In this document: piece by piece, positions 1 through 64,000 of the stretch
Layout of the letters: each line of letters begins with the position of its first letter
How positions within the stretch are numbered: position 1 is the stretch's first letter
The notes under the pieces: model-generated
Databases searched by the model: none
Told to the model about the DNA's origin: nothing
The model's input: only the letters and a program-made list of their open reading frames with translations
Program-made: the position numbers and the translations under genes
NCBI RefSeq assembly: GCF_017094485.1
Contig: NZ_CP064786.1
Location: forward strand, 1,674,001 to 1,738,000
DNA length: 64,000 nucleotides
Origin: Natranaeroarchaeum sulfidigenes
GTDB taxonomy: Archaea; Halobacteriota; Halobacteria; Halobacteriales; Natronoarchaeaceae
Direction: 5' to 3'

Positions 1-1238
1 AGTTGCTGTTCAGTCGCCCGGAACGATCCGGTAATCTGGTGGACTTCGTTGGAGATAATCGCGGTGACACCCATATTTCGGAGATAGCGACCGATCCTGA
101 CGAGCTGTTCGGTACCGTCGTCCTCAACCCCGCCAAGGGACCGGGCGAATCCGGTTACACCGTCGATCATGACGACTTCCATGTCCCCCTCCGTGACGTG
201 AGTCTGGAGCTGCGACGTGAACTCATCGACCGTGAGCTCGTCGGGATCGATCGATTCGATACAGAGCAGTCCTTCTTCCACCATCTCACGGGCAGGGATG
301 CCGATCTCGTCGGCCCGTGTGAGCATCGTCTTGCGCACTTCCTCGAAGCTATAGAGCACTGCCCGTCGGTCCTCCCTCGCTGCGGCGGTGAGGAACTGCA
401 GGCCGAGTGTCGTCTTTCCGACCCCTGTGGGACCGCTCAAGAACGTAACTGTCCCAGTCGTGAGACCTCCGTTTATCAGGCCATCGAGCCCGTCAACGCC
501 CGAGGCAAGTCGACCAAGGGGAGCGTCGCGACCGTGATCGGCCGGTGCTAGCCGTGGCCAGACGTGTATTCCGGTGCCGGTGATCGTGACTGTGTGAGGT
601 CCCTGTTCCGATCCGGAGCCACGAAGCTTCGGCACCTGTAGTCGACGTCGACCGTTTTTCATGTCGAGGTTGATAACCGCGTCGGCGAGAAACTGTAGGT
701 CGACGTCCGCAACAGAGGGCGCGGCCTGCGAGGTGAGCAGGACGGTTGCGCCCTCCGATTTGAGCAGATCGAGCAGGCTCAGGATCTGTGTCCGAAACTG
801 GTGTTCCTCCGAGGAGAGATATTTGAGTTCGGTTACCGGATCGACGACGACACGATCGGGCGATACTGACTCGACTTCACTGCGGAGTGTATCTATCAGC
901 GCTGGCTGTTCGACTTCGCTCGCCGAAAAGAGGTCGTAGGATTCCGACTTCCGGAACTGATCCGCAGACGGGGACAGGTCGAGGAACGTTACCGTGTCAA
1001 GATCCAGGTCGAAGGCCGCTGCAGTCTGCCGGAGATACTCCTTTGGCTCGCCCAGATTGATATAGAGTGTGTCTTCTCCGCCCGCGACGCCTTCCGCGAG
1101 AAAGTGCAGCCCAAAAATCGTCTTTCCTGCTCCCGGCGAGCCCCGGACTAGCGTCGACGAGTTGGATACAAAGCCGCCATGCAACACATCGTCTGCACCA
1201 TCGATCCCGGTGCTCACGCGGGGCGTTTCGGTAGTCAT
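1..1238 (-). CDS. RecA-superfamily KaiC-like ATPase, two KaiC domains (3' end beyond window)
   Basis: The reading frame is open from an ATG at 1238 to the left edge, at least 412 codons, so the C-terminus is missing. Two KaiC/RadA-type P-loop domains are visible. The first begins TGIDGADDVLHGG with Walker A GSPGAGKT near residue 37. The second begins SGVDGLDGLINGG with Walker A GPTGVGKT, followed by a DGVTGF-type Walker B segment. Haloarchaea carry many such double-domain KaiC/RAD55-like ATPases, often linked to signal transduction; they are not evidence of a circadian clock. A TATA-like ATTTATG lies on the minus strand about 28 bp upstream of the ATG, supporting this start and a leaderless or short-leader mRNA. 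The target of the ATPase cannot be inferred from this window. Confidence 0.88.
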   Translation of the reverse strand, partial: MTTETPRVSTGIDGADDVLHGGFVSNSSTLVRGSPGAGKTIFGLHFLAEGVAGGEDTLYINLGEPKEYLRQTAAAFDLDLDTVTFLDLSPSADQFRKSESYDLFSASEVEQPALIDTLRSEVESVSPDRVVVDPVTELKYLSSEEHQFRTQILSLLDLLKSEGATVLLTSQAAPSVADVDLQFLADAVINLDMKNGRRRLQVPKLRGSGSEQGPHTVTITGTGIHVWPRLAPADHGRDAPLGRLASGVDGLDGLINGGLTTGTVTFLSGPTGVGKTTLGLQFLTAAAREDRRAVLYSFEEVRKTMLTRADEIGIPAREMVEEGLLCIESIDPDELTVDEFTSQLQTHVTEGDMEVVMIDGVTGFARSLGGVEDDGTEQLVRIGRYLRNMGVTAIISNEVHQITGSFRATEQQ

Positions 1239-1262
1239 TACCTTGGAATAGGGTAGTACCAG

Positions 1263-1269
1263 CATAAAT
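1263..1269 (-). promoter_or_regulatory. TATA-like box for the KaiC-like gene
   Basis: On the minus strand this reads ATTTATG, centred about 28 bp upstream of the ATG at 1238. That is the expected position for an archaeal TATA box driving a leaderless transcript. It is the most AT-rich heptamer in the interval between the two divergent genes. Confidence 0.45.
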
Positions 1270-1369
1270 CTGTTCGACCGATTCTCCGCTTCGTTTTCCG
1301 ACCCCGTGCGCAAAGCCGAACTGATCCGGCACAAAGGGCTTATTATGATCGGCTTACCTCCATTGCTGT

Positions 1370-1675
1370 ATGGAGATCGAGGCCCAGCAACTGGCCATGG
1401 AGTTCGGCGGCGGCGCGTTGATCGGCGGTATCATCGGCTATGCGACAAAACGGATCGCAAAAGTTCTTGCCGTCATCATCGGCGTCCAACTGGCGCTCTT
1501 TCGGTTTCTGGAGTCGAAAGGGATCGTGATAGTCGATTACGATCGGCTAACACACGGGCTGGTCGCGACGCGTGATCAAGTCCAGGACCCGGGCTGGATC
1601 GTGCCCATCATCTCGACGCTGTCGATCGGTGCAGGCTTTATTGGCGGGTTCTGGGTCGGATACCGACGCGGCTAG
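1370..1675 (+). CDS. FUN14 family small membrane protein
   Basis: This 101-residue protein matches the FUN14 pattern: an N-terminal GGGALIGGIIGYATKRIAK segment (glycine-rich helix ending in basic residues), a second hydrophobic helix directly after it, and a C-terminal helix (IISTLSIGAGFIGGFWVGY) ending in YRRG. FUN14 proteins are small membrane proteins; their prokaryotic function is unknown. A TATA-like CTTATTATG at 1339-1347 lies about 27 bp upstream of the ATG. The stop codon shares the palindrome CTAG with the stop of the convergent SBDS gene, so the two genes overlap tail to tail by 4 bp. Confidence 0.85.
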   Translation: MEIEAQQLAMEFGGGALIGGIIGYATKRIAKVLAVIIGVQLALFRFLESKGIVIVDYDRLTHGLVATRDQVQDPGWIVPIISTLSIGAGFIGGFWVGYRRG

Positions 1676-2397
1676 CGCGTCTTGATATCGTCTTCGTCTT
1701 TGATGATTTGTGTTTCGGCCTCGCCGCTCGTGACCTCGTTGGCCCGGTCGAAAAACTCGTTTTGCAGTCCGGCAGGGAAGGTGAGCACGCCGATCCAGGA
1801 GCCATCTGCCTGCCACTCCTCGCGTTCCAGGTCGCCGAAGCTGCGGAGCTTGGCCTGTGCGCTCCCGGCGTGATCCGGGGGGACCTGCACGGCGACGGTC
1901 ACTTCGTCGAAGCGGATCGGGATAACCGGCCGCAAGGCGTCGAGCGCCTCGTCGATCTGCTCTTCGACGGGTTCCATCGGATCGACGCTGAACCCGGCGT
2001 CTTCGAGCGCGCTCTCGATCCGATCCGGGGGATGGGGCGCGTCGTCCATCTGCGGGTTGACCGCGTTGCGCGTGATCTGGTTGACCAGCTTGTTGTGCTT
2101 GCGCTCTTGCATCTCGCGGCGCTGGTCGGCCGTGATCTGGATCTCCCCGCGTTTGATGACCTCGGGGATGATCTCCAGTGGCTCTGTCGTGCCGAAGACG
2201 TCTTCGAGATCGCCCTCTGCTGGTCGGTCGCCGCGGCTGGCGTTCTCGAAGACGTCCTCGGCGGCGATTACGTCCTCCAGATCACCCTCGAACTCGTCAC
2301 GCTTGATCGAGAGGGCGGCGTCAGGGTCGACGAGCACCTCGAAGCGTTCACCGTGCGATTCCAACCGTGCCGTCACTGCCTCGTCGAGCGATATCAT
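1672..2397 (-). CDS. SBDS family ribosome maturation protein
   Basis: The 241-residue protein starts MISLDEAVTARLESHGERFE and contains the N-terminal SBDS/FYSH domain (LVDPDAAL...DVIAAEDVFENASRGDRP), the central helical domain (ADQRREMQERKHNKLVNQI) and the C-terminal ferredoxin-like domain. Length and order match archaeal SBDS orthologues, which act in late maturation of the large ribosomal subunit. The frame stays open upstream of 2397, but the conserved family start is this ATG. The next gene on the same strand is deoxyhypusine synthase, 40 bp upstream. The two could be co-transcribed as a translation-related pair, which is an inference from spacing only. Confidence 0.93.
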   Translation of the reverse strand: MISLDEAVTARLESHGERFEVLVDPDAALSIKRDEFEGDLEDVIAAEDVFENASRGDRPAEGDLEDVFGTTEPLEIIPEVIKRGEIQITADQRREMQERKHNKLVNQITRNAVNPQMDDAPHPPDRIESALEDAGFSVDPMEPVEEQIDEALDALRPVIPIRFDEVTVAVQVPPDHAGSAQAKLRSFGDLEREEWQADGSWIGVLTFPAGLQNEFFDRANEVTSGEAETQIIKDEDDIKTR

Positions 2398-2437
2398 GGC
2401 TGATAGTAGCAGGCGGGGATAAAAAGGTGTTTCCCGA

Positions 2438-3409
2438 TCAGAACTCGAACGCTTGCGCGACCAGCAGTGGGACGACGAGCGTCGCCTCGGCCTCGACCTG
2501 CGTGTAGTTCTTGTCGGCATTCTTGATCTTGCCCCACGAGACGGCTTCTTCCGGTGGTGCACCGGATAGCGACCCGTCGCCCTCCATTCCCGTGGAGACG
2601 TAGACCGCGTAGTCGGCACCGCCACGGAACAGATTGGTCATGATGGCGTGATGTTTCGGGACGCCGTCCCCGAGTGCGATCAGGCCCGTGGTGTCGGCAA
2701 GCATACCGTCCTCGATCAGCGACTCGTAGTCCTCCAGAATCTCGATGCCGATATCTTCCTCGGCCTGCTGTCGGTAGTAGTAGAGGAAGTTGCCGACCTC
2801 CGCGTCAGTCAGGGCGGGACAGAAGACGGGTACATCGTTGTCTGCGGCCTGTTTCAGGATGGAGTTCTCGTCGTCGAGTGTCGCGCCCAGTTCGGCGGCA
2901 AAGTCGGTCGGCGTCCGCACCGCCGCTTCGGCGAAGAAATCGTCGAAGAAGTCGTAGAGGTACTCCTCAAGCCAGACGTACCGGTCAGAGGGGACGTAGA
3001 TGTTGCCCAGTCGGTTGATCCCTTTCTCGCGGAGCTCAGCCTCGTCGGCGTCCCACGATCCCATCTTGAACGGCTTGGCGGTCTTGATTACGTCCTCGGT
3101 TAGCGAGCCCGAGGTGGTGATCAGGACGTCGACGTGCCCCTCGCGGAGCAGCGCGGCGACGACCTCACGCAGACCGGACGAGACGATGTTCGAGGTGCAG
3201 GTGAGATAGATCGTTGCATCCTCGTCTTGCATGCGCTCGACGATATTGATGGCATCTGCGAGTGCGGTCGCCTGAAACCCGGTCGTTGCGTACGAATTGA
3301 GGACGGTATCGAGGGTGATGTCGCCGGTAAAATCGAACCCTTCGACATCCGCGGTCTCCAGTTCTTGGTCGCTATCGGGGAGTACGTGCTCCCGTGAGTC
3401 GTCGGTCAT
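2438..3409 (-). CDS. dhs: deoxyhypusine synthase
   Basis: This enzyme transfers the aminobutyl group of spermidine (or an agmatine-derived equivalent in archaea) to a lysine of aIF5A, the first step of hypusine formation. The 323-residue product has the NAD-binding family core (LTCTSNIVSSGLREVV, TTSGSLTEDVIKT), the conserved GDGVPKHHAI segment, and the C-terminal VSWGKI motif, whose lysine (about K294) corresponds to the catalytic lysine of the family. The ATG at 3409 (MTDDSREHV) is preferred over an in-frame extension upstream because homology begins soon after it. A divergent gene, dacZ, starts 120 bp away. Confidence 0.94.
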   Translation of the reverse strand: MTDDSREHVLPDSDQELETADVEGFDFTGDITLDTVLNSYATTGFQATALADAINIVERMQDEDATIYLTCTSNIVSSGLREVVAALLREGHVDVLITTSGSLTEDVIKTAKPFKMGSWDADEAELREKGINRLGNIYVPSDRYVWLEEYLYDFFDDFFAEAAVRTPTDFAAELGATLDDENSILKQAADNDVPVFCPALTDAEVGNFLYYYRQQAEEDIGIEILEDYESLIEDGMLADTTGLIALGDGVPKHHAIMTNLFRGGADYAVYVSTGMEGDGSLSGAPPEEAVSWGKIKNADKNYTQVEAEATLVVPLLVAQAFEF

Positions 3410-3528
3410 ACCGGCTCTAGCGAACGACGGACCTTGAATCGATTGAGTTCGATCGAGCGGGAACACGGACGCAGGCGTTGCCTCTCATGACCAAAACCTT
3501 TTGCCGTCACGCAGAGTGAGTACGAGCA

Positions 3529-4344
3529 ATGTCGGATGTCAGTGAGTTATTCGGGGACCTCTTTACCGACGCGGACGGGATCGTCCTGTTCTCGCCGAGC
3601 AGTTCGTACTACCAGACGTTTACCGATCTGGAAGACCTCGACGTTATCGTCGCCGCACCGGACAACGAGCACGGCGCGGACCGGTTCGTCGAACTCCCGC
3701 TGGCATTCGAGGATGTCGCCGACCAGCTAACCTTCGCCATCGAGGGTGCGCTCGACGACGACCTGGTCGAGGAGGGAGACGAGCTAATCTGTGGCGCAAA
3801 ACTGTTCTCGGATGACGATATCGACACGGTCGCTCGTGTCCGGGTGAGCGCTGGTGAGAACTCGGGGATCTACGACCTCTTTACCCAGTCCCGGGCGGAG
3901 CCGTCCGTAATCCGTGCGGTATTCGAAGTGGCGATCGAACTCGGCCAGAAGGGACAGAAGGGCAAGCCCGTCGGCGCGCTGTTCGTCGTCGGGGACGCCG
4001 GGAAGGTGATGAACAAGTCCCGGCCGCTCAGCTACAACCCCTTCGAGAAGTCCCACGTCCATGTCGGCGACCCGATCGTGACTGTGATGTTAAAGGAGTT
4101 TTCCCGCCTCGACGGAGCTTTTGTCATCAGCGACGCCGGGAAGATCGTCAGCGCCTACCGGTATCTCGAACCCGCCGCCGAGGGCGTCGACATCCCAAAG
4201 GGACTGGGTGCACGACACATGGCAGCAGGGGCGATTACCCGGGATACGAACGCGACGGCGATCGTGTTGAGCGAGAGCGACGGTCTGGTTCGGGCGTTCA
4301 AGGGCGGCGAACTGATTCTGGAGATAGATCCGGAGAACTACTGA
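3529..4344 (+). CDS. dacZ: diadenylate cyclase DacZ (c-di-AMP synthase)
   Basis: The 271-residue protein has an N-terminal alpha/beta domain (1-120) and a C-terminal DisA_N/DAC domain. The family signature motifs are present: LDGAFVISDAG (DGA at 195-197) and GLGARHMAAGAIT (RHMAA at 229-233). These form the active site that condenses two ATP into c-di-AMP. The domain order matches the archaeal DacZ type, not bacterial DisA or CdaA. The stop codon is followed after one base by the ATG of an MscS-type channel, so the two are almost certainly one transcription unit. This fits the known role of c-di-AMP in osmotic homeostasis in haloarchaea. Confidence 0.93.
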   Translation: MSDVSELFGDLFTDADGIVLFSPSSSYYQTFTDLEDLDVIVAAPDNEHGADRFVELPLAFEDVADQLTFAIEGALDDDLVEEGDELICGAKLFSDDDIDTVARVRVSAGENSGIYDLFTQSRAEPSVIRAVFEVAIELGQKGQKGKPVGALFVVGDAGKVMNKSRPLSYNPFEKSHVHVGDPIVTVMLKEFSRLDGAFVISDAGKIVSAYRYLEPAAEGVDIPKGLGARHMAAGAITRDTNATAIVLSESDGLVRAFKGGELILEIDPENY

Positions 4345-4345
4345 G

Positions 4346-5137
4346 ATGTTCGACCAGACGCTCGGTGAGCTTGGCACGATCGGGACGCTCCTCCAGCAGC
4401 CGATCGTACTTGGATTGTTGGTGCTGGTTCTGGGACTGTTGCTCGGCGTCGCGGTCGGCCGGATTAACAAGCAAATCCTCATGACGGCGGGGATCGGGGA
4501 TGCTGTCGAAGGGACACCCTTCGAGCGCACTGCGCGAAGTATCGGCACTTCGACCGTCTCGCTCATCGCACGCATTACCTCGTGGTTCATCTACGGCGTC
4601 ACGATTCTGACGGCGATCCACATCTCCGGCATTTTCGATGCGCCGACGTTCTGGTTCGGTGTTGCCGAGTTCGTCCCCCGGCTGTTCATCGCTGTTCTCG
4701 TGATGATCGCGGGCTTCATCCTCGCGGACAAGGCCGAGCTGGCGGTGAGCGAACGCCTCAAAAACGTCAAGCTCCCCGAGATCAACATCCTCCCGCTGAT
4801 CGTCAAGTACAGCGTGCTCTACATCGCCCTGTTGATCGCGCTGGGACAGGTCGGCGTCAACACGACGGCGCTGCTCGTCCTGTTGACCGTCTACGTCTTC
4901 GGTGTCGTCCTGATCGGCGGGCTGGCGTTCAAGGATTTCCTATCATCAGGGGCCGCGGGGATGTATCTCCTGCTCAACCAGCCCTACGGAATCGGTGACG
5001 AAGTCCGGATCGGCGACCGACAGGGGATCGTTCAGGAGATGACGCTTTTGACGACGCGGATCGAGAACGACGACGCCGAGTTTATTGTGCCGAACCGGGT
5101 CATTTTCGAGGACGGTATAGCCCGGATGCGGAACTGA
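4346..5137 (+). CDS. MscS-family small-conductance mechanosensitive channel
   Basis: The 263-residue protein has about five hydrophobic segments (roughly 18-40, 75-95, 105-128, 150-168 and 172-195). The last leads into the amphipathic pore-type helix, followed by the conserved beta-domain segment QPYGIGDEVRIGDRQGIVQEM and the VPNRVIF element typical of MscS. The C-terminal cytoplasmic domain is truncated compared with E. coli MscS, ending soon after VPNRVIFEDG. It starts one base after dacZ, giving translational coupling. Together they suggest an operon linking c-di-AMP synthesis to osmolyte or ion release; the coupling is seen directly, the functional link is inferred. Confidence 0.88.
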   Translation: MFDQTLGELGTIGTLLQQPIVLGLLVLVLGLLLGVAVGRINKQILMTAGIGDAVEGTPFERTARSIGTSTVSLIARITSWFIYGVTILTAIHISGIFDAPTFWFGVAEFVPRLFIAVLVMIAGFILADKAELAVSERLKNVKLPEINILPLIVKYSVLYIALLIALGQVGVNTTALLVLLTVYVFGVVLIGGLAFKDFLSSGAAGMYLLLNQPYGIGDEVRIGDRQGIVQEMTLLTTRIENDDAEFIVPNRVIFEDGIARMRN

Positions 5138-5184
5138 TCGGAGCCCCGGTTGTGCGGTCACAGCGCCCACCCCGGAAAAATACG

Positions 5185-5577
5185 TCAGTACGTCTCCACA
5201 GCAACACCGAGTGCGTCGAAGTCCCTGACGTTGGCGGTGAGGACTGGCTCATCGTAGATGTCCGAAACCGCTGCAACCATCGGATCAACCTTGTCGATTC
5301 CACTGTCACTGGCGGCTCGCTTGTCAGCACCCGCGAGTAACTGTCCGGCGCGGCGCGCAATCCGTTCATTCTGTTCGACAACCGGATACATTCCGAGGGC
5401 GTTACGGACCTTTCGACGCTCCGATTCCTCTCCAAACTCGGATCCGTAGGTGAGTTCCATGACGACTGGCGAGGGAATCCGCTGAACTGTCTGTCCGTCT
5501 GAAAGCTCGACACCCTTCTCGAATGCATTCTGTTTGCCCTCGAAGAGATCAATGAGAAACGAGGTATCGAGGATCAT
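5185..5577 (-). CDS. vapC: VapC-type PIN-domain toxin ribonuclease
   Basis: This is a 130-residue PIN-domain protein. The acidic metal-binding residues expected of a VapC are present: D4 in MILDTS, E41 in VVMELT, D98 in KVDPMVAAVSD, and D119 in the NVRDF motif. VapC toxins are site-specific RNases that cut tRNA or rRNA when freed from their antitoxin. The start overlaps the stop of the upstream antitoxin by 4 bp (ATGA), the classic toxin-antitoxin arrangement. No residue of the active site is missing, so it should be active. Confidence 0.88.
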   Translation of the reverse strand: MILDTSFLIDLFEGKQNAFEKGVELSDGQTVQRIPSPVVMELTYGSEFGEESERRKVRNALGMYPVVEQNERIARRAGQLLAGADKRAASDSGIDKVDPMVAAVSDIYDEPVLTANVRDFDALGVAVETY

Positions 5578-5804
5578 TCGAACCGTTTCCGAAGTTCGCG
5601 TTTGTCCTCGGCGTCTGCACCCTCCTTCTCTTCGAGATTGTCTCGCATGATCGCTGCCGTATCGCTCGACAGTATCCCGGCAACATCCTCAGGATTCGGC
5701 CCCCCAATAAGACGTCGAAGGGTCTCCTCCATGGTCTCGTCGTCTCGCTTGTGTGCATATACGAATTCGTGGAACTCCTCGGAGATGCGGACTGATTTAC
5801 TCAT
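5574..5804 (-). CDS. vapB: VapB-type antitoxin
   Basis: This is a 76-residue protein starting [19 protein letters not shown], with a ribbon-helix-helix-like N-terminus (beta strand plus helix with [12 protein letters not shown]) and a charged, probably flexible C-terminus rich in E, D, K and R that would wrap the toxin. It overlaps vapC by 4 bp. The in-frame sequence continues upstream, but the ATG at 5804 begins the recognisable domain. A perfect 7-bp inverted repeat lies 5 bp upstream of this ATG, well placed for autorepression. Confidence 0.82.
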
Positions 5805-5809
5805 CCTGT

Positions 5810-5827
5810 CGTATACTCGTGTATACG
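5810..5827. promoter_or_regulatory. candidate VapBC operator, CGTATAC-N4-GTATACG inverted repeat
   Basis: Perfect 7-bp arms (5810-5816 and 5821-5827) are separated by TCGT, just upstream of vapB. VapB antitoxins bind palindromes at their own promoters, and the AT core could also overlap the TATA element. Assignment as the operator is inference from position and symmetry. Confidence 0.55.
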
Positions 5828-5929
5828 GAACAATCAAACTTCGGGCGAATCTGTCGGCTATCATTGAGATACCACACTCAACTATCGACCAGCCGTAGCT
5901 TCTCTCAGCAGGTACTGGCAAGCGGAGAG

Positions 5930-5936
5930 TATTTTT
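5930..5936 (+). promoter_or_regulatory. TATA-like box for mutS
   Basis: TATTTTT sits 24-30 bp upstream of the mutS ATG at 5960 in otherwise GC-rich DNA, the spacing expected for a leaderless haloarchaeal transcript. It supports choosing the start at 5960 instead of the much longer open frame upstream. Confidence 0.45.
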
Positions 5937-5959
5937 GCGCGGAGCCACCGCCCATACGT

Positions 5960-8686
5960 ATGGACGCGGCGCTTGGACCGCCCGAGAAGATGGCCGAGCG
6001 GAGCGACGAGCTGACGCCGATGCTCTCGCAGTACTACGAGCTCTGTTCGGAGTACGAGGACTCACTCGTGCTGTTTCAGGTCGGCGACTTCTACGAGGCC
6101 TTCTGCGAGGCCGCCGAGGCCATCTCACGTCTTCTGGAAATAACGTTGACCAGACGCGAGGATTCGACCGGTACCTACCCGATGGCCGGGATTCCGATCG
6201 ACAACGCCGAATCGTACATCGAAACGCTACTGGATGCGGGCTACCGGGTCGCGGTCGCTGATCAGGTCGAGGAACCATCGCAGGTATCGGGCGTCGTCGA
6301 CCGCGCAGTGACCCGGATCGTGACGCCCGGGACGTTAACCGAGGACGAACTGCTCCGGACCGACGACAACAACTTCGTCGCCGCGCTGACCGCGGACGGT
6401 GGGGAGTACGGTCTCGCGCTGCTCGACGTTTCGACCGGCGATTTCTACGCGACTGCCGTCAGCTCTGCGGCTGCACTCCGTGACGAGATCAGTCGGTTCG
6501 ATCCCCAGGAAGCGATCGTCGGGCCGAACGCGGCCGCCGATCCGTTCCCCGATAGCTGTATGGTTACGCCCCACGACGAGCGGACCTTCGACCACGGTCG
6601 GGCCCGCGAGCAAGTTTGTGCCTACTTCGGTGACACCGACCGCCTGCTCGCGGGGGACGTGGAAGTCCGCGCCTGCGGTGCACTGCTTTCGTACGCCGAG
6701 TACACCCGTGGCGGGAAACACACCGAACTGGCCCCGGACACGTTCGCCCGACACGCAGCCGAAGATGCCGACGAGGGAGCAGGACCCAGAGACGACGCCG
6801 AAGCGAGCGAGGACGCCACGCTCGACTACATCAACCACCTCACCCGGTACGATCCACAGGAGTACATGGTGCTCGACAGGGTGGCGATCCGGAGCCTCGA
6901 ACTGTTCGAGCGCCGGACTGCTCACGATCAGGCAGGCCCCGCACTGGTCGACGTGCTCGACGAGACTGCCTGTGCGCTCGGAAGCCGGGAACTGAAAGAC
7001 TGGCTCCGGCGACCGCTGATCGACCGGGAAGCCATCGAACGGCGTCACGACGCCGTCGGGGAACTCGTCGGCGACCTCCGGACCCGCGAGGAACTGAGTG
7101 ACCTGCTCCGTGACGTTTACGACATCGAGCGCCTGATCTCTCGGGTCGCACGGGGCCGCGCAAACGCCCGCGACCTTCGCTCGCTCAAGGACACGCTCGA
7201 CATCGTACCCGATCTCCGGGCAGCCCTCGACAACGCGGAAACCGACGCACTGGTCGACCTTCGTGCGGACCTCGACGAACTCGAGGACGTGCGCGAACTG
7301 ATCGGGACGTCGATCCGCCCCGATCCACCAACCGAAGTCACCGACGGGGGACTGATCAGAGAAGGGTACAGCGACGACCTCGACGGGCTCCGGGCGACTG
7401 AACGCGAGGGGAAAGCGTGGATCGACGACCTCGAAGCCCGCGAGCGCGAGCGCACCGGGATTGACTCTCTGAAAGTCGGCCACACCTCGGTGCATGGTTA
7501 CTACATCGAGGTGACGAACCCGAATCTCGATGCAGTACCCGACAACTACCAGCGCCGACAGACCCTGAAAAACTCCGAACGATTCGTTACGCCCGAACTC
7601 AAATCCCGCGAGGACGAGATCATCAGCGCCGGAGAGCGCGCCGACGATCTGGAGTATCGGTTGTTTACCGAGGTGCGCTCCGATGTGGCTACCGAGTCCG
7701 CACGGGTACAGGCAGTCGCCGAGCGGATCGCCGAACTCGACGCGCTCGTCTCGCTGGCCACGGTCGCAGCCCAGCACGATTACAACCGTCCCGAGTTAGG
7801 CGGCGACGGCATCCACGTCGAGGGGGGTCGTCATCCGGTCGTCGAACGCACCGAGGAACAGTTCGTTCCGAACGATGCCCGCCTCGACGAGGACGCGGTC
7901 GTCACGATCCTGACCGGTCCCAACATGTCCGGCAAGTCGACGTACATGCGACAGGTCGCGTTGATCGTGGTTCTCGCACAGATCGGGAGTTTCGTCCCGG
8001 CCGAACACGCGGACGTGCGACTCGTCGATCGGGTGTTCACCCGCGTCGGGGCGAGCGACGATATCGCCAGTGGGAAATCGACATTCATGGTCGAGATGAC
8101 CGAACTCGCGGAGATCCTCGATTCAGCGACGGAGCACTCGCTCGTCCTGCTCGACGAGGTCGGTCGGGGGACCAGCACGACGGATGGCCTCGCCATCGCA
8201 CAGGCGGTCACAGAGCACGTCCACGACCGGATCGGGGCGACAACCCTCTTTGCCACACATCACCACGAGCTCACAGAGCTCGCCCGAGAACTCCCGGGTG
8301 TCGTGAACCGTCACTTCGCGGCGAGACGGACGGGAAGTGAGGTCTCGTTCGACCATCAACTCTCCGAGGGCTCGGCGACGGCGTCGTACGGTGTCGAGGT
8401 CGCCAGTCTGGCCGGAGTCGACGCTGGAGTCGTCGAGCGTGCACGGGAGTTACTCGACGAGGAGCAACGCGGAAATTCGAACGATTCGGCGGGCGAACCG
8501 GTCGCAACCGACGGCAGTTCCATTGCAATCGGCGAGTCGGCTACGATCGGAGATGGCGGACATGCCGACGCCACAGTTCTCGCGACGCTCCGAGACGTGA
8601 ACCTCGCCGACACGACGCCACTGGAGGCATTGCAACTCCTCGACGAGTTACAGCGCGAACTCGACAGCGGATCGTCATCGAACTGA
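5960..8686 (+). CDS. mutS: DNA mismatch repair protein MutS
   Basis: The 908-residue protein begins [20 protein letters not shown] and has the full bacterial-type MutS1 layout. The N-terminal mismatch-binding domain carries the F-x-E motif ([16 protein letters not shown], with FYE). Connector, lever and clamp domains follow (clamp near [15 protein letters not shown]). The ATPase domain has Walker [12 protein letters not shown] around residue 652, a DE Walker B ([11 protein letters not shown]) and the ATHHHEL switch. An acidic linker of about 40 residues ([15 protein letters not shown]...) precedes the C-terminal helical tail, a typical haloarchaeal insertion. No mutL is next to it in this window. 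Confidence 0.96.
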
Positions 8687-8816
8687 TTCCGGTATCCGAT
8701 CCGGGTCCCTGGGGTGTTATTGGGTAGATTCGGCGTCTTCGTGTGGAAAGGGTGGCTGATTCCCGTCGAACCGGCCTGTACGCTTATGATTCTGTGGATG
8801 CTAAGGATTAGCAGTA

Positions 8817-9059
8817 ATGAGCACAGGCCTTTCGCAGTCGCTCGGAAAGATCGATATGGACACCCGCGTCCAGTACGCGTTGATGATCCTGTTCGGAGGA
8901 CTGTGTCTGCTCGCGGCCGTCGCACCGCTCGCCGAGTTGACACAGGTCGCGCTCGTCGGGACGCTATTTGGCTTCACCGCTGGTCTGTGGGTCTCACATC
9001 TGGTCGGGGTCGTCCACAGAGCGGTTCAACAGAAGAACGCGGCCGCAGCAGAGTCATGA
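8817..9059 (+). CDS. small membrane protein, two predicted TM helices
   Basis: This 80-residue protein has hydrophobic segments at about 20-38 (YALMILFGGLCLLAAVAPLA) and 44-65, and a polar C-terminus. I recognise no named family. The start is the ATG at 8817; the AT-richer CGCTTATGATT lies about 30 bp upstream and may be the promoter. The stop overlaps the next ATG (ATGA), so this and the following 99-residue protein form a coupled pair. They may function together in the membrane. Confidence 0.75.
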   Translation: MSTGLSQSLGKIDMDTRVQYALMILFGGLCLLAAVAPLAELTQVALVGTLFGFTAGLWVSHLVGVVHRAVQQKNAAAAES

Positions 9060-9355
9060 CCGACGAAGCCGCATCCGAGCCCGAAGAACAGTTTTCCGAG
9101 GACGAGGTCAGTGGCGGCTCGACCTTTTTCGAGGATATCGTCTTTATTACGGGAGAAGACCCCAACGCTGGCTCCTTTCTGCTGACCGTCGGAATTATCA
9201 CCTGTGTGTTCGTCGCCGCATTTCAGCTGACGCTCCCGGAACCGATCTCGAACCTCCTGACGGCAGCCGTCCTGGTCGTCGCCGTCATCAGCTTCCTTCT
9301 CGGCGCTATCCTCGATATGCTGGATTACTTCGATACGCCGAAACCGGGTCAGTAA
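9056..9355 (+). CDS. small membrane protein, acidic N-terminus and two TM helices
   Basis: This 99-residue protein has a strongly acidic N-terminal third (EPEEQFSEDEVSGG), then two hydrophobic helices at about 42-60 and 66-86, ending in the motif ILDMLDYFDTPKPGQ. It is translationally coupled to the preceding 80-residue membrane protein by a 4-bp overlap. No family name is assigned. Its last 50 or so coding bases recur in degenerate form at about 10520-10579, on the other side of the next gene. It therefore appears to be the intact copy of a partly duplicated gene end. Confidence 0.75.
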   Translation: MTDEAASEPEEQFSEDEVSGGSTFFEDIVFITGEDPNAGSFLLTVGIITCVFVAAFQLTLPEPISNLLTAAVLVVAVISFLLGAILDMLDYFDTPKPGQ

Positions 9356-9420
9356 CCGGGGAGGTGACTGTCACCGAGGTGAATCGGCAGAAGTAAGAAA
9401 AACCAGTCGGTGAGACGGTG

Positions 9421-10446
9421 TTACTCGACGTAGTTCTCCAGTGAGAGGGGCCTGTATCGCGGAGCAGGCAGCTCGTCGACAGTTACGTAGCCGGGGTCCG
9501 CCTGCAAGATGTCGGGGATCCGATTGACGATCTGTGTGCTAGTTCCGATCGCTGTGGGGGTATCCTCGTTCCGGACGTGGATCTCGGGGGTCCCCTCGAT
9601 CGTCCACTCGTTGATATCAGTTTCGCCAGGCTCGTATACTTTCGCTACCTCCTCGCCCACGAAGTCGATACCGTGATCGGTGCTTGCCTCTACAACGAAT
9701 CGAACCCCGACGACGTCGCCTTCCGGAATGGTCCTTCCAAGAGCATCGCTCTCGACGTCCGTCTCGGCGACCACTGGTTCGATGTCCTGAGTGACGGATG
9801 TCAGACTCACTCCGAGAGCTGCGATCTGTGATTCGATGTTCATCCGGAAGAAGCTCGGCGGCGCATCTCCGGCGTCGATTTCTGCCTGAACGTCTTCGAG
9901 CCTCTCGCCGGCGTAGTAGTGTTCTGCGAGTACTGGACCGTAATCGTCCAGGTTGAACCGACCGAGTCCCCGAATCGTGTCTATTTCCAGTGACGCCCCG
10001 GTCAACATGGTCACGAGGTTCACCCAGAAGATATCTTGATACCCAGCGCCGGTGATCGTCACCTCATTGTCCTGTGCGACTCTATCGAGTTTCGATGCCA
10101 GCTCCGGAGCCGTAGTCCAGGGGTACAGGGCTTCTTCCGAGGACGTAATCGCATTCACGCCGTGTCTGGCACACCGCTCGAGATGGGGCGCTACCGATTT
10201 CAGTGGGGTAGCTATCGCAACGGTCGCGATATCGGCACGCGTGTCATCGAACACAGCCTCTGGGTCGTCACGTACTTCGACCCCAAGCTCCCGATCGAAG
10301 CCGATGATTTCTCCCAGGTCCCGGCCCACCTTGTCCTCGTCAGCGTCGATAGCACCAACGATTTCCACTCCGTTGTGCAGCATGTACTCGGCGAGATCCT
10401 GTCCGGTTGATCCGACCCCGTACACGATTGCTCGAATTTTGCTCAT
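9421..10446 (-). CDS. NAD(P)-binding dehydrogenase of the dihydrodipicolinate reductase / 2,4-diaminopentanoate dehydrogenase type
   Basis: The 341-residue protein starts MSKIRAIVYGVGSTGQDLAEYM, a Rossmann GxGxxG fold, then carries the DapB-like motifs DADEDKVG and ATPLKSVAPHLERCARHG. The C-terminal half matches the pattern of enzymes related to 2,4-diaminopentanoate dehydrogenase (GAGYQDIFWVNL and GLGRFNLDDYG). Such proteins act on amines or amino acids with NAD(P)H; the substrate here is unknown. The frame is open upstream to 10542, but the Rossmann motif requires the ATG at 10446. The gene lies between an intact gene end (to 9355) and a degenerate copy of the same end (10520-10579), which suggests it arrived by insertion. 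Confidence 0.8.
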   Translation of the reverse strand: MSKIRAIVYGVGSTGQDLAEYMLHNGVEIVGAIDADEDKVGRDLGEIIGFDRELGVEVRDDPEAVFDDTRADIATVAIATPLKSVAPHLERCARHGVNAITSSEEALYPWTTAPELASKLDRVAQDNEVTITGAGYQDIFWVNLVTMLTGASLEIDTIRGLGRFNLDDYGPVLAEHYYAGERLEDVQAEIDAGDAPPSFFRMNIESQIAALGVSLTSVTQDIEPVVAETDVESDALGRTIPEGDVVGVRFVVEASTDHGIDFVGEEVAKVYEPGETDINEWTIEGTPEIHVRNEDTPTAIGTSTQIVNRIPDILQADPGYVTVDELPAPRYRPLSLENYVE

Positions 10447-10519
10447 GGTACAGTCACTCCTACGGCAAGAACAACCGATAGTGGACAGCCTCACTATGAG
10501 ACTATTTATGAACTGCCTC

Positions 10520-10579
10520 CGTCTCGGCACGATCCTCGACATGCTGGATGACTTCGATACGCCGAAACCGGGACAGTAG
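10520..10579 (+). pseudogene. degenerate duplicate of the 3' end of the 99-residue membrane protein gene
   Basis: The sequence encodes TILDMLDDFDTPKPGQ followed by a stop, against AILDMLDYFDTPKPGQ at the end of the gene at 9056-9355. DNA similarity continues a few bases past the stop (CAGTAGCCGGAGAAG versus CAGTAACCGGGGAGG). There is no start codon or 5' portion, so this is a remnant. It lies beyond the dehydrogenase gene, leaving that gene bracketed by the duplicated end. Confidence 0.7.
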
Positions 10580-10597
10580 CCGGAGAAGTCGGCCGCC

Positions 10598-11662
10598 TTA
10601 GTCGTCGTCAGCTGTCTGCGGAGTCGGGGCGTCTCGCGGGCCGCCCGCGTGGCCCTCGTGGGCGATCGCAGTAGCGAGCAGGTCTGGTGAGATAGCGGGG
10701 ACGTCCGCTTCAGTTACAGGCCCCTCACGTTCGATCTCGTCGGCCGACCGTGGGAACTCCCGGAGCTCCTTGTGAATCGCGATTCCCGCCTTCGCCCCCT
10801 GCCCCATCGCGACCGGGATCTGGTTGTGTCCCGGCGTCACGTCGCCGACCGCGAAGACCCCCTCGACGCTCGTCCGGCCGTGGTCGTCGACGTCGATCGT
10901 TCCGTCCTCGGTGAGTTCACAGCCCAGCGACTCGGCGAGATCGGTGTTGTAATCGGACCCATACATCGGGAAGCCACCGCGGTACTCCCGTCGCGTTCCG
11001 TCCTCGAACTCGAAGGCGTCCAGCCAGCCCGAATCGGAATCCTTCTCGATGCCAACCACGTCCTCGTGGACGACGTCGATGGGGTGATTTTCCAGCATCG
11101 TTGCTGTCTCCTCGCTCCAGGTCGGCTCCTCGCCCCGAGTCAGCAGGTCGACCTCGTCGGTGACGTTGAGCATGATCATTGCGACGTAGGCCGCCGAAGT
11201 ACTATGACCCATCACGTAGACCGGTTCATCGACGAACATGTACGCGTCACAGTGGAGACACCAGTGCAGACCGCGGCCAGTCCGGGGAAGGGGCGGGTCG
11301 GGACGCTCGTCGGAGAACCCGGTCGCAAGTGTGACCCGCTCCGCGAGAATCTCTCCGTCTCCCGTCGAGAGGCGGAACTGTCCATCATCGGTCTGCTCGG
11401 CGTCGGTGACAAAGCCCCGCTCGAAGTCGGCACCGTATGACCGTACCTGCTCGCGGGCAGTTTCGAGGAACTCATTGCCGGAGGTTGCCTCGGTCACGCC
11501 GATCACGTTGTGCGTGTCTGTCATCATGGCCGCCCGGCCACCACCGCGGTCGATTACAACGGTCTCGTGACCCAGTCGGGCACCGTACAGTGCGGTCGTC
11601 AGTCCGGCGGGGCCGCCCCCCACAACCGCGAGTTCGTACTCGTCGCCCTCGCTCGTACTCAT
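10598..11662 (-). CDS. thioredoxin-reductase-like FAD/NAD(P) oxidoreductase
   Basis: The 354-residue flavoprotein has the FAD-binding motif AVVGGGPAGLTTALYGARLG near the N-terminus, an NAD(P)-binding region beginning VYVMGHSTSA, and the C-terminal FAD motif VEGVFAVGDVTPG. Between them is the active-site pair HWCLHCDAY (CxxC), equivalent to the redox disulfide of thioredoxin reductases. The NAD(P) loop is atypical (GHSTSA in place of GxGxxA), so the reductant may differ from NADPH. A C-terminal extension of about 50 residues is haloarchaea-like. Either thioredoxin reductase or a relative such as a ferredoxin-dependent form fits. The ATG at 11662 (MSTSEGDEYEL) is chosen because the longer frame upstream is not conserved-looking. 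Confidence 0.85.
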   Translation of the reverse strand: MSTSEGDEYELAVVGGGPAGLTTALYGARLGHETVVIDRGGGRAAMMTDTHNVIGVTEATSGNEFLETAREQVRSYGADFERGFVTDAEQTDDGQFRLSTGDGEILAERVTLATGFSDERPDPPLPRTGRGLHWCLHCDAYMFVDEPVYVMGHSTSAAYVAMIMLNVTDEVDLLTRGEEPTWSEETATMLENHPIDVVHEDVVGIEKDSDSGWLDAFEFEDGTRREYRGGFPMYGSDYNTDLAESLGCELTEDGTIDVDDHGRTSVEGVFAVGDVTPGHNQIPVAMGQGAKAGIAIHKELREFPRSADEIEREGPVTEADVPAISPDLLATAIAHEGHAGGPRDAPTPQTADDD

Positions 11663-11795
11663 TACCCGCTCTAGCGGGTAGACCGGTATAAAGCTGCGTT
11701 CTCCGGAACGGCCTCTCGGACAGCCGAGACCGCCAGACGTGCACCCAACTGGGAACCGTCGGTAACTACAAATCCGATCGGTTACAAAAGCCGAT

Positions 11796-12218
11796 ATGAC
11801 AGTTCTCGTCGCAGTTGCCGACGACGAAGTCTCTGCGGGCGTCGTCGATGTCGCCAGCAAACTGGGGTCGTGTCTCGACGAGGAGCTGTACGTCGTTCAC
11901 CTCACGGAAAACGAATACGCAAATGCAGATGAACGACAGGTTCGGGACGACCTCCGGGAGCAGTTCGAGGGGAAAGACGTCGCGTTCGAGGTAGCGATCG
12001 AGCACATCAACCGGTCGGGACTGCGAACCAGCGCTGCCGTCGGCCGACAGCTCGCGGATCTCGCGGACGACGTCTCGATCAACCACGTCGTTATCGGCCA
12101 TCGCTCGAAGTCATGGCTGGGGAAGTTCACCGAGGGACATACCGCGCTCGTGGTCGCTGATGGCGTCGAGGTGCCGGTGACAGTCGTGCCCGAGGATCTG
12201 GATCGCTCGGTGTTGTAA
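11796..12218 (+). CDS. universal stress protein (UspA) domain protein
   Basis: This 140-residue single Usp domain has strand-1 motif TVLVAVADDE, central helix-strand-helix elements, and the C-terminal nucleotide-binding-type pattern NHVVIGHRSKSWLGKFTEGHTALVVADGVEVPVTVVP. That last stretch resembles the ATP-binding G-x2-G-x9-G(S/T) loop, but the glycine spacing is weak, so ATP binding is uncertain. Usp proteins are stress-linked and abundant in haloarchaea. ACTACAAAT about 27 bp upstream of the ATG may be the TATA element. The gene converges with the phosphatase that follows, with 2 bp between the stops. Confidence 0.85.
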   Translation: MTVLVAVADDEVSAGVVDVASKLGSCLDEELYVVHLTENEYANADERQVRDDLREQFEGKDVAFEVAIEHINRSGLRTSAAVGRQLADLADDVSINHVVIGHRSKSWLGKFTEGHTALVVADGVEVPVTVVPEDLDRSVL

Positions 12219-12220
12219 GA

Positions 12221-13042
12221 TCACCGTGCTCCGTCGATCTCTCCAGCCGCAGACAGGAGTTCCTCGTGCGCGTTGCCGTTCGATGCGACGACCCCGCGAC
12301 TTCGTGGAGTCCACGGTTCGCCATCGAGATCGGTAACCAGACCGCCAGCCCACTCGATCATTGCGACGCCCGCGACGGTGTCCCAGGCGTTTGTCTCGAC
12401 GTTCGTAATCACGCCCTCGATCGATCCGGCGGCGACCAAAGAGAGTGCTGCCTGCGCGCAGCCGACCCGTCTGAGATCCCCGAACCGGCGGACGATCGCG
12501 TCCGTCGCGGCCGCGTACTCGTCGCGCCGATCGCGCGGCCACCAGATCGTCGGGACGACCTGAAACGTCTCCGGGTCGGTCCGGTCGCTGACCGACACCG
12601 GTTCGCCGTTCCGCCGGACTCCTGCGGGCGTCCCGACGTACGTGTCACCCATCGCGGGCATGTCGTTGACCGCAGCGACCGGCTCGCCGTCAACGAGACA
12701 GGCGACACTCGTTGCCCACCGCCGGTTCTCCCGGACGAAGTTGTTCGTCCCGTCGATCGGATCGATGATCCAGACCGTCCCCGCGTCCGGCAACGTGCCG
12801 GTCGCGCTCTCCTCGCCGTAGATCGTGGCGTCGGGCATGGCCTCCCGGATCCGCGCCTCGACGGCGGCTTCCGCGTTTCGATCGGCCTCGGTGACCAGGT
12901 CGGTCTTGCCGGATTTTACCTCGACGTCGAGCGATCCTCTGAACGCTTCCGCAGCGACAGCGCTTCCCGCCGCCGCGCTCTCGCGGGTGATCTCGACCAG
13001 ACGTTCGCGATCGATGATCTCATCGTTCGGTGTTCGGTCCAT
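12221..13042 (-). CDS. inositol monophosphatase / fructose-1,6-bisphosphatase family enzyme
   Basis: The 273-residue protein shows all metal-binding motifs of the IMPase superfamily: GEES near residue 76, DPIDGTNNF near residue 93, and the C-terminal WD-x-VAG motif (NAWDTVAGVAMIEWAGG). In archaea this family dephosphorylates inositol-1-phosphate and often fructose-1,6-bisphosphate. Motifs alone cannot choose between substrates. It is well conserved with no missing residue, and its ATG at 13042 is the first in frame. Confidence 0.9.
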   Translation of the reverse strand: MDRTPNDEIIDRERLVEITRESAAAGSAVAAEAFRGSLDVEVKSGKTDLVTEADRNAEAAVEARIREAMPDATIYGEESATGTLPDAGTVWIIDPIDGTNNFVRENRRWATSVACLVDGEPVAAVNDMPAMGDTYVGTPAGVRRNGEPVSVSDRTDPETFQVVPTIWWPRDRRDEYAAATDAIVRRFGDLRRVGCAQAALSLVAAGSIEGVITNVETNAWDTVAGVAMIEWAGGLVTDLDGEPWTPRSRGVVASNGNAHEELLSAAGEIDGAR

Positions 13043-13109
13043 CGTTGTTGGTTCAGACGCCGGGGGTTTAGCCGTGGTGCTTTTTTTCGACCGGATGAGC
13101 GGCCCGCGT

Positions 13110-13655
13110 TCAGACGCGCTCGCGAAGTCGCGCCGCCCGGTCGAGAAACAGTTGCCGTGCCGCTCCGGGACGGCCCGGCGAAAGCTCGTGGGAGAGATCG
13201 GGCACCGGCTCCGGGGAGAACTCCGAGAGCAGCGTCTCGGCCTCGTACCGGAACAGCCGATCGTCCGCGTCCATCACAGCAGCCCACTGCTCGTCGGTGG
13301 GGGCCGGGACGTCGAGGCGCTCCCAGACGGCAGCGAGCATGTCGCGCTCGATCCGATCGTACTCCGGGAGCTCCCGTTTTACCGGGCGCGGGACATCGGT
13401 GATGTAGGCCTCGCTCGCGTCGTGAAAGAGCCCGTACAGCTGGACGATCGGGTCGTGATCTGCGAGTTCCCGGCTCACGTAGACGGCGTGGGTCGCAACC
13501 GAGTAGTAGAACCGACATTGCCCGGCGTACCGACAGGTGTTCGCCAGCCCGTGTGCGACGTCTTCGATGCGGATCATCGACGGCTCCGGGTTGAGCGGAT
13601 CGATGGCGAGCCCGGAGTACGTCTCAATGGCGCTCGTTCCCTCGAAGTTCGGCAT
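13110..13655 (-). CDS. HD-domain phosphohydrolase, YfbR-like
   Basis: This 181-residue protein has an HD domain with ligands in the segments YYSVATHAVYVSR (first His) and LFHDASEAYITDVPRPVK (HD pair). That order and the short length resemble the YfbR/5'-deoxynucleotidase group. The substrate is unproven, but it may act in nucleotide pool hygiene. I chose the ATG at 13655 (MPNFEGTS) over a TTG at 13679. A TTTAGT TATA-like element lies about 25 bp upstream on the minus strand. Confidence 0.82.
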   Translation of the reverse strand: MPNFEGTSAIETYSGLAIDPLNPEPSMIRIEDVAHGLANTCRYAGQCRFYYSVATHAVYVSRELADHDPIVQLYGLFHDASEAYITDVPRPVKRELPEYDRIERDMLAAVWERLDVPAPTDEQWAAVMDADDRLFRYEAETLLSEFSPEPVPDLSHELSPGRPGAARQLFLDRAARLRERV

Positions 13656-13769
13656 ACCGACGGGATCGGAGGGTGCCAACTAAAGCGTACCCATCGAGCG
13701 CAGTCGAAGCTGTTTTGCCCCCGGTGGCCCCACCTGTCGGCAGGACCCGAATACGGGTTGGACCACAGC

Positions 13770-14333
13770 ATGGCCGGAACCCCACTCGACGTCGATGCGA
13801 GACCCCGATCGGATGAGCCAGATGACACTGACCAGCCGTGGCTCGTCGTCCTCTGTGGGCTCCCGGGCGTGGGGAAATCCACCGTCGCGGAGTTCGTCGC
13901 GGAGCGCATCGACGCGAGGCGGCTCCGGACCGACGTGGTCCGCAAGGAGCTGTACGACGACCCCCAGTACACCGACGAGGAGATCGCGAGCGTCTACCGG
14001 GAGCTGTTCGAGCGCACCGAGACCGCAGTGAAAAGGGGCGAGTCGATCGTCCTCGATGGTACCTTCGCAGAGCGCAAGCGCCGACGCGCTGTCAGGGAGA
14101 TCGCCGCGGAATCGGAGGCGGCGTTTCGGCTCCTCGAAGTCGTCTGCGAGCGATCGGTCGCCGAGGAGCGGATCGCCGACCGGGGGGAGGGGATGAGCGA
14201 CGCCGATGTCGAGGTGTACCGGCAGTTCCGCGAGGAGTTCCACCCGATCGAGATGTACCACGTCGCGATCGACAACTCCGGGTCGGCAGCGGCGACCCGC
14301 GAGCAGGTGGCCCGGACGTTCCCCGAAAGCTAG
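13770..14333 (+). CDS. P-loop kinase-like ATP-binding protein (AAA_33 type)
   Basis: The 187-residue protein has Walker A GLPGVGKST at about residues 31-39, followed by a lid-type region and a conserved aspartate (SIVLDGTFAE) that in small-molecule kinases helps bind or activate the substrate. It belongs with the zeta-toxin/gluconate-kinase-like AAA_33 proteins of unknown substrate that are common in haloarchaea. The start at 13770 follows the divergent HD gene by about 115 bp. The first 22 residues are acidic and poorly structured. Confidence 0.8.
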   Translation: MAGTPLDVDARPRSDEPDDTDQPWLVVLCGLPGVGKSTVAEFVAERIDARRLRTDVVRKELYDDPQYTDEEIASVYRELFERTETAVKRGESIVLDGTFAERKRRRAVREIAAESEAAFRLLEVVCERSVAEERIADRGEGMSDADVEVYRQFREEFHPIEMYHVAIDNSGSAAATREQVARTFPES

Positions 14334-14351
14334 CCACTCGTTTCCCGGGAT

Positions 14352-15512
14352 CTAGCGCAGATCCAGCACGTCACGCGCGGCCTCGCCCACCTGTTCGGTC
14401 CGTTCTTCGGGACAGTAGACGCCGAGTCGCCAGCGGGCACGCTCGGCCATTCGGATGCCCCGGACTAGCTCCGACGCGTCTTCGAGGCGCTGGACGACGC
14501 CGTCGACGACGACGCTCGTGGAGGACTCCTTGAGACGCGGTCGATCCGGGATGTCGACGATCACATCGCCCGGGTCGATCCCTGCCGCCTCGGCGATTTC
14601 GTGCTCGGCCCGTCGCTGTTCCTCGTAGCCCACGTCGGCGGTCCCCGGCGGGACGTTCTCGATCCCCGTCCAGACGGCGCGCTTGTAGAGGTCGCGGTGT
14701 TCGAGTCGCTGCCCGAGCGCCGGGACGTGCTCGGCGAGTGCGACCAGCAGATCGTGATCGGCCATCCGCCGGAACTCGCCGATCTCGGCGTCGGATCGGT
14801 CTAGATACCGCTCGCAGGCCCGGTCGAGCATCGCGCCCGCGATCCGGGAGACGTGGTGGCGATAGACGACGGCGTTCATCAGCGCCCGCGAGTAAAGCAT
14901 CGACTCGGCCGTGGCGACGTTCCCCTCGCCGAGCACGAGCCGGCCGTTCTCCAGTCGGAGCTCCCGGACCAGCCGCCCGTGATCGATCGCGCCGTACGGA
15001 ACGCCGGTGTGGTGGGCGTCCCGGGTGAGGTAATCCATCCGGTCGACGTCGAGTTCACCGGAAACGAGCGCCCCGATATGTCCCTCTCCCTCGATGAGCG
15101 TAGCGACGCGCTCGGGATCGAGTTCGAGCCGTTCCAGCGCCTGACAGACCGGCCGATCCGGGTCGGTCAGGAGCCAGCCGACCTCGTCGTGATCTCGGCC
15201 GGTCCGGCGGTGAATTACGTCCTCGGTCTGGTGGCCGTAGGGCCCGTGGCCCACGTCGTGCAGCAGGGCGGCGGCGCGGAGGTGGTCCGCGGTGTCGGCG
15301 TCGACGTCGAGATACTCGATCGCGGTGTCGGCGAGGTGGTAGACGCCGAGGCTGTGCTCGAAGCGCGTGTGATTGGCAGCCGGGTAGACCAGCCGAACGG
15401 TAGAAAGCTGTTTGACGTTGCGAAGCCGCTGGACGGACGGCGTGTCGATCAGCGCCTCGGCGACTGGATCGAGCGCGATGTAGTCGTGGACGCTATCCTT
15501 GATCGGCTTCAT
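14352..15512 (-). CDS. HD-superfamily (dGTPase-like) metal-dependent phosphohydrolase
   Basis: This 386-residue protein begins MKPIKDSVHDYIALDPVA, the usual start of the SAMHD1-like HD family. The metal ligands are visible: H in HTRFEHSLGVY, HD in LLHDVGHGPYGHQTE, and D in ELDVDRMDYLTRDAHHTG. Such enzymes hydrolyse dNTPs or related nucleotides. The frame continues to an ATG at 15587 (25 extra residues, basic). I prefer 15512 because it begins the conserved motif, an AT-rich element lies 25-36 bp upstream, and it leaves room for the divergent acylphosphatase promoter. Confidence 0.85.
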   Translation of the reverse strand: MKPIKDSVHDYIALDPVAEALIDTPSVQRLRNVKQLSTVRLVYPAANHTRFEHSLGVYHLADTAIEYLDVDADTADHLRAAALLHDVGHGPYGHQTEDVIHRRTGRDHDEVGWLLTDPDRPVCQALERLELDPERVATLIEGEGHIGALVSGELDVDRMDYLTRDAHHTGVPYGAIDHGRLVRELRLENGRLVLGEGNVATAESMLYSRALMNAVVYRHHVSRIAGAMLDRACERYLDRSDAEIGEFRRMADHDLLVALAEHVPALGQRLEHRDLYKRAVWTGIENVPPGTADVGYEEQRRAEHEIAEAAGIDPGDVIVDIPDRPRLKESSTSVVVDGVVQRLEDASELVRGIRMAERARWRLGVYCPEERTEQVGEAARDVLDLR

Positions 15513-15595
15513 TGTCGGGTCGAAGGGCCCCCACTCCAATTCGTTTTCGGCTTGCTCCCGGCCCTTTTTTGATCGCCGCTGTCCCATGTCCGCTT

Positions 15596-15874
15596 ATGAC
15601 GGAACCAACCCGCGCACACGTGTTCGTCTCGGGCCGCGTCCAGGGCGTCTTCTACCGGGCGACGACAAAGGAAACCGCCGAAGGGAAGGGTGTCGACGGC
15701 TGGGTCCGCAACCTCGACGACGGCCGCGTCGAGGCAGTCTTCGAGGGCCCCGAGGACGCCGTCGAGGAGATGGTCGAGTGGTGTCACACCGGCAGCCCCG
15801 CCGCGAGCGTCGAGGACGTCGACGCGGAGTACGAGGAACCACAGGGAGAAGACGGGTTCCGTATTCGGCGGTGA
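15596..15874 (+). CDS. acylphosphatase
   Basis: This 92-residue protein carries the family core HVFVSGRVQGVFYRATT, whose R (in FYR) and the later N in WVRNLDDGRVEAVFEG are the conserved phosphate-binding and catalytic residues. It hydrolyses carboxyl-phosphate bonds. CCTTTTTTGAT about 25 bp upstream may be the promoter. The last codons and the stop lie inside a 29-bp tandem repeat, and the second repeat copy follows directly downstream. Confidence 0.92.
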   Translation: MTEPTRAHVFVSGRVQGVFYRATTKETAEGKGVDGWVRNLDDGRVEAVFEGPEDAVEEMVEWCHTGSPAASVEDVDAEYEEPQGEDGFRIRR

Positions 15875-15921
15875 GATGGCGTAAAGACGGCTTTCGGCGG
15901 TGAGATGCCGTAAAGACGGCT
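15864..15921. repeat. tandem 29-bp repeat, two copies, spanning the acylphosphatase stop codon
   Basis: Positions 15864-15892 and 15893-15921 are identical except for one G/C difference. Each begins TTCGGCGGTGAGATG and ends AAAGACGGCT. The first copy contains the last two sense codons and the TGA of the acylphosphatase. The near identity points to a recent slippage or duplication event. Confidence 0.85.
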
Positions 15922-15964
15922 ACACACCACGGATACAGTTTTCGAAGTGTATAGTTACAGAAGT

Positions 15965-15981
15965 TGTAGTGTGACACTACA
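15965..15981. promoter_or_regulatory. palindrome TGTAGTG-TGA-CACTACA upstream of nnr
   Basis: Perfect 7-bp arms surround a 3-bp spacer, in an AT-richer stretch about 85 bp upstream of the nnr ATG. A short direct repeat (TTCGAAGT) flanks it on both sides. The size suits a dimeric regulator site or a small hairpin. No regulator gene is adjacent, so its function is unknown. Confidence 0.4.
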
Positions 15982-16066
15982 GTATTCGAAGTAAGTAACT
16001 CGGCAGTCAAACAGCATCGACCCCATCTCCAGCATCGTTTTGTCGTCGGCCGCCGAAATCACCGAT

Positions 16067-17509
16067 ATGATCACGAGCGAGCGCATGGCCGCGGTGGACG
16101 TGAACGCAGAGGCGCTCGGCGTCCCGCGGAAACAGCTCATGGAGTCGAGCGGTAACGCGGTCGCACAGGCAATACGAGATATCGCCGAACCGGGCGCGCG
16201 AATCGCCGTCGTCGCCGGACGGGGAAATAATGGGGGGGATGCCTTCGTCGCCGCACGGTTTCTGGACGCATACGACCTCTCGGTTCACCTGCTGGGCCGG
16301 GCCGAGACGATCACCACCGACATCGCCCGCGAGAACTGGGGGGCACTCGAACGGGGCGAGTACGATATCGAGGAGGTTCGGGACTCGACCCAGCTATCGC
16401 TGCCAGACGCCGATGTCGTAATCGACGCGATGCTCGGCACGGGCGTCACGGGAGCGCTCAGAGAGCCCGCCGCGAGCGCCGCCGAGGCGATCAACGCGAG
16501 TGACGCAACGGTCGTCTCGGTCGATGTACCCTCTGGGATCGACGCCGATACCGGCGAGGCGGCGGGCGTCGCGGTCGAAGCCGACCACGTCGTGACGTTT
16601 CACGACGACAAACCCGGCCTGGAGGGGGTCGACGCCGACGTGACGGTCGCGGATATCGGCATTCCCGACGCCGCCGAGCTGTTCGTCGAGCGCGGCGACC
16701 TGCTCGCCCTGTCTCGCGATCCCCAGTCTCACAAGGGCGATCACGGCACCGTACTGGTGATCGGTGGCGGTCCCTACTCCGGTGCGCCAGCGCTTTCGGC
16801 GCAGGCGGCGTTCCGGGCCGGTGCGGATCTGGTCTACGTTGCGACGCCCGAGTCCGTCGCCGACGCGGTCGCGGGCTACTCCGAGAACCTGATCGTCGAG
16901 GCGCTGCCCGGCGACCGGCTCGCACCGGTCCACGTCGACACCTTGCTCGCGCTGGCCGAGGACGCCGACGCCGTGCTCGTCGGCCCCGGACTTGGCGACG
17001 CCGAGGGAAGCCTCGACGCAGTGGCCGGGTTCCTTGAATCCTACGCCGGACAGGCGGTCGTCGACGCCGATCCGCTCCGGATCGTTCCCGAGGTCGAGAC
17101 CGACGCCGACCTCGTCTGCACCCCACACCAGGGCGAACTGACGGCGATGGGTGGCCCGCGCGAGGACGACTGGCGCGACCGGGCTGACGCCGTCGAGTCC
17201 TTCGCCACGGAGGTCGGCGCGACCCTGCTGGTGAAGGGCGCATACGACGTGGTAAGCGACGGCGAGCGAACGCGTGTGAACCGGACAGGCAACCCCGGAA
17301 TGACGGTCGGCGGGACGGGCGATGTCCTCGCCGGGATCACCGCCGCGCTCGTCACGGCCCTCGACGACCCCGTGCAGGCGGCGGGGATCGCGGCGTACGC
17401 GAACGGCCGCGCCGGTGATTTCGCGGTCGAAGAACACGGTTACGGGCTGGTCGCGACCGACCTCCCGCCGCGTGTCGCCGAGGCGCTCTGGGGTGATCGG
17501 GATGAGTGA
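16067..17509 (+). CDS. nnr: bifunctional NAD(P)HX epimerase / ADP-dependent NAD(P)HX dehydratase
   Basis: This 480-residue fusion repairs hydrated NADH and NADPH. The N-terminal YjeF_N epimerase domain (about 1-215) has the NAGRGNNGGDAF-type motif (GRGNNGGDAFVAARFL), AMLGTGVTG and VDVPSGIDADTG. The C-terminal ribokinase-like dehydratase has HKGDHGTVLVIGGGPYSGAP, VGPGLG, and NPGMTVGGTGDVLAG. I take the ATG at 16067 (MITSERMAAVDVNAEALG); an in-frame TTG lies nine codons upstream. The stop overlaps the moaC start by 8 bp, so the two are co-translated. Confidence 0.92.
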   Translation: MITSERMAAVDVNAEALGVPRKQLMESSGNAVAQAIRDIAEPGARIAVVAGRGNNGGDAFVAARFLDAYDLSVHLLGRAETITTDIARENWGALERGEYDIEEVRDSTQLSLPDADVVIDAMLGTGVTGALREPAASAAEAINASDATVVSVDVPSGIDADTGEAAGVAVEADHVVTFHDDKPGLEGVDADVTVADIGIPDAAELFVERGDLLALSRDPQSHKGDHGTVLVIGGGPYSGAPALSAQAAFRAGADLVYVATPESVADAVAGYSENLIVEALPGDRLAPVHVDTLLALAEDADAVLVGPGLGDAEGSLDAVAGFLESYAGQAVVDADPLRIVPEVETDADLVCTPHQGELTAMGGPREDDWRDRADAVESFATEVGATLLVKGAYDVVSDGERTRVNRTGNPGMTVGGTGDVLAGITAALVTALDDPVQAAGIAAYANGRAGDFAVEEHGYGLVATDLPPRVAEALWGDRDE

Positions 17510-18017
17510 GGAACGACCGGAGGGCGAGACGGGCGAGCGCCCGACCGGGGATCTAACCCACGTCGACGACTCCGGCGAGGCGCAGATGGTCGACGTCGGG
17601 GACAAGCCCGACAGCGATCGCCGGGCGGTCGCTACGGGCGAGATCACCCTTCAGCCCTCGACCGTCGAGGCGATCCGTGCGAACGACGTCGAGAAGGGTG
17701 ACGTGCTGGCCACCGCGCGGATCGGCGCGATTCAGGCGGTCAAACACACCTGGGAGACGATCCCGATGTGCCACCAGATCCCCGTCTCGAACGTCGACGT
17801 GGAGTTCGAGGTCGGCGACGAGTACGTGGAGCTGACGGTCGGCGTCGAGACGACCGGAAAGACCGGCTGTGAGATGGAGGCCCTCGAAGGCGTGACGACT
17901 GGACTCAACGTCGTCTGGGACATGGTGAAAGCCGCGGAAAAAGACGCCGAGGGCCAGTATCCCGACACCCGGATCGAGAACGTCCGAGTAGTACAGAAAC
18001 GCAAGGAGCGACTCTGA
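17502..18017 (+). CDS. moaC: cyclic pyranopterin monophosphate synthase MoaC
   Basis: The 171-residue protein catalyses the second part of the first step of molybdopterin synthesis. Motifs: LTHVDDSGEAQMVDVG at the N-terminus, KHTWETIPMCHQIPVSNV with the metal- and substrate-binding histidines, and the active-site stretch TGKTGCEMEALEGV followed by LNVVWDMVKAAEKD. The 15-residue acidic N-terminal extension is typical of haloarchaea. Its ATG lies inside the end of nnr (8-bp overlap), and yqeC follows after 8 bp, making a cofactor operon. Confidence 0.94.
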   Translation: MSEERPEGETGERPTGDLTHVDDSGEAQMVDVGDKPDSDRRAVATGEITLQPSTVEAIRANDVEKGDVLATARIGAIQAVKHTWETIPMCHQIPVSNVDVEFEVGDEYVELTVGVETTGKTGCEMEALEGVTTGLNVVWDMVKAAEKDAEGQYPDTRIENVRVVQKRKERL

Positions 18018-18025
18018 GGGCGAGG

Positions 18026-18772
18026 ATGGAAACGCCCGACCCACCACCGCTGGCCGACGCGCTCGACGCCCGCACCGGACTCGTCGCCGTCGTCGGTGCG
18101 GGCGGCAAGAAGACGACGCTGTACGCGCTGGCGAGCCGACTCGACCAGGCCATCGTCACCGCCACCGTGCGGATCCCCATCTTCGACCGACAGATGGCCG
18201 AAGTTATCGTCACCGAGGACCCGGTTGTGGCGGCCCGAGAGGCGAGCGCGTGGCCGCTCGGTCTCGTCCCCGAACGCGAGCGCGAGGACCGGTATCTCGG
18301 CTACACTCCAGAAACGGTCGACGCGCTCGCGGAGGCCAACATCGCCGAGTCGGTGCTCGTGAAAGCCGACGGCGCGCGGACTCGACTGCTAAAAGCACCC
18401 GACGAGCACGAGCCACAGCTTCCGAGCACCGTCGATACCGTGCTCCCGATCGCCAGCGTACAGGCGGTCGGCAAGCCGCTCACCGGGGAGTACATCCACC
18501 GGCCCGAACGCGTGGCCGCGATCACCGATCGCTCGGTCGGCGACGAGATTCGACCCCAGGACGTCGCTCGCGTCCTGACGAGCGAGGCGGGCGGGCTGAA
18601 AGACGTGCCCGAAGATGCGACCGTGGTCGCCGTCGTCAACATGGTCGACGACGCGGAGGATTACGATACCGCTCGTGAGATTGCCGAGCGCGTCGTCGCG
18701 GAGCCGCAGATCGACGCGGTGGCGCTCACTTCGCTGATCGCCGACGAGCCGGTTCGGGAGCTGTACCGCTGA
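18026..18772 (+). CDS. yqeC: YqeC-like molybdoenzyme accessory protein
   Basis: The 248-residue protein has an N-terminal P-loop-like motif VGAGGKKTTLYALA, the family motif VLVKADGARTRLLKAP, and a C-terminal region ending VVNMVDDAEDYDTAREIAE. It matches the YqeC family, which in bacteria is associated with selenium-dependent molybdenum hydroxylases. Haloarchaea are not known for selenium metabolism, so here it more likely serves a Mo-cofactor maturation or sulfuration step. It follows moaC by 8 bp and converges with mobA (3 bp between stop codons). Confidence 0.82.
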   Translation: METPDPPPLADALDARTGLVAVVGAGGKKTTLYALASRLDQAIVTATVRIPIFDRQMAEVIVTEDPVVAAREASAWPLGLVPEREREDRYLGYTPETVDALAEANIAESVLVKADGARTRLLKAPDEHEPQLPSTVDTVLPIASVQAVGKPLTGEYIHRPERVAAITDRSVGDEIRPQDVARVLTSEAGGLKDVPEDATVVAVVNMVDDAEDYDTAREIAERVVAEPQIDAVALTSLIADEPVRELYR

Positions 18773-18775
18773 CGT

Positions 18776-19390
18776 CTAGGTCTCGAAGGCCGCGGCAGCC
18801 TCGGCGAGTTCTTCGCGAGTGTTGATGTTCTCGAACGTCCGCAGGGATGCATGTTCGCGGATCGCCGCCTCTCCCACGGTAATGTACTCGATCCGGTCGA
18901 GCGCGGCGGTGACTTTCCGCTCACCAGCGTCAAGCGTCGCCTGGCAGGCGTCGGCCATCGCCGCGGCGCGGTAGACGGCCTGTGTCGTCTGGAACCAGCC
19001 GTCATCGAGCCGTGGAACGGCGGCGTCGTGGCCCACCGCGCGCTCGAACAGGTACTCGATGAGCAACGGCTGGACGAATGGCATGTCGCAGGCGACGACG
19101 AACGCGTACTCGGTATCGACGGCACGGAGTCCCGCTAGCATCCCGGCGACCGGACCCTCGTCGGGCCGTTCGTCCTCGGCATAGCGGATCGGCGTCCGGG
19201 AGCCCTCCATCGCCGATTCGATTGCCGCTCGCTGATCGGCACGGCAATTAATGACTACCGCGTCGACCGCCTCGTCGACGGACTCGGCGACCCGGCGGAT
19301 GATCGGCGTCCCCGCGAGGTCGGCGACGGCCTTGTCGCGGTTACCAAAGCGCGTTGATCGGCCACCCGCGAGGATGACGGCGGTGGACAT
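18776..19390 (-). CDS. mobA: molybdenum cofactor guanylyltransferase MobA
   Basis: This 204-residue nucleotidyltransferase begins MSTAVILAGGRSTRFGNRDKA, the GTP-binding signature of the family. It continues with DERPDEGPVAGMLAGL and the Mg-binding aspartate segment VVACDMPFVQP. MobA adds GMP to molybdopterin to make the bis-MGD form required by formate-dehydrogenase-type enzymes, one of which is encoded just downstream at 20152-22284. The ATG at 19390 is immediately before the family motif. Confidence 0.92.
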   Translation of the reverse strand: MSTAVILAGGRSTRFGNRDKAVADLAGTPIIRRVAESVDEAVDAVVINCRADQRAAIESAMEGSRTPIRYAEDERPDEGPVAGMLAGLRAVDTEYAFVVACDMPFVQPLLIEYLFERAVGHDAAVPRLDDGWFQTTQAVYRAAAMADACQATLDAGERKVTAALDRIEYITVGEAAIREHASLRTFENINTREELAEAAAAFET

Positions 19391-19437
19391 GCTCGTACTT
19401 CGAGGGGGCGGATCAAAGTCCCTGTGGGTGCCGGTGT

Positions 19438-19995
19438 TCACTCCTGTGATAGCTGCCGGAGCGCACGATACAGCGTCGGGAGGTCACAGTCCAGGCGTTC
19501 GGCGATGGAACGACAGGTATTGAGATACCGTTCGTACTCCGCCCGTGTCGGTGGATTCGGGTACGGATCGTGCAACTCCCCGGCATCGGACAGCGCGTTC
19601 CACTCCCGCTCGCCGACGACGAGGTAGCGTTCGGGATCAATAAAAAAGAGAAACGCCGACGCCACGGGGACGTCGATGCCGTCGAGTTGGGTGAGTCTAT
19701 CCAGCGCGTCGTCGAGCGAATCCGCAGTCGCGGCGTCGACGATAGCGCGCTTGATCTCACGACGGTCGTTCCCCTCGAAGGCGTCCTCGCGCTCGCGACG
19801 CTCGCGGTTCGAGAGTGCGCCCATCTCCCGGCGGTAGTACCACTCGACGACCCAGCTGGCGTCCCGGCGACCGAACTCGCCCGACTCGAACGCGGCGGGA
19901 AGCGTCTCGATGGACTCCTGTTCGACGGTGTGAAACGGTGCCTCCCGTTCGTACTCCGCCGCAAGCCGTTCCACCAGCGCGGGGGTTAGCTCCAT
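19438..19995 (-). CDS. conserved protein of unknown function with helix-hairpin-helix glycosylase-like segment
   Basis: This 185-residue mainly helical protein contains LTQLDGIDVPVASAFLFFIDPERYLVVGEREWNAL in its middle, of which the core (GIDVPVASAFLFF) resembles the helix-hairpin-helix and adjacent helix of HhH-GPD DNA glycosylases and related folds. I see no convincing catalytic Lys/Asp pair, so repair activity is not claimed. It precedes the divergent formate dehydrogenase gene by about 155 bp. It is a real gene judged by codon composition and length. Confidence 0.75.
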   Translation of the reverse strand: MELTPALVERLAAEYEREAPFHTVEQESIETLPAAFESGEFGRRDASWVVEWYYRREMGALSNRERREREDAFEGNDRREIKRAIVDAATADSLDDALDRLTQLDGIDVPVASAFLFFIDPERYLVVGEREWNALSDAGELHDPYPNPPTRAEYERYLNTCRSIAERLDCDLPTLYRALRQLSQE

Positions 19996-20136
19996 TGTGT
20001 GTGATATCGTACGCCTCCGTTGTGAGCGTTAGCCCCGACTTGAGTAATTCCCTCCGATCGGTGAACCGTTCGGATCGCGTGGATTACATTGATACCGGTT
20101 CCGAACGTCATTTCCTAGCACGGTCCACACCGTGTG

Positions 20137-20141
20137 GGAGG
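20137..20141 (+). promoter_or_regulatory. Shine-Dalgarno GGAGG for the formate dehydrogenase gene
   Basis: GGAGG ends 10 bases before the ATG at 20152. It decides that ATG over the GTG at 20134, which would overlap the site. A clear ribosome-binding site implies a leadered transcript, unlike many genes in this window. Confidence 0.6.
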
Positions 20142-20151
20142 GATTCCGATC

Positions 20152-22284
20152 ATGGCAAGTGAGCAATCAGAACCAGTCAAGACGATCTGTCCGTACTGCG
20201 GCGTCGGCTGCGGGATCAAAGTACAGCAAGGCGAGGAACCGGGGGATGTCCGCTTCATGCCGTGGGGCAAGGCCCCGGTCAACGAGGGGCGCATCTGCAT
20301 CAAGGGCGGCGCGGCGACCGAGGTCGTCGACCACGAGGACCGCCTCACGGAGCCGCTGATCCGAGAGGGAGACGAGTTCCGGGAGGCGTCATGGGAGGAG
20401 GCGTACGACCGGATCACCGAAGAGATGGAGCGCATCAGCGAGACGTACCAGCCCGACGCAATGGGCTTTTTTGGCTCCTCAAAGGTGATGAACGAGGAGA
20501 ACTATCTGCTCCAGAAACTTGCCCGGCGCTACGGCACCAACAATATCGATAACTGCACGCGGATGTGTCACGCATCGACGGTCTGGGCGCTCCGGACGAG
20601 TCTGGGCGCGGGTGCGATGACAAACAGCATGCGCGACCTGCGCGAGGAGGCCGATCTATTGTGGATCCAGGGTGCAAACCCCGGCGAGCAGCATCCGATC
20701 GCCAACAGCCAGTACTTCCGCCAGGCCGTGCTGGAGGGCGCAACCGTCATTCAGGTGGACCCACACGCCAACAAGACGACCAGATCCTTCGAGATCGAGG
20801 ACACCGACCGTCATCAGCATCTCCAGTTAAATCCGGGAACGGACATTCCGCTCCTGAACATCGTCCTCAAGACGATCCTCGAAAAGCACGAGGAGAATCC
20901 CGACGATGGCTGGATCGACGAGGAGTTCATCGCCGAACGCACCGAGGGGTTCGACGATCTGAAAGAGACGCTCGCGGAGTTCGACAAAGAGGAAGCCGCC
21001 GAACAGTGTGGAATCCCACTGGAAGAGATCGAACGCGCCGCCGAAAAGTACGCGAAGGCGGACAACGCCGCCATCTTCACCGGGATGGGGATGAGCCAGC
21101 ACGCCTGTGGCGTCGACAACGTACAAAACGAGATCAACCTCGCGCTGATCACGGGGAACCTCGGGCGACCGGGAACCGGCGTGAACCCCCTGCGCGGCCA
21201 GAACAACGTGCAAGGGACCTGTGATGTCGGCGCGATGCCGAACGTGCTTCCCGGCTATCAGCTCGTCGACGACGACGAGGCCCGCGAAAGCGTCGAGGAC
21301 GTCTGGGGCTTCGAGATTCCCGACGAGCCCGGACTCACGAACGTCGAAATCTCGAATGCGGCGGGGAGCTCCATCCACGGCCTCTACATCATGGGGGAGA
21401 ACCCGGTAATGTCCGAGCCGGACGCCAACGAGGTCAGAGAACGCTTCGAGGAGCTGGAGTTCATGGTCGTCCAGGATATCTTCATGACCGAAACGGCGGA
21501 GTTCGCCGACGTGATCCTTCCGGCGACGACCTGGGCCGAACGCGGCGGGACGGTCACGAACACCGACCGGCGCGTCCAGCGAATGCGTGGCGTCGACAAA
21601 GTACATGAGAACACGAAACACGATCTGGAGATCCTGATGGAGATCGGGAGTCGACTGTTCGGCGAGGAAGCGTTCCGCTTCGAGGACGTCGAGGCGGTGT
21701 TCGAGGAGCTCCGGCAGGTCTGTCCGAGCTACTACGGCATGACCTACGAGTTGCTCGGCGAAGAGGGCCTGCACTGGCCATGCTACGAGATCGGCGACGA
21801 GGGCGATCCGTTCCTCTACGAGGACTCGTTCGACACCGAGAACGGCCTCGGGCAGATCGAGGGCGTCGTCCACCAGCCGCCAAAGGAGGTACCCGACGAC
21901 GAGTACCCACTGACGCTGACGACGGCGCGGCTCGAAGAGCACTACAACACGGGGACGATGAGCCGACGGTCGCCCACGCTCATGCGTCAGCACCCCGAGA
22001 ACTTCGTCGACGTTCACCCCAACGACGCCGAGCGCTACGATATCGAGGACGGCGAGTACGTCACGCTGAAATCCCGGCGTGGCGAGATCACGCTCAAAGC
22101 ACAGGTCACCACGGACATCAAGGAGGGGTCGGTATGGACGACGCCACACTTCGCCGAAGCCTCCGCGAACGTCCTGACGAACGACGTCCTCGACGAGCGC
22201 GCGAAGATCCCCGAGTACAAGGCGGCCGCCGCCGAGATCGACGTCGGGATCGAGCCCGCGGAAGGAGCGCCAGCGGACGACTGA
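20152..22284 (+). CDS. formate dehydrogenase alpha subunit type molybdopterin oxidoreductase
   Basis: The 710-residue protein belongs to the FdhF/FdhA-type Mo/W-bis-MGD family. The N-terminal [4Fe-4S] motif is intact (C13, C16, C20, C49). The metal ligand is probably C139 in NCTRMCHAST, a cysteine form rather than selenocysteine. The substrate-site sequence RMCHAS matches FdhF-like enzymes, and the C-terminal molydop-binding domain (LTLTTARLEEHYNTGTMSRRS) is complete. No FdhB-like Fe-S subunit and no FdhD is in the window; instead an AOR-like protein follows after one base. Mo-cofactor genes moaC, yqeC and mobA lie just upstream. Formate oxidation is the likely reaction, but another small-molecule dehydrogenase activity cannot be excluded. 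Confidence 0.88.
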   Translation: MASEQSEPVKTICPYCGVGCGIKVQQGEEPGDVRFMPWGKAPVNEGRICIKGGAATEVVDHEDRLTEPLIREGDEFREASWEEAYDRITEEMERISETYQPDAMGFFGSSKVMNEENYLLQKLARRYGTNNIDNCTRMCHASTVWALRTSLGAGAMTNSMRDLREEADLLWIQGANPGEQHPIANSQYFRQAVLEGATVIQVDPHANKTTRSFEIEDTDRHQHLQLNPGTDIPLLNIVLKTILEKHEENPDDGWIDEEFIAERTEGFDDLKETLAEFDKEEAAEQCGIPLEEIERAAEKYAKADNAAIFTGMGMSQHACGVDNVQNEINLALITGNLGRPGTGVNPLRGQNNVQGTCDVGAMPNVLPGYQLVDDDEARESVEDVWGFEIPDEPGLTNVEISNAAGSSIHGLYIMGENPVMSEPDANEVRERFEELEFMVVQDIFMTETAEFADVILPATTWAERGGTVTNTDRRVQRMRGVDKVHENTKHDLEILMEIGSRLFGEEAFRFEDVEAVFEELRQVCPSYYGMTYELLGEEGLHWPCYEIGDEGDPFLYEDSFDTENGLGQIEGVVHQPPKEVPDDEYPLTLTTARLEEHYNTGTMSRRSPTLMRQHPENFVDVHPNDAERYDIEDGEYVTLKSRRGEITLKAQVTTDIKEGSVWTTPHFAEASANVLTNDVLDERAKIPEYKAAAAEIDVGIEPAEGAPADD

Positions 22285-22285
22285 C

Positions 22286-24028
22286 GTGATAGTGAGCGCT
22301 CCCGACCGGCTCCTCCGGGTGGACCTCACGACCCGGACCACGACAAGCGAGCGTGTCCCCGAGCCCTGGCTTCGCAAGTACATCGGCGGAAAAGGTCTCG
22401 GGGCGCGCTATCTCTACGAAGAGCTGGAGCCGGGAACCGACCCGCTTGGTCCCGAGAACGCGCTCCTGTTTATGCTTGGTCCGCTTACCGGGCTCGTACC
22501 GGGCGATGCGCGGTACGCCGCAGTGACGAAGTCGCCACTGACCGGTACCTTTCTGGACTCGTACGCCGGCGGCGAGTTTCCGGCGGTGCTGGCTGGCGCG
22601 CTTGACGAGCATATTGGGCTTCTGATCGAGGGGGCGGCGAGCGAGCCGGTCAGGATCGACGTCGAAGCCGGAAAGGCATCGGTCGCCTCGACCGACAACT
22701 GGGGTACAGATACAGTCGAAACCGCCAAGGGCTACGACGGATCGGTCGCCTGTATCGGCCCGGCAGGGGAGAACCGTGTGGCCTACGCCACGATCGCCTC
22801 GGACGCCGGGGAGCATCACGCCGGACGGGGCGGTGCAGGCGCGGTAATGGGTGCAAAGCGCCTGAAGGCTGTCGTCGCGCGCGGTGATCCGCCGAGCGGA
22901 CTAGAGACTCTTCGGGAGCGCTACGAGCGCCGCTTCGAGACGGACTCGGCAACGAGCTGGCACCGGACGAGCGGCACTGTCGAAACTATCGAGTTCGCCG
23001 ACGCGGTCGGTGCGCTCGCCGGGGAGGGGTGGCAAACACGCGGCGTCGAAGACGCCGGTGCGCTGGGAATCGAGGCGATCCGCGAGCGCGCAACAGACCG
23101 CGAACGCCCGAACGAGGCTTCGCCCGGCGACTTCCGCGTCGAGACGGAGTCCGGCGAGCACGTTCCCCGTGGCGGGACCGCGATATCACTCGGCGCGGGC
23201 CTCGGTATCGACGAGTTCGACGCCGTCGTCGAACTGGGCGCGCGCTGTGACGAACTCGGTCTCGACCTCATCGACGCCGGAAGCGCCGTGGCGTGGACGA
23301 TCCACGCGAGCGAGCGCGGCATCGTCGACCGGAAGATCGAGTTCGGCGATCCCGACGGAGCACGCGAACTGCTTGAAGAGATCGTACTGCGTGAAACTCC
23401 GCTCGGTGATGCGCTGGCGGACGGCGTCGACGCCGCAGCGGAGGGGTTCGGGGGAGACGAACTGGTTCCCACAGTCAAGGCGATGGCACTGCCCGGGTAC
23501 GACCCTCGCGGCGCACCGAGCATGGCGCTCGCGTATGCGACCAGCGATCGGGGAGCGTGCCACCGCCGGGCGCTCCCGATCGAACGAGAGGTATTCGCGG
23601 CTGACTGGACGCCCGAACGCGTCGCAAGGGAGGTCGCTGTGGAGCAGGACCGGCGATCGGTGCTCTGGAGTCTCGTCATCGACGAGTTCGTTGCCCCGGT
23701 CTTTGACGATCTCGGCGCGGAATGGCTTGAGGCTGTCGGCGTAGCGCCCGATACCGACCTGCGAACCGTCGGCGAGCGTATCTGGACACTTACCCGACTG
23801 TTCAACGTCCGCGAAGGCTTCGGCCGGACCGACGACGTGCTTCCACAACCGCTCGCCGGGCAGGAGGGAGTCGACCGAGACTCGTTCGAGGCGATGCTGG
23901 ATCACTACTACGAGTACCGCGGCTGGGGGGCCAGTGGTCAACCGACGCCAGCGTTGGTGGATCGGCTGGAGATGTCAGATATCGACCAGACCGATCGCCT
24001 ATCGGACTCGCTCGACACCGATGAGTAG
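22286..24028 (+). CDS. aldehyde:ferredoxin oxidoreductase family protein lacking the Fe-S ligands
   Basis: This 580-residue AOR-fold protein keeps the pterin-binding parts: IGGKGLGARYLYEEL at the N-terminus, HAGRGGAGAVMGAKRLKAV at about 179-195, YDPRGAPSMALAYATSDRGACH at about 405-426. Aligning from memory with Pyrococcus furiosus AOR, the four [4Fe-4S] cysteines are replaced: N276, S279 and F283 occupy the C-x2-C-x3-C positions, and S462 the fourth. The catalytic glutamate (E313 there) is G297 here, while the catalytic-region histidine (H426) remains. It therefore may bind pterin but cannot carry the usual cluster. It starts with GTG one base after the formate dehydrogenase gene, so the two are co-translated and may form a complex. 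Confidence 0.85.
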   Translation: MIVSAPDRLLRVDLTTRTTTSERVPEPWLRKYIGGKGLGARYLYEELEPGTDPLGPENALLFMLGPLTGLVPGDARYAAVTKSPLTGTFLDSYAGGEFPAVLAGALDEHIGLLIEGAASEPVRIDVEAGKASVASTDNWGTDTVETAKGYDGSVACIGPAGENRVAYATIASDAGEHHAGRGGAGAVMGAKRLKAVVARGDPPSGLETLRERYERRFETDSATSWHRTSGTVETIEFADAVGALAGEGWQTRGVEDAGALGIEAIRERATDRERPNEASPGDFRVETESGEHVPRGGTAISLGAGLGIDEFDAVVELGARCDELGLDLIDAGSAVAWTIHASERGIVDRKIEFGDPDGARELLEEIVLRETPLGDALADGVDAAAEGFGGDELVPTVKAMALPGYDPRGAPSMALAYATSDRGACHRRALPIEREVFAADWTPERVAREVAVEQDRRSVLWSLVIDEFVAPVFDDLGAEWLEAVGVAPDTDLRTVGERIWTLTRLFNVREGFGRTDDVLPQPLAGQEGVDRDSFEAMLDHYYEYRGWGASGQPTPALVDRLEMSDIDQTDRLSDSLDTDE

Positions 24029-24157
24029 CAAATTTACCATCGGTATATTATTAAATATTTGTGGTTATTAATAAATGATGAATGGTACTCTCAGGTTTCC
24101 GTAATTAAGTATAATAGTCGATCTGTGGAAATATCGACTGCGGGGGGGAGTTACCAT

Positions 24158-25333
24158 ATGTCAATGAACGCAGTCGTATACCAGGGGGAGTACGACGTCA
24201 CGATCGAAGAGGTAGAGGAACCGGAAATTCAACACCCAAACGACGTGGTGATCGACATCACGACTTCGGCCATCTGTGGGTCCGACCTGCACATGTACGA
24301 GGGCCGGACTGCAGCCGAGCCGGGCATCGTCTTCGGACACGAGAACATGGGGGTCGTGACCGAAGTCGGCGAAGCAGTCAGTACACTGGAAGAGGGCGAC
24401 CGTATCGTCCTCCCGTTCAACGTCGCGTGTGGGTTCTGTCAGAACTGCGAGGATGGCTTCACCGGCTTCTGTACGAACGTCAATCCCGGCTTTGCCGGCG
24501 GAGCGTACGGCTACGTCGCGATGGGGCCGTACAAAGGAGGACAGGCAGAAAAGCTCCGCGTCCCGTATGCGGACTTCAATGCGCTGAAACTGCCGGAGGG
24601 GCGCACCCACGAGGACTCGTTTGCGCTGCTCGCGGATATCTTCCCGACCGGCTGGCATGGAACCGAACTGGCGAACCTCCAGCCCGGCGAGTCCGTCGCG
24701 ATCTTCGGTGCCGGTCCGGTCGGACTGATGGCCGCCTACAGCGCCAGTATCAAAGGCGCCTCGGAGATCTACGTCGTCGATCAGGTCCCGAGTCGCCTCG
24801 AACTCGCCGAGAAACACTGTGACGCGAGGGGCATCGACTTCACCGAGGGCGATCCAGTCGAACAGATCATCGACGCCCACGGTGGCGAGGTCGACAAGGG
24901 CGTCGACGCGGTCGGCTATCAGGCAACCGATCCCAAAGACGTCGATACGGATACTGAAGACTACGCCTACGACCCGGCCAAGGAGAACCCGGCTGTCGTG
25001 CTCAACCAGCTGATCCAGGTAGTCCGCCCGACCGGACAGCTCGGCATTCCGGGACTGTACGTGCCAGAGGACCCCGGTGCTCCCGACGATATGGCTGCGC
25101 AGGGACGCCTCGGTATCGACTTCGGCAAGCTCTTCGAGAAGGGTCTCAAACTCGGTACCGGTCAGTGTAACGTCAAGCAGTACAACCGGCAGCTACGCGA
25201 TCTGATTATCGAGGGACGCGCCGATCCGTCCTGGGTAGTCTCTCACAGAGTCGATCTAGAAGAAGCTCCCGAGATGTACGAACGGTTCGACGCGCGTGAA
25301 GAGGGCGTCATCAAGGTCCTGCTCGAACCGTAG
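24158..25333 (+). CDS. zinc-dependent alcohol dehydrogenase, glutathione-independent formaldehyde dehydrogenase type
   Basis: This 391-residue MDR protein has the catalytic zinc ligands C40 and H61-E62 and the structural zinc cysteines C91, C94, C97 and C105. The NAD-binding motif is FGAGPVGLMAAYSA. The long insert around VGYQATDPKDVDTDTEDYAYDPAKENP is characteristic of the Pseudomonas-type glutathione-independent formaldehyde dehydrogenase, which oxidises formaldehyde to formate and can dismutate aldehydes. Its placement after a formate dehydrogenase suggests a formaldehyde to formate to CO2 route. A run of GGGGGGAG at 24143-24150 is the ribosome-binding site. The 130-bp gap before it is AT-rich (TATATTATTAAATATT at 24043-24058), a good promoter candidate. 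Confidence 0.88.
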   Translation: MSMNAVVYQGEYDVTIEEVEEPEIQHPNDVVIDITTSAICGSDLHMYEGRTAAEPGIVFGHENMGVVTEVGEAVSTLEEGDRIVLPFNVACGFCQNCEDGFTGFCTNVNPGFAGGAYGYVAMGPYKGGQAEKLRVPYADFNALKLPEGRTHEDSFALLADIFPTGWHGTELANLQPGESVAIFGAGPVGLMAAYSASIKGASEIYVVDQVPSRLELAEKHCDARGIDFTEGDPVEQIIDAHGGEVDKGVDAVGYQATDPKDVDTDTEDYAYDPAKENPAVVLNQLIQVVRPTGQLGIPGLYVPEDPGAPDDMAAQGRLGIDFGKLFEKGLKLGTGQCNVKQYNRQLRDLIIEGRADPSWVVSHRVDLEEAPEMYERFDAREEGVIKVLLEP

Positions 25334-25353
25334 GGCGACCCCGGTATCGTTTT

Positions 25354-25512
25354 TTATGCCTGCAACCAAGCGTCGGGATGGTGTTCTCGCAGATGAGAGT
25401 GATATGCGCTGATCGCCTCGGGGAAGGATTCGGCGAAGATTGCCCATTCACATTCGCTACAGCCGTGTTCAACCCACTGTTCGTCCTGTTCGATGTACGT
25501 TGCCGAGTTCAT
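25354..25512 (-). CDS. 52-residue zinc-finger-like small protein
   Basis: This short gene begins MNSATYIEQDEQWVEHGCSE and ends HHPDAWLQA. It has C18-x2-C21 followed by histidines at 38, 40, 44 and 45, and the pattern SFPEAISAYHSHLREHHPDA, typical of the tiny zinc-binding proteins of haloarchaea. Its composition is acidic and its cysteines and histidines are clustered, unlike an accidental frame. It converges with the formaldehyde dehydrogenase gene (20 bp between stop codons). Small zinc-finger proteins of this size often act as regulators, but no function is assigned. Confidence 0.72.
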   Translation of the reverse strand: MNSATYIEQDEQWVEHGCSECEWAIFAESFPEAISAYHSHLREHHPDAWLQA

Positions 25513-25688
25513 CCCTGTGCTATCCGACTGCTAAAGTCGTTGCTGTTCCTCGCCAGTACAGGGATAAGTACTTGTTGGCCCGTCTCGTCACCCGGGGGAC
25601 ACGAACGATAGAGCAGGAACCGGGCAAGACCAGCCACAGGTCACCGATCGGGACAAACCCTATCTACGCGCCCGTCGAACGCACGCGT

Positions 25689-25841
25689 ATGTGCCAGTAC
25701 TGCAGCGCCGCTTTCCACGAGGGGTGGTCGCAGTTACTCGAATACGACGAGGTCTACCAGTCGGCCATCGCAGGTGAAACGCAGTCGACACACGGTTTTC
25801 ACGAGGGCTGGGACGAGCTTCGGGAGGCGTTCGAAGGGTGA
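25689..25841 (+). CDS. 50-residue small protein with CxxC and repeated FHEGW
   Basis: This frame begins MCQYCSAAFHEGWSQLLEYD and ends GFHEGWDELREAFEG. It has an N-terminal CxxC pair and two copies of FHEGW 27 residues apart, suggesting a duplicated structural unit. A TATA-like CCTATCTA about 26-34 bp upstream supports expression. It stops 19 bp before the convergent CobW-type gene. I know no family for it. A chance frame cannot be ruled out. Confidence 0.5.
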   Translation: MCQYCSAAFHEGWSQLLEYDEVYQSAIAGETQSTHGFHEGWDELREAFEG

Positions 25842-25859
25842 GCTGGGATTCACCCTCGA

Positions 25860-26927
25860 TTACAGCGGGAACGGGTCTGCTGCCGGATCCCACTCTCCCG
25901 CTCTCGCGTCGACCAGACAGCTGTCGAGTCCCTCACGAATAGCCGTCTCATCGAGCGAACGACCAATGAAAACCAGCTCGGTTCGAGGGTCGTCCCGCTC
26001 GGGATCCCACCGACCGATCGGTCCTGCCTCGACGGATGGGCCGGCCTGACTGAGGCCGATTACCTCTTCCTCGCGACCCGCGATCCGACAGATCCCCTTC
26101 GCCCGGATCACCTCGCCCGTCCAGTCATCGAGCCAGTTGGCAAATCGCTCGGGGTGAAGCGGCTGCGTCTCGCGGTAGACAAACGAGGTGACGCCGTGGG
26201 CTTCCGCGGGCGAGTGTTCCTGCTCGTCGTGGTCGTGAGCGAGACTGCGCTTCCAGCCCTGTGACTGGCGAGCCTCCTCGAAGTCGAATCGACCAGTATC
26301 GAGAACCAGGTCCGGATCGACCCTCGAGTACTCCGTTCGCTCGATGTGGGCTCGCGGCTGTAACTCCCGGACCGTCGCTTCGATCTCGCCGAGTGCATCG
26401 TCCGAGAGCAGATCCGTCTTGTTGAGTAACAGTACATCACAGAACTCGATGCCATCGATGAACACCGTCGAGAGCGGCCGTTCGACGTCCGAATCGGGCT
26501 GGCGATTCTCCGGGTCGAACTCGTTCCAGAACCCGAAACTATCCAGTACGGTTACCATCGTGTCCAGTTCGAGGCGATCGGCCGTATCCTCGACCATCGT
26601 TTGCGCGATCGGGATCGGCTCGCTGATCCCGGAGGCCTCGACGACGAGCACGTCGAACTCGCGGGATTCGGCCAGTCGCTCTGTTTCGGTCGCCAGATCG
26701 TCGCCCAGCTCACAGCAAATACAGCCGTTCGAGAGGTCGACGACCCCCTCCTCGTCGCTCTCCCGGGTGAGCAAATCGGCGTCGACGTTGACTTCTCCCA
26801 TGTCGTTGACGATTACTGCTATGTCGTGGTCACCCGGGTTCGACAGCAGGTGGTTGATTAGCGTCGTCTTCCCCGCGCCGAGATAGCCGCAGACGACTGT
26901 CACCGGTATCGTGTCGTTCTCCCCCAT
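25860..26927 (-). CDS. CobW/ZNG1-type GTP-binding metallochaperone
   Basis: The 355-residue GTPase has Walker A GYLGAGKTT at 14-22, the family metal-binding CxCC motif at 69-72 (NGCICCELGDD), the EASGISEP switch, and NKTDLL for guanine recognition. A histidine-rich stretch (HDHDEQEHSPAEAH) and a CobW C-terminal domain follow. Family members deliver zinc or cobalt to client enzymes. The client here is unknown, although zinc alcohol dehydrogenase and zinc-finger genes are close by. The ATG at 26927 is used; an upstream extension is not conserved-looking. Confidence 0.9.
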   Translation of the reverse strand: MGENDTIPVTVVCGYLGAGKTTLINHLLSNPGDHDIAVIVNDMGEVNVDADLLTRESDEEGVVDLSNGCICCELGDDLATETERLAESREFDVLVVEASGISEPIPIAQTMVEDTADRLELDTMVTVLDSFGFWNEFDPENRQPDSDVERPLSTVFIDGIEFCDVLLLNKTDLLSDDALGEIEATVRELQPRAHIERTEYSRVDPDLVLDTGRFDFEEARQSQGWKRSLAHDHDEQEHSPAEAHGVTSFVYRETQPLHPERFANWLDDWTGEVIRAKGICRIAGREEEVIGLSQAGPSVEAGPIGRWDPERDDPRTELVFIGRSLDETAIREGLDSCLVDARAGEWDPAADPFPL

Positions 26928-26966
26928 ACGTATAGATGTATGTCGGGGTCGCAAAAAACCCGACCG

Positions 26967-28265
26967 TCAGGCCGACTCGGCGGCCGGCGTGAGATCGCTG
27001 GCTTTCGACCGCGACTGCTCGACGACGGTCGGTCGTGCCTCGAAGTCGACGAGAACGTCGTCGTCCCCGTAGTTCACGTCGTTGACCTGTGCGTTGTCGT
27101 GGATCCAGGAGACGACGCTCATCGTCTCTTCGGTCATCGGCAGGACGAGCCGTTCGTGCTCCCAGTCGGGCAACTCGGCGTCGATCCGGTCGATCAATGC
27201 GTCGACATTCTCGCCCTCCTGCCCGCTTACTGCGACCGGATTGGGGGCGAGCGCGGACAGCGCTGCACGTTTCTCGTCGAGCTCCTCGGCGTCGACTTTG
27301 TCGATCTTGTTCAACACCGTGACGATCGGCGCTTCGTTGCGCTCGTAGAGCGTGTCGTGACTCGTCACCAGTTTCTCGCGGATCTCCTCGACGGGATCGC
27401 TGACATCGACGACCAGCAGGATGAGGTCGGCCCGGTAGACCTGATCCAGCGTCGACTTGAACGACTCGACGAGCCAGTGGGGCAGATCACTGATGAATCC
27501 GACCGTGTCGGTGAGCAGGACGTCACGCCGCCGTGCCTCCATTTTCCGGGTCGTCGTTCCGAGAGTAGTAAAGAGGCGGTCCTCTGACTTCGCGGTGGAA
27601 TCGAGATCGGGATGGAGCTCCTCGTTCTCGTCGACGTCCAGATCGGTCGCGAGCTGACGCATCAACGTCGACTTGCCCGCGTTCGTGTAGCCAGCCAGCG
27701 CGACCAGATCGAACCCCGACTCCCGGCGCTGCTGGCGGCGGTGTTCCTCGGTCTTTTCGATCCGTTCGAGCTCGTCGCGGATGTTGCTGATCTGCTTTTT
27801 GATGTCCTGCTCGCGGCTCTCGTCGTACTCGCCAAGGCCCATGAAGCCGGGGCGTTCCTCGCGTTTCGCCAGACTAGTCTTCGCCTCGGCTCGCGGGAGT
27901 TCGTAGCGAAGCTCCGCGAGTTCGACCTGTAATTGGGCCTTGCGCGTCTGGGCGCGCTGGCCGAAGATATCCAGAATCAGTGTGAACCGGTCGATGACCT
28001 CGACGCCGGTCGGAAGTTTCTGCCCCAGATTGTACGTCTGGTACGGATCGAGGCGATTGTCGAAGATTACTGCCTCCGCGTCAAGCTGCTCGGACAGGAC
28101 TGCCAGCTCCTCGACTTTCCCCTCTCCCATCCCCAGCGCGGGGTCTTCTGTCCGTGTCTGTGTGACCTCACCGACGACAGTATAGCCCGCCGCGCGGGCG
28201 AGGTCGCTGATCTCGGACGTGTCGGGCGTACCGGAATCGACGCGTTTGGCGATTATCGCGTTCAT
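26967..28265 (-). CDS. hflX: GTPase HflX
   Basis: This 432-residue protein has the N-terminal HflX domain (VIFDNRLDPYQTYNLGQKL, RFTLILDIFGQRAQTRKAQLQVELA), a coiled-coil middle, and a GTPase domain with G1 GYTNAGKST, G3 DTVGF and G4 NKID. HflX binds 50S subunits and splits or rescues stalled ribosomes in bacteria and is widespread in archaea. An ATTTAATAG TATA-like element on the minus strand lies about 45-55 bp upstream of the ATG, suggesting a short leader. Confidence 0.94.
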   Translation of the reverse strand: MNAIIAKRVDSGTPDTSEISDLARAAGYTVVGEVTQTRTEDPALGMGEGKVEELAVLSEQLDAEAVIFDNRLDPYQTYNLGQKLPTGVEVIDRFTLILDIFGQRAQTRKAQLQVELAELRYELPRAEAKTSLAKREERPGFMGLGEYDESREQDIKKQISNIRDELERIEKTEEHRRQQRRESGFDLVALAGYTNAGKSTLMRQLATDLDVDENEELHPDLDSTAKSEDRLFTTLGTTTRKMEARRRDVLLTDTVGFISDLPHWLVESFKSTLDQVYRADLILLVVDVSDPVEEIREKLVTSHDTLYERNEAPIVTVLNKIDKVDAEELDEKRAALSALAPNPVAVSGQEGENVDALIDRIDAELPDWEHERLVLPMTEETMSVVSWIHDNAQVNDVNYGDDDVLVDFEARPTVVEQSRSKASDLTPAAESA

Positions 28266-28365
28266 GTGAGTGGGCCTGTCAGCTGTGGCTACCGATAGGC
28301 GCTCGATACCTATTAAATGCGGGTCCGGTGGTCGCCCCTGACCAGAGAATCACGACTCCCCTCAC

Positions 28366-29115
28366 CTACCGACCGATCGTCCCCTGACGAGTTACGGGCG
28401 CATCCGGGTCGATCACGAACGCCACCAGTATCGAATCGGCTACCGCCGTAATCGCGGGCTCTCCGTCGACGAGCAGGCCGCTTTCCGCCTCACTGAAACT
28501 GGTATCGCCAGCCGTCACCTCGCCCTCGAACACGTAGAAATAGGTGTCCCGCCCGGACGCGGACGGGAGATCAACGGTTTCCCCCTCGCTCAGCCGGATG
28601 TCGTAGAAATCGACCTCGTTCCGCACGAACAGCGGCGCGTCGGATCCCTCGGGTCCAAACAGATGCCGCCACTCGTTTGCGACGTGATCTGGGATCGGTT
28701 CGTGTTGAATCTTCGGCGGCAGCTCCAGACTGGGCGGCCGAACGAATATCTGGAGCATACGAAGCGGTGGATCGTCAGCAAGCGTGCGTTCTTCGTGCCA
28801 GAAGCCGCTCCCGGCGTTCATCACCAGCATGTTCTCAGCGTCGGTGACGAGTTTGTTCCCCTCGCCGTCGTCATGGCGCATGACGCCGTCGGGCACCCAC
28901 GAGATGATCTCCTCGTTGCGGTGCTGGTGCATCCGAATGAGCGTGTCGGGATCCATGAACGACTCGACGACGGTGGCAAGGGGGCCGTAGCCGTGGTCGT
29001 CGTGGTCGGGGTGGTTCCAGCCGGGGAAATTGAAATGCGTCCGGAACTTGCCCTGATTCTGCGAGACGTCGGTTCGAGGGGCTCTGTAGAGGGTTGCCGT
29101 GGACTGGGAGTTCAT
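28366..29115 (-). CDS. pirin family protein
   Basis: This 249-residue bicupin has the metal ligands of pirins in the N-terminal cupin: H63 and H65 in RMHQHRNEEI, H107 and E109 in SGFWHEER. The C-terminal cupin half lacks ligands, as usual. Pirins are iron-binding proteins, some with quercetinase activity. No redox partner is adjacent. The ATG at 29115 is the first in frame. Confidence 0.88.
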   Translation of the reverse strand: MNSQSTATLYRAPRTDVSQNQGKFRTHFNFPGWNHPDHDDHGYGPLATVVESFMDPDTLIRMHQHRNEEIISWVPDGVMRHDDGEGNKLVTDAENMLVMNAGSGFWHEERTLADDPPLRMLQIFVRPPSLELPPKIQHEPIPDHVANEWRHLFGPEGSDAPLFVRNEVDFYDIRLSEGETVDLPSASGRDTYFYVFEGEVTAGDTSFSEAESGLLVDGEPAITAVADSILVAFVIDPDAPVTRQGTIGR

Positions 29116-29162
29116 AGATGGTATTCGGAGGCGCGGGTAGAAAACTTCGTTGTCGAGAGCAG

Positions 29163-30383
29163 TCAGGAAACCGTTGGTTCCACAATAACTAGCCCGTCTT
29201 GATCGGTGAAGACGAGCGAATCGTCAGTTGAAAGCAGTGGTGTCCGCCCATCGAACGGGACCTCCCCATCGTGGAGTACCGTTCCGTCGTCGATCCGAAC
29301 CGCGTACAGCAGGTCGCTGTCGTCGAGTGCGTATGCGATTCCATCCAGCACCACTGGCCCGCCGGAGACCTCGTTTGTGGTCCGATGGTGCCAGTTTTCC
29401 TCGCCAGTCGTACGGTCGTAGCTGTAGAGCCCGGTTTCGTCGCCGACGAGGAGCGATGTCTCGGAGAGGACGGGATCCACAACGCCACCGGGTTCAGCGT
29501 CGAACAGGAGCTCGTTCGTTTCGAGGTCGATCGCTTTCGTCTCGTATCTCCCGACGGAGTACAGGACCGAATCCTCGATGGTGAAGTGGCGGCCGTGTTC
29601 GACTCCGAACAGATCGGCAGATTCGAGCAACTCCTGGCCGTCGATATCGTATACATAGGCGGTGTTGAGCTCGCCGATGAAGACGAAATTCTCGGTGACC
29701 GCCAAATCTCGGAAGTTATTCACAATCGAATCTTCGTCCCACGTCTCGACGAATACCTGGTCGCCATTCGTATCGAATACTTCGAAGGCCATCGTGGTGT
29801 CCTGTGTCCGATTCCGGCTACAAGCAAACAGATACTCGTCACAGACTGCGAACTGTGAGACCGATTCGTGCTCGTTCACTGCCGTGCGCGACCAGACCAG
29901 ATCGTCACCGGGTGTTAGCTTCACGATTTTCCCGCCGTCATCTGTCGGTCCCGCCATATAAACCGAGTCGTCAGTAAGATGTGTGCTGGTCACTCCGTCC
30001 CACTCTCTGGTTTCGGAATCGTACCGTGTTTCAACTGCCCGAGTATCCGGGTTGATGGCCGCTAAAGCGCCCGAGTTTCCACCGATAACGTAGACCGATT
30101 CATCGACCACTCCATGAGGTCTGATTTCCGGGTTCGTTCTGATATCGTTCTCTTCAATGAACGCATCGAGCCCGTCCACGTCGGTACCAGTCCACGCCAC
30201 CTCGAACGAGACGGAATCCTCGGAATCGGCTGTATCCTCATCCCCGCTATCAGACTCATCCGACCCGTCGGCTGGAGATTCGTCGTCGCCCTCTTCAAGC
30301 TGTAAACAGCCAGCAGCCCCAAGACCAGTTACTCCCCCAACGACAGCGAGTAGAGTCCGTCGCCCCGTGTTCAGACCGTCCAT
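29163..30383 (-). CDS. secreted lipoprotein with PQQ-type beta-propeller, paralogue 1
   Basis: This 406-residue protein has a twin-arginine signal (TGRRTLLAVVGGVTGLGA) ending in a lipobox cysteine AAGC, then a low-complexity acidic linker (EEGDDESPADGSDESDSG), then about seven repeats of the PQQ/WD-like blade type (LAAINPDTRAVETRYDSET, LYSYDRTTGEENWHHRTT, LYAVRIDDGTVLHDGEV). It is exported through Tat and anchored on the outer face of the membrane. It is the first of three paralogues lying side by side. No PQQ-dependent dehydrogenase active site is seen, so the propeller is more likely a binding scaffold. Confidence 0.85.
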   Translation of the reverse strand: MDGLNTGRRTLLAVVGGVTGLGAAGCLQLEEGDDESPADGSDESDSGDEDTADSEDSVSFEVAWTGTDVDGLDAFIEENDIRTNPEIRPHGVVDESVYVIGGNSGALAAINPDTRAVETRYDSETREWDGVTSTHLTDDSVYMAGPTDDGGKIVKLTPGDDLVWSRTAVNEHESVSQFAVCDEYLFACSRNRTQDTTMAFEVFDTNGDQVFVETWDEDSIVNNFRDLAVTENFVFIGELNTAYVYDIDGQELLESADLFGVEHGRHFTIEDSVLYSVGRYETKAIDLETNELLFDAEPGGVVDPVLSETSLLVGDETGLYSYDRTTGEENWHHRTTNEVSGGPVVLDGIAYALDDSDLLYAVRIDDGTVLHDGEVPFDGRTPLLSTDDSLVFTDQDGLVIVEPTVS

Positions 30384-30507
30384 GATTAGTAATTTAATTT
30401 TCAGAAAATAAAGTCATCGGAGAGTTTCGACAGAGACGAAGGATAACAGAATCGGACCGTCTGGAGTGTCGTCATACTTATTATTACTGAGTGAAGACAG
30501 TACAGTA

Positions 30508-31770
30508 ATGTCACCCCCGGAGAGACAGGGTCCCCAGCGGATCGGTCGACGTGCCGTCCTGAGCAGCGCGGGAGCACTCTCCATGGGGGCACTGGCTGGG
30601 TGTATGCAGCCCCTGTTGGAGGGGGACAGTGATGACGGTGACCCTACCGACGGATCTACTGGTGGATCGAACGGCGAATCAGACGGTGATTCGACGGATG
30701 ACGATCCGGCTGGCCCCGAGTCAGTCTCACTGGAGGAAACGTGGCGCGGCTCAGAAATCGACGCGTTCGACGAGCCGTTCCATCCGAGGTTCATCCGCTC
30801 GGTCGACGAGACACTGTATATCACCAGTCAAACGAGTATTGTCGAGTTCGACCCCAGTACCGGTACACAGCAACGCGTCTTCGACCTGGAGTTGGTTGAA
30901 TACGGTGAGCATGGTGAGTTCCGAGAGCGGGTCCTCGACTGCACGGTCTTCGATGACGAACTGTACGTTACGACGGAGTTCGACGACGACGAGGTCGCCA
31001 GTCGAGTTCACAAGTACGGTTCGTCGACGGAGCGAGAGTGGACCTACGAACTGGAAGACCCCGACCACTGGATCAATGCAATCGAAGTCACCAGCGGGTG
31101 GGTCTACATCGGAGCATCGACGTCTGGGTCCGATGCGGAGGGCAGTTTTACCGTTCTCAACCAGCAGGGCAACTCCGAGTTCTACGAATACTGGCCACCT
31201 GACGACGATCTCAACAGTTTCCAGGACTTTGTCACGCACGACCGCTTTCTGTACATCGGGACGCTTGGGCCACCACTGGTATTCGATATGGAAGCCAGGA
31301 CCCTGTTGAATACGCAAGAGGAGTTCGGCATCTCGCCAGGCCGCAATTTTACGCTGGTCGACGACATCCTGTATGCAGCACCATCGAGCAATCTGCGGGC
31401 ACTCGATCTAGACGCCAGAGAGGAGCTCTACGATGTTAGCGTCGAGCGGCATACACGACCTCCAGCGGTTCTGGATGACCGTGTGATTATCGGCAATTCG
31501 ACCGGGCTCTATGGACACGACCGATCGACCGGTGAAGAGCTATGGTACGCCAGAACAACCGACGGGATCGAGGACTCTCCAGCAGTGATCGACGGCGTCG
31601 CGTTTGGTGTCGATGACCACGAGATGCTATACGCTGTGGACGTAGAAACGGGCGACCTCCTGTACGACGACGACGCACCAGTTTCCAGAGCAGACCAGAC
31701 CGTTTCGATCGGATCCGAACTGGTGCTCGCAGGAGAGCGGCTCAAATCGTACTCCGTGATCACCGAGTAA
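30508..31770 (+). CDS. secreted lipoprotein with PQQ-type beta-propeller, paralogue 2
   Basis: This 420-residue paralogue starts MSPPERQGPQRIGRRAVLSS with a Tat motif and lipobox LAGC, then AGCMQPLLEGDSDDGDPTDG, a TM-proximal sequence shared nearly word for word with paralogue 3 (AGCMQPLLE). The propeller repeats match in order (IVEFDPSTGTQQRVFDLE, LYGHDRSTGEELWYARTTDG, LYAVDVETGDLLYDDDAP). The chosen ATG at 30508 is preceded by AT-rich DNA (TTATTATT). It is transcribed divergently from paralogue 1 and convergently with paralogue 3, whose stop directly abuts its own. Confidence 0.85.
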   Translation: MSPPERQGPQRIGRRAVLSSAGALSMGALAGCMQPLLEGDSDDGDPTDGSTGGSNGESDGDSTDDDPAGPESVSLEETWRGSEIDAFDEPFHPRFIRSVDETLYITSQTSIVEFDPSTGTQQRVFDLELVEYGEHGEFRERVLDCTVFDDELYVTTEFDDDEVASRVHKYGSSTEREWTYELEDPDHWINAIEVTSGWVYIGASTSGSDAEGSFTVLNQQGNSEFYEYWPPDDDLNSFQDFVTHDRFLYIGTLGPPLVFDMEARTLLNTQEEFGISPGRNFTLVDDILYAAPSSNLRALDLDAREELYDVSVERHTRPPAVLDDRVIIGNSTGLYGHDRSTGEELWYARTTDGIEDSPAVIDGVAFGVDDHEMLYAVDVETGDLLYDDDAPVSRADQTVSIGSELVLAGERLKSYSVITE

Positions 31771-33054
31771 TCAGGGAAACTGTGGCTCGACCGATTTGAG
31801 CCCGTCTGCATCGACGAATACGAGCTGGGTGTCGTACGGTTCCAGGTGACTTGTCGAGAACTCCTCGTCTGTGGAACTATCTACGAACTGATCGTCGTAG
31901 AGTACCTCGCCGGTCTCGATGTGCAGTGCAGACAGTACGTCAGCATTGTCAAGCAGGTATGCGACCCCATCGATCACGGCAGGTGGGTGCTCGGGATCAC
32001 CGGTCAGCCGGTGGTGCCAGAGTTCCTCACCCGTCTCCCGGTTGTAGGCGTACATCCCCGTTTCCCCAGCTACGAGGATATGTTCATCAACAACGACTGG
32101 CGGTTCGGAGCCACCGACATCCGCAGAGATGAGTTCCTCACCGGAGTCCAAGTCATATCCACGGAGCCCGCCGTCGACGGTATAGACCGTTCCGTTCACT
32201 ACAGTGTGATCTTGTCCGATCGACATTCCGAACTCCTCTTCCGGATCAACGATCTCACCGGCATCAATATCGTATGCCAGCTGGTTATTCAACTCGCCCA
32301 TGTATACGATCCCATCGTGTACGAAAAAGTCAGTGAAGGCGTTTACTGACTCCTCTTCGGGCCACATCTCTGTGAAGACTTCCTGACCATTCGAGTTGAG
32401 CACCTCGAACCGGGAGCCCCCATCGACATCACCAGTCGTGTGTGATCCGACGAACACCTGATCACCATCCGTCGCGACCGCACCAATGGTTGTCATATCC
32501 TCGTGCATCTCGTGGGTCCAGCGGAGCTCGCCCTCGGATGAGAGCTGACACACGACTCCGTTATCTTCAACCGAGTGAGTGGACTGGACGTAGATCCGAT
32601 CGTCCTCAAACAAAAAACCGTCCAGAGAGCCAGTAGTCGGCTCAACAGCACCCTCCAGAACCGTCTCGATCTGCAGGGCGTCTGGATCGACTCCCACGAG
32701 GGCACCCTCCCGGGTCACTGCATAGAGCAAGTCCTCAAATACCTGCATAGGAGAACGGTCGAAACGCACGTGATCGTCGAGTGATTCAGCCCCTTCCAGA
32801 AACGCTTCTTCCCAGACCACCTCGAAGCCCGATACGTCCTCTAGATCGTCACCACTCTCATCATCGCCGTTCGCGCCGTCCGAGTCATCATCTGAGCCGT
32901 CATCACTGGGCCCCCCGTCATTCTGATCTGCTTCGGATTCCTCCAACAGCGGTTGCATACAGCCCGCAACCCCACCGAGGAGGGGAATCGTTGCGACTCC
33001 CAGGAACTCCCGCCGTCTGTGCTCTGTTTTGGGCCGCGATGATCGTCGGTCCAT
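31771..33054 (-). CDS. secreted lipoprotein with PQQ-type beta-propeller, paralogue 3
   Basis: This 427-residue paralogue starts MDRRSSRPKTEHRRREFLGV with a Tat motif, and the lipobox VAGC is followed by MQPLLEESEADQNDGG and an acidic linker. Blades follow the same order as in the two neighbours (MYAYNRETGEELWHHRLTGD, VLSALHIETGEVLYDDQF). The frame extends upstream to 33090, but the Tat context favours the ATG at 33054. The shared N-terminal words with paralogue 2 suggest these two are the closest pair of the three. Confidence 0.85.
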   Translation of the reverse strand: MDRRSSRPKTEHRRREFLGVATIPLLGGVAGCMQPLLEESEADQNDGGPSDDGSDDDSDGANGDDESGDDLEDVSGFEVVWEEAFLEGAESLDDHVRFDRSPMQVFEDLLYAVTREGALVGVDPDALQIETVLEGAVEPTTGSLDGFLFEDDRIYVQSTHSVEDNGVVCQLSSEGELRWTHEMHEDMTTIGAVATDGDQVFVGSHTTGDVDGGSRFEVLNSNGQEVFTEMWPEEESVNAFTDFFVHDGIVYMGELNNQLAYDIDAGEIVDPEEEFGMSIGQDHTVVNGTVYTVDGGLRGYDLDSGEELISADVGGSEPPVVVDEHILVAGETGMYAYNRETGEELWHHRLTGDPEHPPAVIDGVAYLLDNADVLSALHIETGEVLYDDQFVDSSTDEEFSTSHLEPYDTQLVFVDADGLKSVEPQFP

Positions 33055-33177
33055 TGAACTGACAGTACAACTCAGGAATAAAAAATTCACTGATGCAAAC
33101 AGGACAACCAGATGAACAGTATGCGACCACGACAGTTGCGATATATTTAAATATAGTTATTGGAGTGATTAAACTGG

Positions 33178-33993
33178 ATGCTGTCGAAGCCGCTGGGGGT
33201 CGTCAAATACGCACTCTTTGCTGTCTTTGACCCTGCACGGATCGTCTCGGGGAGCGTTACAGAGTTCGATCGGACACGTTGGCGGCAGTTCAAACGGGCG
33301 ATCCAGTTGAGTCTGTTCTATCTGGTAAATCTGGTGTTGTATGCCGTCCCACTGACACTCGCGGGGTTCGGTCAGGTCGGTGATCCGGGTGAATCACCGG
33401 CGATCGTCGAGAGCGTCGCTGCGGGAATTGGGATTGGCCCAGAACTGCTCTGGTCGTACGTGATGGCGTTTGTCCAGAACTGTTCGTATCTGTTCTTGTT
33501 TTCGATACTTACCTTTGTCATGTTCCATCTCGCAGTCTGGGTGACACGCAGTTCCAACGGCTACCTGCAGTCGATTAACACTGTCGTGTACAGTACTGGA
33601 ATCTATCTTGCAGCGATTTTTAGCGTGACCTGGTACATTACGATGGCTGAGTCTATTGTCGTCGCCGAAGAGTGGCTGATCTGGCTGCAAGCGGAGTTTG
33701 TTTATACGATCATCGACGCGGTCGGTAGCGATCTGGAACTGGCAACGGGGCGTCCGGAACCGGTGTCGCTCGCAGATGCAACCCGGGCCGGTGTCTCCAC
33801 ACTCGCCTTGCTGTTTGTCTCCATTGCCTACTACCTCTACTCGCTGTATCTCGGTGCGCAGATCAATCACGATGCCAACCGGACGACTGCGCTGCTCACG
33901 GTCGTTCTCGTAGTCGTTTCACCCGCGTTGTTCGTCCTCGGATCCGTACTGGTTGCACTGTACGGTGGCGCACTTTCACTCACCACGGTTTAG
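33178..33993 (+). CDS. polytopic membrane protein, Yip1-like
   Basis: The 271-residue protein has about five or six hydrophobic helices (roughly 45-65, 95-125, 135-160, 205-228 and 238-262), and a basic N-terminus LSKPLGVVKYALFAVFDPARI that fits the Yip1-type family found in archaea. It is two bases upstream of the next gene, so they are probably one operon. The promoter is likely the AT-rich stretch GATATATTTAAATATAG at 33142-33158. The function is unknown; a role in membrane organisation would be a guess. Confidence 0.75.
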   Translation: MLSKPLGVVKYALFAVFDPARIVSGSVTEFDRTRWRQFKRAIQLSLFYLVNLVLYAVPLTLAGFGQVGDPGESPAIVESVAAGIGIGPELLWSYVMAFVQNCSYLFLFSILTFVMFHLAVWVTRSSNGYLQSINTVVYSTGIYLAAIFSVTWYITMAESIVVAEEWLIWLQAEFVYTIIDAVGSDLELATGRPEPVSLADATRAGVSTLALLFVSIAYYLYSLYLGAQINHDANRTTALLTVVLVVVSPALFVLGSVLVALYGGALSLTTV

Positions 33994-33995
33994 TC

Positions 33996-34532
33996 ATGAC
34001 ACAACAACAGACATCACAATCCGAAGCGGCAAACAGTACAGACGACGACCAGCCCACGGAGCGCTACAGGACACGTCCGACGATCAAACCGCCCGCGATC
34101 TGGGCAGCAATTACAGTCCTCGTTGGCGGTGTACTCACGCTTGTCTCGCTGCTAAACGTTTTCGGACTCGAAGATCAGGGCGTTGCAACCGTCGTAGGCC
34201 TGGGAATTGCGGCGCTCACAGGGCTATTCCTCACCCGGCACCTTATCATTATTTTCCTGCTTACTCGGACGACATACACCGTCACACCGACGGAACTTCG
34301 TCATGAATTCTCACTCTGGCTACAGACGAAATCCCGATCAATCCCGATGGATCAGGTCCGTGGACAGGAGTTCGAACAGGATGCAATCCAGCGAACCTTC
34401 GGCGTCGGGTCGATATCGGTACTCACTGGAGGGACCAACAGTAGCCTCGGTTACGTCTCGTTCAAAAACGTTCCAGATCCCACAGAAGTTAGCGATCGAA
34501 TCCGGACGTACCGCGACTCATCGGCGGACTGA
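33996..34532 (+). CDS. membrane protein with bacterial PH-like domain (bPH2)
   Basis: The 178-residue protein has a polar N-terminus, two TM helices (about 32-52 and 65-90), then a PH-like beta domain (TTYTVTPTELRHEFSLWLQTKSRSIPMDQV) ending in GYVSFKNVPDPTEVSDRIR. This pattern fits the bPH2/YdbT-like family. It starts two bases after the preceding Yip1-like gene, implying co-translation. The substrate or lipid partner is unknown. Confidence 0.8.
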   Translation: MTQQQTSQSEAANSTDDDQPTERYRTRPTIKPPAIWAAITVLVGGVLTLVSLLNVFGLEDQGVATVVGLGIAALTGLFLTRHLIIIFLLTRTTYTVTPTELRHEFSLWLQTKSRSIPMDQVRGQEFEQDAIQRTFGVGSISVLTGGTNSSLGYVSFKNVPDPTEVSDRIRTYRDSSAD

Positions 34533-34629
34533 GCACTGCACAGGTCGATCAACTACCAGATCACGAAGAACGCGTGGAGCCCCCTCTATTGATTCACCGT
34601 GTGCCATGCTATTCATGTCGGGAAAAATA

Positions 34630-35289
34630 TCACGCCGTCCGATCCACCACTTCAGTTACCGCGTAGAACGGTACGGTATCGATCAGCGCGACGAGTAGCT
34701 TCACGATGTACTGACCGAGGACGATCGAGGCGAGCGCCCAGCCCCACTGCGGGTCTCCGCCAAGCCCCATCGCGGGGAAGATGGCGAACCCCAGCGTGAT
34801 GAACACGACGGTGTCTACGCCCTGACTGACGGCGGTCGAACCACAGTTGCGGAGCCACCGATATCGGCCCGCCGTTCGCTGTTTGATCTCCGAGAACAAT
34901 CGGACGTCGAGGTGCTGTGCCAGCGCCAGGGCGACGACAGACGCGAGAATGATCGACGCCGAGTCACCGAGCGTCTGGGCAAACGCGTCCTGCCCCTCGA
35001 AGAACGGTGCTGCCGGCATCCAGATCGCCATGAAGACGAGCGCGTACGAGAGCACCAGCGTCAACACAGTCCCATTGACCACCGCGGCGGCATACTCCCG
35101 GCCGTGATATTCTACCAGCAAGTCAGATGCCAGATACGCCAGCCCGAAGGCGACAAAGCCCGCGGGGATCGCCACGCCGCCGATCAGTGGCAGTTCGAGC
35201 CACGTTAGCTTCGCAGCCAGCACGTTCGCAAGGACGACCGACCCCGCGAAGATCGCGGTGAAGATCGCCTTCGTATCGTCGATGTTCAT
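34630..35289 (-). CDS. queuosine/archaeosine precursor transporter (YhhQ/VUT family)
   Basis: This 219-residue protein has six TM helices and the family motifs NVLAAKLTWLELPLIGGVAIPAG (N-terminal) and YLASDLLVEYHGREYAAAVVNG, then STAVSQGVDTVVFITLGFA. Bacterial YhhQ imports 7-deazaguanine precursors of queuosine; in archaea the equivalent substrate would feed archaeosine in tRNA. A salvage role is inferred from the family only. The ATG at 35289 fits the family start. Confidence 0.88.
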   Translation of the reverse strand: MNIDDTKAIFTAIFAGSVVLANVLAAKLTWLELPLIGGVAIPAGFVAFGLAYLASDLLVEYHGREYAAAVVNGTVLTLVLSYALVFMAIWMPAAPFFEGQDAFAQTLGDSASIILASVVALALAQHLDVRLFSEIKQRTAGRYRWLRNCGSTAVSQGVDTVVFITLGFAIFPAMGLGGDPQWGWALASIVLGQYIVKLLVALIDTVPFYAVTEVVDRTA

Positions 35290-35340
35290 AGCACTGCTGA
35301 ACCAGTGCTACCGAAAGAATCCTTCGATAAGGCCCGAAGG

Positions 35341-37377
35341 TTATCCACCCGTGTCGTCAGCGCCCTCGCCCGCCGAAAGCTCCGCGTCGTCGTCCCGTTC
35401 GAGCGCCGGGGGAACGTCGTGATACTCCGAGTAACCGTCGAACCAGCGGACGATCCGTTCGATCCGGTCGACGACGTGGGCAGGCTGGCCGCTGCGCGAT
35501 AGTTCGTGCCCCTCGTCGGGATACCGGACGAACCGGGTGTCGACGCCGTGTTTCCGCAGGAGCCGGTAGAACAGCTCCGCAGTGCTGGCGGGGGTCCGGT
35601 AGTCGTCGTCACTGTGGACCACGAGCGTCGGCGTCTCGACGTCGTCCGCGTGGGCTACCGGTGACTGTTCCCACAGGAACTCCGGCTCCTCGTTCGGCGT
35701 CGTTCCGAAGTCCCCCTCGACGAGTTTGTACGCTCCATCCGTCGAGCCGTAAAAACCCGTCAGATCGTAGACCCCGCGCTGGGCGACAGCGGCCTCGAAC
35801 CGATCGGTGTTGCCGACCATCCAGCCGGTCATGAACCCGCCGAAGCTTCCGCCAGTCAGGAACACCTGCGAGCCATCGACGTACTCGCGATCCGTGACGT
35901 GGTCGACCCCCGCCAGCACGTCCTCCATGGTCGTTGTGCCCCAGTCGCGGCCGATCGCCGACATGAACGCCTCGCCGTAGCCTGCCGACCCGCGGGGGTT
36001 CGACCAGAAGACGACGTAGCCCCGCGCGGCGAGCGTCTGGAACTCGTGGAACATCGTCCCGCTGGTCGTCCACATCGCGTGGGGACCACCATGCACCTCG
36101 ACGATCAGCGGGTACTGCTCGGATGGGTCAAAATCCGGCGGCGTGAGCAGCCAGCCCTCCAGCTCCTGTCCGTCCGGCCCCTCGTACCGTACGGGTTCGG
36201 GCTGACTGACCCCTCGTTCGTCCAGATATTCGGTATTGACACGGGTGAGACGGTGTTGTTCCGCGCCGCCGAGCGTAATGGCGAACACGTCGCCCGGATG
36301 GTCCCACTCGCTTTTGACCAGCGCGACGACATCCGCGCCGACGTCGACACCATCGATACTCGCTCCGTCTTCACGCAATACTCGTTCGGGCCCGGTGTCC
36401 TCCCACCCGGCTGCCCACAGCGTGACGGCCCCCTCGTCGGGTGTCGTGAAGTACAACTGCTCCTCCTCGGGTCCCCACTGCGGTGCAGCGGCGAGCCCGA
36501 GCGTCCGATCGAGATCCGCTGTCGGCGTCGTGACGCGCTCGGCGTCGGTATCGACGACGTGTAGTTCGCTCTGGTTGAGCGTGGCCCGGTCCGGATCAGT
36601 GTGTGGGTACGCGACCCGACCATCCGCCGTCGCGGCGAGGTGTGTCGCCCAGCCCGCCGCCGTGTGAACCGTCGCGGATGCCCCCTTTTCGACATCGTGT
36701 TCGATGATGCCGTACTCCAGCGAGTCGTCAGGGTCGTCGCCGACGCTCTCGGTGTAGTATAGCGTGTTCGCGTCCCCCCACTCGGGCGCGGCGAAATCGC
36801 GGTCGCCGTCGGTGAGGCGACTGACCTCGTCGCTTTCGAGGTCCGCGAGGTAGACGTGACTGCGCTTGCCGTCGAAGTACTGCTGCATCGACCGGTAGAC
36901 CGTCCGATCGATCACGCGGGGATCCGGCGGATCGGGCTCCCAGTTATCCGGCGCTTCGAGATCGCGTTCTTCCTGCCGATCCTCGGCGCTGGCCTGCTGG
37001 ACGAAGGCAATCGCGCTTCCGTCCGGTCGCCAGGCGATCGATCCAACGCCGCCCGCAACCGCGGTCACCTGTCTCGCCTCGCCACCGTCGGTCGGTAGCA
37101 CCCACAGCTGTGGCCGGTCGTCGTCCTCCCCGCGCGTCGAGACGAAGGCCAGCCGATCACCGCTCGGACTGAACCGCGGCTCGCTGTCAACGCCCTCCTC
37201 GATCGTGAAGCGCCTCGGCTCGCCTCCTCCCGTCGGAACGACGTAGATCGTCGCCTCGTAGGATTCGTCGTCCTTCGGAACCTTCCTGACGAAGGCTACC
37301 CGGTCACCGTCGGGCGCGACCCGTGGCTCTTCGACCTGCACGATATCGTGGTAGTCCGCAGCGGTGATACGGTTCAT
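35341..37377 (-). CDS. S9 family prolyl oligopeptidase / acylaminoacyl-peptidase
   Basis: This 678-residue cytoplasmic serine peptidase has an N-terminal beta-propeller of about 350 residues (blades such as PRFSPSGDRLAFVSTRGEDD and IAWRPDGSAIAFVQQ) and a C-terminal alpha/beta-hydrolase. The catalytic triad is visible: S511 in GGSFGG, an aspartate in HSDDDYRTP at about 590-592, and H624 in PDEGHELSR. The family clips peptides or acylated N-termini. The ATG at 37377 (MNRITAADYHDIVQVEE) is chosen over the upstream extension. No signal peptide is present. Confidence 0.92.
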   Translation of the reverse strand: MNRITAADYHDIVQVEEPRVAPDGDRVAFVRKVPKDDESYEATIYVVPTGGGEPRRFTIEEGVDSEPRFSPSGDRLAFVSTRGEDDDRPQLWVLPTDGGEARQVTAVAGGVGSIAWRPDGSAIAFVQQASAEDRQEERDLEAPDNWEPDPPDPRVIDRTVYRSMQQYFDGKRSHVYLADLESDEVSRLTDGDRDFAAPEWGDANTLYYTESVGDDPDDSLEYGIIEHDVEKGASATVHTAAGWATHLAATADGRVAYPHTDPDRATLNQSELHVVDTDAERVTTPTADLDRTLGLAAAPQWGPEEEQLYFTTPDEGAVTLWAAGWEDTGPERVLREDGASIDGVDVGADVVALVKSEWDHPGDVFAITLGGAEQHRLTRVNTEYLDERGVSQPEPVRYEGPDGQELEGWLLTPPDFDPSEQYPLIVEVHGGPHAMWTTSGTMFHEFQTLAARGYVVFWSNPRGSAGYGEAFMSAIGRDWGTTTMEDVLAGVDHVTDREYVDGSQVFLTGGSFGGFMTGWMVGNTDRFEAAVAQRGVYDLTGFYGSTDGAYKLVEGDFGTTPNEEPEFLWEQSPVAHADDVETPTLVVHSDDDYRTPASTAELFYRLLRKHGVDTRFVRYPDEGHELSRSGQPAHVVDRIERIVRWFDGYSEYHDVPPALERDDDAELSAGEGADDTGG

Positions 37378-37442
37378 GACAGCCACTTGGGAGACGAGTA
37401 AAAAGTGTGTTCTGCACGGTCTACCGTGGAGCGACTGTCGCC

Positions 37443-40292
37443 TCAACGTTCGCGCGCCGCCGAGACGACACCTTCTAACTCCGTCTCCGAGAGCGGTTCC
37501 ACGGGGACGCGCTCGCCCCCGTCCGTGTAGAAAATACTCGTCGTAACCTCACGGTCGGGGTAGGAAGCTTCGAGGACGTGATGATACACGTTCAACTGTT
37601 TTCGGTACTCGTCCTCGGCGTGGCGGCCACGGTCGGTCTTGTAATCGATCACGTCGACACGGTCGTCGGCGACGTGGACCAGATCGACGACGCCGGTGAT
37701 CGTTATCGTCTCGCCGTCGATACGAAGCGGCAGGTGGACGTCCTCCTCGACGACCAGCGTGCCGTCCAGATCATCGAGAAACGCTGCGACTGCACGCTCA
37801 TCGTCGTTGCGTGGGGTGACTGACTCACCGAGCGCGTAGGCTTCTGCGAACTCGTGGACCCGACTACCGAACTCGACACCACGCCCATCATCCACGCCCT
37901 CGAAGACATCGTCGCGCATGATGGTGTGAGGGGTTTCTGCTGCCGGCCCGTCACGACCCCGTACGTCTGGTGTGAACCCCGGTTTCTCACCGGAGGCTGC
38001 CGATACGTCGGACAGCTCCGGGTCGATCTCTTCGACCTCGACCGGGAGCGATTCGAGGAAGGAACTGGGTGTCTCGCCCGCCGAAAAGAGGACGTGGTGC
38101 TCGGCGCGTGTAATCGCTACGTAGAGCAGACGGCGCTCCTCGTCGTAGTCCCGTGGGAGTGTCCGATTCAGGACGTCCGAGCGCCAGTTTCGGAAGACGT
38201 GTGGCCGGTCGTACGCCTCGGCGTCGAAGACCGTCCGCTGTCGGAGCCCCACCGGATCACCGAACGTGATATCGCTCGTCCCGCCGCCGGATGGCGGGAA
38301 CGAGTGTTGATTCATGTCCGCAAGAATCACGATGGGATGTTCGAGCCCCTTCGTCGCGTGGATCGTCTGGACGGTGACGGCGTCCGTCCCTGCCCCAACG
38401 TGGACTTCGCGGGTCGTCCCGGTCTCGATGCCGCGCTCGATGTACCGGAGCAGGTCGCCGCGGCTCATCGTCGTCGCGTCGTGGACGGATTGGACGGCAT
38501 GCAAGATAGCGTCGGCGACCGGACCGTCGTAGCCGTAGCGCTCGAAGACGTGTCGGGCAATCGCACCCACCGTCTCGCGGTCGCGTAGTTCGTCGGCGAA
38601 CCCGACCAGGTTCTGGGGGTAAGTCCCCGAGGATAGCATGGCGTCGATCTCGGGCAGCGAGTAGCCCACACGTTCGAGCAGCGGGGCCCACCCACGGTCC
38701 GCATCGTACTCCAGAACCCGCAGCCACGCGAGCAGCAGTTTCGCCGGGTCGGTCCGATAGATCTCGACGCCGCCCTCGTAGGCCATGGGGAGGCCATTCT
38801 CGGTGGCCGCCGCCAGCAGTTCGCGGCCGAACTCGCGGCGGCGCGTCAGCACCGCCATGTCACCGTACTCCGGCGCTCGGAGTTCGCCGTCCTCGCCCTC
38901 GACGGGAAACCGTTCGTCCCCGACGATATCATGGATCCGCGAGAGGAGCGCCTCCTGTTCGTCCTCGCTCTGAAAGGCCTCGATCCGGGAGTGGTCGTAG
39001 TCGGAAACGGCGTCGAGCGACGTGACGTCCTCGAGGATCGACTCCGCATCCACGTCTTCCGTGCTCGTCGCCGGAGCGACCAGTCCATCCTCTGCGAGGT
39101 CGAGGATCACATCGGTCGATCGGTAGTTCTCGACGAGCGAGATCGTCTCCACATCCGGCTGTTCGAAGCCGACCCGGTCGTGGTCGCGGTTCAACTCCGC
39201 GGCGAAACGCTCCAGTCGATCCTCGAACGCGACGATGTTTTCGACGTCGGCGTACTGGAACCCGTAGATGCTCTGTTTCCAGTCCCCGACGACACAGAAA
39301 TTCTCGGTGCCTGCACAGAGCAACCCGAGTTTGAACTGGATCTCGCTCGTATCCTGGAACTCGTCGATCATCACGTACTCGAAGGCGATGCGCTCGCGCA
39401 ACGCGTGATTCTCACAGAGCAACACGTATGCGAGCAGCTGCAGGAAGCCGAAGTTCAGGTAGTTCCGGCGGAGCGAAAAACGGAGATAGCCCCAGTAGAC
39501 GTCGTGAACGAACGATTTGAGTCGCTCGCGGTCCTCGTGGAACGCGTGATTGGCGAGCACGTCGGGCACCTGCTTGCCCTCGCCGCGAATCTCTGATTTG
39601 GACGGTGCGTCCGGCAGATACGTGCCGGAGTCGCCGTAGCTGTACAGTACGGAGCGGAGCGCAGATTGCTTGTTGCCCCCGTTTCGCGGCTCGTTGCGCT
39701 CGTCGAAGATATCTTTGAACGCCGCGAAGTCACCATCGAGGTGGCGCTCGCCGTCCCTGTACCATCCCGTGGCCGTCGGGAAGACGCCCTTCGCCGCGAG
39801 TTCGTGGAGCAGGTCGAGCAGGTCTCTCGGCTCCGAGAGCGCGGCGAAGACGTCGTCGTACTCCGGACGATCGTCGCTGAAGCAGTCGACGAACTCGCCG
39901 AACCGACTGCGCTCGACGAACTCGTCGTCGAGCAGCCGTGTCGAGTCAGTGATATGGTCGTCGATACCCAGCAGTTCCGGCGCGTCGTGGCCGTGTTCGA
40001 GCAGCAGGTCGTGACACAGGGAGTGAAACGTCTGGATCGGCGCGTCTTTCAGTTCGCGTGTCCCGTACGCAGAGCGGTCGACGATGCGCTCTCGCATCTC
40101 CGCGGCGGCGTTGTTCGTGAACGTGACGAGCAATACATCGTCGGGTTCGACGCCCTCCCCGTCGACGATTCCGGCGTACCGGCGCGTGATCGAGAACGTC
40201 TTTCCCGTCCCGGCCCCGGCGTCGACGAGGTAGGTCCCCTCGGTGCTGTCGATCAGTTCTCGTTGACCGGGGTTCGGCGCGAACTCGCTCAT
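37443..40292 (-). CDS. AddA-like UvrD helicase with C-terminal RecB-type nuclease
   Basis: This 949-residue protein has a UvrD/Rep superfamily 1 helicase with Walker A DAGAGTGKT (about 24-32), motif II YVMIDEFQDTS, motif III-IV region VVGDWKQSIYGFQYAD, motif V-VI TIHATKGLEHPIVILAD and YVAITRAEH, and a C-terminal PD-(D/E)XK nuclease with D870, D883-Y-K885 and Q899. This is the AddA/RecB architecture for double-strand break end resection. It overlaps the preceding nuclease gene by 4 bp, so the two are made as a complex. No Chi-recognition element can be asserted from sequence. Confidence 0.9.
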   Translation of the reverse strand: MSEFAPNPGQRELIDSTEGTYLVDAGAGTGKTFSITRRYAGIVDGEGVEPDDVLLVTFTNNAAAEMRERIVDRSAYGTRELKDAPIQTFHSLCHDLLLEHGHDAPELLGIDDHITDSTRLLDDEFVERSRFGEFVDCFSDDRPEYDDVFAALSEPRDLLDLLHELAAKGVFPTATGWYRDGERHLDGDFAAFKDIFDERNEPRNGGNKQSALRSVLYSYGDSGTYLPDAPSKSEIRGEGKQVPDVLANHAFHEDRERLKSFVHDVYWGYLRFSLRRNYLNFGFLQLLAYVLLCENHALRERIAFEYVMIDEFQDTSEIQFKLGLLCAGTENFCVVGDWKQSIYGFQYADVENIVAFEDRLERFAAELNRDHDRVGFEQPDVETISLVENYRSTDVILDLAEDGLVAPATSTEDVDAESILEDVTSLDAVSDYDHSRIEAFQSEDEQEALLSRIHDIVGDERFPVEGEDGELRAPEYGDMAVLTRRREFGRELLAAATENGLPMAYEGGVEIYRTDPAKLLLAWLRVLEYDADRGWAPLLERVGYSLPEIDAMLSSGTYPQNLVGFADELRDRETVGAIARHVFERYGYDGPVADAILHAVQSVHDATTMSRGDLLRYIERGIETGTTREVHVGAGTDAVTVQTIHATKGLEHPIVILADMNQHSFPPSGGGTSDITFGDPVGLRQRTVFDAEAYDRPHVFRNWRSDVLNRTLPRDYDEERRLLYVAITRAEHHVLFSAGETPSSFLESLPVEVEEIDPELSDVSAASGEKPGFTPDVRGRDGPAAETPHTIMRDDVFEGVDDGRGVEFGSRVHEFAEAYALGESVTPRNDDERAVAAFLDDLDGTLVVEEDVHLPLRIDGETITITGVVDLVHVADDRVDVIDYKTDRGRHAEDEYRKQLNVYHHVLEASYPDREVTTSIFYTDGGERVPVEPLSETELEGVVSAARER

Positions 40293-42982
40293 CGCTCACC
40301 CTCCAGCAGCAGATCGCGGTGGTTCAGATACCGCTCGTTTGGCTCCTCGCCGGGACCGACGACCGGAAACCGCTCCTCGCCGACGTGGCGACGGGATAGC
40401 TCCGCGAGGTGTTCGTCGAGGAACGTCTCGAACGCGTCCAGATCCCCCTCGAAGTAGTTCCTGCCTCTGATCCGCGTCAGTTCCCGCATCGCCTGTTTAC
40501 AGCCCTTGATCACGTACTTGTATTCCCCGACAATCGCTTGCATTCGGTCGATGAAGCTCTCGCCGAAGGCCGACTCGATGAGTTCGTCGCTATCCGTCGT
40601 GTGGTGGATCGGGACCTGCTCGAAGACTGCGGCGTAGTCCCGATATTCGACCTGCGAGAGGGTCTTTTGACACTTCTTCGCTCCGTCGTCCCGGAGCGCC
40701 TCGAACGTCGACCGGGAGCTCGCGTACTCGGAGAAGTACATCGGGTAGTACGTGATCGTGGTCAGCGCGTCGTCGAGGTCACCGCGTTCGACGTCGACGT
40801 CATCCAGCGCGAGCTCGCCTGTCACGACCTCATCCAGCAGTTCGAGGAAGTGGACGAACGTAAAGGATAGCTGTCGGTCGGGATACTGCGAGCGCCAGTA
40901 AGTGAGATACAGCCGTGACTGGAAGTCGGGCGTGTCGCTGGGCGGGTCGATCGCGGCGTTGCCCACGACCGCTGTTGCCCCCTTTCGGCTGCCGCTTTTG
41001 AAGTCGATGAGGTGTGTGGGATCGGCGACCAGATCGATCTTCCCCCTGACCCCCAGCCCCTCGTCCTCGAACCATCGCTCGGTCAGGGGCGAATCGATCG
41101 ACTTCCCAAAGTGCTCGGCGATGGCGTTCGTTCCCCAGCTATCCGAGGGCGACAGGAAAGCGGTATCCCTGGGTCTGACGTCGTCCAGATATGCGATGAG
41201 CGTGTCGACGCCGACACGATACTCGGTCCGCTTTCGCGCCTCATCAACGCTTCGGCGGAACGGGCGGGTCTCCTCGACTAGCAGGTCCACGACCGCCTTG
41301 CGGACCGACTCGTCGACTAAGTCGGGGTAGTTCACGTAGAACTCCGCGAAGTCGTGAAACAGGTTCCCTTCAGCAAAATACTCCCTGTCGGGCGAGGAAA
41401 GCAGTTTGTCGAAACAGTAGTCCCGCGGCGAGTTGACGTAGGTTCCGAGGGAAGACTGACTGACGGCGTCGACCTCCAGCAGTCGCGTCGATGCGGTGGG
41501 TTCGGAGCCATCGACGAGTCGGTCACGGTCGAAGCCGTCCGTACCGTTGTTCGCCTCCGCCGGTTGCGTTCCGTCGTCGCGTACCCGTCCGCAGGCCACA
41601 CTCTCCAGATCCGAGAACCGCTCGTACTCCCGGTCGAGCAGTTCCTCGAAGTACAGACACGGAGTCACTGGGGAGCCACCCGCCGCGTCCTGCACGAGGT
41701 AGTGCTGCTCGATGCCGCTCTGGAGCAGCAACTGGAAGTCCCGGATGTTCCGCGTGAACTGGTCCTTTCGGTCGACCCACGGTCGCCGCGGTGCCGAATG
41801 CGTCCAGCGGTCGTCCATTCCGAGGAAAAAGACCGTGGGTCGGTCCACGTAGGCCGCCGACTTCGCGTCGGCGAGCAGGACGCCCTCGTTTTCGCGGTCT
41901 ACCGGCACCTCGTAGGTCGAGAGGTAGAAGGTCAGCTGATCGACGTTCGCCTCGGTCGCCGGGGAGTCTGCCAGTCCGAGCCGCTCCAGTTCGGTCCGGA
42001 ACGCGGACAGCGAACAGTCGGCCCGGTCCTCGTACTCCGCGAGCACGTCGACGAGTGTGTACTCGTGGGCATCCGCTGCAAGCGAGCGAAGCCACGACAG
42101 ATCGGCAGCCGATTCGTCCAGTTCCAACAGTCGCTTCTCGTTGTGCTCGCGGGAGACGTCGACGCCGAGCCGAGAAAGTACGGGACGGACATCACCCACG
42201 CGCACGCTGGAGCTTCCGTGGAGCGTTCGCAGTAGCTGGACGAACGCCCGATGATCAGAATCGTCTGCGAATCCCGGCCCACCGTAGAACTGAACGTCAG
42301 CCGCCGACAGCGCCGATTCGACGAGCGGCGAGTACTCGCTACCGGCATCGAGGACGACTGCGATGTCCTCCGGATCGCCGGACTGTGCGGCCTCGACAAC
42401 CGTCTCGACGATGGCAGTCGTGGTCTCGAACACTCGGAACGGCGGGAGCTCGAAGGCGTCGTCGCTCAGCGGGTCGATTGACTCGTAAGAGTCCGGCAGG
42501 ACGGACCGCTCCAGCGGCGTCAACTGGTCGATACCGACGACCGCGACGTTCTCGCTCTCGATCCGATACTCGGTCAGGCGTTTCGAGGTCGTCTCCAGCG
42601 CGCCGACGCGATCGAGTACGTCCCGCGTCACGTCGTTGATATGAGACTCGTAGGTCAGGATCGCATCCCGGGTGCCCTGATGCTCCCAGCACTGGAGGAT
42701 GTCACCAATCGCGTGAGCGGCGGGTTTCCAGCCGATATCGGTTTCCTCGATCACCGAGAGAAAGGCGAGTCGGTCCTCGGCAGTCTCGCGGCGACCGGCC
42801 GCAAGTCGGCGTGGCGTGGTCGCAAACGTCCCGAGATGCGGACGGTCGAGGCGACGGTTCAGCGCGCTTGCAAGCGGTGCATCCGGTACAACCACGAGGC
42901 CGAACTCTGCGACCTCCTCGTACAATCGATCGACGGGTTTCGCCAGCGGGAAAGACACGGTACTACTCGGCGCGTCATGCAT
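40289..42982 (-). CDS. AddB-like PD-(D/E)XK nuclease subunit
   Basis: This 897-residue protein resembles the AddB partner of AddA: an N-terminal inactive helicase-like region of about 500 residues (VVVPDAPLASALNRRLDRP, then VVGIDQLTPLERSVLPDSY), followed by a RecB-type nuclease in the last half (SQSSLGTYVNSPRDYCFDKL; GKIDLVADPTHLIDFKSGS at about 645-665). The canonical AddB Fe-S cysteine arrangement is not obvious; cysteines in GAKKCQK and IKGCKQ could take part. The start is the ATG at 42982; upstream codons to 43036 lack conservation. It overlaps AddA by 4 bp. Confidence 0.85.
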   Translation of the reverse strand: MHDAPSSTVSFPLAKPVDRLYEEVAEFGLVVVPDAPLASALNRRLDRPHLGTFATTPRRLAAGRRETAEDRLAFLSVIEETDIGWKPAAHAIGDILQCWEHQGTRDAILTYESHINDVTRDVLDRVGALETTSKRLTEYRIESENVAVVGIDQLTPLERSVLPDSYESIDPLSDDAFELPPFRVFETTTAIVETVVEAAQSGDPEDIAVVLDAGSEYSPLVESALSAADVQFYGGPGFADDSDHRAFVQLLRTLHGSSSVRVGDVRPVLSRLGVDVSREHNEKRLLELDESAADLSWLRSLAADAHEYTLVDVLAEYEDRADCSLSAFRTELERLGLADSPATEANVDQLTFYLSTYEVPVDRENEGVLLADAKSAAYVDRPTVFFLGMDDRWTHSAPRRPWVDRKDQFTRNIRDFQLLLQSGIEQHYLVQDAAGGSPVTPCLYFEELLDREYERFSDLESVACGRVRDDGTQPAEANNGTDGFDRDRLVDGSEPTASTRLLEVDAVSQSSLGTYVNSPRDYCFDKLLSSPDREYFAEGNLFHDFAEFYVNYPDLVDESVRKAVVDLLVEETRPFRRSVDEARKRTEYRVGVDTLIAYLDDVRPRDTAFLSPSDSWGTNAIAEHFGKSIDSPLTERWFEDEGLGVRGKIDLVADPTHLIDFKSGSRKGATAVVGNAAIDPPSDTPDFQSRLYLTYWRSQYPDRQLSFTFVHFLELLDEVVTGELALDDVDVERGDLDDALTTITYYPMYFSEYASSRSTFEALRDDGAKKCQKTLSQVEYRDYAAVFEQVPIHHTTDSDELIESAFGESFIDRMQAIVGEYKYVIKGCKQAMRELTRIRGRNYFEGDLDAFETFLDEHLAELSRRHVGEERFPVVGPGEEPNERYLNHRDLLLEGER

Positions 42983-43447
42983 AATAAATTCGGGGTTAAC
43001 GTAGACTGGTATGGGATCGAAGTCGTGCCGAAACAAGGAACAGCCTGCACAAAGAACAAGATACGAGTATGTTTAGATGTATGATAAATGAGCTCAGTCT
43101 GTGATCCGGAACGGGATAACGAAACAGTCAATGAAGTGGAATCTCGATGGGAGACGTTTTCAAGCCGCTACATACGGTTAGAGTGTCAAATAGTCCGGTG
43201 TCTCCCAGTATGTAGCTGGTCAAACACTGAGTAGTTTATAATACTAGAGGCGTTTAACCCTCACCTGTTACCGGTGCTGTATCGCATCGATCTCTCCACG
43301 TGAGGTGCTACAAAAATCACCAACATATTGTCATATATTGACATAGTCCATATCTCAAATATATAACTGAGCCGAATCTCTGGATCAGTCATTCGACGAT
43401 CGACCGTCGGTCTGTGAGCATCCACCACACACAACCACCACAGGGAT
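42983..43447. other. AT-richer intergenic region, divergent promoters expected
   Basis: I see no gene here. The stretch near 43321-43370 is strongly AT-rich (CATATTGTCATATATTGAC, AAATATATAA) and contains the short palindrome GTCA-TATAT-TGAC. It probably holds promoter elements for the TauE-like gene. The addAB promoter should lie at its left end. Confidence 0.5.
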
Positions 43448-44254
43448 ATGTACCTGCTACGAGACGAACGAATAATGATCGACTCGCTGGCCTCCGTGGC
43501 AGCCCTCCTCGCCGTGATCGTCCTCGCCGGTGCGGTGAACGGACTCGCGGGCTTTGGCTTCGCCGTCGTTGCCACGATGGCGCTTGCGACTGTCATTGAT
43601 CCCGCGACTGCGGTCGTGTTCATGATTGTCCCCATACTCGGGGTGAATCTCTCGCTCGTCGGCGAGCTCTCGGGCGACCAGCTACGAACCTGTGGACGGC
43701 GGTTCGCACCGCTGCTGGTCGCCGCTCTCGCGGGGATGATCGTGGGACTGGTCGCTCTCGACACCCTGCCGGACGCGCCGCTACGGATTGGTCTCGGACT
43801 CGTGACGCTTGCGTTCGTGGGGAGCCTCCAGCAAGTGGTGTCGATCCCTGCGGTCGGCCGGGCGAAAGAGGCGTGCTTCGTCGAATCTACGGGCAGTATG
43901 GCGGGTGTCGGTCTCGCCTCCGGCGTCCTCTTTGGTGCGACCAACGTCGGCGTCCAGCTGATCGCGTATCTCAAGAGCTGTAACCTCTCACATGGCCTGT
44001 TTGTCGGCGTCACGGCGATGCTCTTTCTGGGCCTCAACGCCGTGCGTGTGGGAGCGGCCGGAGCGCTCGGACTCTACCCCGACAGTCTCGTCTTTCTGGC
44101 ATCTGTCGCGGCGGCCGTCCCTGCCGTTGCTGGCGTCCTGATCGGCACGCGACTCCGTCATCGGCTCGGTGAGAGTCTGCGCCGCCGGGTCGTGCTCGGC
44201 TTGCTGACGATTATCGGAATTCGCCTGCTGCTGGGCGGGGCAGGGATCGCGTGA
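43448..44254 (+). CDS. sulfite exporter TauE/SafE family permease
   Basis: This membrane protein has eight or so hydrophobic helices and the TauE/SafE pattern GAVNGLAGFGFAVVATMALA near the N-terminus, repeated in its second half as STGSMAGVGLASGVLFGATNVGVQLIAYL. Family members export sulfonates, sulfite or other organic anions. The substrate is unknown. Either the ATG at 43448 (268 residues) or the one at 43475 (MIDSLASVA) could be the true start; the second fits the helix boundary slightly better. Confidence 0.85.
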   Translation: MYLLRDERIMIDSLASVAALLAVIVLAGAVNGLAGFGFAVVATMALATVIDPATAVVFMIVPILGVNLSLVGELSGDQLRTCGRRFAPLLVAALAGMIVGLVALDTLPDAPLRIGLGLVTLAFVGSLQQVVSIPAVGRAKEACFVESTGSMAGVGLASGVLFGATNVGVQLIAYLKSCNLSHGLFVGVTAMLFLGLNAVRVGAAGALGLYPDSLVFLASVAAAVPAVAGVLIGTRLRHRLGESLRRRVVLGLLTIIGIRLLLGGAGIA

Positions 44255-44342
44255 GGAATTTACTTGCGGCATTGTTGTAGCATATCTGGCGTGAGAGAAC
44301 CTGTTAAGAAACATTGATAATGGGGACACCCAATCACAGCAT

Positions 44343-45602
44343 ATGAACGACGAGTACGACATCGTGATCGCTGGCGCAGGTCCCGCAGGCGGGCAGTGTG
44401 CCCGGGATCTCGCCGCACGGGATTACGACGTTCTCGTGCTTGAAACCGAACCTGAATCGGAGTTCCCCCGTCAGAGCAACAAATCCACCGCTGGCACCTT
44501 CCCGTCGATGATGTCGGCGTTCGGCGTCCCCGGCGATGTCGTCCAGCAGTACACCGATTCTGTCGTACTGGAGTCGCCGAACGACCACTTCACACGCGAC
44601 CTCTCCGGTGCTGTCCTCGACTTTGCGGCGTTCAAGCGCTGGCTGGTCGCGGAGGCACGGGAGAACGGCGCGGAGTTTCGCTTCGACGCGCGAGTCGCCG
44701 GACCGGTAATGGAAGGCGACGAAATCGTCGGCGTGCGATTCAACGGCGACAGAGAAGTGAACGCCGAGATCGTCATCGACGCGACCGGCCCGAGCGCGCC
44801 GCTGGCATCCGAACTCGGCGTGAGCACGCTCGAACGCGAGAACCAGGCGATCGGGATCGACTACCACATGGAGGGGATCGACCTCGACCACGAGGGGTAT
44901 GGTGACCTCCACGACGCGATGATGCTCCGACTGGATCACGATATCGCGCCTGGCGGCTACTCGTGGATCTTCCACACCGGCGAGGATACCGCGAAGGTCG
45001 GCGTCTGCTACATCCAGAACGAGCGCCATCGGGAGAAGGCCAAAAGCGGGATGACGATCGACGGCTACATGCAACACTGGCTCGACACCGATCCCCGCTT
45101 CGAGAATGCGAGCAAGATCGAGGGCGGTGAGGTACTGCGTGGCTCCGCACACATCCAGATGCCCGGCAGGATGCATACTGATAGCTTCATGGCGATCGGT
45201 GATACAGTACCAACGATCGACCCGCTCTGGGGCGAAGGCATCAACAAGTGTATGCAGTCGGGCCGGGCAGCGGCGATCGCCGTGGACCACGCGCTCACAC
45301 CGGCACAACCGGACACCTCAGCGGACCGGCTCTCAGTGTATGAGGACCTGTGGCACGAGCAGGTCGCACCGAAAATGAAATCTAGATTGCTGATGACCGA
45401 AATCCTGTATCTCGCGCCGAACGACCGCTACGATCGGCTCATGACGGATCTCAACCGTCTGGACGACGAAACACTCTCTAGAGCAAACGATGGCGACAAA
45501 GCTGCGATACGTAAACTCCTTCATCTCAGCGATATTCCGGAGCTACTCTCGTGGGCAAAACGACGCCTCCGTGACCCCTCGAACAGGTGGAACCCCGCCT
45601 GA
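44343..45602 (+). CDS. geranylgeranyl reductase family flavoprotein
   Basis: The 419-residue FAD protein starts MNDEYDIVIAGAGPAGGQCARDLA, then has ATGPSAPLASELG and the family motif MAIGDTVPTIDPLWGEGINKCMQSGRAAA. Archaeal members saturate geranylgeranyl chains of lipids or menaquinone. Which substrate is used here cannot be told from the sequence. TTAAGAAAC about 35 bp upstream may be the promoter. It stands alone, 90 bp after the TauE-like gene. Confidence 0.88.
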   Translation: MNDEYDIVIAGAGPAGGQCARDLAARDYDVLVLETEPESEFPRQSNKSTAGTFPSMMSAFGVPGDVVQQYTDSVVLESPNDHFTRDLSGAVLDFAAFKRWLVAEARENGAEFRFDARVAGPVMEGDEIVGVRFNGDREVNAEIVIDATGPSAPLASELGVSTLERENQAIGIDYHMEGIDLDHEGYGDLHDAMMLRLDHDIAPGGYSWIFHTGEDTAKVGVCYIQNERHREKAKSGMTIDGYMQHWLDTDPRFENASKIEGGEVLRGSAHIQMPGRMHTDSFMAIGDTVPTIDPLWGEGINKCMQSGRAAAIAVDHALTPAQPDTSADRLSVYEDLWHEQVAPKMKSRLLMTEILYLAPNDRYDRLMTDLNRLDDETLSRANDGDKAAIRKLLHLSDIPELLSWAKRRLRDPSNRWNPA

Positions 45603-45725
45603 TCATCAGACCTGTCCAGCCAGTCAAAACGGCCGTAGATGTGTTCTACCCTGTTTTAATAGACATATAACGTCAGGTATACTGTGAGTAACTATACCGT
45701 ACTGAGAACATTGGATGGATGAACC

Positions 45726-45875
45726 ATGCCACGATGTGACAACTGCGGCGGCTTCGTCACGCAGAACTTCGTTCGAGTATTCGGGGACAACCAGGACAAC
45801 GTACAGGGGTGTATGAGCTGTTGTGATCGGACGGCCGTCCGAGAGGGCGGCGTCGTCGCAAATCCCTCGACCTGA
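45726..45875 (+). CDS. DUF7563-type small zinc-finger protein
   Basis: This 49-residue protein reads MPRCDNCGGFVTQNFVRVFG at its start and then contains GCMSCCDRT, giving C4-x2-C7 and C29-x2-C32 (C33 also) for a zinc site. The FVTxxFxRVFG core is characteristic of the haloarchaeal DUF7563 proteins. TAACTATACC about 26-35 bp upstream provides a TATA element. The function is unknown; a nucleic-acid binding or regulatory role is plausible. Confidence 0.78.
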   Translation: MPRCDNCGGFVTQNFVRVFGDNQDNVQGCMSCCDRTAVREGGVVANPST

Positions 45876-46225
45876 GTGGTTCCTGCTGGCGCTATCCAGA
45901 GGGAGAAGCCGCTCTGCTTTCGAAGGCTGGGACAATCCCCGACAGCACTACCACCACCTGTCATTAGTTCCTCTACTGATAGGAACTTGTTGCTTTATCA
46001 CTGGTGAGATAGTAGACGGAATACAGTAGTTAGAGACTACAAGATACTATACCTCTTCTACAATGTTTAGAAGTTCTACAATGTGTTCCCACGATATATG
46101 CCACTCAAATCGGCTACCGAAACCGGTCTGTGGACTACGCAAGACGGGCACTTCGTACGTGCCAGATCATCGACGGATACGAGGTGAACAGGTCGAAGTC
46201 CGGCCTCCAGAAACCTGAGCAGCCC
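45876..46225. other. gene-poor stretch with an 11-bp direct repeat
   Basis: No convincing gene is present. TTCTACAATGT occurs twice, at 46056-46066 and 46074-46084, 18 bp apart, inside AT-rich DNA with several TACTATA-like words. The spacing of about two helical turns could suit a regulator, but no target gene starts here; both flanking genes end towards this gap. Confidence 0.4.
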
Positions 46226-48181
46226 TCAGATATCGGTAACGCGCTCGTGATCGATATCGAGTGCGTCGGCGTCCTCGAATAGCAAGGCAACGACGAGGTA
46301 CGGCGCGTACTCGCGGAAGTACGCGATGAGATCCGCGATACGGTTCGAGTCGATGGCCTCCAGCGAGTCCAGCAGCATGAACGGAACCGTCTCGTACACG
46401 TCATGAACGAGGTAGCCAGCGAGCGCGAAGACCAGGCCGGTCACCTCCCGCTCGCTCTCGCTGAGGTGGTTGATATCGTCCTCGTAGGCCGTGCCATCGT
46501 CCGTTGTCCGGATGATCTTGAGGTCGAACGTGCTCTTCGTCACTTTTCGACGACCTTCACGAACCTCCCGTTCGTTTCGCTGGATCCAGATGCGATCGAG
46601 GTTGTCGTACCCCAGAAGCTCCAGCAGCCGTTCCATGTGCTCGTTGAACGCCTCGACTGCGTCGGCCTCGATTCTGTCGATCCGGGTTCGGAGTTCAGTG
46701 AGCGCCTCCGCGACCTCATCGCGTCTCGTTTCGAGGCTATCACGTTCGTCCAGCCGGGACTCTATGTCTTCGATTTCCTCGGTGATCTCACGTCGCTTCT
46801 GTTCTTTTTGTTCGATCTCGAACTCGATCGAGTTGGCTTCTCTGTGCTTGTCGAGAACTTCCTCGTAGCTTTCCGACTCCAGCTCTTCGACCTCGGATTC
46901 GAGTTGTTCGACAGCGTCCGCCAGTTCGTCCAGTTGCTCCTCGTAGTCCTCCAGTCGATCGGTTCGGTCCTCGATTTCGTCCTCGACCTGTTCGATCCGG
47001 CGTTCTAGCTCGTCGACTTCCGACCGCGTGGATTCCAGCTGGTCGGCTTCTTGACGTCGCTCGCGCAGCTGGTCGGACACGTCGGTCCGTTCCTTCAATT
47101 TCTCCTTCCGGCGAGACTGAAGCTGTTCGACTGTCGTCTCGATCTGCTCGCGTGCGACTTCGGAGCCACAGGTCCAGCAGACGACCGAATCCTGCTCGGA
47201 AAGGAGCTGATCCGTGAGGTCACTGTCGGTGTCCGAACTACCGGCGTCTAGCTCGCCAGCCTGTGCGTCCGCTAGCCGTTCCTCGTTGAACTGGATCGTA
47301 TTCTGTAGCTGGCTGATCTCCGCCGTCAGCGACTCCTTTCGACCCTCCAGCATCTCGATCTCACTTCGCAGTTGCTGTAGTTCGGCGTCTCGATCCTCCG
47401 GAAGTTCGGCCAGCTCCGATTCGAGCTCCTCGTGCTCCGATTCCAACGCGTTGATGCTCTCTCGCTCGGTGTCGATCCGCCGTCTCGTGCGTTCGCGTTC
47501 CGACCGAACCGACTGCAGCTCGTCGAGCTTCGATTCGAGCTCCTGTTTTTCGGCGCGCGATGTCTCCACGTCGGCGTCGACATCGTCGATATTCGCCTCG
47601 ATGTCGGCGAGCTCAGACTCTAACTCCTCTATTTCGGCGTCGAGGCGAGTTCGTTGCTCTTCAAGTCCAGGGAGCTTCGCGGAAATATCGTCCAGCTCCG
47701 AAAGTCGGTCGTCGATCCGTCGCTTCTCCTCGGTGCGTTCGTCGATCTCCGACTGGATTGCGGTCGTGTCGACGGGACGCATGATCAGTTCTCGGAGATC
47801 GTCTCCACGTGCCACGGCACGGCGAGCTTCGTTTGATTCCAGCAGGAAGGCGAACAGATCCGCAATCTCGCTATCCTTCAGATACGGATCGCCGTCAGTC
47901 ACGATCGCGGTACCGCTCCGTTCGAGCGACCGGTCGTAGACATCGTCGCCGATCTTGATGCTTGCATGCCCGGTATCGGCATCCGCCTTGAGCGACACCT
48001 GGTCACTGCCGAGCGCCGCCATGATCGCCTGTAGCAGAGATGTCCGATTCGTCGCGTTCCGACCTGTGAGTGCCGTTATCCCTCGATCAAGCGTCACCGA
48101 AGTTTCGTCGATCCCGCCGATATTCTCGGCCCGGACAGTGACGGTTTTGGGGACCTCGTCTACAGTAGTACCTGATTCCAT
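46226..48181 (-). CDS. archaea-specific SMC-related protein
   Basis: The 651-residue SMC/Rad50-like protein has an N-terminal ATPase half, a long coiled coil (about 145-540) interrupted at C335-x2-C338 (VCWTCGSEV), which could form a zinc hook, and a C-terminal ATPase half. The P-loop reads GRNATNRTS (residues 40-48), with R in place of the usual K. The Walker B region reads FMLLDSLEAID with S in place of the usual E. Both changes suggest weak or altered ATP hydrolysis. It lies downstream of rdfA on the same strand (130 bp), and the two families are linked to cell shape in Haloferax. The ATG at 48181 is chosen; an ATG four codons upstream is possible. Confidence 0.88.
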   Translation of the reverse strand: MESGTTVDEVPKTVTVRAENIGGIDETSVTLDRGITALTGRNATNRTSLLQAIMAALGSDQVSLKADADTGHASIKIGDDVYDRSLERSGTAIVTDGDPYLKDSEIADLFAFLLESNEARRAVARGDDLRELIMRPVDTTAIQSEIDERTEEKRRIDDRLSELDDISAKLPGLEEQRTRLDAEIEELESELADIEANIDDVDADVETSRAEKQELESKLDELQSVRSERERTRRRIDTERESINALESEHEELESELAELPEDRDAELQQLRSEIEMLEGRKESLTAEISQLQNTIQFNEERLADAQAGELDAGSSDTDSDLTDQLLSEQDSVVCWTCGSEVAREQIETTVEQLQSRRKEKLKERTDVSDQLRERRQEADQLESTRSEVDELERRIEQVEDEIEDRTDRLEDYEEQLDELADAVEQLESEVEELESESYEEVLDKHREANSIEFEIEQKEQKRREITEEIEDIESRLDERDSLETRRDEVAEALTELRTRIDRIEADAVEAFNEHMERLLELLGYDNLDRIWIQRNEREVREGRRKVTKSTFDLKIIRTTDDGTAYEDDINHLSESEREVTGLVFALAGYLVHDVYETVPFMLLDSLEAIDSNRIADLIAYFREYAPYLVVALLFEDADALDIDHERVTDI

Positions 48182-48311
48182 TGTCTGAAACAAGTCCGCC
48201 GTGCTACTTATTTGTTGTTCATCCCGGCGGTTAGAAACGGTCTCGCCACCCAGATATTACACAAGTACACCTGTAAACCTCTGCGAGCGGACGTGCGATC
48301 CCGGAACGCAG

Positions 48312-48962
48312 TCACTCATGACGCTCCGGCGGGCTGTCCGACTGACACTCACAGCCGCCGCGTTCGAGCAGGTCACCCGCCGTGTACTGGCGTCCGCAGT
48401 CGGTGCAGATGATCGAGACATCGACCAGTACGTCGTACTCACCGAGATCGATCACGTCCGACCGGTCGAGCCTGTCGATCGTATCGTCGGTTACCGCGAC
48501 GGTGCGGTTCTGAAGTGCCCTGATCTTGTCCCGGGCGCTCTCGACGCGTTCCTCGTCGTCCGGCGTCACCATCGACGCGTCGAGACAGTCCGTCAGATGG
48601 TTATGGACGGTCTGGTGGGAGACGAAATCGCTCTCGACCTGCTCGATCGGCACGGAATCGTGTTCGAGTTCGCGGCGCGTCTCCGTTCGCATCCCACTGC
48701 TGACATCGTCGTCGGTCAACAGGCGGTAGGTGTTCTCGACCTCACCATCCTTGTAGGCGACACCGGCTTCGTCCATCGCCGCGCGGAGGGTCGATCGGTT
48801 GACGTACGTCGCCAGCTCGCGTAAACTGTACCGCTCCTCGCCGCGCCCGGTCCAGTAGGCCACCAGCTCGTCGTTTAACGCTGTAAGATCGTACTCCTTG
48901 AGAACCCGGCCGACCTTACAGTTACACGCTACGTCTTCGAACCGCTCGTCGGATGTGCTCAC
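48312..48962 (-). CDS. rdfA: rod-determining factor RdfA
   Basis: This 216-residue protein begins with a GTG start (MSTSDERFEDV) and has an N-terminal cysteine pair C13/C15 (ACNCKVGRVLKEYDL), a helical middle with a DNA-binding-like segment (LRELATYVNRSTLRAAMDEA), and a C-terminal zinc ribbon formed by C186, C189, C204 and C206. This matches RdfA, known from Haloferax volcanii as required for rod-shaped cells. An SMC-like gene follows on the same strand, as in other haloarchaea. Regulation by zinc or by DNA binding is an inference from the motifs. Confidence 0.88.
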   Translation of the reverse strand: MSTSDERFEDVACNCKVGRVLKEYDLTALNDELVAYWTGRGEERYSLRELATYVNRSTLRAAMDEAGVAYKDGEVENTYRLLTDDDVSSGMRTETRRELEHDSVPIEQVESDFVSHQTVHNHLTDCLDASMVTPDDEERVESARDKIRALQNRTVAVTDDTIDRLDRSDVIDLGEYDVLVDVSIICTDCGRQYTAGDLLERGGCECQSDSPPERHE

Positions 48963-49372
48963 GTTTCGAACTAGCGCAGTGGCGATTAAATACTTTCTTC
49001 TCAGTGGACAGCACCGGCCGTTGCGTGGACAAACCGGGACCAGTATTCGACCGGTAATATCGTGTTACGTTCTGGAAAAACGTTCCTACCGTGCAACCAG
49101 CAGTGAGGGTTCGGCCGGTAATGCTACGGCTCTCGACAGTAGGTGCCTGATACTACCCGGTCGACCACTGGTCGAGAGACAGCCGGGAACGCACACGTTC
49201 GAGGCTCGTTTCAGCGATAGTTCACGTCACGGTTCGGAGGTGGACAAATCGAAAGACTGCGGAGGGGTACACTATCGACTCTCCCCACGCAGATTCCTAA
49301 TGATAGATACAAGTGATGAATCGCCAACACTTCCCGTCAGATGTAAATACGGCTAACCTGAACTTACGTCTC
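48963..49372. other. intergenic region with no clear gene
   Basis: A + strand frame crosses here, but it has no start signal and a composition unlike the neighbours. TAAATACGG at 49343-49351, about 25 bp before the next small gene, is a likely TATA element. GGTCGACCACTGGTCGA near 49160-49177 is a short imperfect palindrome. Nothing else is seen. Confidence 0.5.
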
Positions 49373-49492
49373 ATGCCGAAGTGGCTATCAGAGAGCGAGC
49401 GAGAGCGTATTGCAGAGTTCGCGGCGACGCCGAAATACAAACGGGACCCCGAGATGCTGGCACCGGACGACGACGAGGAAGACGACGAGTAG
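49373..49492 (+). CDS. 39-residue acidic small protein
   Basis: The gene reads MPKWLSESERERIAEFAATP at its start, then KYKRDPEMLAPDDDEEDDE. The first half is a charged helix and the tail is highly acidic, typical of haloarchaeal proteins. A TATA-like TAAATACGG is positioned 22-30 bp upstream. There is no homology I can name. Codon use and promoter support it as real. Confidence 0.58.
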   Translation: MPKWLSESERERIAEFAATPKYKRDPEMLAPDDDEEDDE

Positions 49493-49925
49493 CGAGCCTC
49501 CAGAGATAGGCGTATTCACTCATAGCGCTGGCTCCAGCCCGGATACGCGTGCAGATCTGGATCAAGCATCCGTACCGGACTCATGCGGAGTCCGGTGACA
49601 GGAGCGGGCATCACCGGCCCGAAGTGTCGCTATCGATCATCCGAGAGAGGGGCGCGTGCCGTCGTCCAGAGCGCGTCGAGTCCGGAACTGCGCGTTCACT
49701 GTCGATAGCCTCGTCTCGCAGTACGCGCCACCAGAGCCGTTGCATGGCAGGCCACAGCACCGATACGGAACTCCACTGTTGTACCTAGTGGAAGCTGGGC
49801 CTCAAGCGGAGCGAGCGATAGGCCATACGGACGCCAGTGGCAGAGAGGGCCAGGGGCTAGTCCAGGAACGCTCAAGCTGTCAGAGTCAGTAGTTCAAAAC
49901 AGCGATCTGCTTGACTTGTCGCCGA
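49493..49925. other. intergenic region with a strong hairpin
   Basis: This gap lies between a small + strand gene and a - strand regulator that ends toward it. No coding frame is convincing. At 49574-49596 there is a perfect 9-bp inverted repeat around a 5-base loop (ACCGGACTC-ATGCG-GAGTCCGGT), which could be a terminator or a structured RNA. GGCCT/AGGCC arms near 49799-49826 form a second, weaker hairpin. Confidence 0.5.
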
Positions 49926-50204
49926 TCACTCGACCATATTCTCGGCCTGGATCTGTTCCCAGATCTCTTCTCCGGCCTCCGTAATCCCGTAGACACGGCC
50001 CTTTTTCCGATCCTCCGAAACGAGCAGATCCACCAGTGTTCGCTCACGCAAACTGCTGAGTGCCCGTGAAATGTGGGCAATCCCAGCCCCCGAGTCGCTG
50101 GCTATCTGGGTCGGTGTTGCCGGACCCTCTGACAATCTCCGAAGTACTTCCACACGATACCGCGAGCTGATAACGAAGCCGATCTCGTCCCATTCATCGT
50201 TCAT
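49926..50204 (-). CDS. winged-helix (ArsR-like) transcription regulator
   Basis: This 92-residue single winged-helix domain begins MNDEWDEIGFVISSRYRVEV and contains the recognition-helix region TPTQIASDSGAGIAHISRALSSLRERTLVDLL and wing SEDRKKGRVYGITEAGEEI. It has no additional sensor domain or cysteines, so effector binding is not evident. It faces the AT-rich gap at 50205-50763, which could contain its own operator, including a GTATAC palindrome at 50375-50390. Confidence 0.82.
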   Translation of the reverse strand: MNDEWDEIGFVISSRYRVEVLRRLSEGPATPTQIASDSGAGIAHISRALSSLRERTLVDLLVSEDRKKGRVYGITEAGEEIWEQIQAENMVE

Positions 50205-50763
50205 AATTGGATCTCGCTTGCTATCGCTTGGTCTACGCCATGCGTCTTAATACATGTCTATCGTCAAAACTGAATTCCCCAATAAATCATATTTTAAGAT
50301 TCGTAAAACTATATCCGTTTACTACATCCCTAATATAAGCTGAGTATACTATTCTTCGGTGAATTTTATGTACTGTATACGCTCGTATACTGGCGGAGTA
50401 CTGTTGCGTAGCCAAGCAATACCGATCAGTTCACTACATTGGTTTTGGGTATTTTCGTGGCGTGAACGATACTGAGTCTATGTCGAACGATCCAGATGTG
50501 CACCGACCACCCCATCACAACGACACCGATTTCCTCAACCAGTGCTGACCGTGAACCACCACGTGAACAAGGAGGGAGTCGATCGAACAACGGGCAACCA
50601 GCGCATAGCTGCGTACTCTGAACGGCAATACGATCATAGGAGGGGAATAACAAAAAACCAATATCACCACTTTCGCAGACGAGCGATCAATGTGGGGAGC
50701 CAGTTCAGTACAGCGAGAGTGTAGAACCGACCTAGTGGCCTGTACTCGGTTGTGGTATCGTCG
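50205..50763. other. AT-rich gap with a GTATAC-N4-GTATAC palindrome
   Basis: This 560-bp interval is markedly AT-rich between about 50215 and 50480 and holds no convincing gene; a 22-codon frame at 50480-50548 is too short to claim. The palindrome GTATAC-GCTC-GTATAC (50375-50390) has the same arms and spacer length as the palindrome before vapB. AT richness and lack of genes suggest a transferred or decayed segment. Confidence 0.5.
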
Positions 50764-51771
50764 ATGAGTGAGAACAGATCAGCCATCCAGCAGGCCCGAG
50801 AGCTAGTTACCGCTGGCTCTGCAGATGCGACGTTCGTCATCGGCTACGTCGCCGTGATTGGGGCACTGCTTTACGTTGCCGACATCAGCGGAGTCATTCG
50901 AACCATCCTCGGACTTCCCATCCTCCTCGTCTTGCCAGGGTACGCGCTCGTCTCGCTCGTGTTTCCTGGAATGGCGGACGAAACACAGGCGGGACCTGAG
51001 GATGAAACGTCTTCGGTTGGACTGGTCGGGACCGGTGTCCCCGGGTGGTACGAGCGGCTTGCCCTGGCAGTCGCGATAAGCGTCGTACTCTTGCCGTTGT
51101 TCGGTCTCGTTCTGGCGACAACGCCATTGGGGTTCTCCACTGGACCGGTGCTGATCTCTCTCGCCGGGTTTATCGTCATCGTAATGATCGGCGCGGTCGT
51201 CCGGCGCGTCCAGCTCCCTGAAGAAGAACGGTTTGTGTATCCAGGCGCTTCAGCGGATACCGGATTGTTCCCGGAGGATAGCCCTGTCGACGGCGTTCTC
51301 AACGTCGTTCTTCTGATAAGCGTCGTCGTAGCGATGGGGACGGTCGCATACGGACTGGCCGCACCCCAGCCGGAAGTGGGCTCGACCGGGGTCCAGCTAC
51401 TCACCGAAACCGACGACGGAGAGCTCGTCGCCGGAGAGTATCCGGAGGCAATCCCGCCCGGTGAGAGCGCCGAGATGATCGTCGGCGTCACCAGCGACGG
51501 CACGGAATCGTCGACGTACACGGTCGTCATCGAGGCCCAGCATGTCGAGGAGGACGGCGACGAGTTAGCCGTACTTGAAGAGGCCGAACTCGGTCGGGTA
51601 CAGCTCACTCCGGAGCCTGGCGAGCGCGCGACACAGGAGACCACGATCTCGCCACCCATGGCGGGCGAGAACATCCGGCTCAACTACTACCTCTATGAAG
51701 GCGATGCACCAGAGGACGCCGATTCCGAGACAGCAGACGACCACCTCTGGATTACCGTCGACGGCGCGTAA
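50764..51771 (+). CDS. DUF1616 domain membrane protein
   Basis: This 335-residue protein has four or so TM helices in its first 210 residues (TFVIGYVAVIGALLYVADIS, LGLPILLVLPGYALVSLVFPG, LALAVAISVVLLPLFGLVLA, VLISLAGFIVIVMIGAVV), a fifth near VLNVVLLISVVVAMGTVAYG, and an outside beta-rich DUF1616 C-terminal domain. Haloarchaeal members occur near glycan or S-layer related genes. The ATG at 50764 (MSENRSAIQQ) is used; an in-frame ATG four codons upstream is possible. Confidence 0.82.
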   Translation: MSENRSAIQQARELVTAGSADATFVIGYVAVIGALLYVADISGVIRTILGLPILLVLPGYALVSLVFPGMADETQAGPEDETSSVGLVGTGVPGWYERLALAVAISVVLLPLFGLVLATTPLGFSTGPVLISLAGFIVIVMIGAVVRRVQLPEEERFVYPGASADTGLFPEDSPVDGVLNVVLLISVVVAMGTVAYGLAAPQPEVGSTGVQLLTETDDGELVAGEYPEAIPPGESAEMIVGVTSDGTESSTYTVVIEAQHVEEDGDELAVLEEAELGRVQLTPEPGERATQETTISPPMAGENIRLNYYLYEGDAPEDADSETADDHLWITVDGA

Positions 51772-52152
51772 ATCGCCTCGGGATCAAGCCCCGTCGCATC
51801 CGACTAGGTTCACCCGTGAATTACTCTTCTGTTTCACCCTGTCTGACGAACACGTGATTCCAGACTGCTTTTGGGTCTCGTCAATTGGAGGATCACAAAA
51901 CGTCTACAGACCGATCTCGGTGGGGGCTTCGTCGGACGAAATCTGATCGGGCACTGGCTGTGAGCCTGTTCTGTGCTTTCGCATGCCTCCGCCCTCCGAC
52001 TACTGCTCCGGCCGAGGTCCCGCAGGAGGCTTCCTGCTCCCTGGGGTCGATCGCCCCCTCCGAGGAGGGACACCCCGGTTGTTCTGGACCTGAGAAGAAT
52101 CGGGGAGCCGTCAGTGAAGACACTCAGTAGTTCGTGCCGAGCAGAGAACAGG
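51772..52152. other. intergenic region, convergent, no gene seen
   Basis: Stops of the DUF1616 gene (+) and the DUF7344-type gene (-) face each other across this gap. GC-rich repeats such as CCTCCGAGGAGGGACACCCC near 52058-52077 could form a terminator hairpin. No frame is long enough or acidic enough to be convincing. Confidence 0.4.
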
Positions 52153-52698
52153 CTACTTCCGCTTGTCGATCAGTTCCGAGGACAGTCCGTCCCCACGTCG
52201 CTGTGTGGTGATCAGGTGGCCAATCGCTGTGACTGCGAACGCAAGAATGATGATCAGCCCGGCTGCGAACTGCGAGACCCCCCCGATGAGACCCAGTGCC
52301 ACCGCACCGTAAAAGAGGCCGCCGACGATCGCAATCGCGAGATAGTACTGTTGCCACGGTTGTTCTTCCTCGTCCCGCGATAGATACGCGCTGATATCGA
52401 CGGCCTGATCGGACAGCACAACGTCTCCGGAATCGGAGTCGTACTCGATGATCCCGGCATCATCCATCTTCGGAACGTGTGTCTGATACAGGGAGACGTA
52501 GACGCGCTTTCGCTGCTGGCTCGATAACTCCTCGACGTCGACCTCGTTCTCCCAGGCCGCAACCTCGTCGGCGAGATCGCCGATAGTTACGGGTTCATCG
52601 ACCTGGTTCAGGTAGTACAGCACGAATCGACGCCGTGGACTACTCAGCAGATCAAACACTACATCTTGTGACAACTCGTCACGGTCAGCTCTGGACAT
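52153..52698 (-). CDS. winged-helix membrane-anchored regulator (DUF7344-type)
   Basis: The 181-residue protein has an N-terminal winged-helix domain (LSSPRRRFVLYYLNQVDEPVTIGDLADEVAAWE; THVPKMDDAGIIEYDSDSGDVV) and two C-terminal TM helices (about 116-135 and 142-162). Cytoplasmic DNA-binding heads tethered to the membrane are common in haloarchaea. It precedes the glycan genes, divergent from them, and may regulate them; this is inference from position. Confidence 0.82.
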   Translation of the reverse strand: MSRADRDELSQDVVFDLLSSPRRRFVLYYLNQVDEPVTIGDLADEVAAWENEVDVEELSSQQRKRVYVSLYQTHVPKMDDAGIIEYDSDSGDVVLSDQAVDISAYLSRDEEEQPWQQYYLAIAIVGGLFYGAVALGLIGGVSQFAAGLIIILAFAVTAIGHLITTQRRGDGLSSELIDKRK

Positions 52699-53074
52699 TA
52701 GTTTCGTCTCATACTGGTCATATCCCCCGCATGCGCTTTTGACCCTCTACAGTTGCAGGTCAGCTATTCGTTACTTTGTTACAGACTGGCTAAACGAACC
52801 GATGGAAAATATGCAGTCTTTGACCGGGGCAGGCAGGATACGAAGCGATTTCCCGATCGATCCCAGGGAGTTCGGTGCCCGCTGATCCACCGTCTGCCGG
52901 GAAAACACGCGCTACCTGACGTACAACCCGTCTATAACAAAGGTAGCAGGTAGGCAACTATGTCATAGTTCCCGAGACCGGAGTAATAATGCTACAGACC
53001 ATCATCTCGATTTTCAATAATCCAGTATTGCACAGAACAAACAGCAAACCGACAGTGTGCAGTGAGGTGCCGTA
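52699..53074. other. divergent promoter region before the glycan genes
   Basis: No gene is seen. It contains AT-rich stretches near 52980-53040 and a GAGGTG ribosome-binding site at 53062-53067 for the aminotransferase gene. No repeat of note is found. Confidence 0.4.
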
Positions 53075-54163
53075 ATGGCGAACATATCGATTGCAGACCC
53101 CGATCTCGGCAGGGTCGAGGCAGAACGAGTCGCCGACGTGATCGACAGTGGAATGGTCGCCGATGGACCGACCGTCAGGCAGTTCGAATCGGCGTTCGCC
53201 GACTATTGTGATGTCGAGCACGCGGTGGCAACCTCGAACGGGACGACCGCCCTGCATGCGGCGTTCGAGGCACTCGAAATCGGTCAGGGGGATCGGGTCG
53301 TCACGACGCCGTTCTCGTTCGTGGCAAGTGCGAACGCGATCCGACTGGCCGGAGCGGAGCCGGTCTTTGCCGACATCGATCCCGAAACGTACAACCTCGA
53401 TCCGGACGCAGTCACAGAGCTGCTCGACGCGGAGGGCGAGACGATCGACGCGATCCTCGCCGTTCATCTCTACGGGTTGCCCGCAAACATCGAGCCGCTG
53501 GCAGCGCTCGCGGACGAGCACGATCTACTGCTCGTTGAGGACGCCGCACAGGCACATGGAGCTACCTACAACGGGGAACGGGTCGGGTCGTTCGGCGATG
53601 CAGCCTGCTTCTCGTTTTACCCGACGAAGAACATGACGACCGGTGAGGGAGGGATGATCACGACTGACCGAGAGGACGTTGCCGAGCGTGCCGCCCAGTT
53701 CGTCAACCACGGACGGAGCGATACCTACGAACACGTCGAACTCGGTCACAACTTCCGGATGACGAGCATCGGGGCGGCGATCGGGCTCGCTCAGCTCGAG
53801 AAACTGCCCGAGTACGTCGCAAAGCGCCGGGAGAACGCCCGAATACTGACCGAACGACTCCGGAGCCAACCCGCGGTCGCGACGCCCTTTGAACCTGCGT
53901 ATGCAAGACACGCGTATCACCAGTATACGATCCGGTGCAAGAATCGGGACCGCCTCAGGTCATATCTCGATAACGCGGGGATCGGTACCGGTGTCTACTA
54001 TCCGACACCGATCCACGAACAGCCAGCCTACGACCACGTCGAAACGGACGCGCCAGTTGCTGAGCAAGCCGCAAGGGAAGTGCTGTCCCTGCCCGTTCAC
54101 CCTGCACTCTCGATCGACGACGTGCGTTCGATAACCACTGTCGTACAGTCCTGCTACGAATAA
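53075..54163 (+). CDS. DegT/DnrJ/EryC1/StrS family sugar aminotransferase
   Basis: This 362-residue PLP enzyme has the family motifs: ATSNGTTALHAAFEAL for cofactor phosphate, TTPFSFVASANAI, VEDAAQAHGA with the PLP-contacting aspartate, and FSFYPTKNMTTGEGGMITT with the Schiff-base lysine. Such enzymes add an amino group to a keto sugar nucleotide, usually to form a 3- or 4-amino sugar for surface glycans. It is followed by an oxidoreductase that could make the keto substrate (18 bp gap), so these form a biosynthesis unit. Confidence 0.92.
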   Translation: MANISIADPDLGRVEAERVADVIDSGMVADGPTVRQFESAFADYCDVEHAVATSNGTTALHAAFEALEIGQGDRVVTTPFSFVASANAIRLAGAEPVFADIDPETYNLDPDAVTELLDAEGETIDAILAVHLYGLPANIEPLAALADEHDLLLVEDAAQAHGATYNGERVGSFGDAACFSFYPTKNMTTGEGGMITTDREDVAERAAQFVNHGRSDTYEHVELGHNFRMTSIGAAIGLAQLEKLPEYVAKRRENARILTERLRSQPAVATPFEPAYARHAYHQYTIRCKNRDRLRSYLDNAGIGTGVYYPTPIHEQPAYDHVETDAPVAEQAAREVLSLPVHPALSIDDVRSITTVVQSCYE

Positions 54164-54181
54164 CAGCTAGATACCACAATC

Positions 54182-55147
54182 ATGAGTACGAATACGATCG
54201 ACGTCGGCGTTATCGGCGTTGGGAGCATGGGCCGACACCACGCGCGTGTGTACCAGGAACTCCCAACGACTGAGCTAGTCGGTGTTGCTGACGCGGATCT
54301 GGAGGCCGCGACGAGTGTCGCATCGGACTACGAAACGACCGCACTCTCGATCGAGAAACTCCTCGATCGAGTCGATGCCGTCTCGATCGCCGTCCCGACG
54401 AAGTATCACTTCGAGACGGCGATGACGGCGTTCAGGAGGGAGACCCACGTTCTCGTCGAGAAACCGATCGTCGACTCACCGGAGTACGGACAGGAACTAA
54501 TAGAGTTCGCTGGCGAACACGACCTCGTCCTGCAGGTCGGCCATATCGAGCGGTTCAACCCGGCGATACAGGCGCTCGTCGATATCGTTCCGGATCTCGA
54601 CGTACTCGCGGTCGACGCCAGACGGCTGGGGCCGCCACTTGACCGTGATATCGGAACGAGTCCTGTGCTCGATCTGATGATTCACGATATCGACGTCTTG
54701 CTGTCCCTGCTCGACGAGCACGGAGATGTCACACATGCGAGTGCAACCGCAGACGACCAGCACGTTACCGCGACGGTCGAGTTCGGCGACGTGCTTGGGA
54801 CCCTGACGGCCAGTCGAATTACCCAGCAGAAGGTCCGTGAGATGACGATTACAGCCCGTGAGTGTCAGGTGTACGTCGATTACATCTCGCGGTCGATTCA
54901 GATTCACCGTCACTCCTTGCCGGAGTACATCGAAGAGAACGGAGACCTCCGGTATCGGCACGAGAACATCGTCGAGCATCCGACTGTCGAGAACGGTGAA
55001 CCCTTGAAAAAGGAGCTCGCTGCCTTCGCCGAGGCGATCCGGACGGGAACCGAACCGGTCGTTACCGGGGAGGACGGGCTGGAGGCTCTCAGGGTCGCAA
55101 GCGAGATCGAGACCGTCGCTCTCGGGGGTGAACGGGTTATCCAGTAG
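54182..55147 (+). CDS. Gfo/Idh/MocA family oxidoreductase
   Basis: The 321-residue protein starts with the NAD(P)-binding motif IDVGVIGVGSMGRHHARVY, has the EKPIVDSPEYG active-site lysine segment (K97 or so), and the C-terminal HDIDVLLSLLDEHG and QHVTATVEFGDVLG beta region. In sugar clusters these enzymes oxidise a nucleotide-sugar 3-position ahead of amination. Together with the neighbouring aminotransferase it resembles WbpB/WbpE-type chemistry. The gene starts 18 bp after that aminotransferase and ends 2 bp before the next gene. Confidence 0.9.
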   Translation: MSTNTIDVGVIGVGSMGRHHARVYQELPTTELVGVADADLEAATSVASDYETTALSIEKLLDRVDAVSIAVPTKYHFETAMTAFRRETHVLVEKPIVDSPEYGQELIEFAGEHDLVLQVGHIERFNPAIQALVDIVPDLDVLAVDARRLGPPLDRDIGTSPVLDLMIHDIDVLLSLLDEHGDVTHASATADDQHVTATVEFGDVLGTLTASRITQQKVREMTITARECQVYVDYISRSIQIHRHSLPEYIEENGDLRYRHENIVEHPTVENGEPLKKELAAFAEAIRTGTEPVVTGEDGLEALRVASEIETVALGGERVIQ

Positions 55148-55149
55148 CG

Positions 55150-56544
55150 ATGTCGAAGACACTTCAGGATACCCAGTGTTCGCGGTTATACCGTAGCAGC
55201 GCGACGCCCGATCAGCAGCGCGCGGCGTTCCGGTCCGGCGAGGTACCGGTCGCCGTTTACGGCCTCGGTCGACTGGGTCTCTCACTGTCGATGGTCTACG
55301 CCAGTACCACAGGCCACGTTGTGGGGGTCGGCAACGATCAAGAGCGTGTCGCTCGTATCGATGATGGAGAGTGTCCTGTCGACGACGAACCACGGCTTCC
55401 CTCGCTCGTCCGAACGGCCACAACTGCGGATGCGCTCTCGGTGACCACCAGAACAGGAGCGGTCGCGAAGGAAGCGAGCGTCCACGTTATCGCTGTCGAA
55501 ACCGGTATCAGGTCGGATAACGCGCCGGACTTCTCCGAGCTCAGGACGCTGCTCCGGGACATCGCACCCGCTCTGGATTCCGGGGACCTCGTACTGGTAG
55601 AATCGATCGTCCCCCCCGGAACGTGCCGCGATATCGTCCAGCCGATCCTGCTGGCCGGGAGCGATCTCGACGCCGACGAGTTCGGGGTTGCGGCCTGTCC
55701 GTCTCGTGCTACCCCGGGGAGATCCCTCCGCGAGATGCGCGGTAGCTACCCGAAGATCGTCGGCGGCGTCGACGCCGAGAGTACCCTCGCCGCCGCGGTG
55801 GTGTACGACGAACTCCGGGTTTCGGAGGTCGTCACGGTCAATACCAGCACAGTGGCCGAGTGCGCCCGCGTCGTCGAGAGCGTCTACCGGGACGTCACGA
55901 TCGGGCTGGCGAACGAACTGGCGGGACTGGCCGACGAACTCGGCACCGATATACCTCGCGCAATCGAGGCTGCGAACACACACCCGCGCTGTGACGTCCC
56001 CGACCCGCGACCGGGCACCGGGGGGTACGATCTCCCGGACACGCCATACTATCTCATCAACGAGTGTGCGTCGTCGACCCCGCTAATCGAAGCAGCCAGA
56101 GAGGTCAACGAGTCGATGCCCGAACACCTCGCAAACGCACTCGTCCGCGAACTGGCGGCCACCGATACCCACATTGAAGACGCCGTCGTGTTGTTGCTCG
56201 GACTATCCCATCATCCAAATGTCGGCGAGACGCGGGCCGCCCCGTCAATCGAGCTGTCGAACACATTGGCACGCTTCGGGGCAACGGTTGTCGGTGTCGA
56301 CCCGCTCGTCGAGGATACGTCCGCATTCGAGGACATCTACTTCGCGGGGGTAGATCACGTCCGCGAGATGGATCTCGACGCCGTGGTGGTAGTAACCGAC
56401 CACGATGTGTTCGATGAGTTCGACTGGTCCGTGTTCGATCCACCACTGGTAGTCCTCGACGGCAGAGGGAGCCTCGATGGGTCGGCCGACGCGAGCCTTA
56501 GTGCACACCATGTCACACGGTTCGGCGTCTCGTCGTCGAACTGA
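55150..56544 (+). CDS. UDP-glucose/ManNAc dehydrogenase-like protein lacking the catalytic residues
   Basis: This 464-residue protein has the fold of nucleotide-sugar dehydrogenases: VAVYGLGRLGLSLSMVYAST, VIAVETGIRSDNAPDF, and the later SIELSNTLARFGATVVGVDPLV. Yet the catalytic set has changed. The cysteine loop GG-x-C is GGYDLPD here, with D294 in place of C. The catalytic lysine and asparagine of the AExxK...N segment are R240 and S244 (AECARVVESVYRD), and the aspartate after the cysteine is T298. By homology it should not be able to oxidise a sugar alcohol to the acid. It starts 2 bp after the Gfo/Idh/MocA gene, so it is certainly co-expressed. It may be a pseudoenzyme or have a new activity. 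Confidence 0.88.
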   Translation: MSKTLQDTQCSRLYRSSATPDQQRAAFRSGEVPVAVYGLGRLGLSLSMVYASTTGHVVGVGNDQERVARIDDGECPVDDEPRLPSLVRTATTADALSVTTRTGAVAKEASVHVIAVETGIRSDNAPDFSELRTLLRDIAPALDSGDLVLVESIVPPGTCRDIVQPILLAGSDLDADEFGVAACPSRATPGRSLREMRGSYPKIVGGVDAESTLAAAVVYDELRVSEVVTVNTSTVAECARVVESVYRDVTIGLANELAGLADELGTDIPRAIEAANTHPRCDVPDPRPGTGGYDLPDTPYYLINECASSTPLIEAAREVNESMPEHLANALVRELAATDTHIEDAVVLLLGLSHHPNVGETRAAPSIELSNTLARFGATVVGVDPLVEDTSAFEDIYFAGVDHVREMDLDAVVVVTDHDVFDEFDWSVFDPPLVVLDGRGSLDGSADASLSAHHVTRFGVSSSN

Positions 56545-56626
56545 GACAGCCCCCGAACCAAGCTGCAGTGAGCCGCCCCCTGTTCGATTTTGTATAAAAA
56601 GCTCACCAGAGAGAGCTGCTCTCGGT

Positions 56627-57874
56627 CTACAACTGATTCCGACGAGCGTAACTGATACCGATCAGGGCCGCCAGCGCGACGATGCCCGTGAGGACGCCAA
56701 AGCCATGCAGTCCGTCGTCGCCAGTCTGGCCCTGTGTGCCGGTTTCGTCACCGTTCCCCTCGGAATGGTTTCCGTTGACGGTGGTTTCGTTACCATTGGT
56801 GTCAGTACCGTTCTCGCTTCCCACCCCATTCGAGGGTTCCTCAAGCACCTGTACCGACGTAGTCGTCCCCTCAACGCCCAGTTCGTAGCTACCGGGCTCC
56901 TCGAATGTCACCTCTGTCGTTAATTGCGTGCTCTCACCTGCCTCGAGCGAAACCGTCTCTGTGTCGATCAGTTCGTCCTCACCGGTGAACTCGACCTCAA
57001 ACTCCCCGTCGGCGTTTCCAACGTTTGTGACGGTGGTACTGATCTCGACCGTTTCACCGGGTTCGGCTGTCGATGGGAACGCAGTGAGACTGGAGACAGA
57101 GAGCTCGGGCACGCCACCCGGAGTGATCGTGATCGGCTCGTCGAGGCTCGGTAGAGATGTACTCGTGTGAGAGTCACCGGCCCCTGAGATCAGTTTCCAG
57201 TCATCGAGCTGTCCGTCATATCCCTCGGGATCCTCATAGCGGTAGTCCGCCTCCTCGTTGAAGTACGGCTCTATCGTGATCTCCCAGTCACCATCGTCGA
57301 GACCACCGTTGAACGCGCCACCGTCAGTTCGTCCTTCCGTCCAGATCCAGGTGATCCGGCTCGACGTGTCGTCGTGGTCGAACGTGTCGAGCGGGCCTCC
57401 GTAGTGACTTTCGCTGTAGGCATCGTCTTCGACGACCCATTCGCCATCTTCGGGCAATCCATCGATCTGCATCGTGAGCGATCCACCGCGTGTGTCGCCA
57501 TCCACTTTATCGTGGACGAGAACGAGGCTGAGCCCATCACTGCCCTCGTGGAGCATGAGGATGCTCGCGTCGTCCTTCTGGTACTCGGTCGTCCCGTACG
57601 AGCTATACAGGTAGTCGGGGTAGTCGTGGGTCTCGGGTGTCCGGTAGTCGTAGAACTCCTCTGCGGTCTGGGTTCCGTCACCGACTGGTGTGATCTCGAA
57701 CTCTTCGTCGCCCTGAGTGACCACGTAGGTGTCATCGTCAGCATCGTCACCTGTCGTCCCCGCGGTCGCGGGCGGGGCGAGCGCGGTGACACAGGCAATG
57801 CAGACGAGGACAATCAGGGCTGTTCTCAGTCCTTGGAAGGTATTCGTATCCATCTCTCGTTCGTTACGGTCCAT
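56627..57874 (-). CDS. secreted cell-surface protein with CARDB-like domain and PGF-CTERM-like anchor
   Basis: This 415-residue protein begins with a signal peptide (ALIVLVCIACVTALAPPATAG), then an acidic region of unknown fold, a CARDB-like beta domain (ELSVSSLTAFPSTAEPGETVEIS... EPGSYELGVEGTT), a threonine/asparagine-rich stalk with several N-glycosylation sites (NGT, NET, NHS), and a C-terminal HGFGVLTGIVALAALIGISYARRNQL. That tail resembles PGF-CTERM signals cut by archaeosortase A, with H replacing P. A TATA-like GCTATAAC about 22 bp upstream supports the ATG at 57874. It converges with the dehydrogenase-like gene upstream. Confidence 0.85.
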   Translation of the reverse strand: MDRNEREMDTNTFQGLRTALIVLVCIACVTALAPPATAGTTGDDADDDTYVVTQGDEEFEITPVGDGTQTAEEFYDYRTPETHDYPDYLYSSYGTTEYQKDDASILMLHEGSDGLSLVLVHDKVDGDTRGGSLTMQIDGLPEDGEWVVEDDAYSESHYGGPLDTFDHDDTSSRITWIWTEGRTDGGAFNGGLDDGDWEITIEPYFNEEADYRYEDPEGYDGQLDDWKLISGAGDSHTSTSLPSLDEPITITPGGVPELSVSSLTAFPSTAEPGETVEISTTVTNVGNADGEFEVEFTGEDELIDTETVSLEAGESTQLTTEVTFEEPGSYELGVEGTTTSVQVLEEPSNGVGSENGTDTNGNETTVNGNHSEGNGDETGTQGQTGDDGLHGFGVLTGIVALAALIGISYARRNQL

Positions 57875-57892
57875 TCCCGCTTTGCGACCTTT

Positions 57893-57900
57893 GTTATAGC
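57893..57900 (-). promoter_or_regulatory. TATA-like box for the surface protein gene
   Basis: On the minus strand this reads GCTATAAC, 19-26 bp upstream of the ATG at 57874. It supports that start over the ATG at 57853. The short distance implies a leaderless transcript. Confidence 0.4.
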
Positions 57901-58135
57901 GCTACTTTCCTTTCGTAGGATCGTTATTCTCATTCCAATACGGAGTACGGAGCCCTGAAATGGACGAATTGCCCGCAGAGGGGATTCCGACGTAGCCACA
58001 ACTGCTGCTGGCGGATTGTTCGCAATCAGAGAGCCAATATCCGGAACAAGGTCAGTATAACAATGAGACGCTCCCACCTCGTGGAGAGTACGATGAACCG
58101 AATCGTCCGTACTACCGTTCCCCCCACCGACCAGA

Positions 58136-59134
58136 ATGTACCGAGAGCATAGTATCGGCGTCGTCGTCCCGGCGTACAACGAGGAAGGCTTCGTCGGCGA
58201 TGTCATCGATACGCTCCCCGAGTACGTCGATCGGGTGTACGCGGTCGACGACTGCTCAACGGACGGGACGTGGGCAGAGATACAGGCACACGCGGACCGA
58301 CGCAACGCAAACACGGAGCAGGCGCTCGCGGACGGCGGTGTCCAGTTCGACCGACACGTCGTTCCGATCCAGCACGAGGAGAATCAGGGAGTCGGCGGCG
58401 CGATCAAAACCGGCTACCAGCACGCGAGAGCTGACGAGGTCGACATCACGACGGTCGTCGGCGGCGACGGACAGATGGATCCCGACATGCTGGATCGCTT
58501 GCTCGATCCGATCGTCGAGGAGCGTGCCGAGTACGTCAAGGGTAACCGATTGATACATCCCGAACACCGCGAAGAAATGCCGACGTTCCGACTCGTCGGG
58601 AACGCTATCCTCTCATTCCTCACCAAAATCGCCAGCGGCTACTGGACCATTGGCGATCCACAGAACGGCTACACCGCGATCTCGCTCCACGCGCTGGAGA
58701 CCGTCGAAATCGACGAGATGTACGAGTACTACGGGTACTGCAACGACCTGCTCGTCAACCTAAACGCCGCGGAGCTCAGGGTCGCGGACGTCCCGGTACC
58801 AAGCCGGTACGCTGACGAGGAGAGCCACATCTCGTACCTGGAGTATATTCCGAGAGTCTCGCTCATGTTGCTCTCGAATTTCCTGTGGCGCTTGCGCGTC
58901 AAGTACCTAACACGGAACTTCCACCCGCTTGTCCTGCTCTACGGGATCGGTGCGGCGGCGAGCTTCGTGGGGATTTTCAGGGGGCTTCGGAACGTGGTCG
59001 GGGTGGTTCGTCGTCGCAAGCACGACCGCGAGAGTTCGCTCCCAGTCGTGTTGCTTGGTACGCTGATGCTCGTCCTCGCAATGATCTTCGATATGGTGGA
59101 AAACGAGGAGTTAGAAGAGCGAGAGATCGGCTGA
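58136..59134 (+). CDS. family 2 glycosyltransferase with C-terminal TM helices (dolichol-phosphate sugar synthase type)
   Basis: The 332-residue protein has the GT-A core VVVPAYNEEGFVGDVIDTL, VDDCSTDGTW for nucleotide binding, NQGVGGAIKTGY, and GGDGQMDPDML as the DxD-like metal site. C-terminal hydrophobic helices (about 262-285 and 300-318) anchor it. It resembles AglJ/DPM1-type enzymes that load a sugar onto dolichol phosphate for N-glycosylation in haloarchaea. A promoter may be in the 260-bp gap before it. It is followed by the tRNA-like region. Confidence 0.88.
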   Translation: MYREHSIGVVVPAYNEEGFVGDVIDTLPEYVDRVYAVDDCSTDGTWAEIQAHADRRNANTEQALADGGVQFDRHVVPIQHEENQGVGGAIKTGYQHARADEVDITTVVGGDGQMDPDMLDRLLDPIVEERAEYVKGNRLIHPEHREEMPTFRLVGNAILSFLTKIASGYWTIGDPQNGYTAISLHALETVEIDEMYEYYGYCNDLLVNLNAAELRVADVPVPSRYADEESHISYLEYIPRVSLMLLSNFLWRLRVKYLTRNFHPLVLLYGIGAAASFVGIFRGLRNVVGVVRRRKHDRESSLPVVLLGTLMLVLAMIFDMVENEELEEREIG

Positions 59135-59242
59135 GTGCCGGTATGAAGAGGATACGGACAGTATCCACAGAATAACAATACAGCGATCGACCAACAGATC
59201 GGATAGCGGCTGTGGCACGGGGCCATGTCGCCGCGACGTACT

Positions 59243-59323
59243 GGAAGGGTAGCTCAGTGGCAGAGCACCACCATCTCGGTGGGGGCCTTACGGCTTCGTG
59301 TGGTTCGAATCCCACCCCTTCCG
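59243..59323 (+). tRNA. tRNA-like sequence, probably degenerate; isotype uncertain
   Basis: The acceptor stem pairs perfectly: GGAAGGG at 59243-59249 with CCCTTCC at 59316-59322, then discriminator G. The D-arm GCTC-AGTGGCA-GAGC is perfect. The T-arm GTG-(T)-GG TTCGAAT CCCAC has one bulged base. The anticodon arm CCACC/GGTGG leaves only a 5-base loop (ATCTC), and the variable region is about 15 bases, so it is not a clean tRNA. TCT (Arg) or CTC (Glu) would be the nearest readings. It could be a decayed tRNA or part of the repeat array that follows it. Confidence 0.45.
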
Positions 59324-59631
59324 TGACACGACGAACGGACGTGAGGAGTGGCACGGGTTCGTGGGATTCGAGCCCTGCAAGACGAGCAAAGCGAGTCTTG
59401 CTCCGGTTCGAATCCCACCCCGTCCGCTTGTGCGAGAAGCGAAGGCGACGAGCCAAGCGTCCACGTGGGATTCGAAGTAGACAGGTCGCGCGCAGCGTAG
59501 CGGGCACGTCCTGGCGTGGTTCGAATCCCACCCCGTCCGCTTGTGCGGCGTCGTCACGAACAGGGTGAGTGACGGCCCGAAGCGACACGTCGCTTCGGTG
59601 AACGGACGTGAGGAGCCAGGCGTCCACGGGG
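59302..59631. repeat. tandem array of tRNA 3'-end-derived repeats with T-arm inverted repeats
   Basis: GGTTCGAATCCCACCCC-(G/T)-TCCG, the 3' end of a tRNA, occurs at 59302-59323, 59405-59426 and 59518-59539; the last two are followed by CTTGTGCG. GAACGGACGTGAGGAG occurs at 59333-59348 and 59600-59615. GAGCCARGCGTCCACG occurs near 59450 and 59613. Each of the last two units also has an inverted GTGGGATTCGA ahead of its T-arm, giving 11-14 bp palindromic arms (59361-59374 with 59405-59418; 59465-59476 with 59520-59531). This looks like repeated duplication of a tRNA end, as left by site-specific integrations. Confidence 0.75.
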
Positions 59632-59670
59632 AATACCGACGTCAGAACACCACAAAAGAGCGTGCCGTTC

Positions 59671-60648
59671 TTATCGACTACCTGTGACGAGCTCGGCGAG
59701 CCCGTTTTCGAGCGAGATCGTGGGTTCGTACTTGAGGAGTTCACGAGCGCGCGAGAGATCCGCCTCACTATGCCGGACGTCGCCCTGTCTGGCGTCGCGG
59801 TGGACGATTTCGGAGCGGGATCCGACCACGTCACGGACGAGTTCAGCCAGTTTGCGGATAGACGTACTCGTTCCCGTCCCGACGTTGTACGCCCGCCCGG
59901 TGTGGTCGGTCGTTGCAGCAGCCAGGTTAGCATCGACGACGTCCGAGACGTGGACGAAGTCACGGGTCTGCTCACCGTCACCGTGGACGGTGATCGGCTC
60001 TCCGGATCGGGCCTGTTCAAGAAATGCGGTGATCACGCCGCTGTACTCGCCGCCGGTCTGTCCCGGACCGTAGACGTTGAAATACCGCAACGGTATGGCG
60101 TCGATATCGTATAGCTCAGCGAACGTTCTGGTATATTGATCGATCGCGAGCTTGTCGACGGCGTACGGCGACTTCGGACGTTTCGGGGCGTCCTCCGCAA
60201 TCGGCGTCTGCTCGGGGTCGCCGTAGATAGCACAGCTAGAGGCGACGACGATCCGTGCGTCCTCCTGACGCGCACGTTCGAGCAGTTCGACGGTCGCGGT
60301 CGCGTTCGTACGGTGGCTGCGCACCGGCTCCTCGATCGACTCGTCGACGCTCACCAGTCCCGCCTGATGGAAGATCACGTCGACGCCGTCGGTCGCCCAG
60401 TCGAGCGCCGAACTGTCCCGGAGGTCCCCCTGAACGAACTCGACCTCGGCCGGGAGGTGGTCGGTACTGCCGGTCGAGAGGTTATCGAGAACACGAACAT
60501 CGTTTTCCGCGGCCAGTCTCGCCGCGATATGGCCACCGATGAATCCCGCACCGCCGGTGACGAGCACGGTCCGGTCGTCGATCACCGACGGTGGGGTGCC
60601 CTCTGTCGATGGGGACGCCCGGCTCGAAGTGTCGTGAGATCCGTCCAT
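59671..60648 (-). CDS. NAD-dependent epimerase/dehydratase (GalE-like)
   Basis: This 325-residue extended SDR has an acidic or polar leader of about 25 residues, then VLVTGGAGFIGGHIAARLA, the SSCAIYGD motif with the catalytic serine, YAVDKLAIDQY (Y-x3-K), and RYFNVYGPGQTGGEYSGV. It is most similar in layout to UDP-glucose or UDP-GlcNAc 4-epimerases. The sugar cannot be chosen from motifs. It lies at the start of a - strand glycan group that continues to the right edge. Confidence 0.9.
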   Translation of the reverse strand: MDGSHDTSSRASPSTEGTPPSVIDDRTVLVTGGAGFIGGHIAARLAAENDVRVLDNLSTGSTDHLPAEVEFVQGDLRDSSALDWATDGVDVIFHQAGLVSVDESIEEPVRSHRTNATATVELLERARQEDARIVVASSCAIYGDPEQTPIAEDAPKRPKSPYAVDKLAIDQYTRTFAELYDIDAIPLRYFNVYGPGQTGGEYSGVITAFLEQARSGEPITVHGDGEQTRDFVHVSDVVDANLAAATTDHTGRAYNVGTGTSTSIRKLAELVRDVVGSRSEIVHRDARQGDVRHSEADLSRARELLKYEPTISLENGLAELVTGSR

Positions 60649-60733
60649 ACGCCTACGAGGCTGCGTCTGTGGTTTGTTATGGACGTGCTACCGTGCCGGA
60701 CTGGCGTGGAACACGCCAGTCTGTGTCTGGGGA

Positions 60734-62563
60734 CTACCCGTCGGTGTTATCGGGGTCGATCAGATACAGTTCGAACTCGCCGTTAGACTGTACGCGGTCG
60801 ACCTCCGTATTCTGCTCCAGTTGCTGGAAACCCTCTTCGGAATACCGAAGTTCCTGAAACAGACCGACCTCGCGGTCGTAGTCCGCCGAGGCCACTGGCA
60901 TGTAGGTCCGTTCGTCGTAGGCCCCTGCGAGATTATCGTTGAATTCCTCTTCCGGAATCACTTCACGGCTCCCCGGGAACGTCTCGGCGGTCGGGGAGTT
61001 CGTTCCGTAGTACGCGTCGACGTACCGTCGCGGGCCGGAACGGATGCCAGCAAACTGGACGTCCTCCTCACGGTCGTCAAACGCCGTCTCGTAGCCGCTC
61101 ATCTGTCCGTCCGAGATCTGGTTGCTCGGCTGGTAAATGTACGGTGACGGGTGAAATGAGATCAGTTGCATGACGAGGAACAGGACAAAGATCAGCCCGA
61201 GTCCCGTCGAGAGAACTGGCTTCGCACCGAGGTCACCGAAGCGATCGATCGAGATAGTGACTGCCACGGCACCCAGGATAGTGACGAGAGCCATCACAAA
61301 CCCGAAGTATCGGAAATACTGATCGGAGGCGTCGGCGAGCAGGAAAAGAACGAAAAAGACACTTGCCGGGATCCCAGCGACCACAAGATACTGGATGAAC
61401 GCACGACCGTTCGGACCGACGCGCCTGAGCTTGCCGACCAGTAACGTGAGAACCAGCAAGCCCGCAGCGATCACATAGAGCAGGCTGATACTGAACAGCT
61501 TCACGAACATCTCCTCGAGACTCCCCCCGAGGACAGCCAGCGATACCGTTCGACCAGCAACGGTTGTGCCAGGCGTCCCGCCCGTGATGAGGCCGGTCGT
61601 AATATCGACGACGGCAACACGAACACGTTCGAGGCGTGGGACCCACAGCAGGAACAGGAGCGTAAAGAGCGCTGTCTGGTCGTACAGCAATCGCTGTTGG
61701 TTGATCGGGTGTTCCGGATCCCGAAACGTCGAGTAGCCGTACTGGACGAGGGAGATTAGCAAGAAAGCCCCGAGCAGGTTCAGCGACTGCTGTGGATGGA
61801 TCAACATTGTCGCGATAGCCGAGAGTCCGAGCAGTAACCCGATACCGGAGACCGATCCCATCGGATAGCGTTCTCCACGGTCGCGCACGTAGCCAAAGAG
61901 CAAGTACAGGACGACCGGCACGAACATGATCGTCTGGGAGGTCGGATGAGCCGTCGTGTGGACGCCGACGTTGTTGATCGGCAACAACAGAAGCCCCGAG
62001 AGGACTCCGATCAGGATCGCTGGCCCGGAGTTCGTGATCGAGGCGACACACAGCGGAACGAACAACAGGAACAGCGCGAAGAACACGACGGTAGTCAGCA
62101 TCAGTGCGTGTGTATCCGGAAGTGCTGCGCCGTTCGAGAGCATCGTAGCGATCGAATGGACGGCAGGATATCGTAAACTTGCAGGATGGAGTGCGCCCGA
62201 TTCGATCATCCGGACCCAGCCGAGATGGCTCAGCGCGTCACCGGGACCATAAAAATGGAACCCACGGAAGATGGGCAACGCAATTACCGAGAGCACGGCA
62301 GAACCGGTCAGAAGGATCGATCCCTGCCACACTCGCCTGTACTGCGGTGACCCGAAGCCAACCACAGTACCGATGATCCCCGCGAGACCGACACCGATCC
62401 AGAAGAGTGTCGGCGTGCTGGCATAGAATGAGATCTCGTAGCCGGTGGCAGGCCTGGTTCGGGCCGCAACGATGCCGATGGTCAGCGCGAGAAAGCCGAG
62501 AACCAGCAACACTTTCCTCGTACGCGTGTCGGCCGGGTCGGTCTGTTTGGATGTAGTTGCCAT
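60734..62563 (-). CDS. polytopic membrane protein, GT-C-like, unknown function
   Basis: This 609-residue protein has about 12 hydrophobic helices spread over its first 470 residues and a soluble C-terminus of about 110 residues. An early luminal motif YGPGDALSHLGWVRMIESG has an acidic-then-histidine pattern seen in GT-C glycosyltransferases and oligosaccharyl enzymes. No known family is certain. The ATG at 62563 is used; a GTG at 62572 overlaps the upstream stop (GTGA) and is an alternative. Its place between an epimerase and a glycosyltransferase supports a role in glycan assembly or flipping. Confidence 0.75.
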   Translation of the reverse strand: MATTSKQTDPADTRTRKVLLVLGFLALTIGIVAARTRPATGYEISFYASTPTLFWIGVGLAGIIGTVVGFGSPQYRRVWQGSILLTGSAVLSVIALPIFRGFHFYGPGDALSHLGWVRMIESGALHPASLRYPAVHSIATMLSNGAALPDTHALMLTTVVFFALFLLFVPLCVASITNSGPAILIGVLSGLLLLPINNVGVHTTAHPTSQTIMFVPVVLYLLFGYVRDRGERYPMGSVSGIGLLLGLSAIATMLIHPQQSLNLLGAFLLISLVQYGYSTFRDPEHPINQQRLLYDQTALFTLLFLLWVPRLERVRVAVVDITTGLITGGTPGTTVAGRTVSLAVLGGSLEEMFVKLFSISLLYVIAAGLLVLTLLVGKLRRVGPNGRAFIQYLVVAGIPASVFFVLFLLADASDQYFRYFGFVMALVTILGAVAVTISIDRFGDLGAKPVLSTGLGLIFVLFLVMQLISFHPSPYIYQPSNQISDGQMSGYETAFDDREEDVQFAGIRSGPRRYVDAYYGTNSPTAETFPGSREVIPEEEFNDNLAGAYDERTYMPVASADYDREVGLFQELRYSEEGFQQLEQNTEVDRVQSNGEFELYLIDPDNTDG

Positions 62564-62568
62564 TGGGA

Positions 62569-63576
62569 TCACTCGTCGAGAACGTCACGGTACACGGAGA
62601 GCAGCCGCTCGCCCATTTGCTCGATTCGGAGTTCCGCGATGACGTCTCGGCCGTTCGATTCCACGTCGGCGTCGAGCACGGAGACCAGACAGTCCACAAG
62701 ATCGGCGTCATCGTGAGCAACGAATGAGTGATGAACGCCGCGCAGTCGCTGGCGAACGTCCCCGACGTCCGTCGCAACGACCGGCAGGTTACAGGCCATC
62801 GCTTCCTTGACCGAGTTCGGCGACCCCTCCCGGTCGGAGGTTAACAGGAGGGCGTCCGCCGCGTTCATGTACATCGACATCTCATCGTGGGAGACCCCGG
62901 TCACGAACTGAAGTTCGATCGGTTCGTCGAGTCGTTCTCGCGCAGCGGCGACGACGCGCTCGGCCAGTGGCGCGTTTTTCACCGACTTGCCTCTTGCGTA
63001 CGGGAAGAGGACGTGCTTTCGCCCCGGATCCCAGCCGAGGTCCTCTTGAGCAGCCTGCTGGTCGGCGGGCTGGAACCGTTCCAGGTCGATCCCGTGCGGG
63101 ATAACGTACGGATTACCGCCCAGCTCCGTGGCCATCTGTTCGGACATGACGATCGTCGCGTCGGCCAGACGGGCACAGAGCTTGCTCATCGGGCCGAACC
63201 GGCCGTACAGGTCCGACCCCCACAGCGAGATAACCACCGGCAGGTTCGGCTGGAGCACTGCTGCGGGCGCGGTGAGCCCGTAGTTCGCGTGGATAAGATC
63301 GTACTCACCGAACGACTCCCTGATCGCCCGGGGGAGAAATCGGAGGTAATCGACCGTGGACCGACCCGCGAGCGCACCCTCTCCGGTGACGCGCTCGTCG
63401 GGCACAGAGACAGTCGTCGACGAGACACCCAGTTCCTCCAGGATCGAAACCTGCTGTTTGAAAAAGCGAGCCTCCTCGGTCGTCACCAGGTTCAACACCG
63501 AGAGATCGGTGTTCGGGGTAGATTCAACGGTTTCCGCGCTCGTCTCAACGACGTCAACCTCAGCGTAGCGACTCAT
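62569..63576 (-). CDS. family 4 glycosyltransferase
   Basis: This 335-residue GT-B protein has N-terminal LVTTEEARFFKQQVSILEELG, YDLIHANYGLTAPAAVLQPNLPVVISLWGSDLY, a phosphate-binding C-terminal region (VLFPYARGKSVKNAPLAERVV), and the conserved GT4 E-x7-E motif in REGSPNSVKEAMACNLPVV. A GGAGGAG ribosome-binding site about 8 bp before the ATG at 63576 fixes the start. It overlaps the next membrane protein gene at the stop and follows the partial FemAB-like gene by 16 bp, forming one operon. Confidence 0.9.
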   Translation of the reverse strand: MSRYAEVDVVETSAETVESTPNTDLSVLNLVTTEEARFFKQQVSILEELGVSSTTVSVPDERVTGEGALAGRSTVDYLRFLPRAIRESFGEYDLIHANYGLTAPAAVLQPNLPVVISLWGSDLYGRFGPMSKLCARLADATIVMSEQMATELGGNPYVIPHGIDLERFQPADQQAAQEDLGWDPGRKHVLFPYARGKSVKNAPLAERVVAAARERLDEPIELQFVTGVSHDEMSMYMNAADALLLTSDREGSPNSVKEAMACNLPVVATDVGDVRQRLRGVHHSFVAHDDADLVDCLVSVLDADVESNGRDVIAELRIEQMGERLLSVYRDVLDE

Positions 63577-63592
63577 ATTGTACTCCTCCGAA

Positions 63593-64000
63593 TCATTTTG
63601 CCACCATCCGATAGGCACGTTTGGCCACCTCCATCCCAGCGCCCGAGGATTCGGTGACGTAGTACGGTACCAGTTCCGCGCCGAACTTGCTCTTGTACTG
63701 ACAGAGCCGCTCGGTGTTGGCCCCCATCAGATCGTAGCCAGTGATCGAATCGATCGGAGGATCCTCGATGATGTCGCGGATGACGTGCCAGTGAAGCAGG
63801 CTGTTGATCTCGACGCCCTGGTAGGTCGTTCGCGTCCCGCCCTGCCAGAAGTAGCCCGCGTCGTTCGAGTATAATACTGTGATTCCGGCGAGGAATCGCC
63901 CCTCGGGCGTCCGGGCGACGTAGACGCGCGCTCGGTCTTCGAGCTGGGTCACGAGGTCGCGGACGTAGTCCCAGTCGAGCGAGAGCTCGCGGCCCTGCTC
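63593..64000 (-). CDS. GNAT/FemAB-like (BioF2-like) acyltransferase, 5' end beyond window
   Basis: The frame runs in from the right edge, so only the C-terminal 135 residues are visible. They read as a FemAB/Acetyltransf_6 type domain: ARVYVARTPEGRFLAGITVL, then GYFWQGGTRTTYQGVEINSL, and GYDLMGANTERLCQYKSKFG. These enzymes transfer an amino acid or acyl group, and in glycan clusters often acylate amino sugars. The missing acetyltransferase step of the amino-sugar pathway on the other side of the region could be filled by such a protein. It stops 16 bp before the GT4 start. Confidence 0.75.
   Translation of the reverse strand, partial: EQGRELSLDWDYVRDLVTQLEDRARVYVARTPEGRFLAGITVLYSNDAGYFWQGGTRTTYQGVEINSLLHWHVIRDIIEDPPIDSITGYDLMGANTERLCQYKSKFGAELVPYYVTESSGAGMEVAKRAYRMVAK

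Follow-up and report, generated by a model that had tools for sequence, protein, structure and literature searches.

A cysteine-free paralog of aldehyde:ferredoxin oxidoreductase with a probable role in the maturation of haloarchaeal formate dehydrogenases

Introduction

We found that a family of haloarchaeal proteins resembling aldehyde:ferredoxin oxidoreductase (AOR) has lost its iron-sulfur ligands and catalytic glutamate, co-occurs with several unlike formate dehydrogenases (FDHs), and probably has a role in the maturation of these enzymes. On a more specific reading, for and against which we see about equal grounds, the protein would be a redox-dead AOR paralog that serves in the cytoplasm as an FDH maturation factor and holds a metal-bis-pterin, a cofactor mechanism that we infer. 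If this is true, a tungsten-enzyme fold has been reused for cofactor maturation, with an enzyme turned into a cofactor carrier, and there would be an answer to how haloarchaea obtain active FDHs though the maturation factor FdhD was not found there. A likely role would also be assigned to a protein that is widespread and looks like an AOR by its Pfam and NCBIfam matches, and the protein YqeC would gain a second context, FDH, beyond the selenium-dependent molybdenum hydroxylases. FDHs are wanted for CO2 reduction, and the biosynthesis and insertion of their cofactor are a central barrier to their production (PMC13197769).

The window referred to throughout is a 64,000-nt stretch of Natranaeroarchaeum sulfidigenes DNA (GCF_017094485.1, NZ_CP064786.1, 1,674,001-1,738,000). 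P. furiosus AOR provides the reference numbering.

Results

The AOR-like gene of the window (22286..24028, plus strand) opens with a GTG start and encodes a full-length AOR-fold protein of 580 residues, in which the Pfam domains AFOR_N and AFOR_C scored 210 and 269 bits, well over threshold. A sequence search against solved AOR and formaldehyde ferredoxin oxidoreductase (FOR) structures gave E-values down to 7e-74. An earlier note on this DNA had proposed that the Fe-S cysteines are substituted, and alignment to P. furiosus AOR and to an intact haloarchaeal sister group bore this out, as C288, C291 and C295 correspond to a stretch devoid of cysteine (the former C-x2-C-x3-C loop, 23111..23134, plus strand). 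Residues 262-300 contain no cysteine in 60/60 family members, versus three loop cysteines in 4/4 sisters. The placement of N276, S279 and F283 at the cysteine positions stood in part: one alignment gives this reasonable register and another shifts it by two residues, and the pairing inside the loop is therefore uncertain. Misalignment of the loop as a whole was ruled out, as the sister, 41-48% identical, aligns across the same loop and the family is cysteine-free there. For the fourth ligand the earlier note had named the wrong residue. Cys494 pairs with D466 (23681..23683, plus strand; W-S-L-V-I-D in the AOR-like protein versus D-S-A-G-L-C), an Asp invariant in 71/71 relatives, and S462 pairs with S490; the conclusion that the ligand is lost is unchanged. 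Aspartate is a possible cluster ligand in some ferredoxins, and we discount D466 as such a ligand, on the alignment, because the other three are gone. Since the protein has only three cysteines in total, C156, C321 and C425, none of them at the [4Fe-4S] positions, a four-cysteine cluster is impossible, and the possibility that other cysteines have taken the Fe-S positions is excluded.

The proposed replacement of the catalytic Glu313 by G297 was upheld by alignment. R295-G296-G297 (23168..23176, plus strand) replaces Glu311-Tyr312-Glu313; the Arg and first Gly are invariant in 71/71 relatives, and where Glu313 stood these relatives have Ala, Gly or Ser. Both of the defining features that were checked are missing, namely the four cysteines (none in the loop, Asp for C494) and the Glu313/Tyr312 pair (now Ala/Gly/Ser and Gly), and for this reason the protein is, as far as its sequence can tell, a member of the AOR family by descent and fold, yet not a functional aldehyde:ferredoxin oxidoreductase. 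An AlphaFold2 model of the protein alone, without cofactor or partner, had a pLDDT of 93.4 and a pTM of 0.93, and its closest folds were FOR 1b25 and the AORs 9g7j, 9mqx and 1aor (TM 0.88-0.92); a structure prediction for the intact sister AOR reached a pLDDT of 49. Compared with the AOR/WOR family (P. furiosus AOR 1aor and FOR 1b25, H. volcanii WOR83 9q1t), the AOR-like protein shares the fold, the two-domain Pfam architecture, the pterin/Mg motifs and Thr243, Tyr427 and His448, but it lacks the [4Fe-4S] ligands and Glu313, with Tyr312 changed to Gly and Glu311 to Arg.

Several cofactor genes and an FDH gene precede the AOR-like gene in the window. These encode MoaC, of pterin cofactor biosynthesis (17322..18017, plus strand; NF008999, 249 bits, over cut-off), YqeC (18026..18772, plus strand; TIGR03172, 175 bits, cut-off 73), a MobA-like molybdopterin guanylyltransferase (18776..19441, minus strand; PF12804, with TIGR02665 at 119 bits, below its cut-off of 152) and FdhA (20134..22284, plus strand). 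FdhA is an FdhF-type catalytic subunit with Cys at the Sec position, and the earlier description of it as intact, with an Fe-S site of its own, was confirmed by TIGR01591 (formate dehydrogenase alpha; 761 bits, cut-off 666) and the Fe4S4 domain PF04879; its best solved match is the F420-linked formate dehydrogenase 9t1s. Between mobA and fdhA lies an 8-oxoguanine-glycosylase-like (OGG-like) gene (19438-19995, minus strand; weak PF21790 match, below cut-off), which recurs in FdhA islands whether or not they include the AOR-like gene. Downstream of the AOR-like gene is encoded a zinc alcohol-dehydrogenase family protein (24059..25333, plus strand; TIGR02819, 339 bits, below its cut-off of 637). 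It resembles glutathione-independent formaldehyde dehydrogenase, is found near the AOR-like gene in 7/75 loci (cluster 15) and could possibly be a source of formate. The TTG listed as its start probably lies too far upstream, and the conserved protein likely begins at a Met ~33-35 codons in. Across the 75 loci the recurrent neighbours of the AOR-like gene were YqeC (31), an FlpD/ferredoxin protein (26), FdhA (21), MobA (19), a NarJ-like chaperone (19) and DUF7124 (18), followed by the rarer Tat-type FDH (8), NuoF-like subunit (7) and MoaA (6), all of these counts being approximate, as the genes were called by a simple method and some loci duplicate one genome.

The pterin-binding framework that the earlier note had described as retained is conserved across the aligned relatives. 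The pterin/Mg motif H-H-A-G-R-G-G aligns at residues 177-183 (22814..22834, plus strand), the first pterin motif D-E-L-G-L-D at residues 322-327 (23249..23266, plus strand), and the invariant H426, equivalent to His448, is followed by R427, which is family-specific (Gln in the sister), and R428 (23561..23569, plus strand). Arg76, Gly95/96, AGRGG, Asp343 (D327) and Lys450, as Arg (R428), are all kept; N93 is Tyr in the AOR-like family and likewise in the intact sister. The second-shell residues discussed for AORs are Thr243, Tyr312, Glu313, Tyr427 and His448 (PMC12096430). Among the aligned relatives Thr243 and Tyr427 are each kept in 70/71 and His448 in 71/71, and Tyr312 and Glu313 are lost. 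With the metal-bis-pterin pocket conserved to this extent, the claim that the protein can hold pterin at most proved unsupported, and it may hold a metallated cofactor. The differences fixed between sister and family include E to R295, Y to G296, Q to R427, H to F283, A to C321 and C to D466. Such differently fixed sites argue that the pocket has been rebuilt, beyond mere abandonment.

The most serious rival to a carrier is that the protein is still catalytic: a cluster-free Mo/W-bis-pterin oxidoreductase or lyase acting on a formate-linked one-carbon compound, with another electron path. DMSO and TMAO reductases, which operate without an Fe-S cluster, provide a model. The near invariance of the metal-pterin pocket and of Thr243, Tyr427 and His448 speaks for this reading, two invariant arginines that are new in the family, Arg295 where Glu311 stood and Arg427 where Ile449 stood, could bind formate or another anion, and the formaldehyde-dehydrogenase-like gene adjoins in a minority of loci. 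BamB and YdhV, moreover, demonstrate that the family can lose the Glu313-type second shell and do other chemistry (PMC12096430). However, no electron route and no constant redox partner gene are visible, and the genes nearby serve cofactor synthesis or encode FDHs more than they encode enzymes linked to a substrate, so we regard an enzymatic role as unlikely.

The coupling to formate dehydrogenase that had been proposed from this one genome was upheld by class-wide co-occurrence, which is far stronger evidence than the adjacency. Haloarchaeal genomes (392) were searched with the window FdhA, a NuoG-fused FdhA and the Tat-type FDH (FdnG). The AOR-like protein had a match at E <= 1e-100 in 217/392; some matches near E 1e-130 were the intact sister and were removed from the AOR-like set. 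After six genomes with the intact sister only were removed and seven were added at a looser threshold, the gene-bearing genomes came to 218. Of these, 214/218 had one or more of the three FDH types, a figure that the looser re-check slightly favours, as it covered FdhA-positive genomes only; before the re-check, the FdhA table for the 392 genomes read 137/74/33/148 (p ~2e-21). The gene occurred in 4/106 genomes with none of the classified FDH types, and three of these four have an unclassified FdhA-like match (E ~1e-197 to 1e-200). Scored against FdnG-type FDH, the AOR-like gene gave 106/108. A first co-occurrence test, which took FdhA matches of any strength, mixed FDH types and probably nitrate reductase too (by NasA scores), and was replaced. 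By its co-occurrence with unlike FDHs and its place in cofactor-gene islands, the AOR-like gene behaves as expected for an FDH maturation factor.

These data also bear on the proposal that the protein is a structural or regulatory subunit of FDH, a pseudo-enzyme partner of FdhA. It was correctly noted that the AOR-like gene starts one base after the FdhF-type gene (stop at 22284, start at 22286), and this spacing is seen in the window and its closest relative. Yet the gene lies immediately beside FdhA in few loci only, most loci being without that adjacency, and 26 genomes have window-type FdhA without the AOR-like gene. Because of these 26, the gene is not strictly required; in three such FdhA loci that were examined, FdhA and YqeC form an island (with MobA and/or OGG) from which the AOR-like gene is missing. 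The adjacency was dropped as main evidence since it is rare, and the class-wide profile was used in its place. There are at least three different FDH partners, and since one of them, FdnG, carries a Tat motif and is exported, a fixed structural subunit is disfavoured; the AOR-like proteins showed no twin-arginine motif at their predicted N-termini. We therefore consider a subunit improbable. A cytoplasmic cofactor holder would fit better with a gene that is found near mobA and yqeC and is common to unlike FDHs, one of them Tat-exported.

Co-occurrence with FDH could instead result from a shared anaerobic lifestyle. The protein would then have another anaerobic function, or act as a cofactor store or sensor, with FDH as a lifestyle marker. 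The 4/218 gene-bearing genomes without a classified FDH are in keeping with this, as is the absence of the gene alongside the split FDH type (0/33 genomes having only that type). But the association persists within genera (Cochran-Mantel-Haenszel test, 19 informative genera, chi2 82, p ~1e-19), and the gene is repeatedly linked to FDH and cofactor genes in arrangements that differ from one another, which makes an indirect association improbable. The split FDH itself (L141, L142, L143) has a catalytic subunit of ~770 aa with its NuoG-like part separate, and its catalytic Cys-His is followed by G-A-A-S, versus G-A-M-T/S-N in other FDHs.

The history of the family points to a single loss. The relatives of the AOR-like protein included 14 from a genome scan. 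The intact haloarchaeal sister (L115-L129) has a similar length and similar pterin motifs, but it retains C-x2-C-x3-C, Glu313, Tyr312 and Cys494. A FastTree phylogeny placed the cysteine-free proteins in a single group beside this sister and left the remaining intact AORs outside, with support of ~1.0 on the separating branches. The simplest reading of the tree is that the cluster and the catalytic Glu were lost once, in the family's common ancestor. The ligands are kept in 14/14 non-haloarchaeal AORs, a small sample, and the window genome also encodes an ordinary AOR (L001) that has every ligand. No FDH or cofactor-gene neighbours were recognised at five loci of the intact sister. A decaying pseudogene, which the lost catalytic residues might suggest, is refuted by purifying selection between close ortholog pairs (dN/dS 0.10-0.20), frames open in the great majority among the matches listed, 148 positions at least 97% conserved among relatives, and coherent replacement residues.

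Discussion

In E. coli, FdhD is needed by all three FDHs and is a bis-MGD-binding sulfuration factor that supplies the sulfido ligand (PMC6239281). Using two models (PF02634 and TIGR00129), we did not find FdhD in 25/25 haloarchaea, including that of the window, most of which have FDHs; the same search matched eight/14 control genomes. The FdhD family was also not among the Pfam and NCBIfam matches of the AOR-like window protein. Since FdhD was not found, haloarchaea with FDH would use another way of maturation, barring a very divergent FdhD missed by both models. YqeC is a candidate for this because of its co-occurrence with FDHs, and may act in haloarchaea as a maturation factor for FDH: in a 194-genome subsample it was present in 128/129 genomes with the three FDH types versus 5/65 without, and it was absent in ten/ten genomes with split FDH only. 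YqeC is named for selenium-cofactor synthesis and has so far been tied to selenium-dependent molybdenum hydroxylases. Deletion of YqeC in C. difficile gave no clear phenotype, and its role there is uncertain (PMC11448449).

For the AOR-like protein we propose the following steps. It would hold the metal-bis-molybdopterin intermediate, the form bound by AOR-family proteins, offer it for MobA-type guanylylation and for maturation of the terminal ligand, perhaps by YqeC, and pass the cofactor to apo-FDH. This route would be taken by haloarchaea that have these FDHs, since they apparently lack FdhD. MobA acts on metal-bis-molybdopterin en route to bis-MGD, and the AOR fold binds this compound. YdhV, a member of the AOR family, holds bis-Mo-MPT, which MobA converts in vitro to bis-MGD that is inserted into apo-TorA (PMC9103625). 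The full scheme, in which haloarchaeal FDHs mature without FdhD by way of YqeC, a MobA-like transferase and the cysteine-free AOR paralog as metal-bis-pterin carrier, is one that we put forward tentatively.

The role proposed for the AOR-like protein is the same as that of FdhD/FdsC, one maturation factor shared by several unlike FDHs in a cell, but the sequence families are unrelated. The E. coli YdhV/BamB clade can be likened to it by description: these are AOR-family proteins without the AOR-type second shell and are not known aldehyde oxidisers (PMC9103625, PMC12096430). Members of that clade are reported to have one more Cys that ligates the metal. Neither the literature on FDHs of haloarchaea (PMC5437934, PMC6176080) nor that on the classification of WORs (PMC13328260) mentions a protein like the AOR-like one in the passages covered. 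A candidate partner is the DUF7124 protein, encoded directly downstream of the AOR-like gene and in the same orientation in 18 loci (for example L152:9706-10489).
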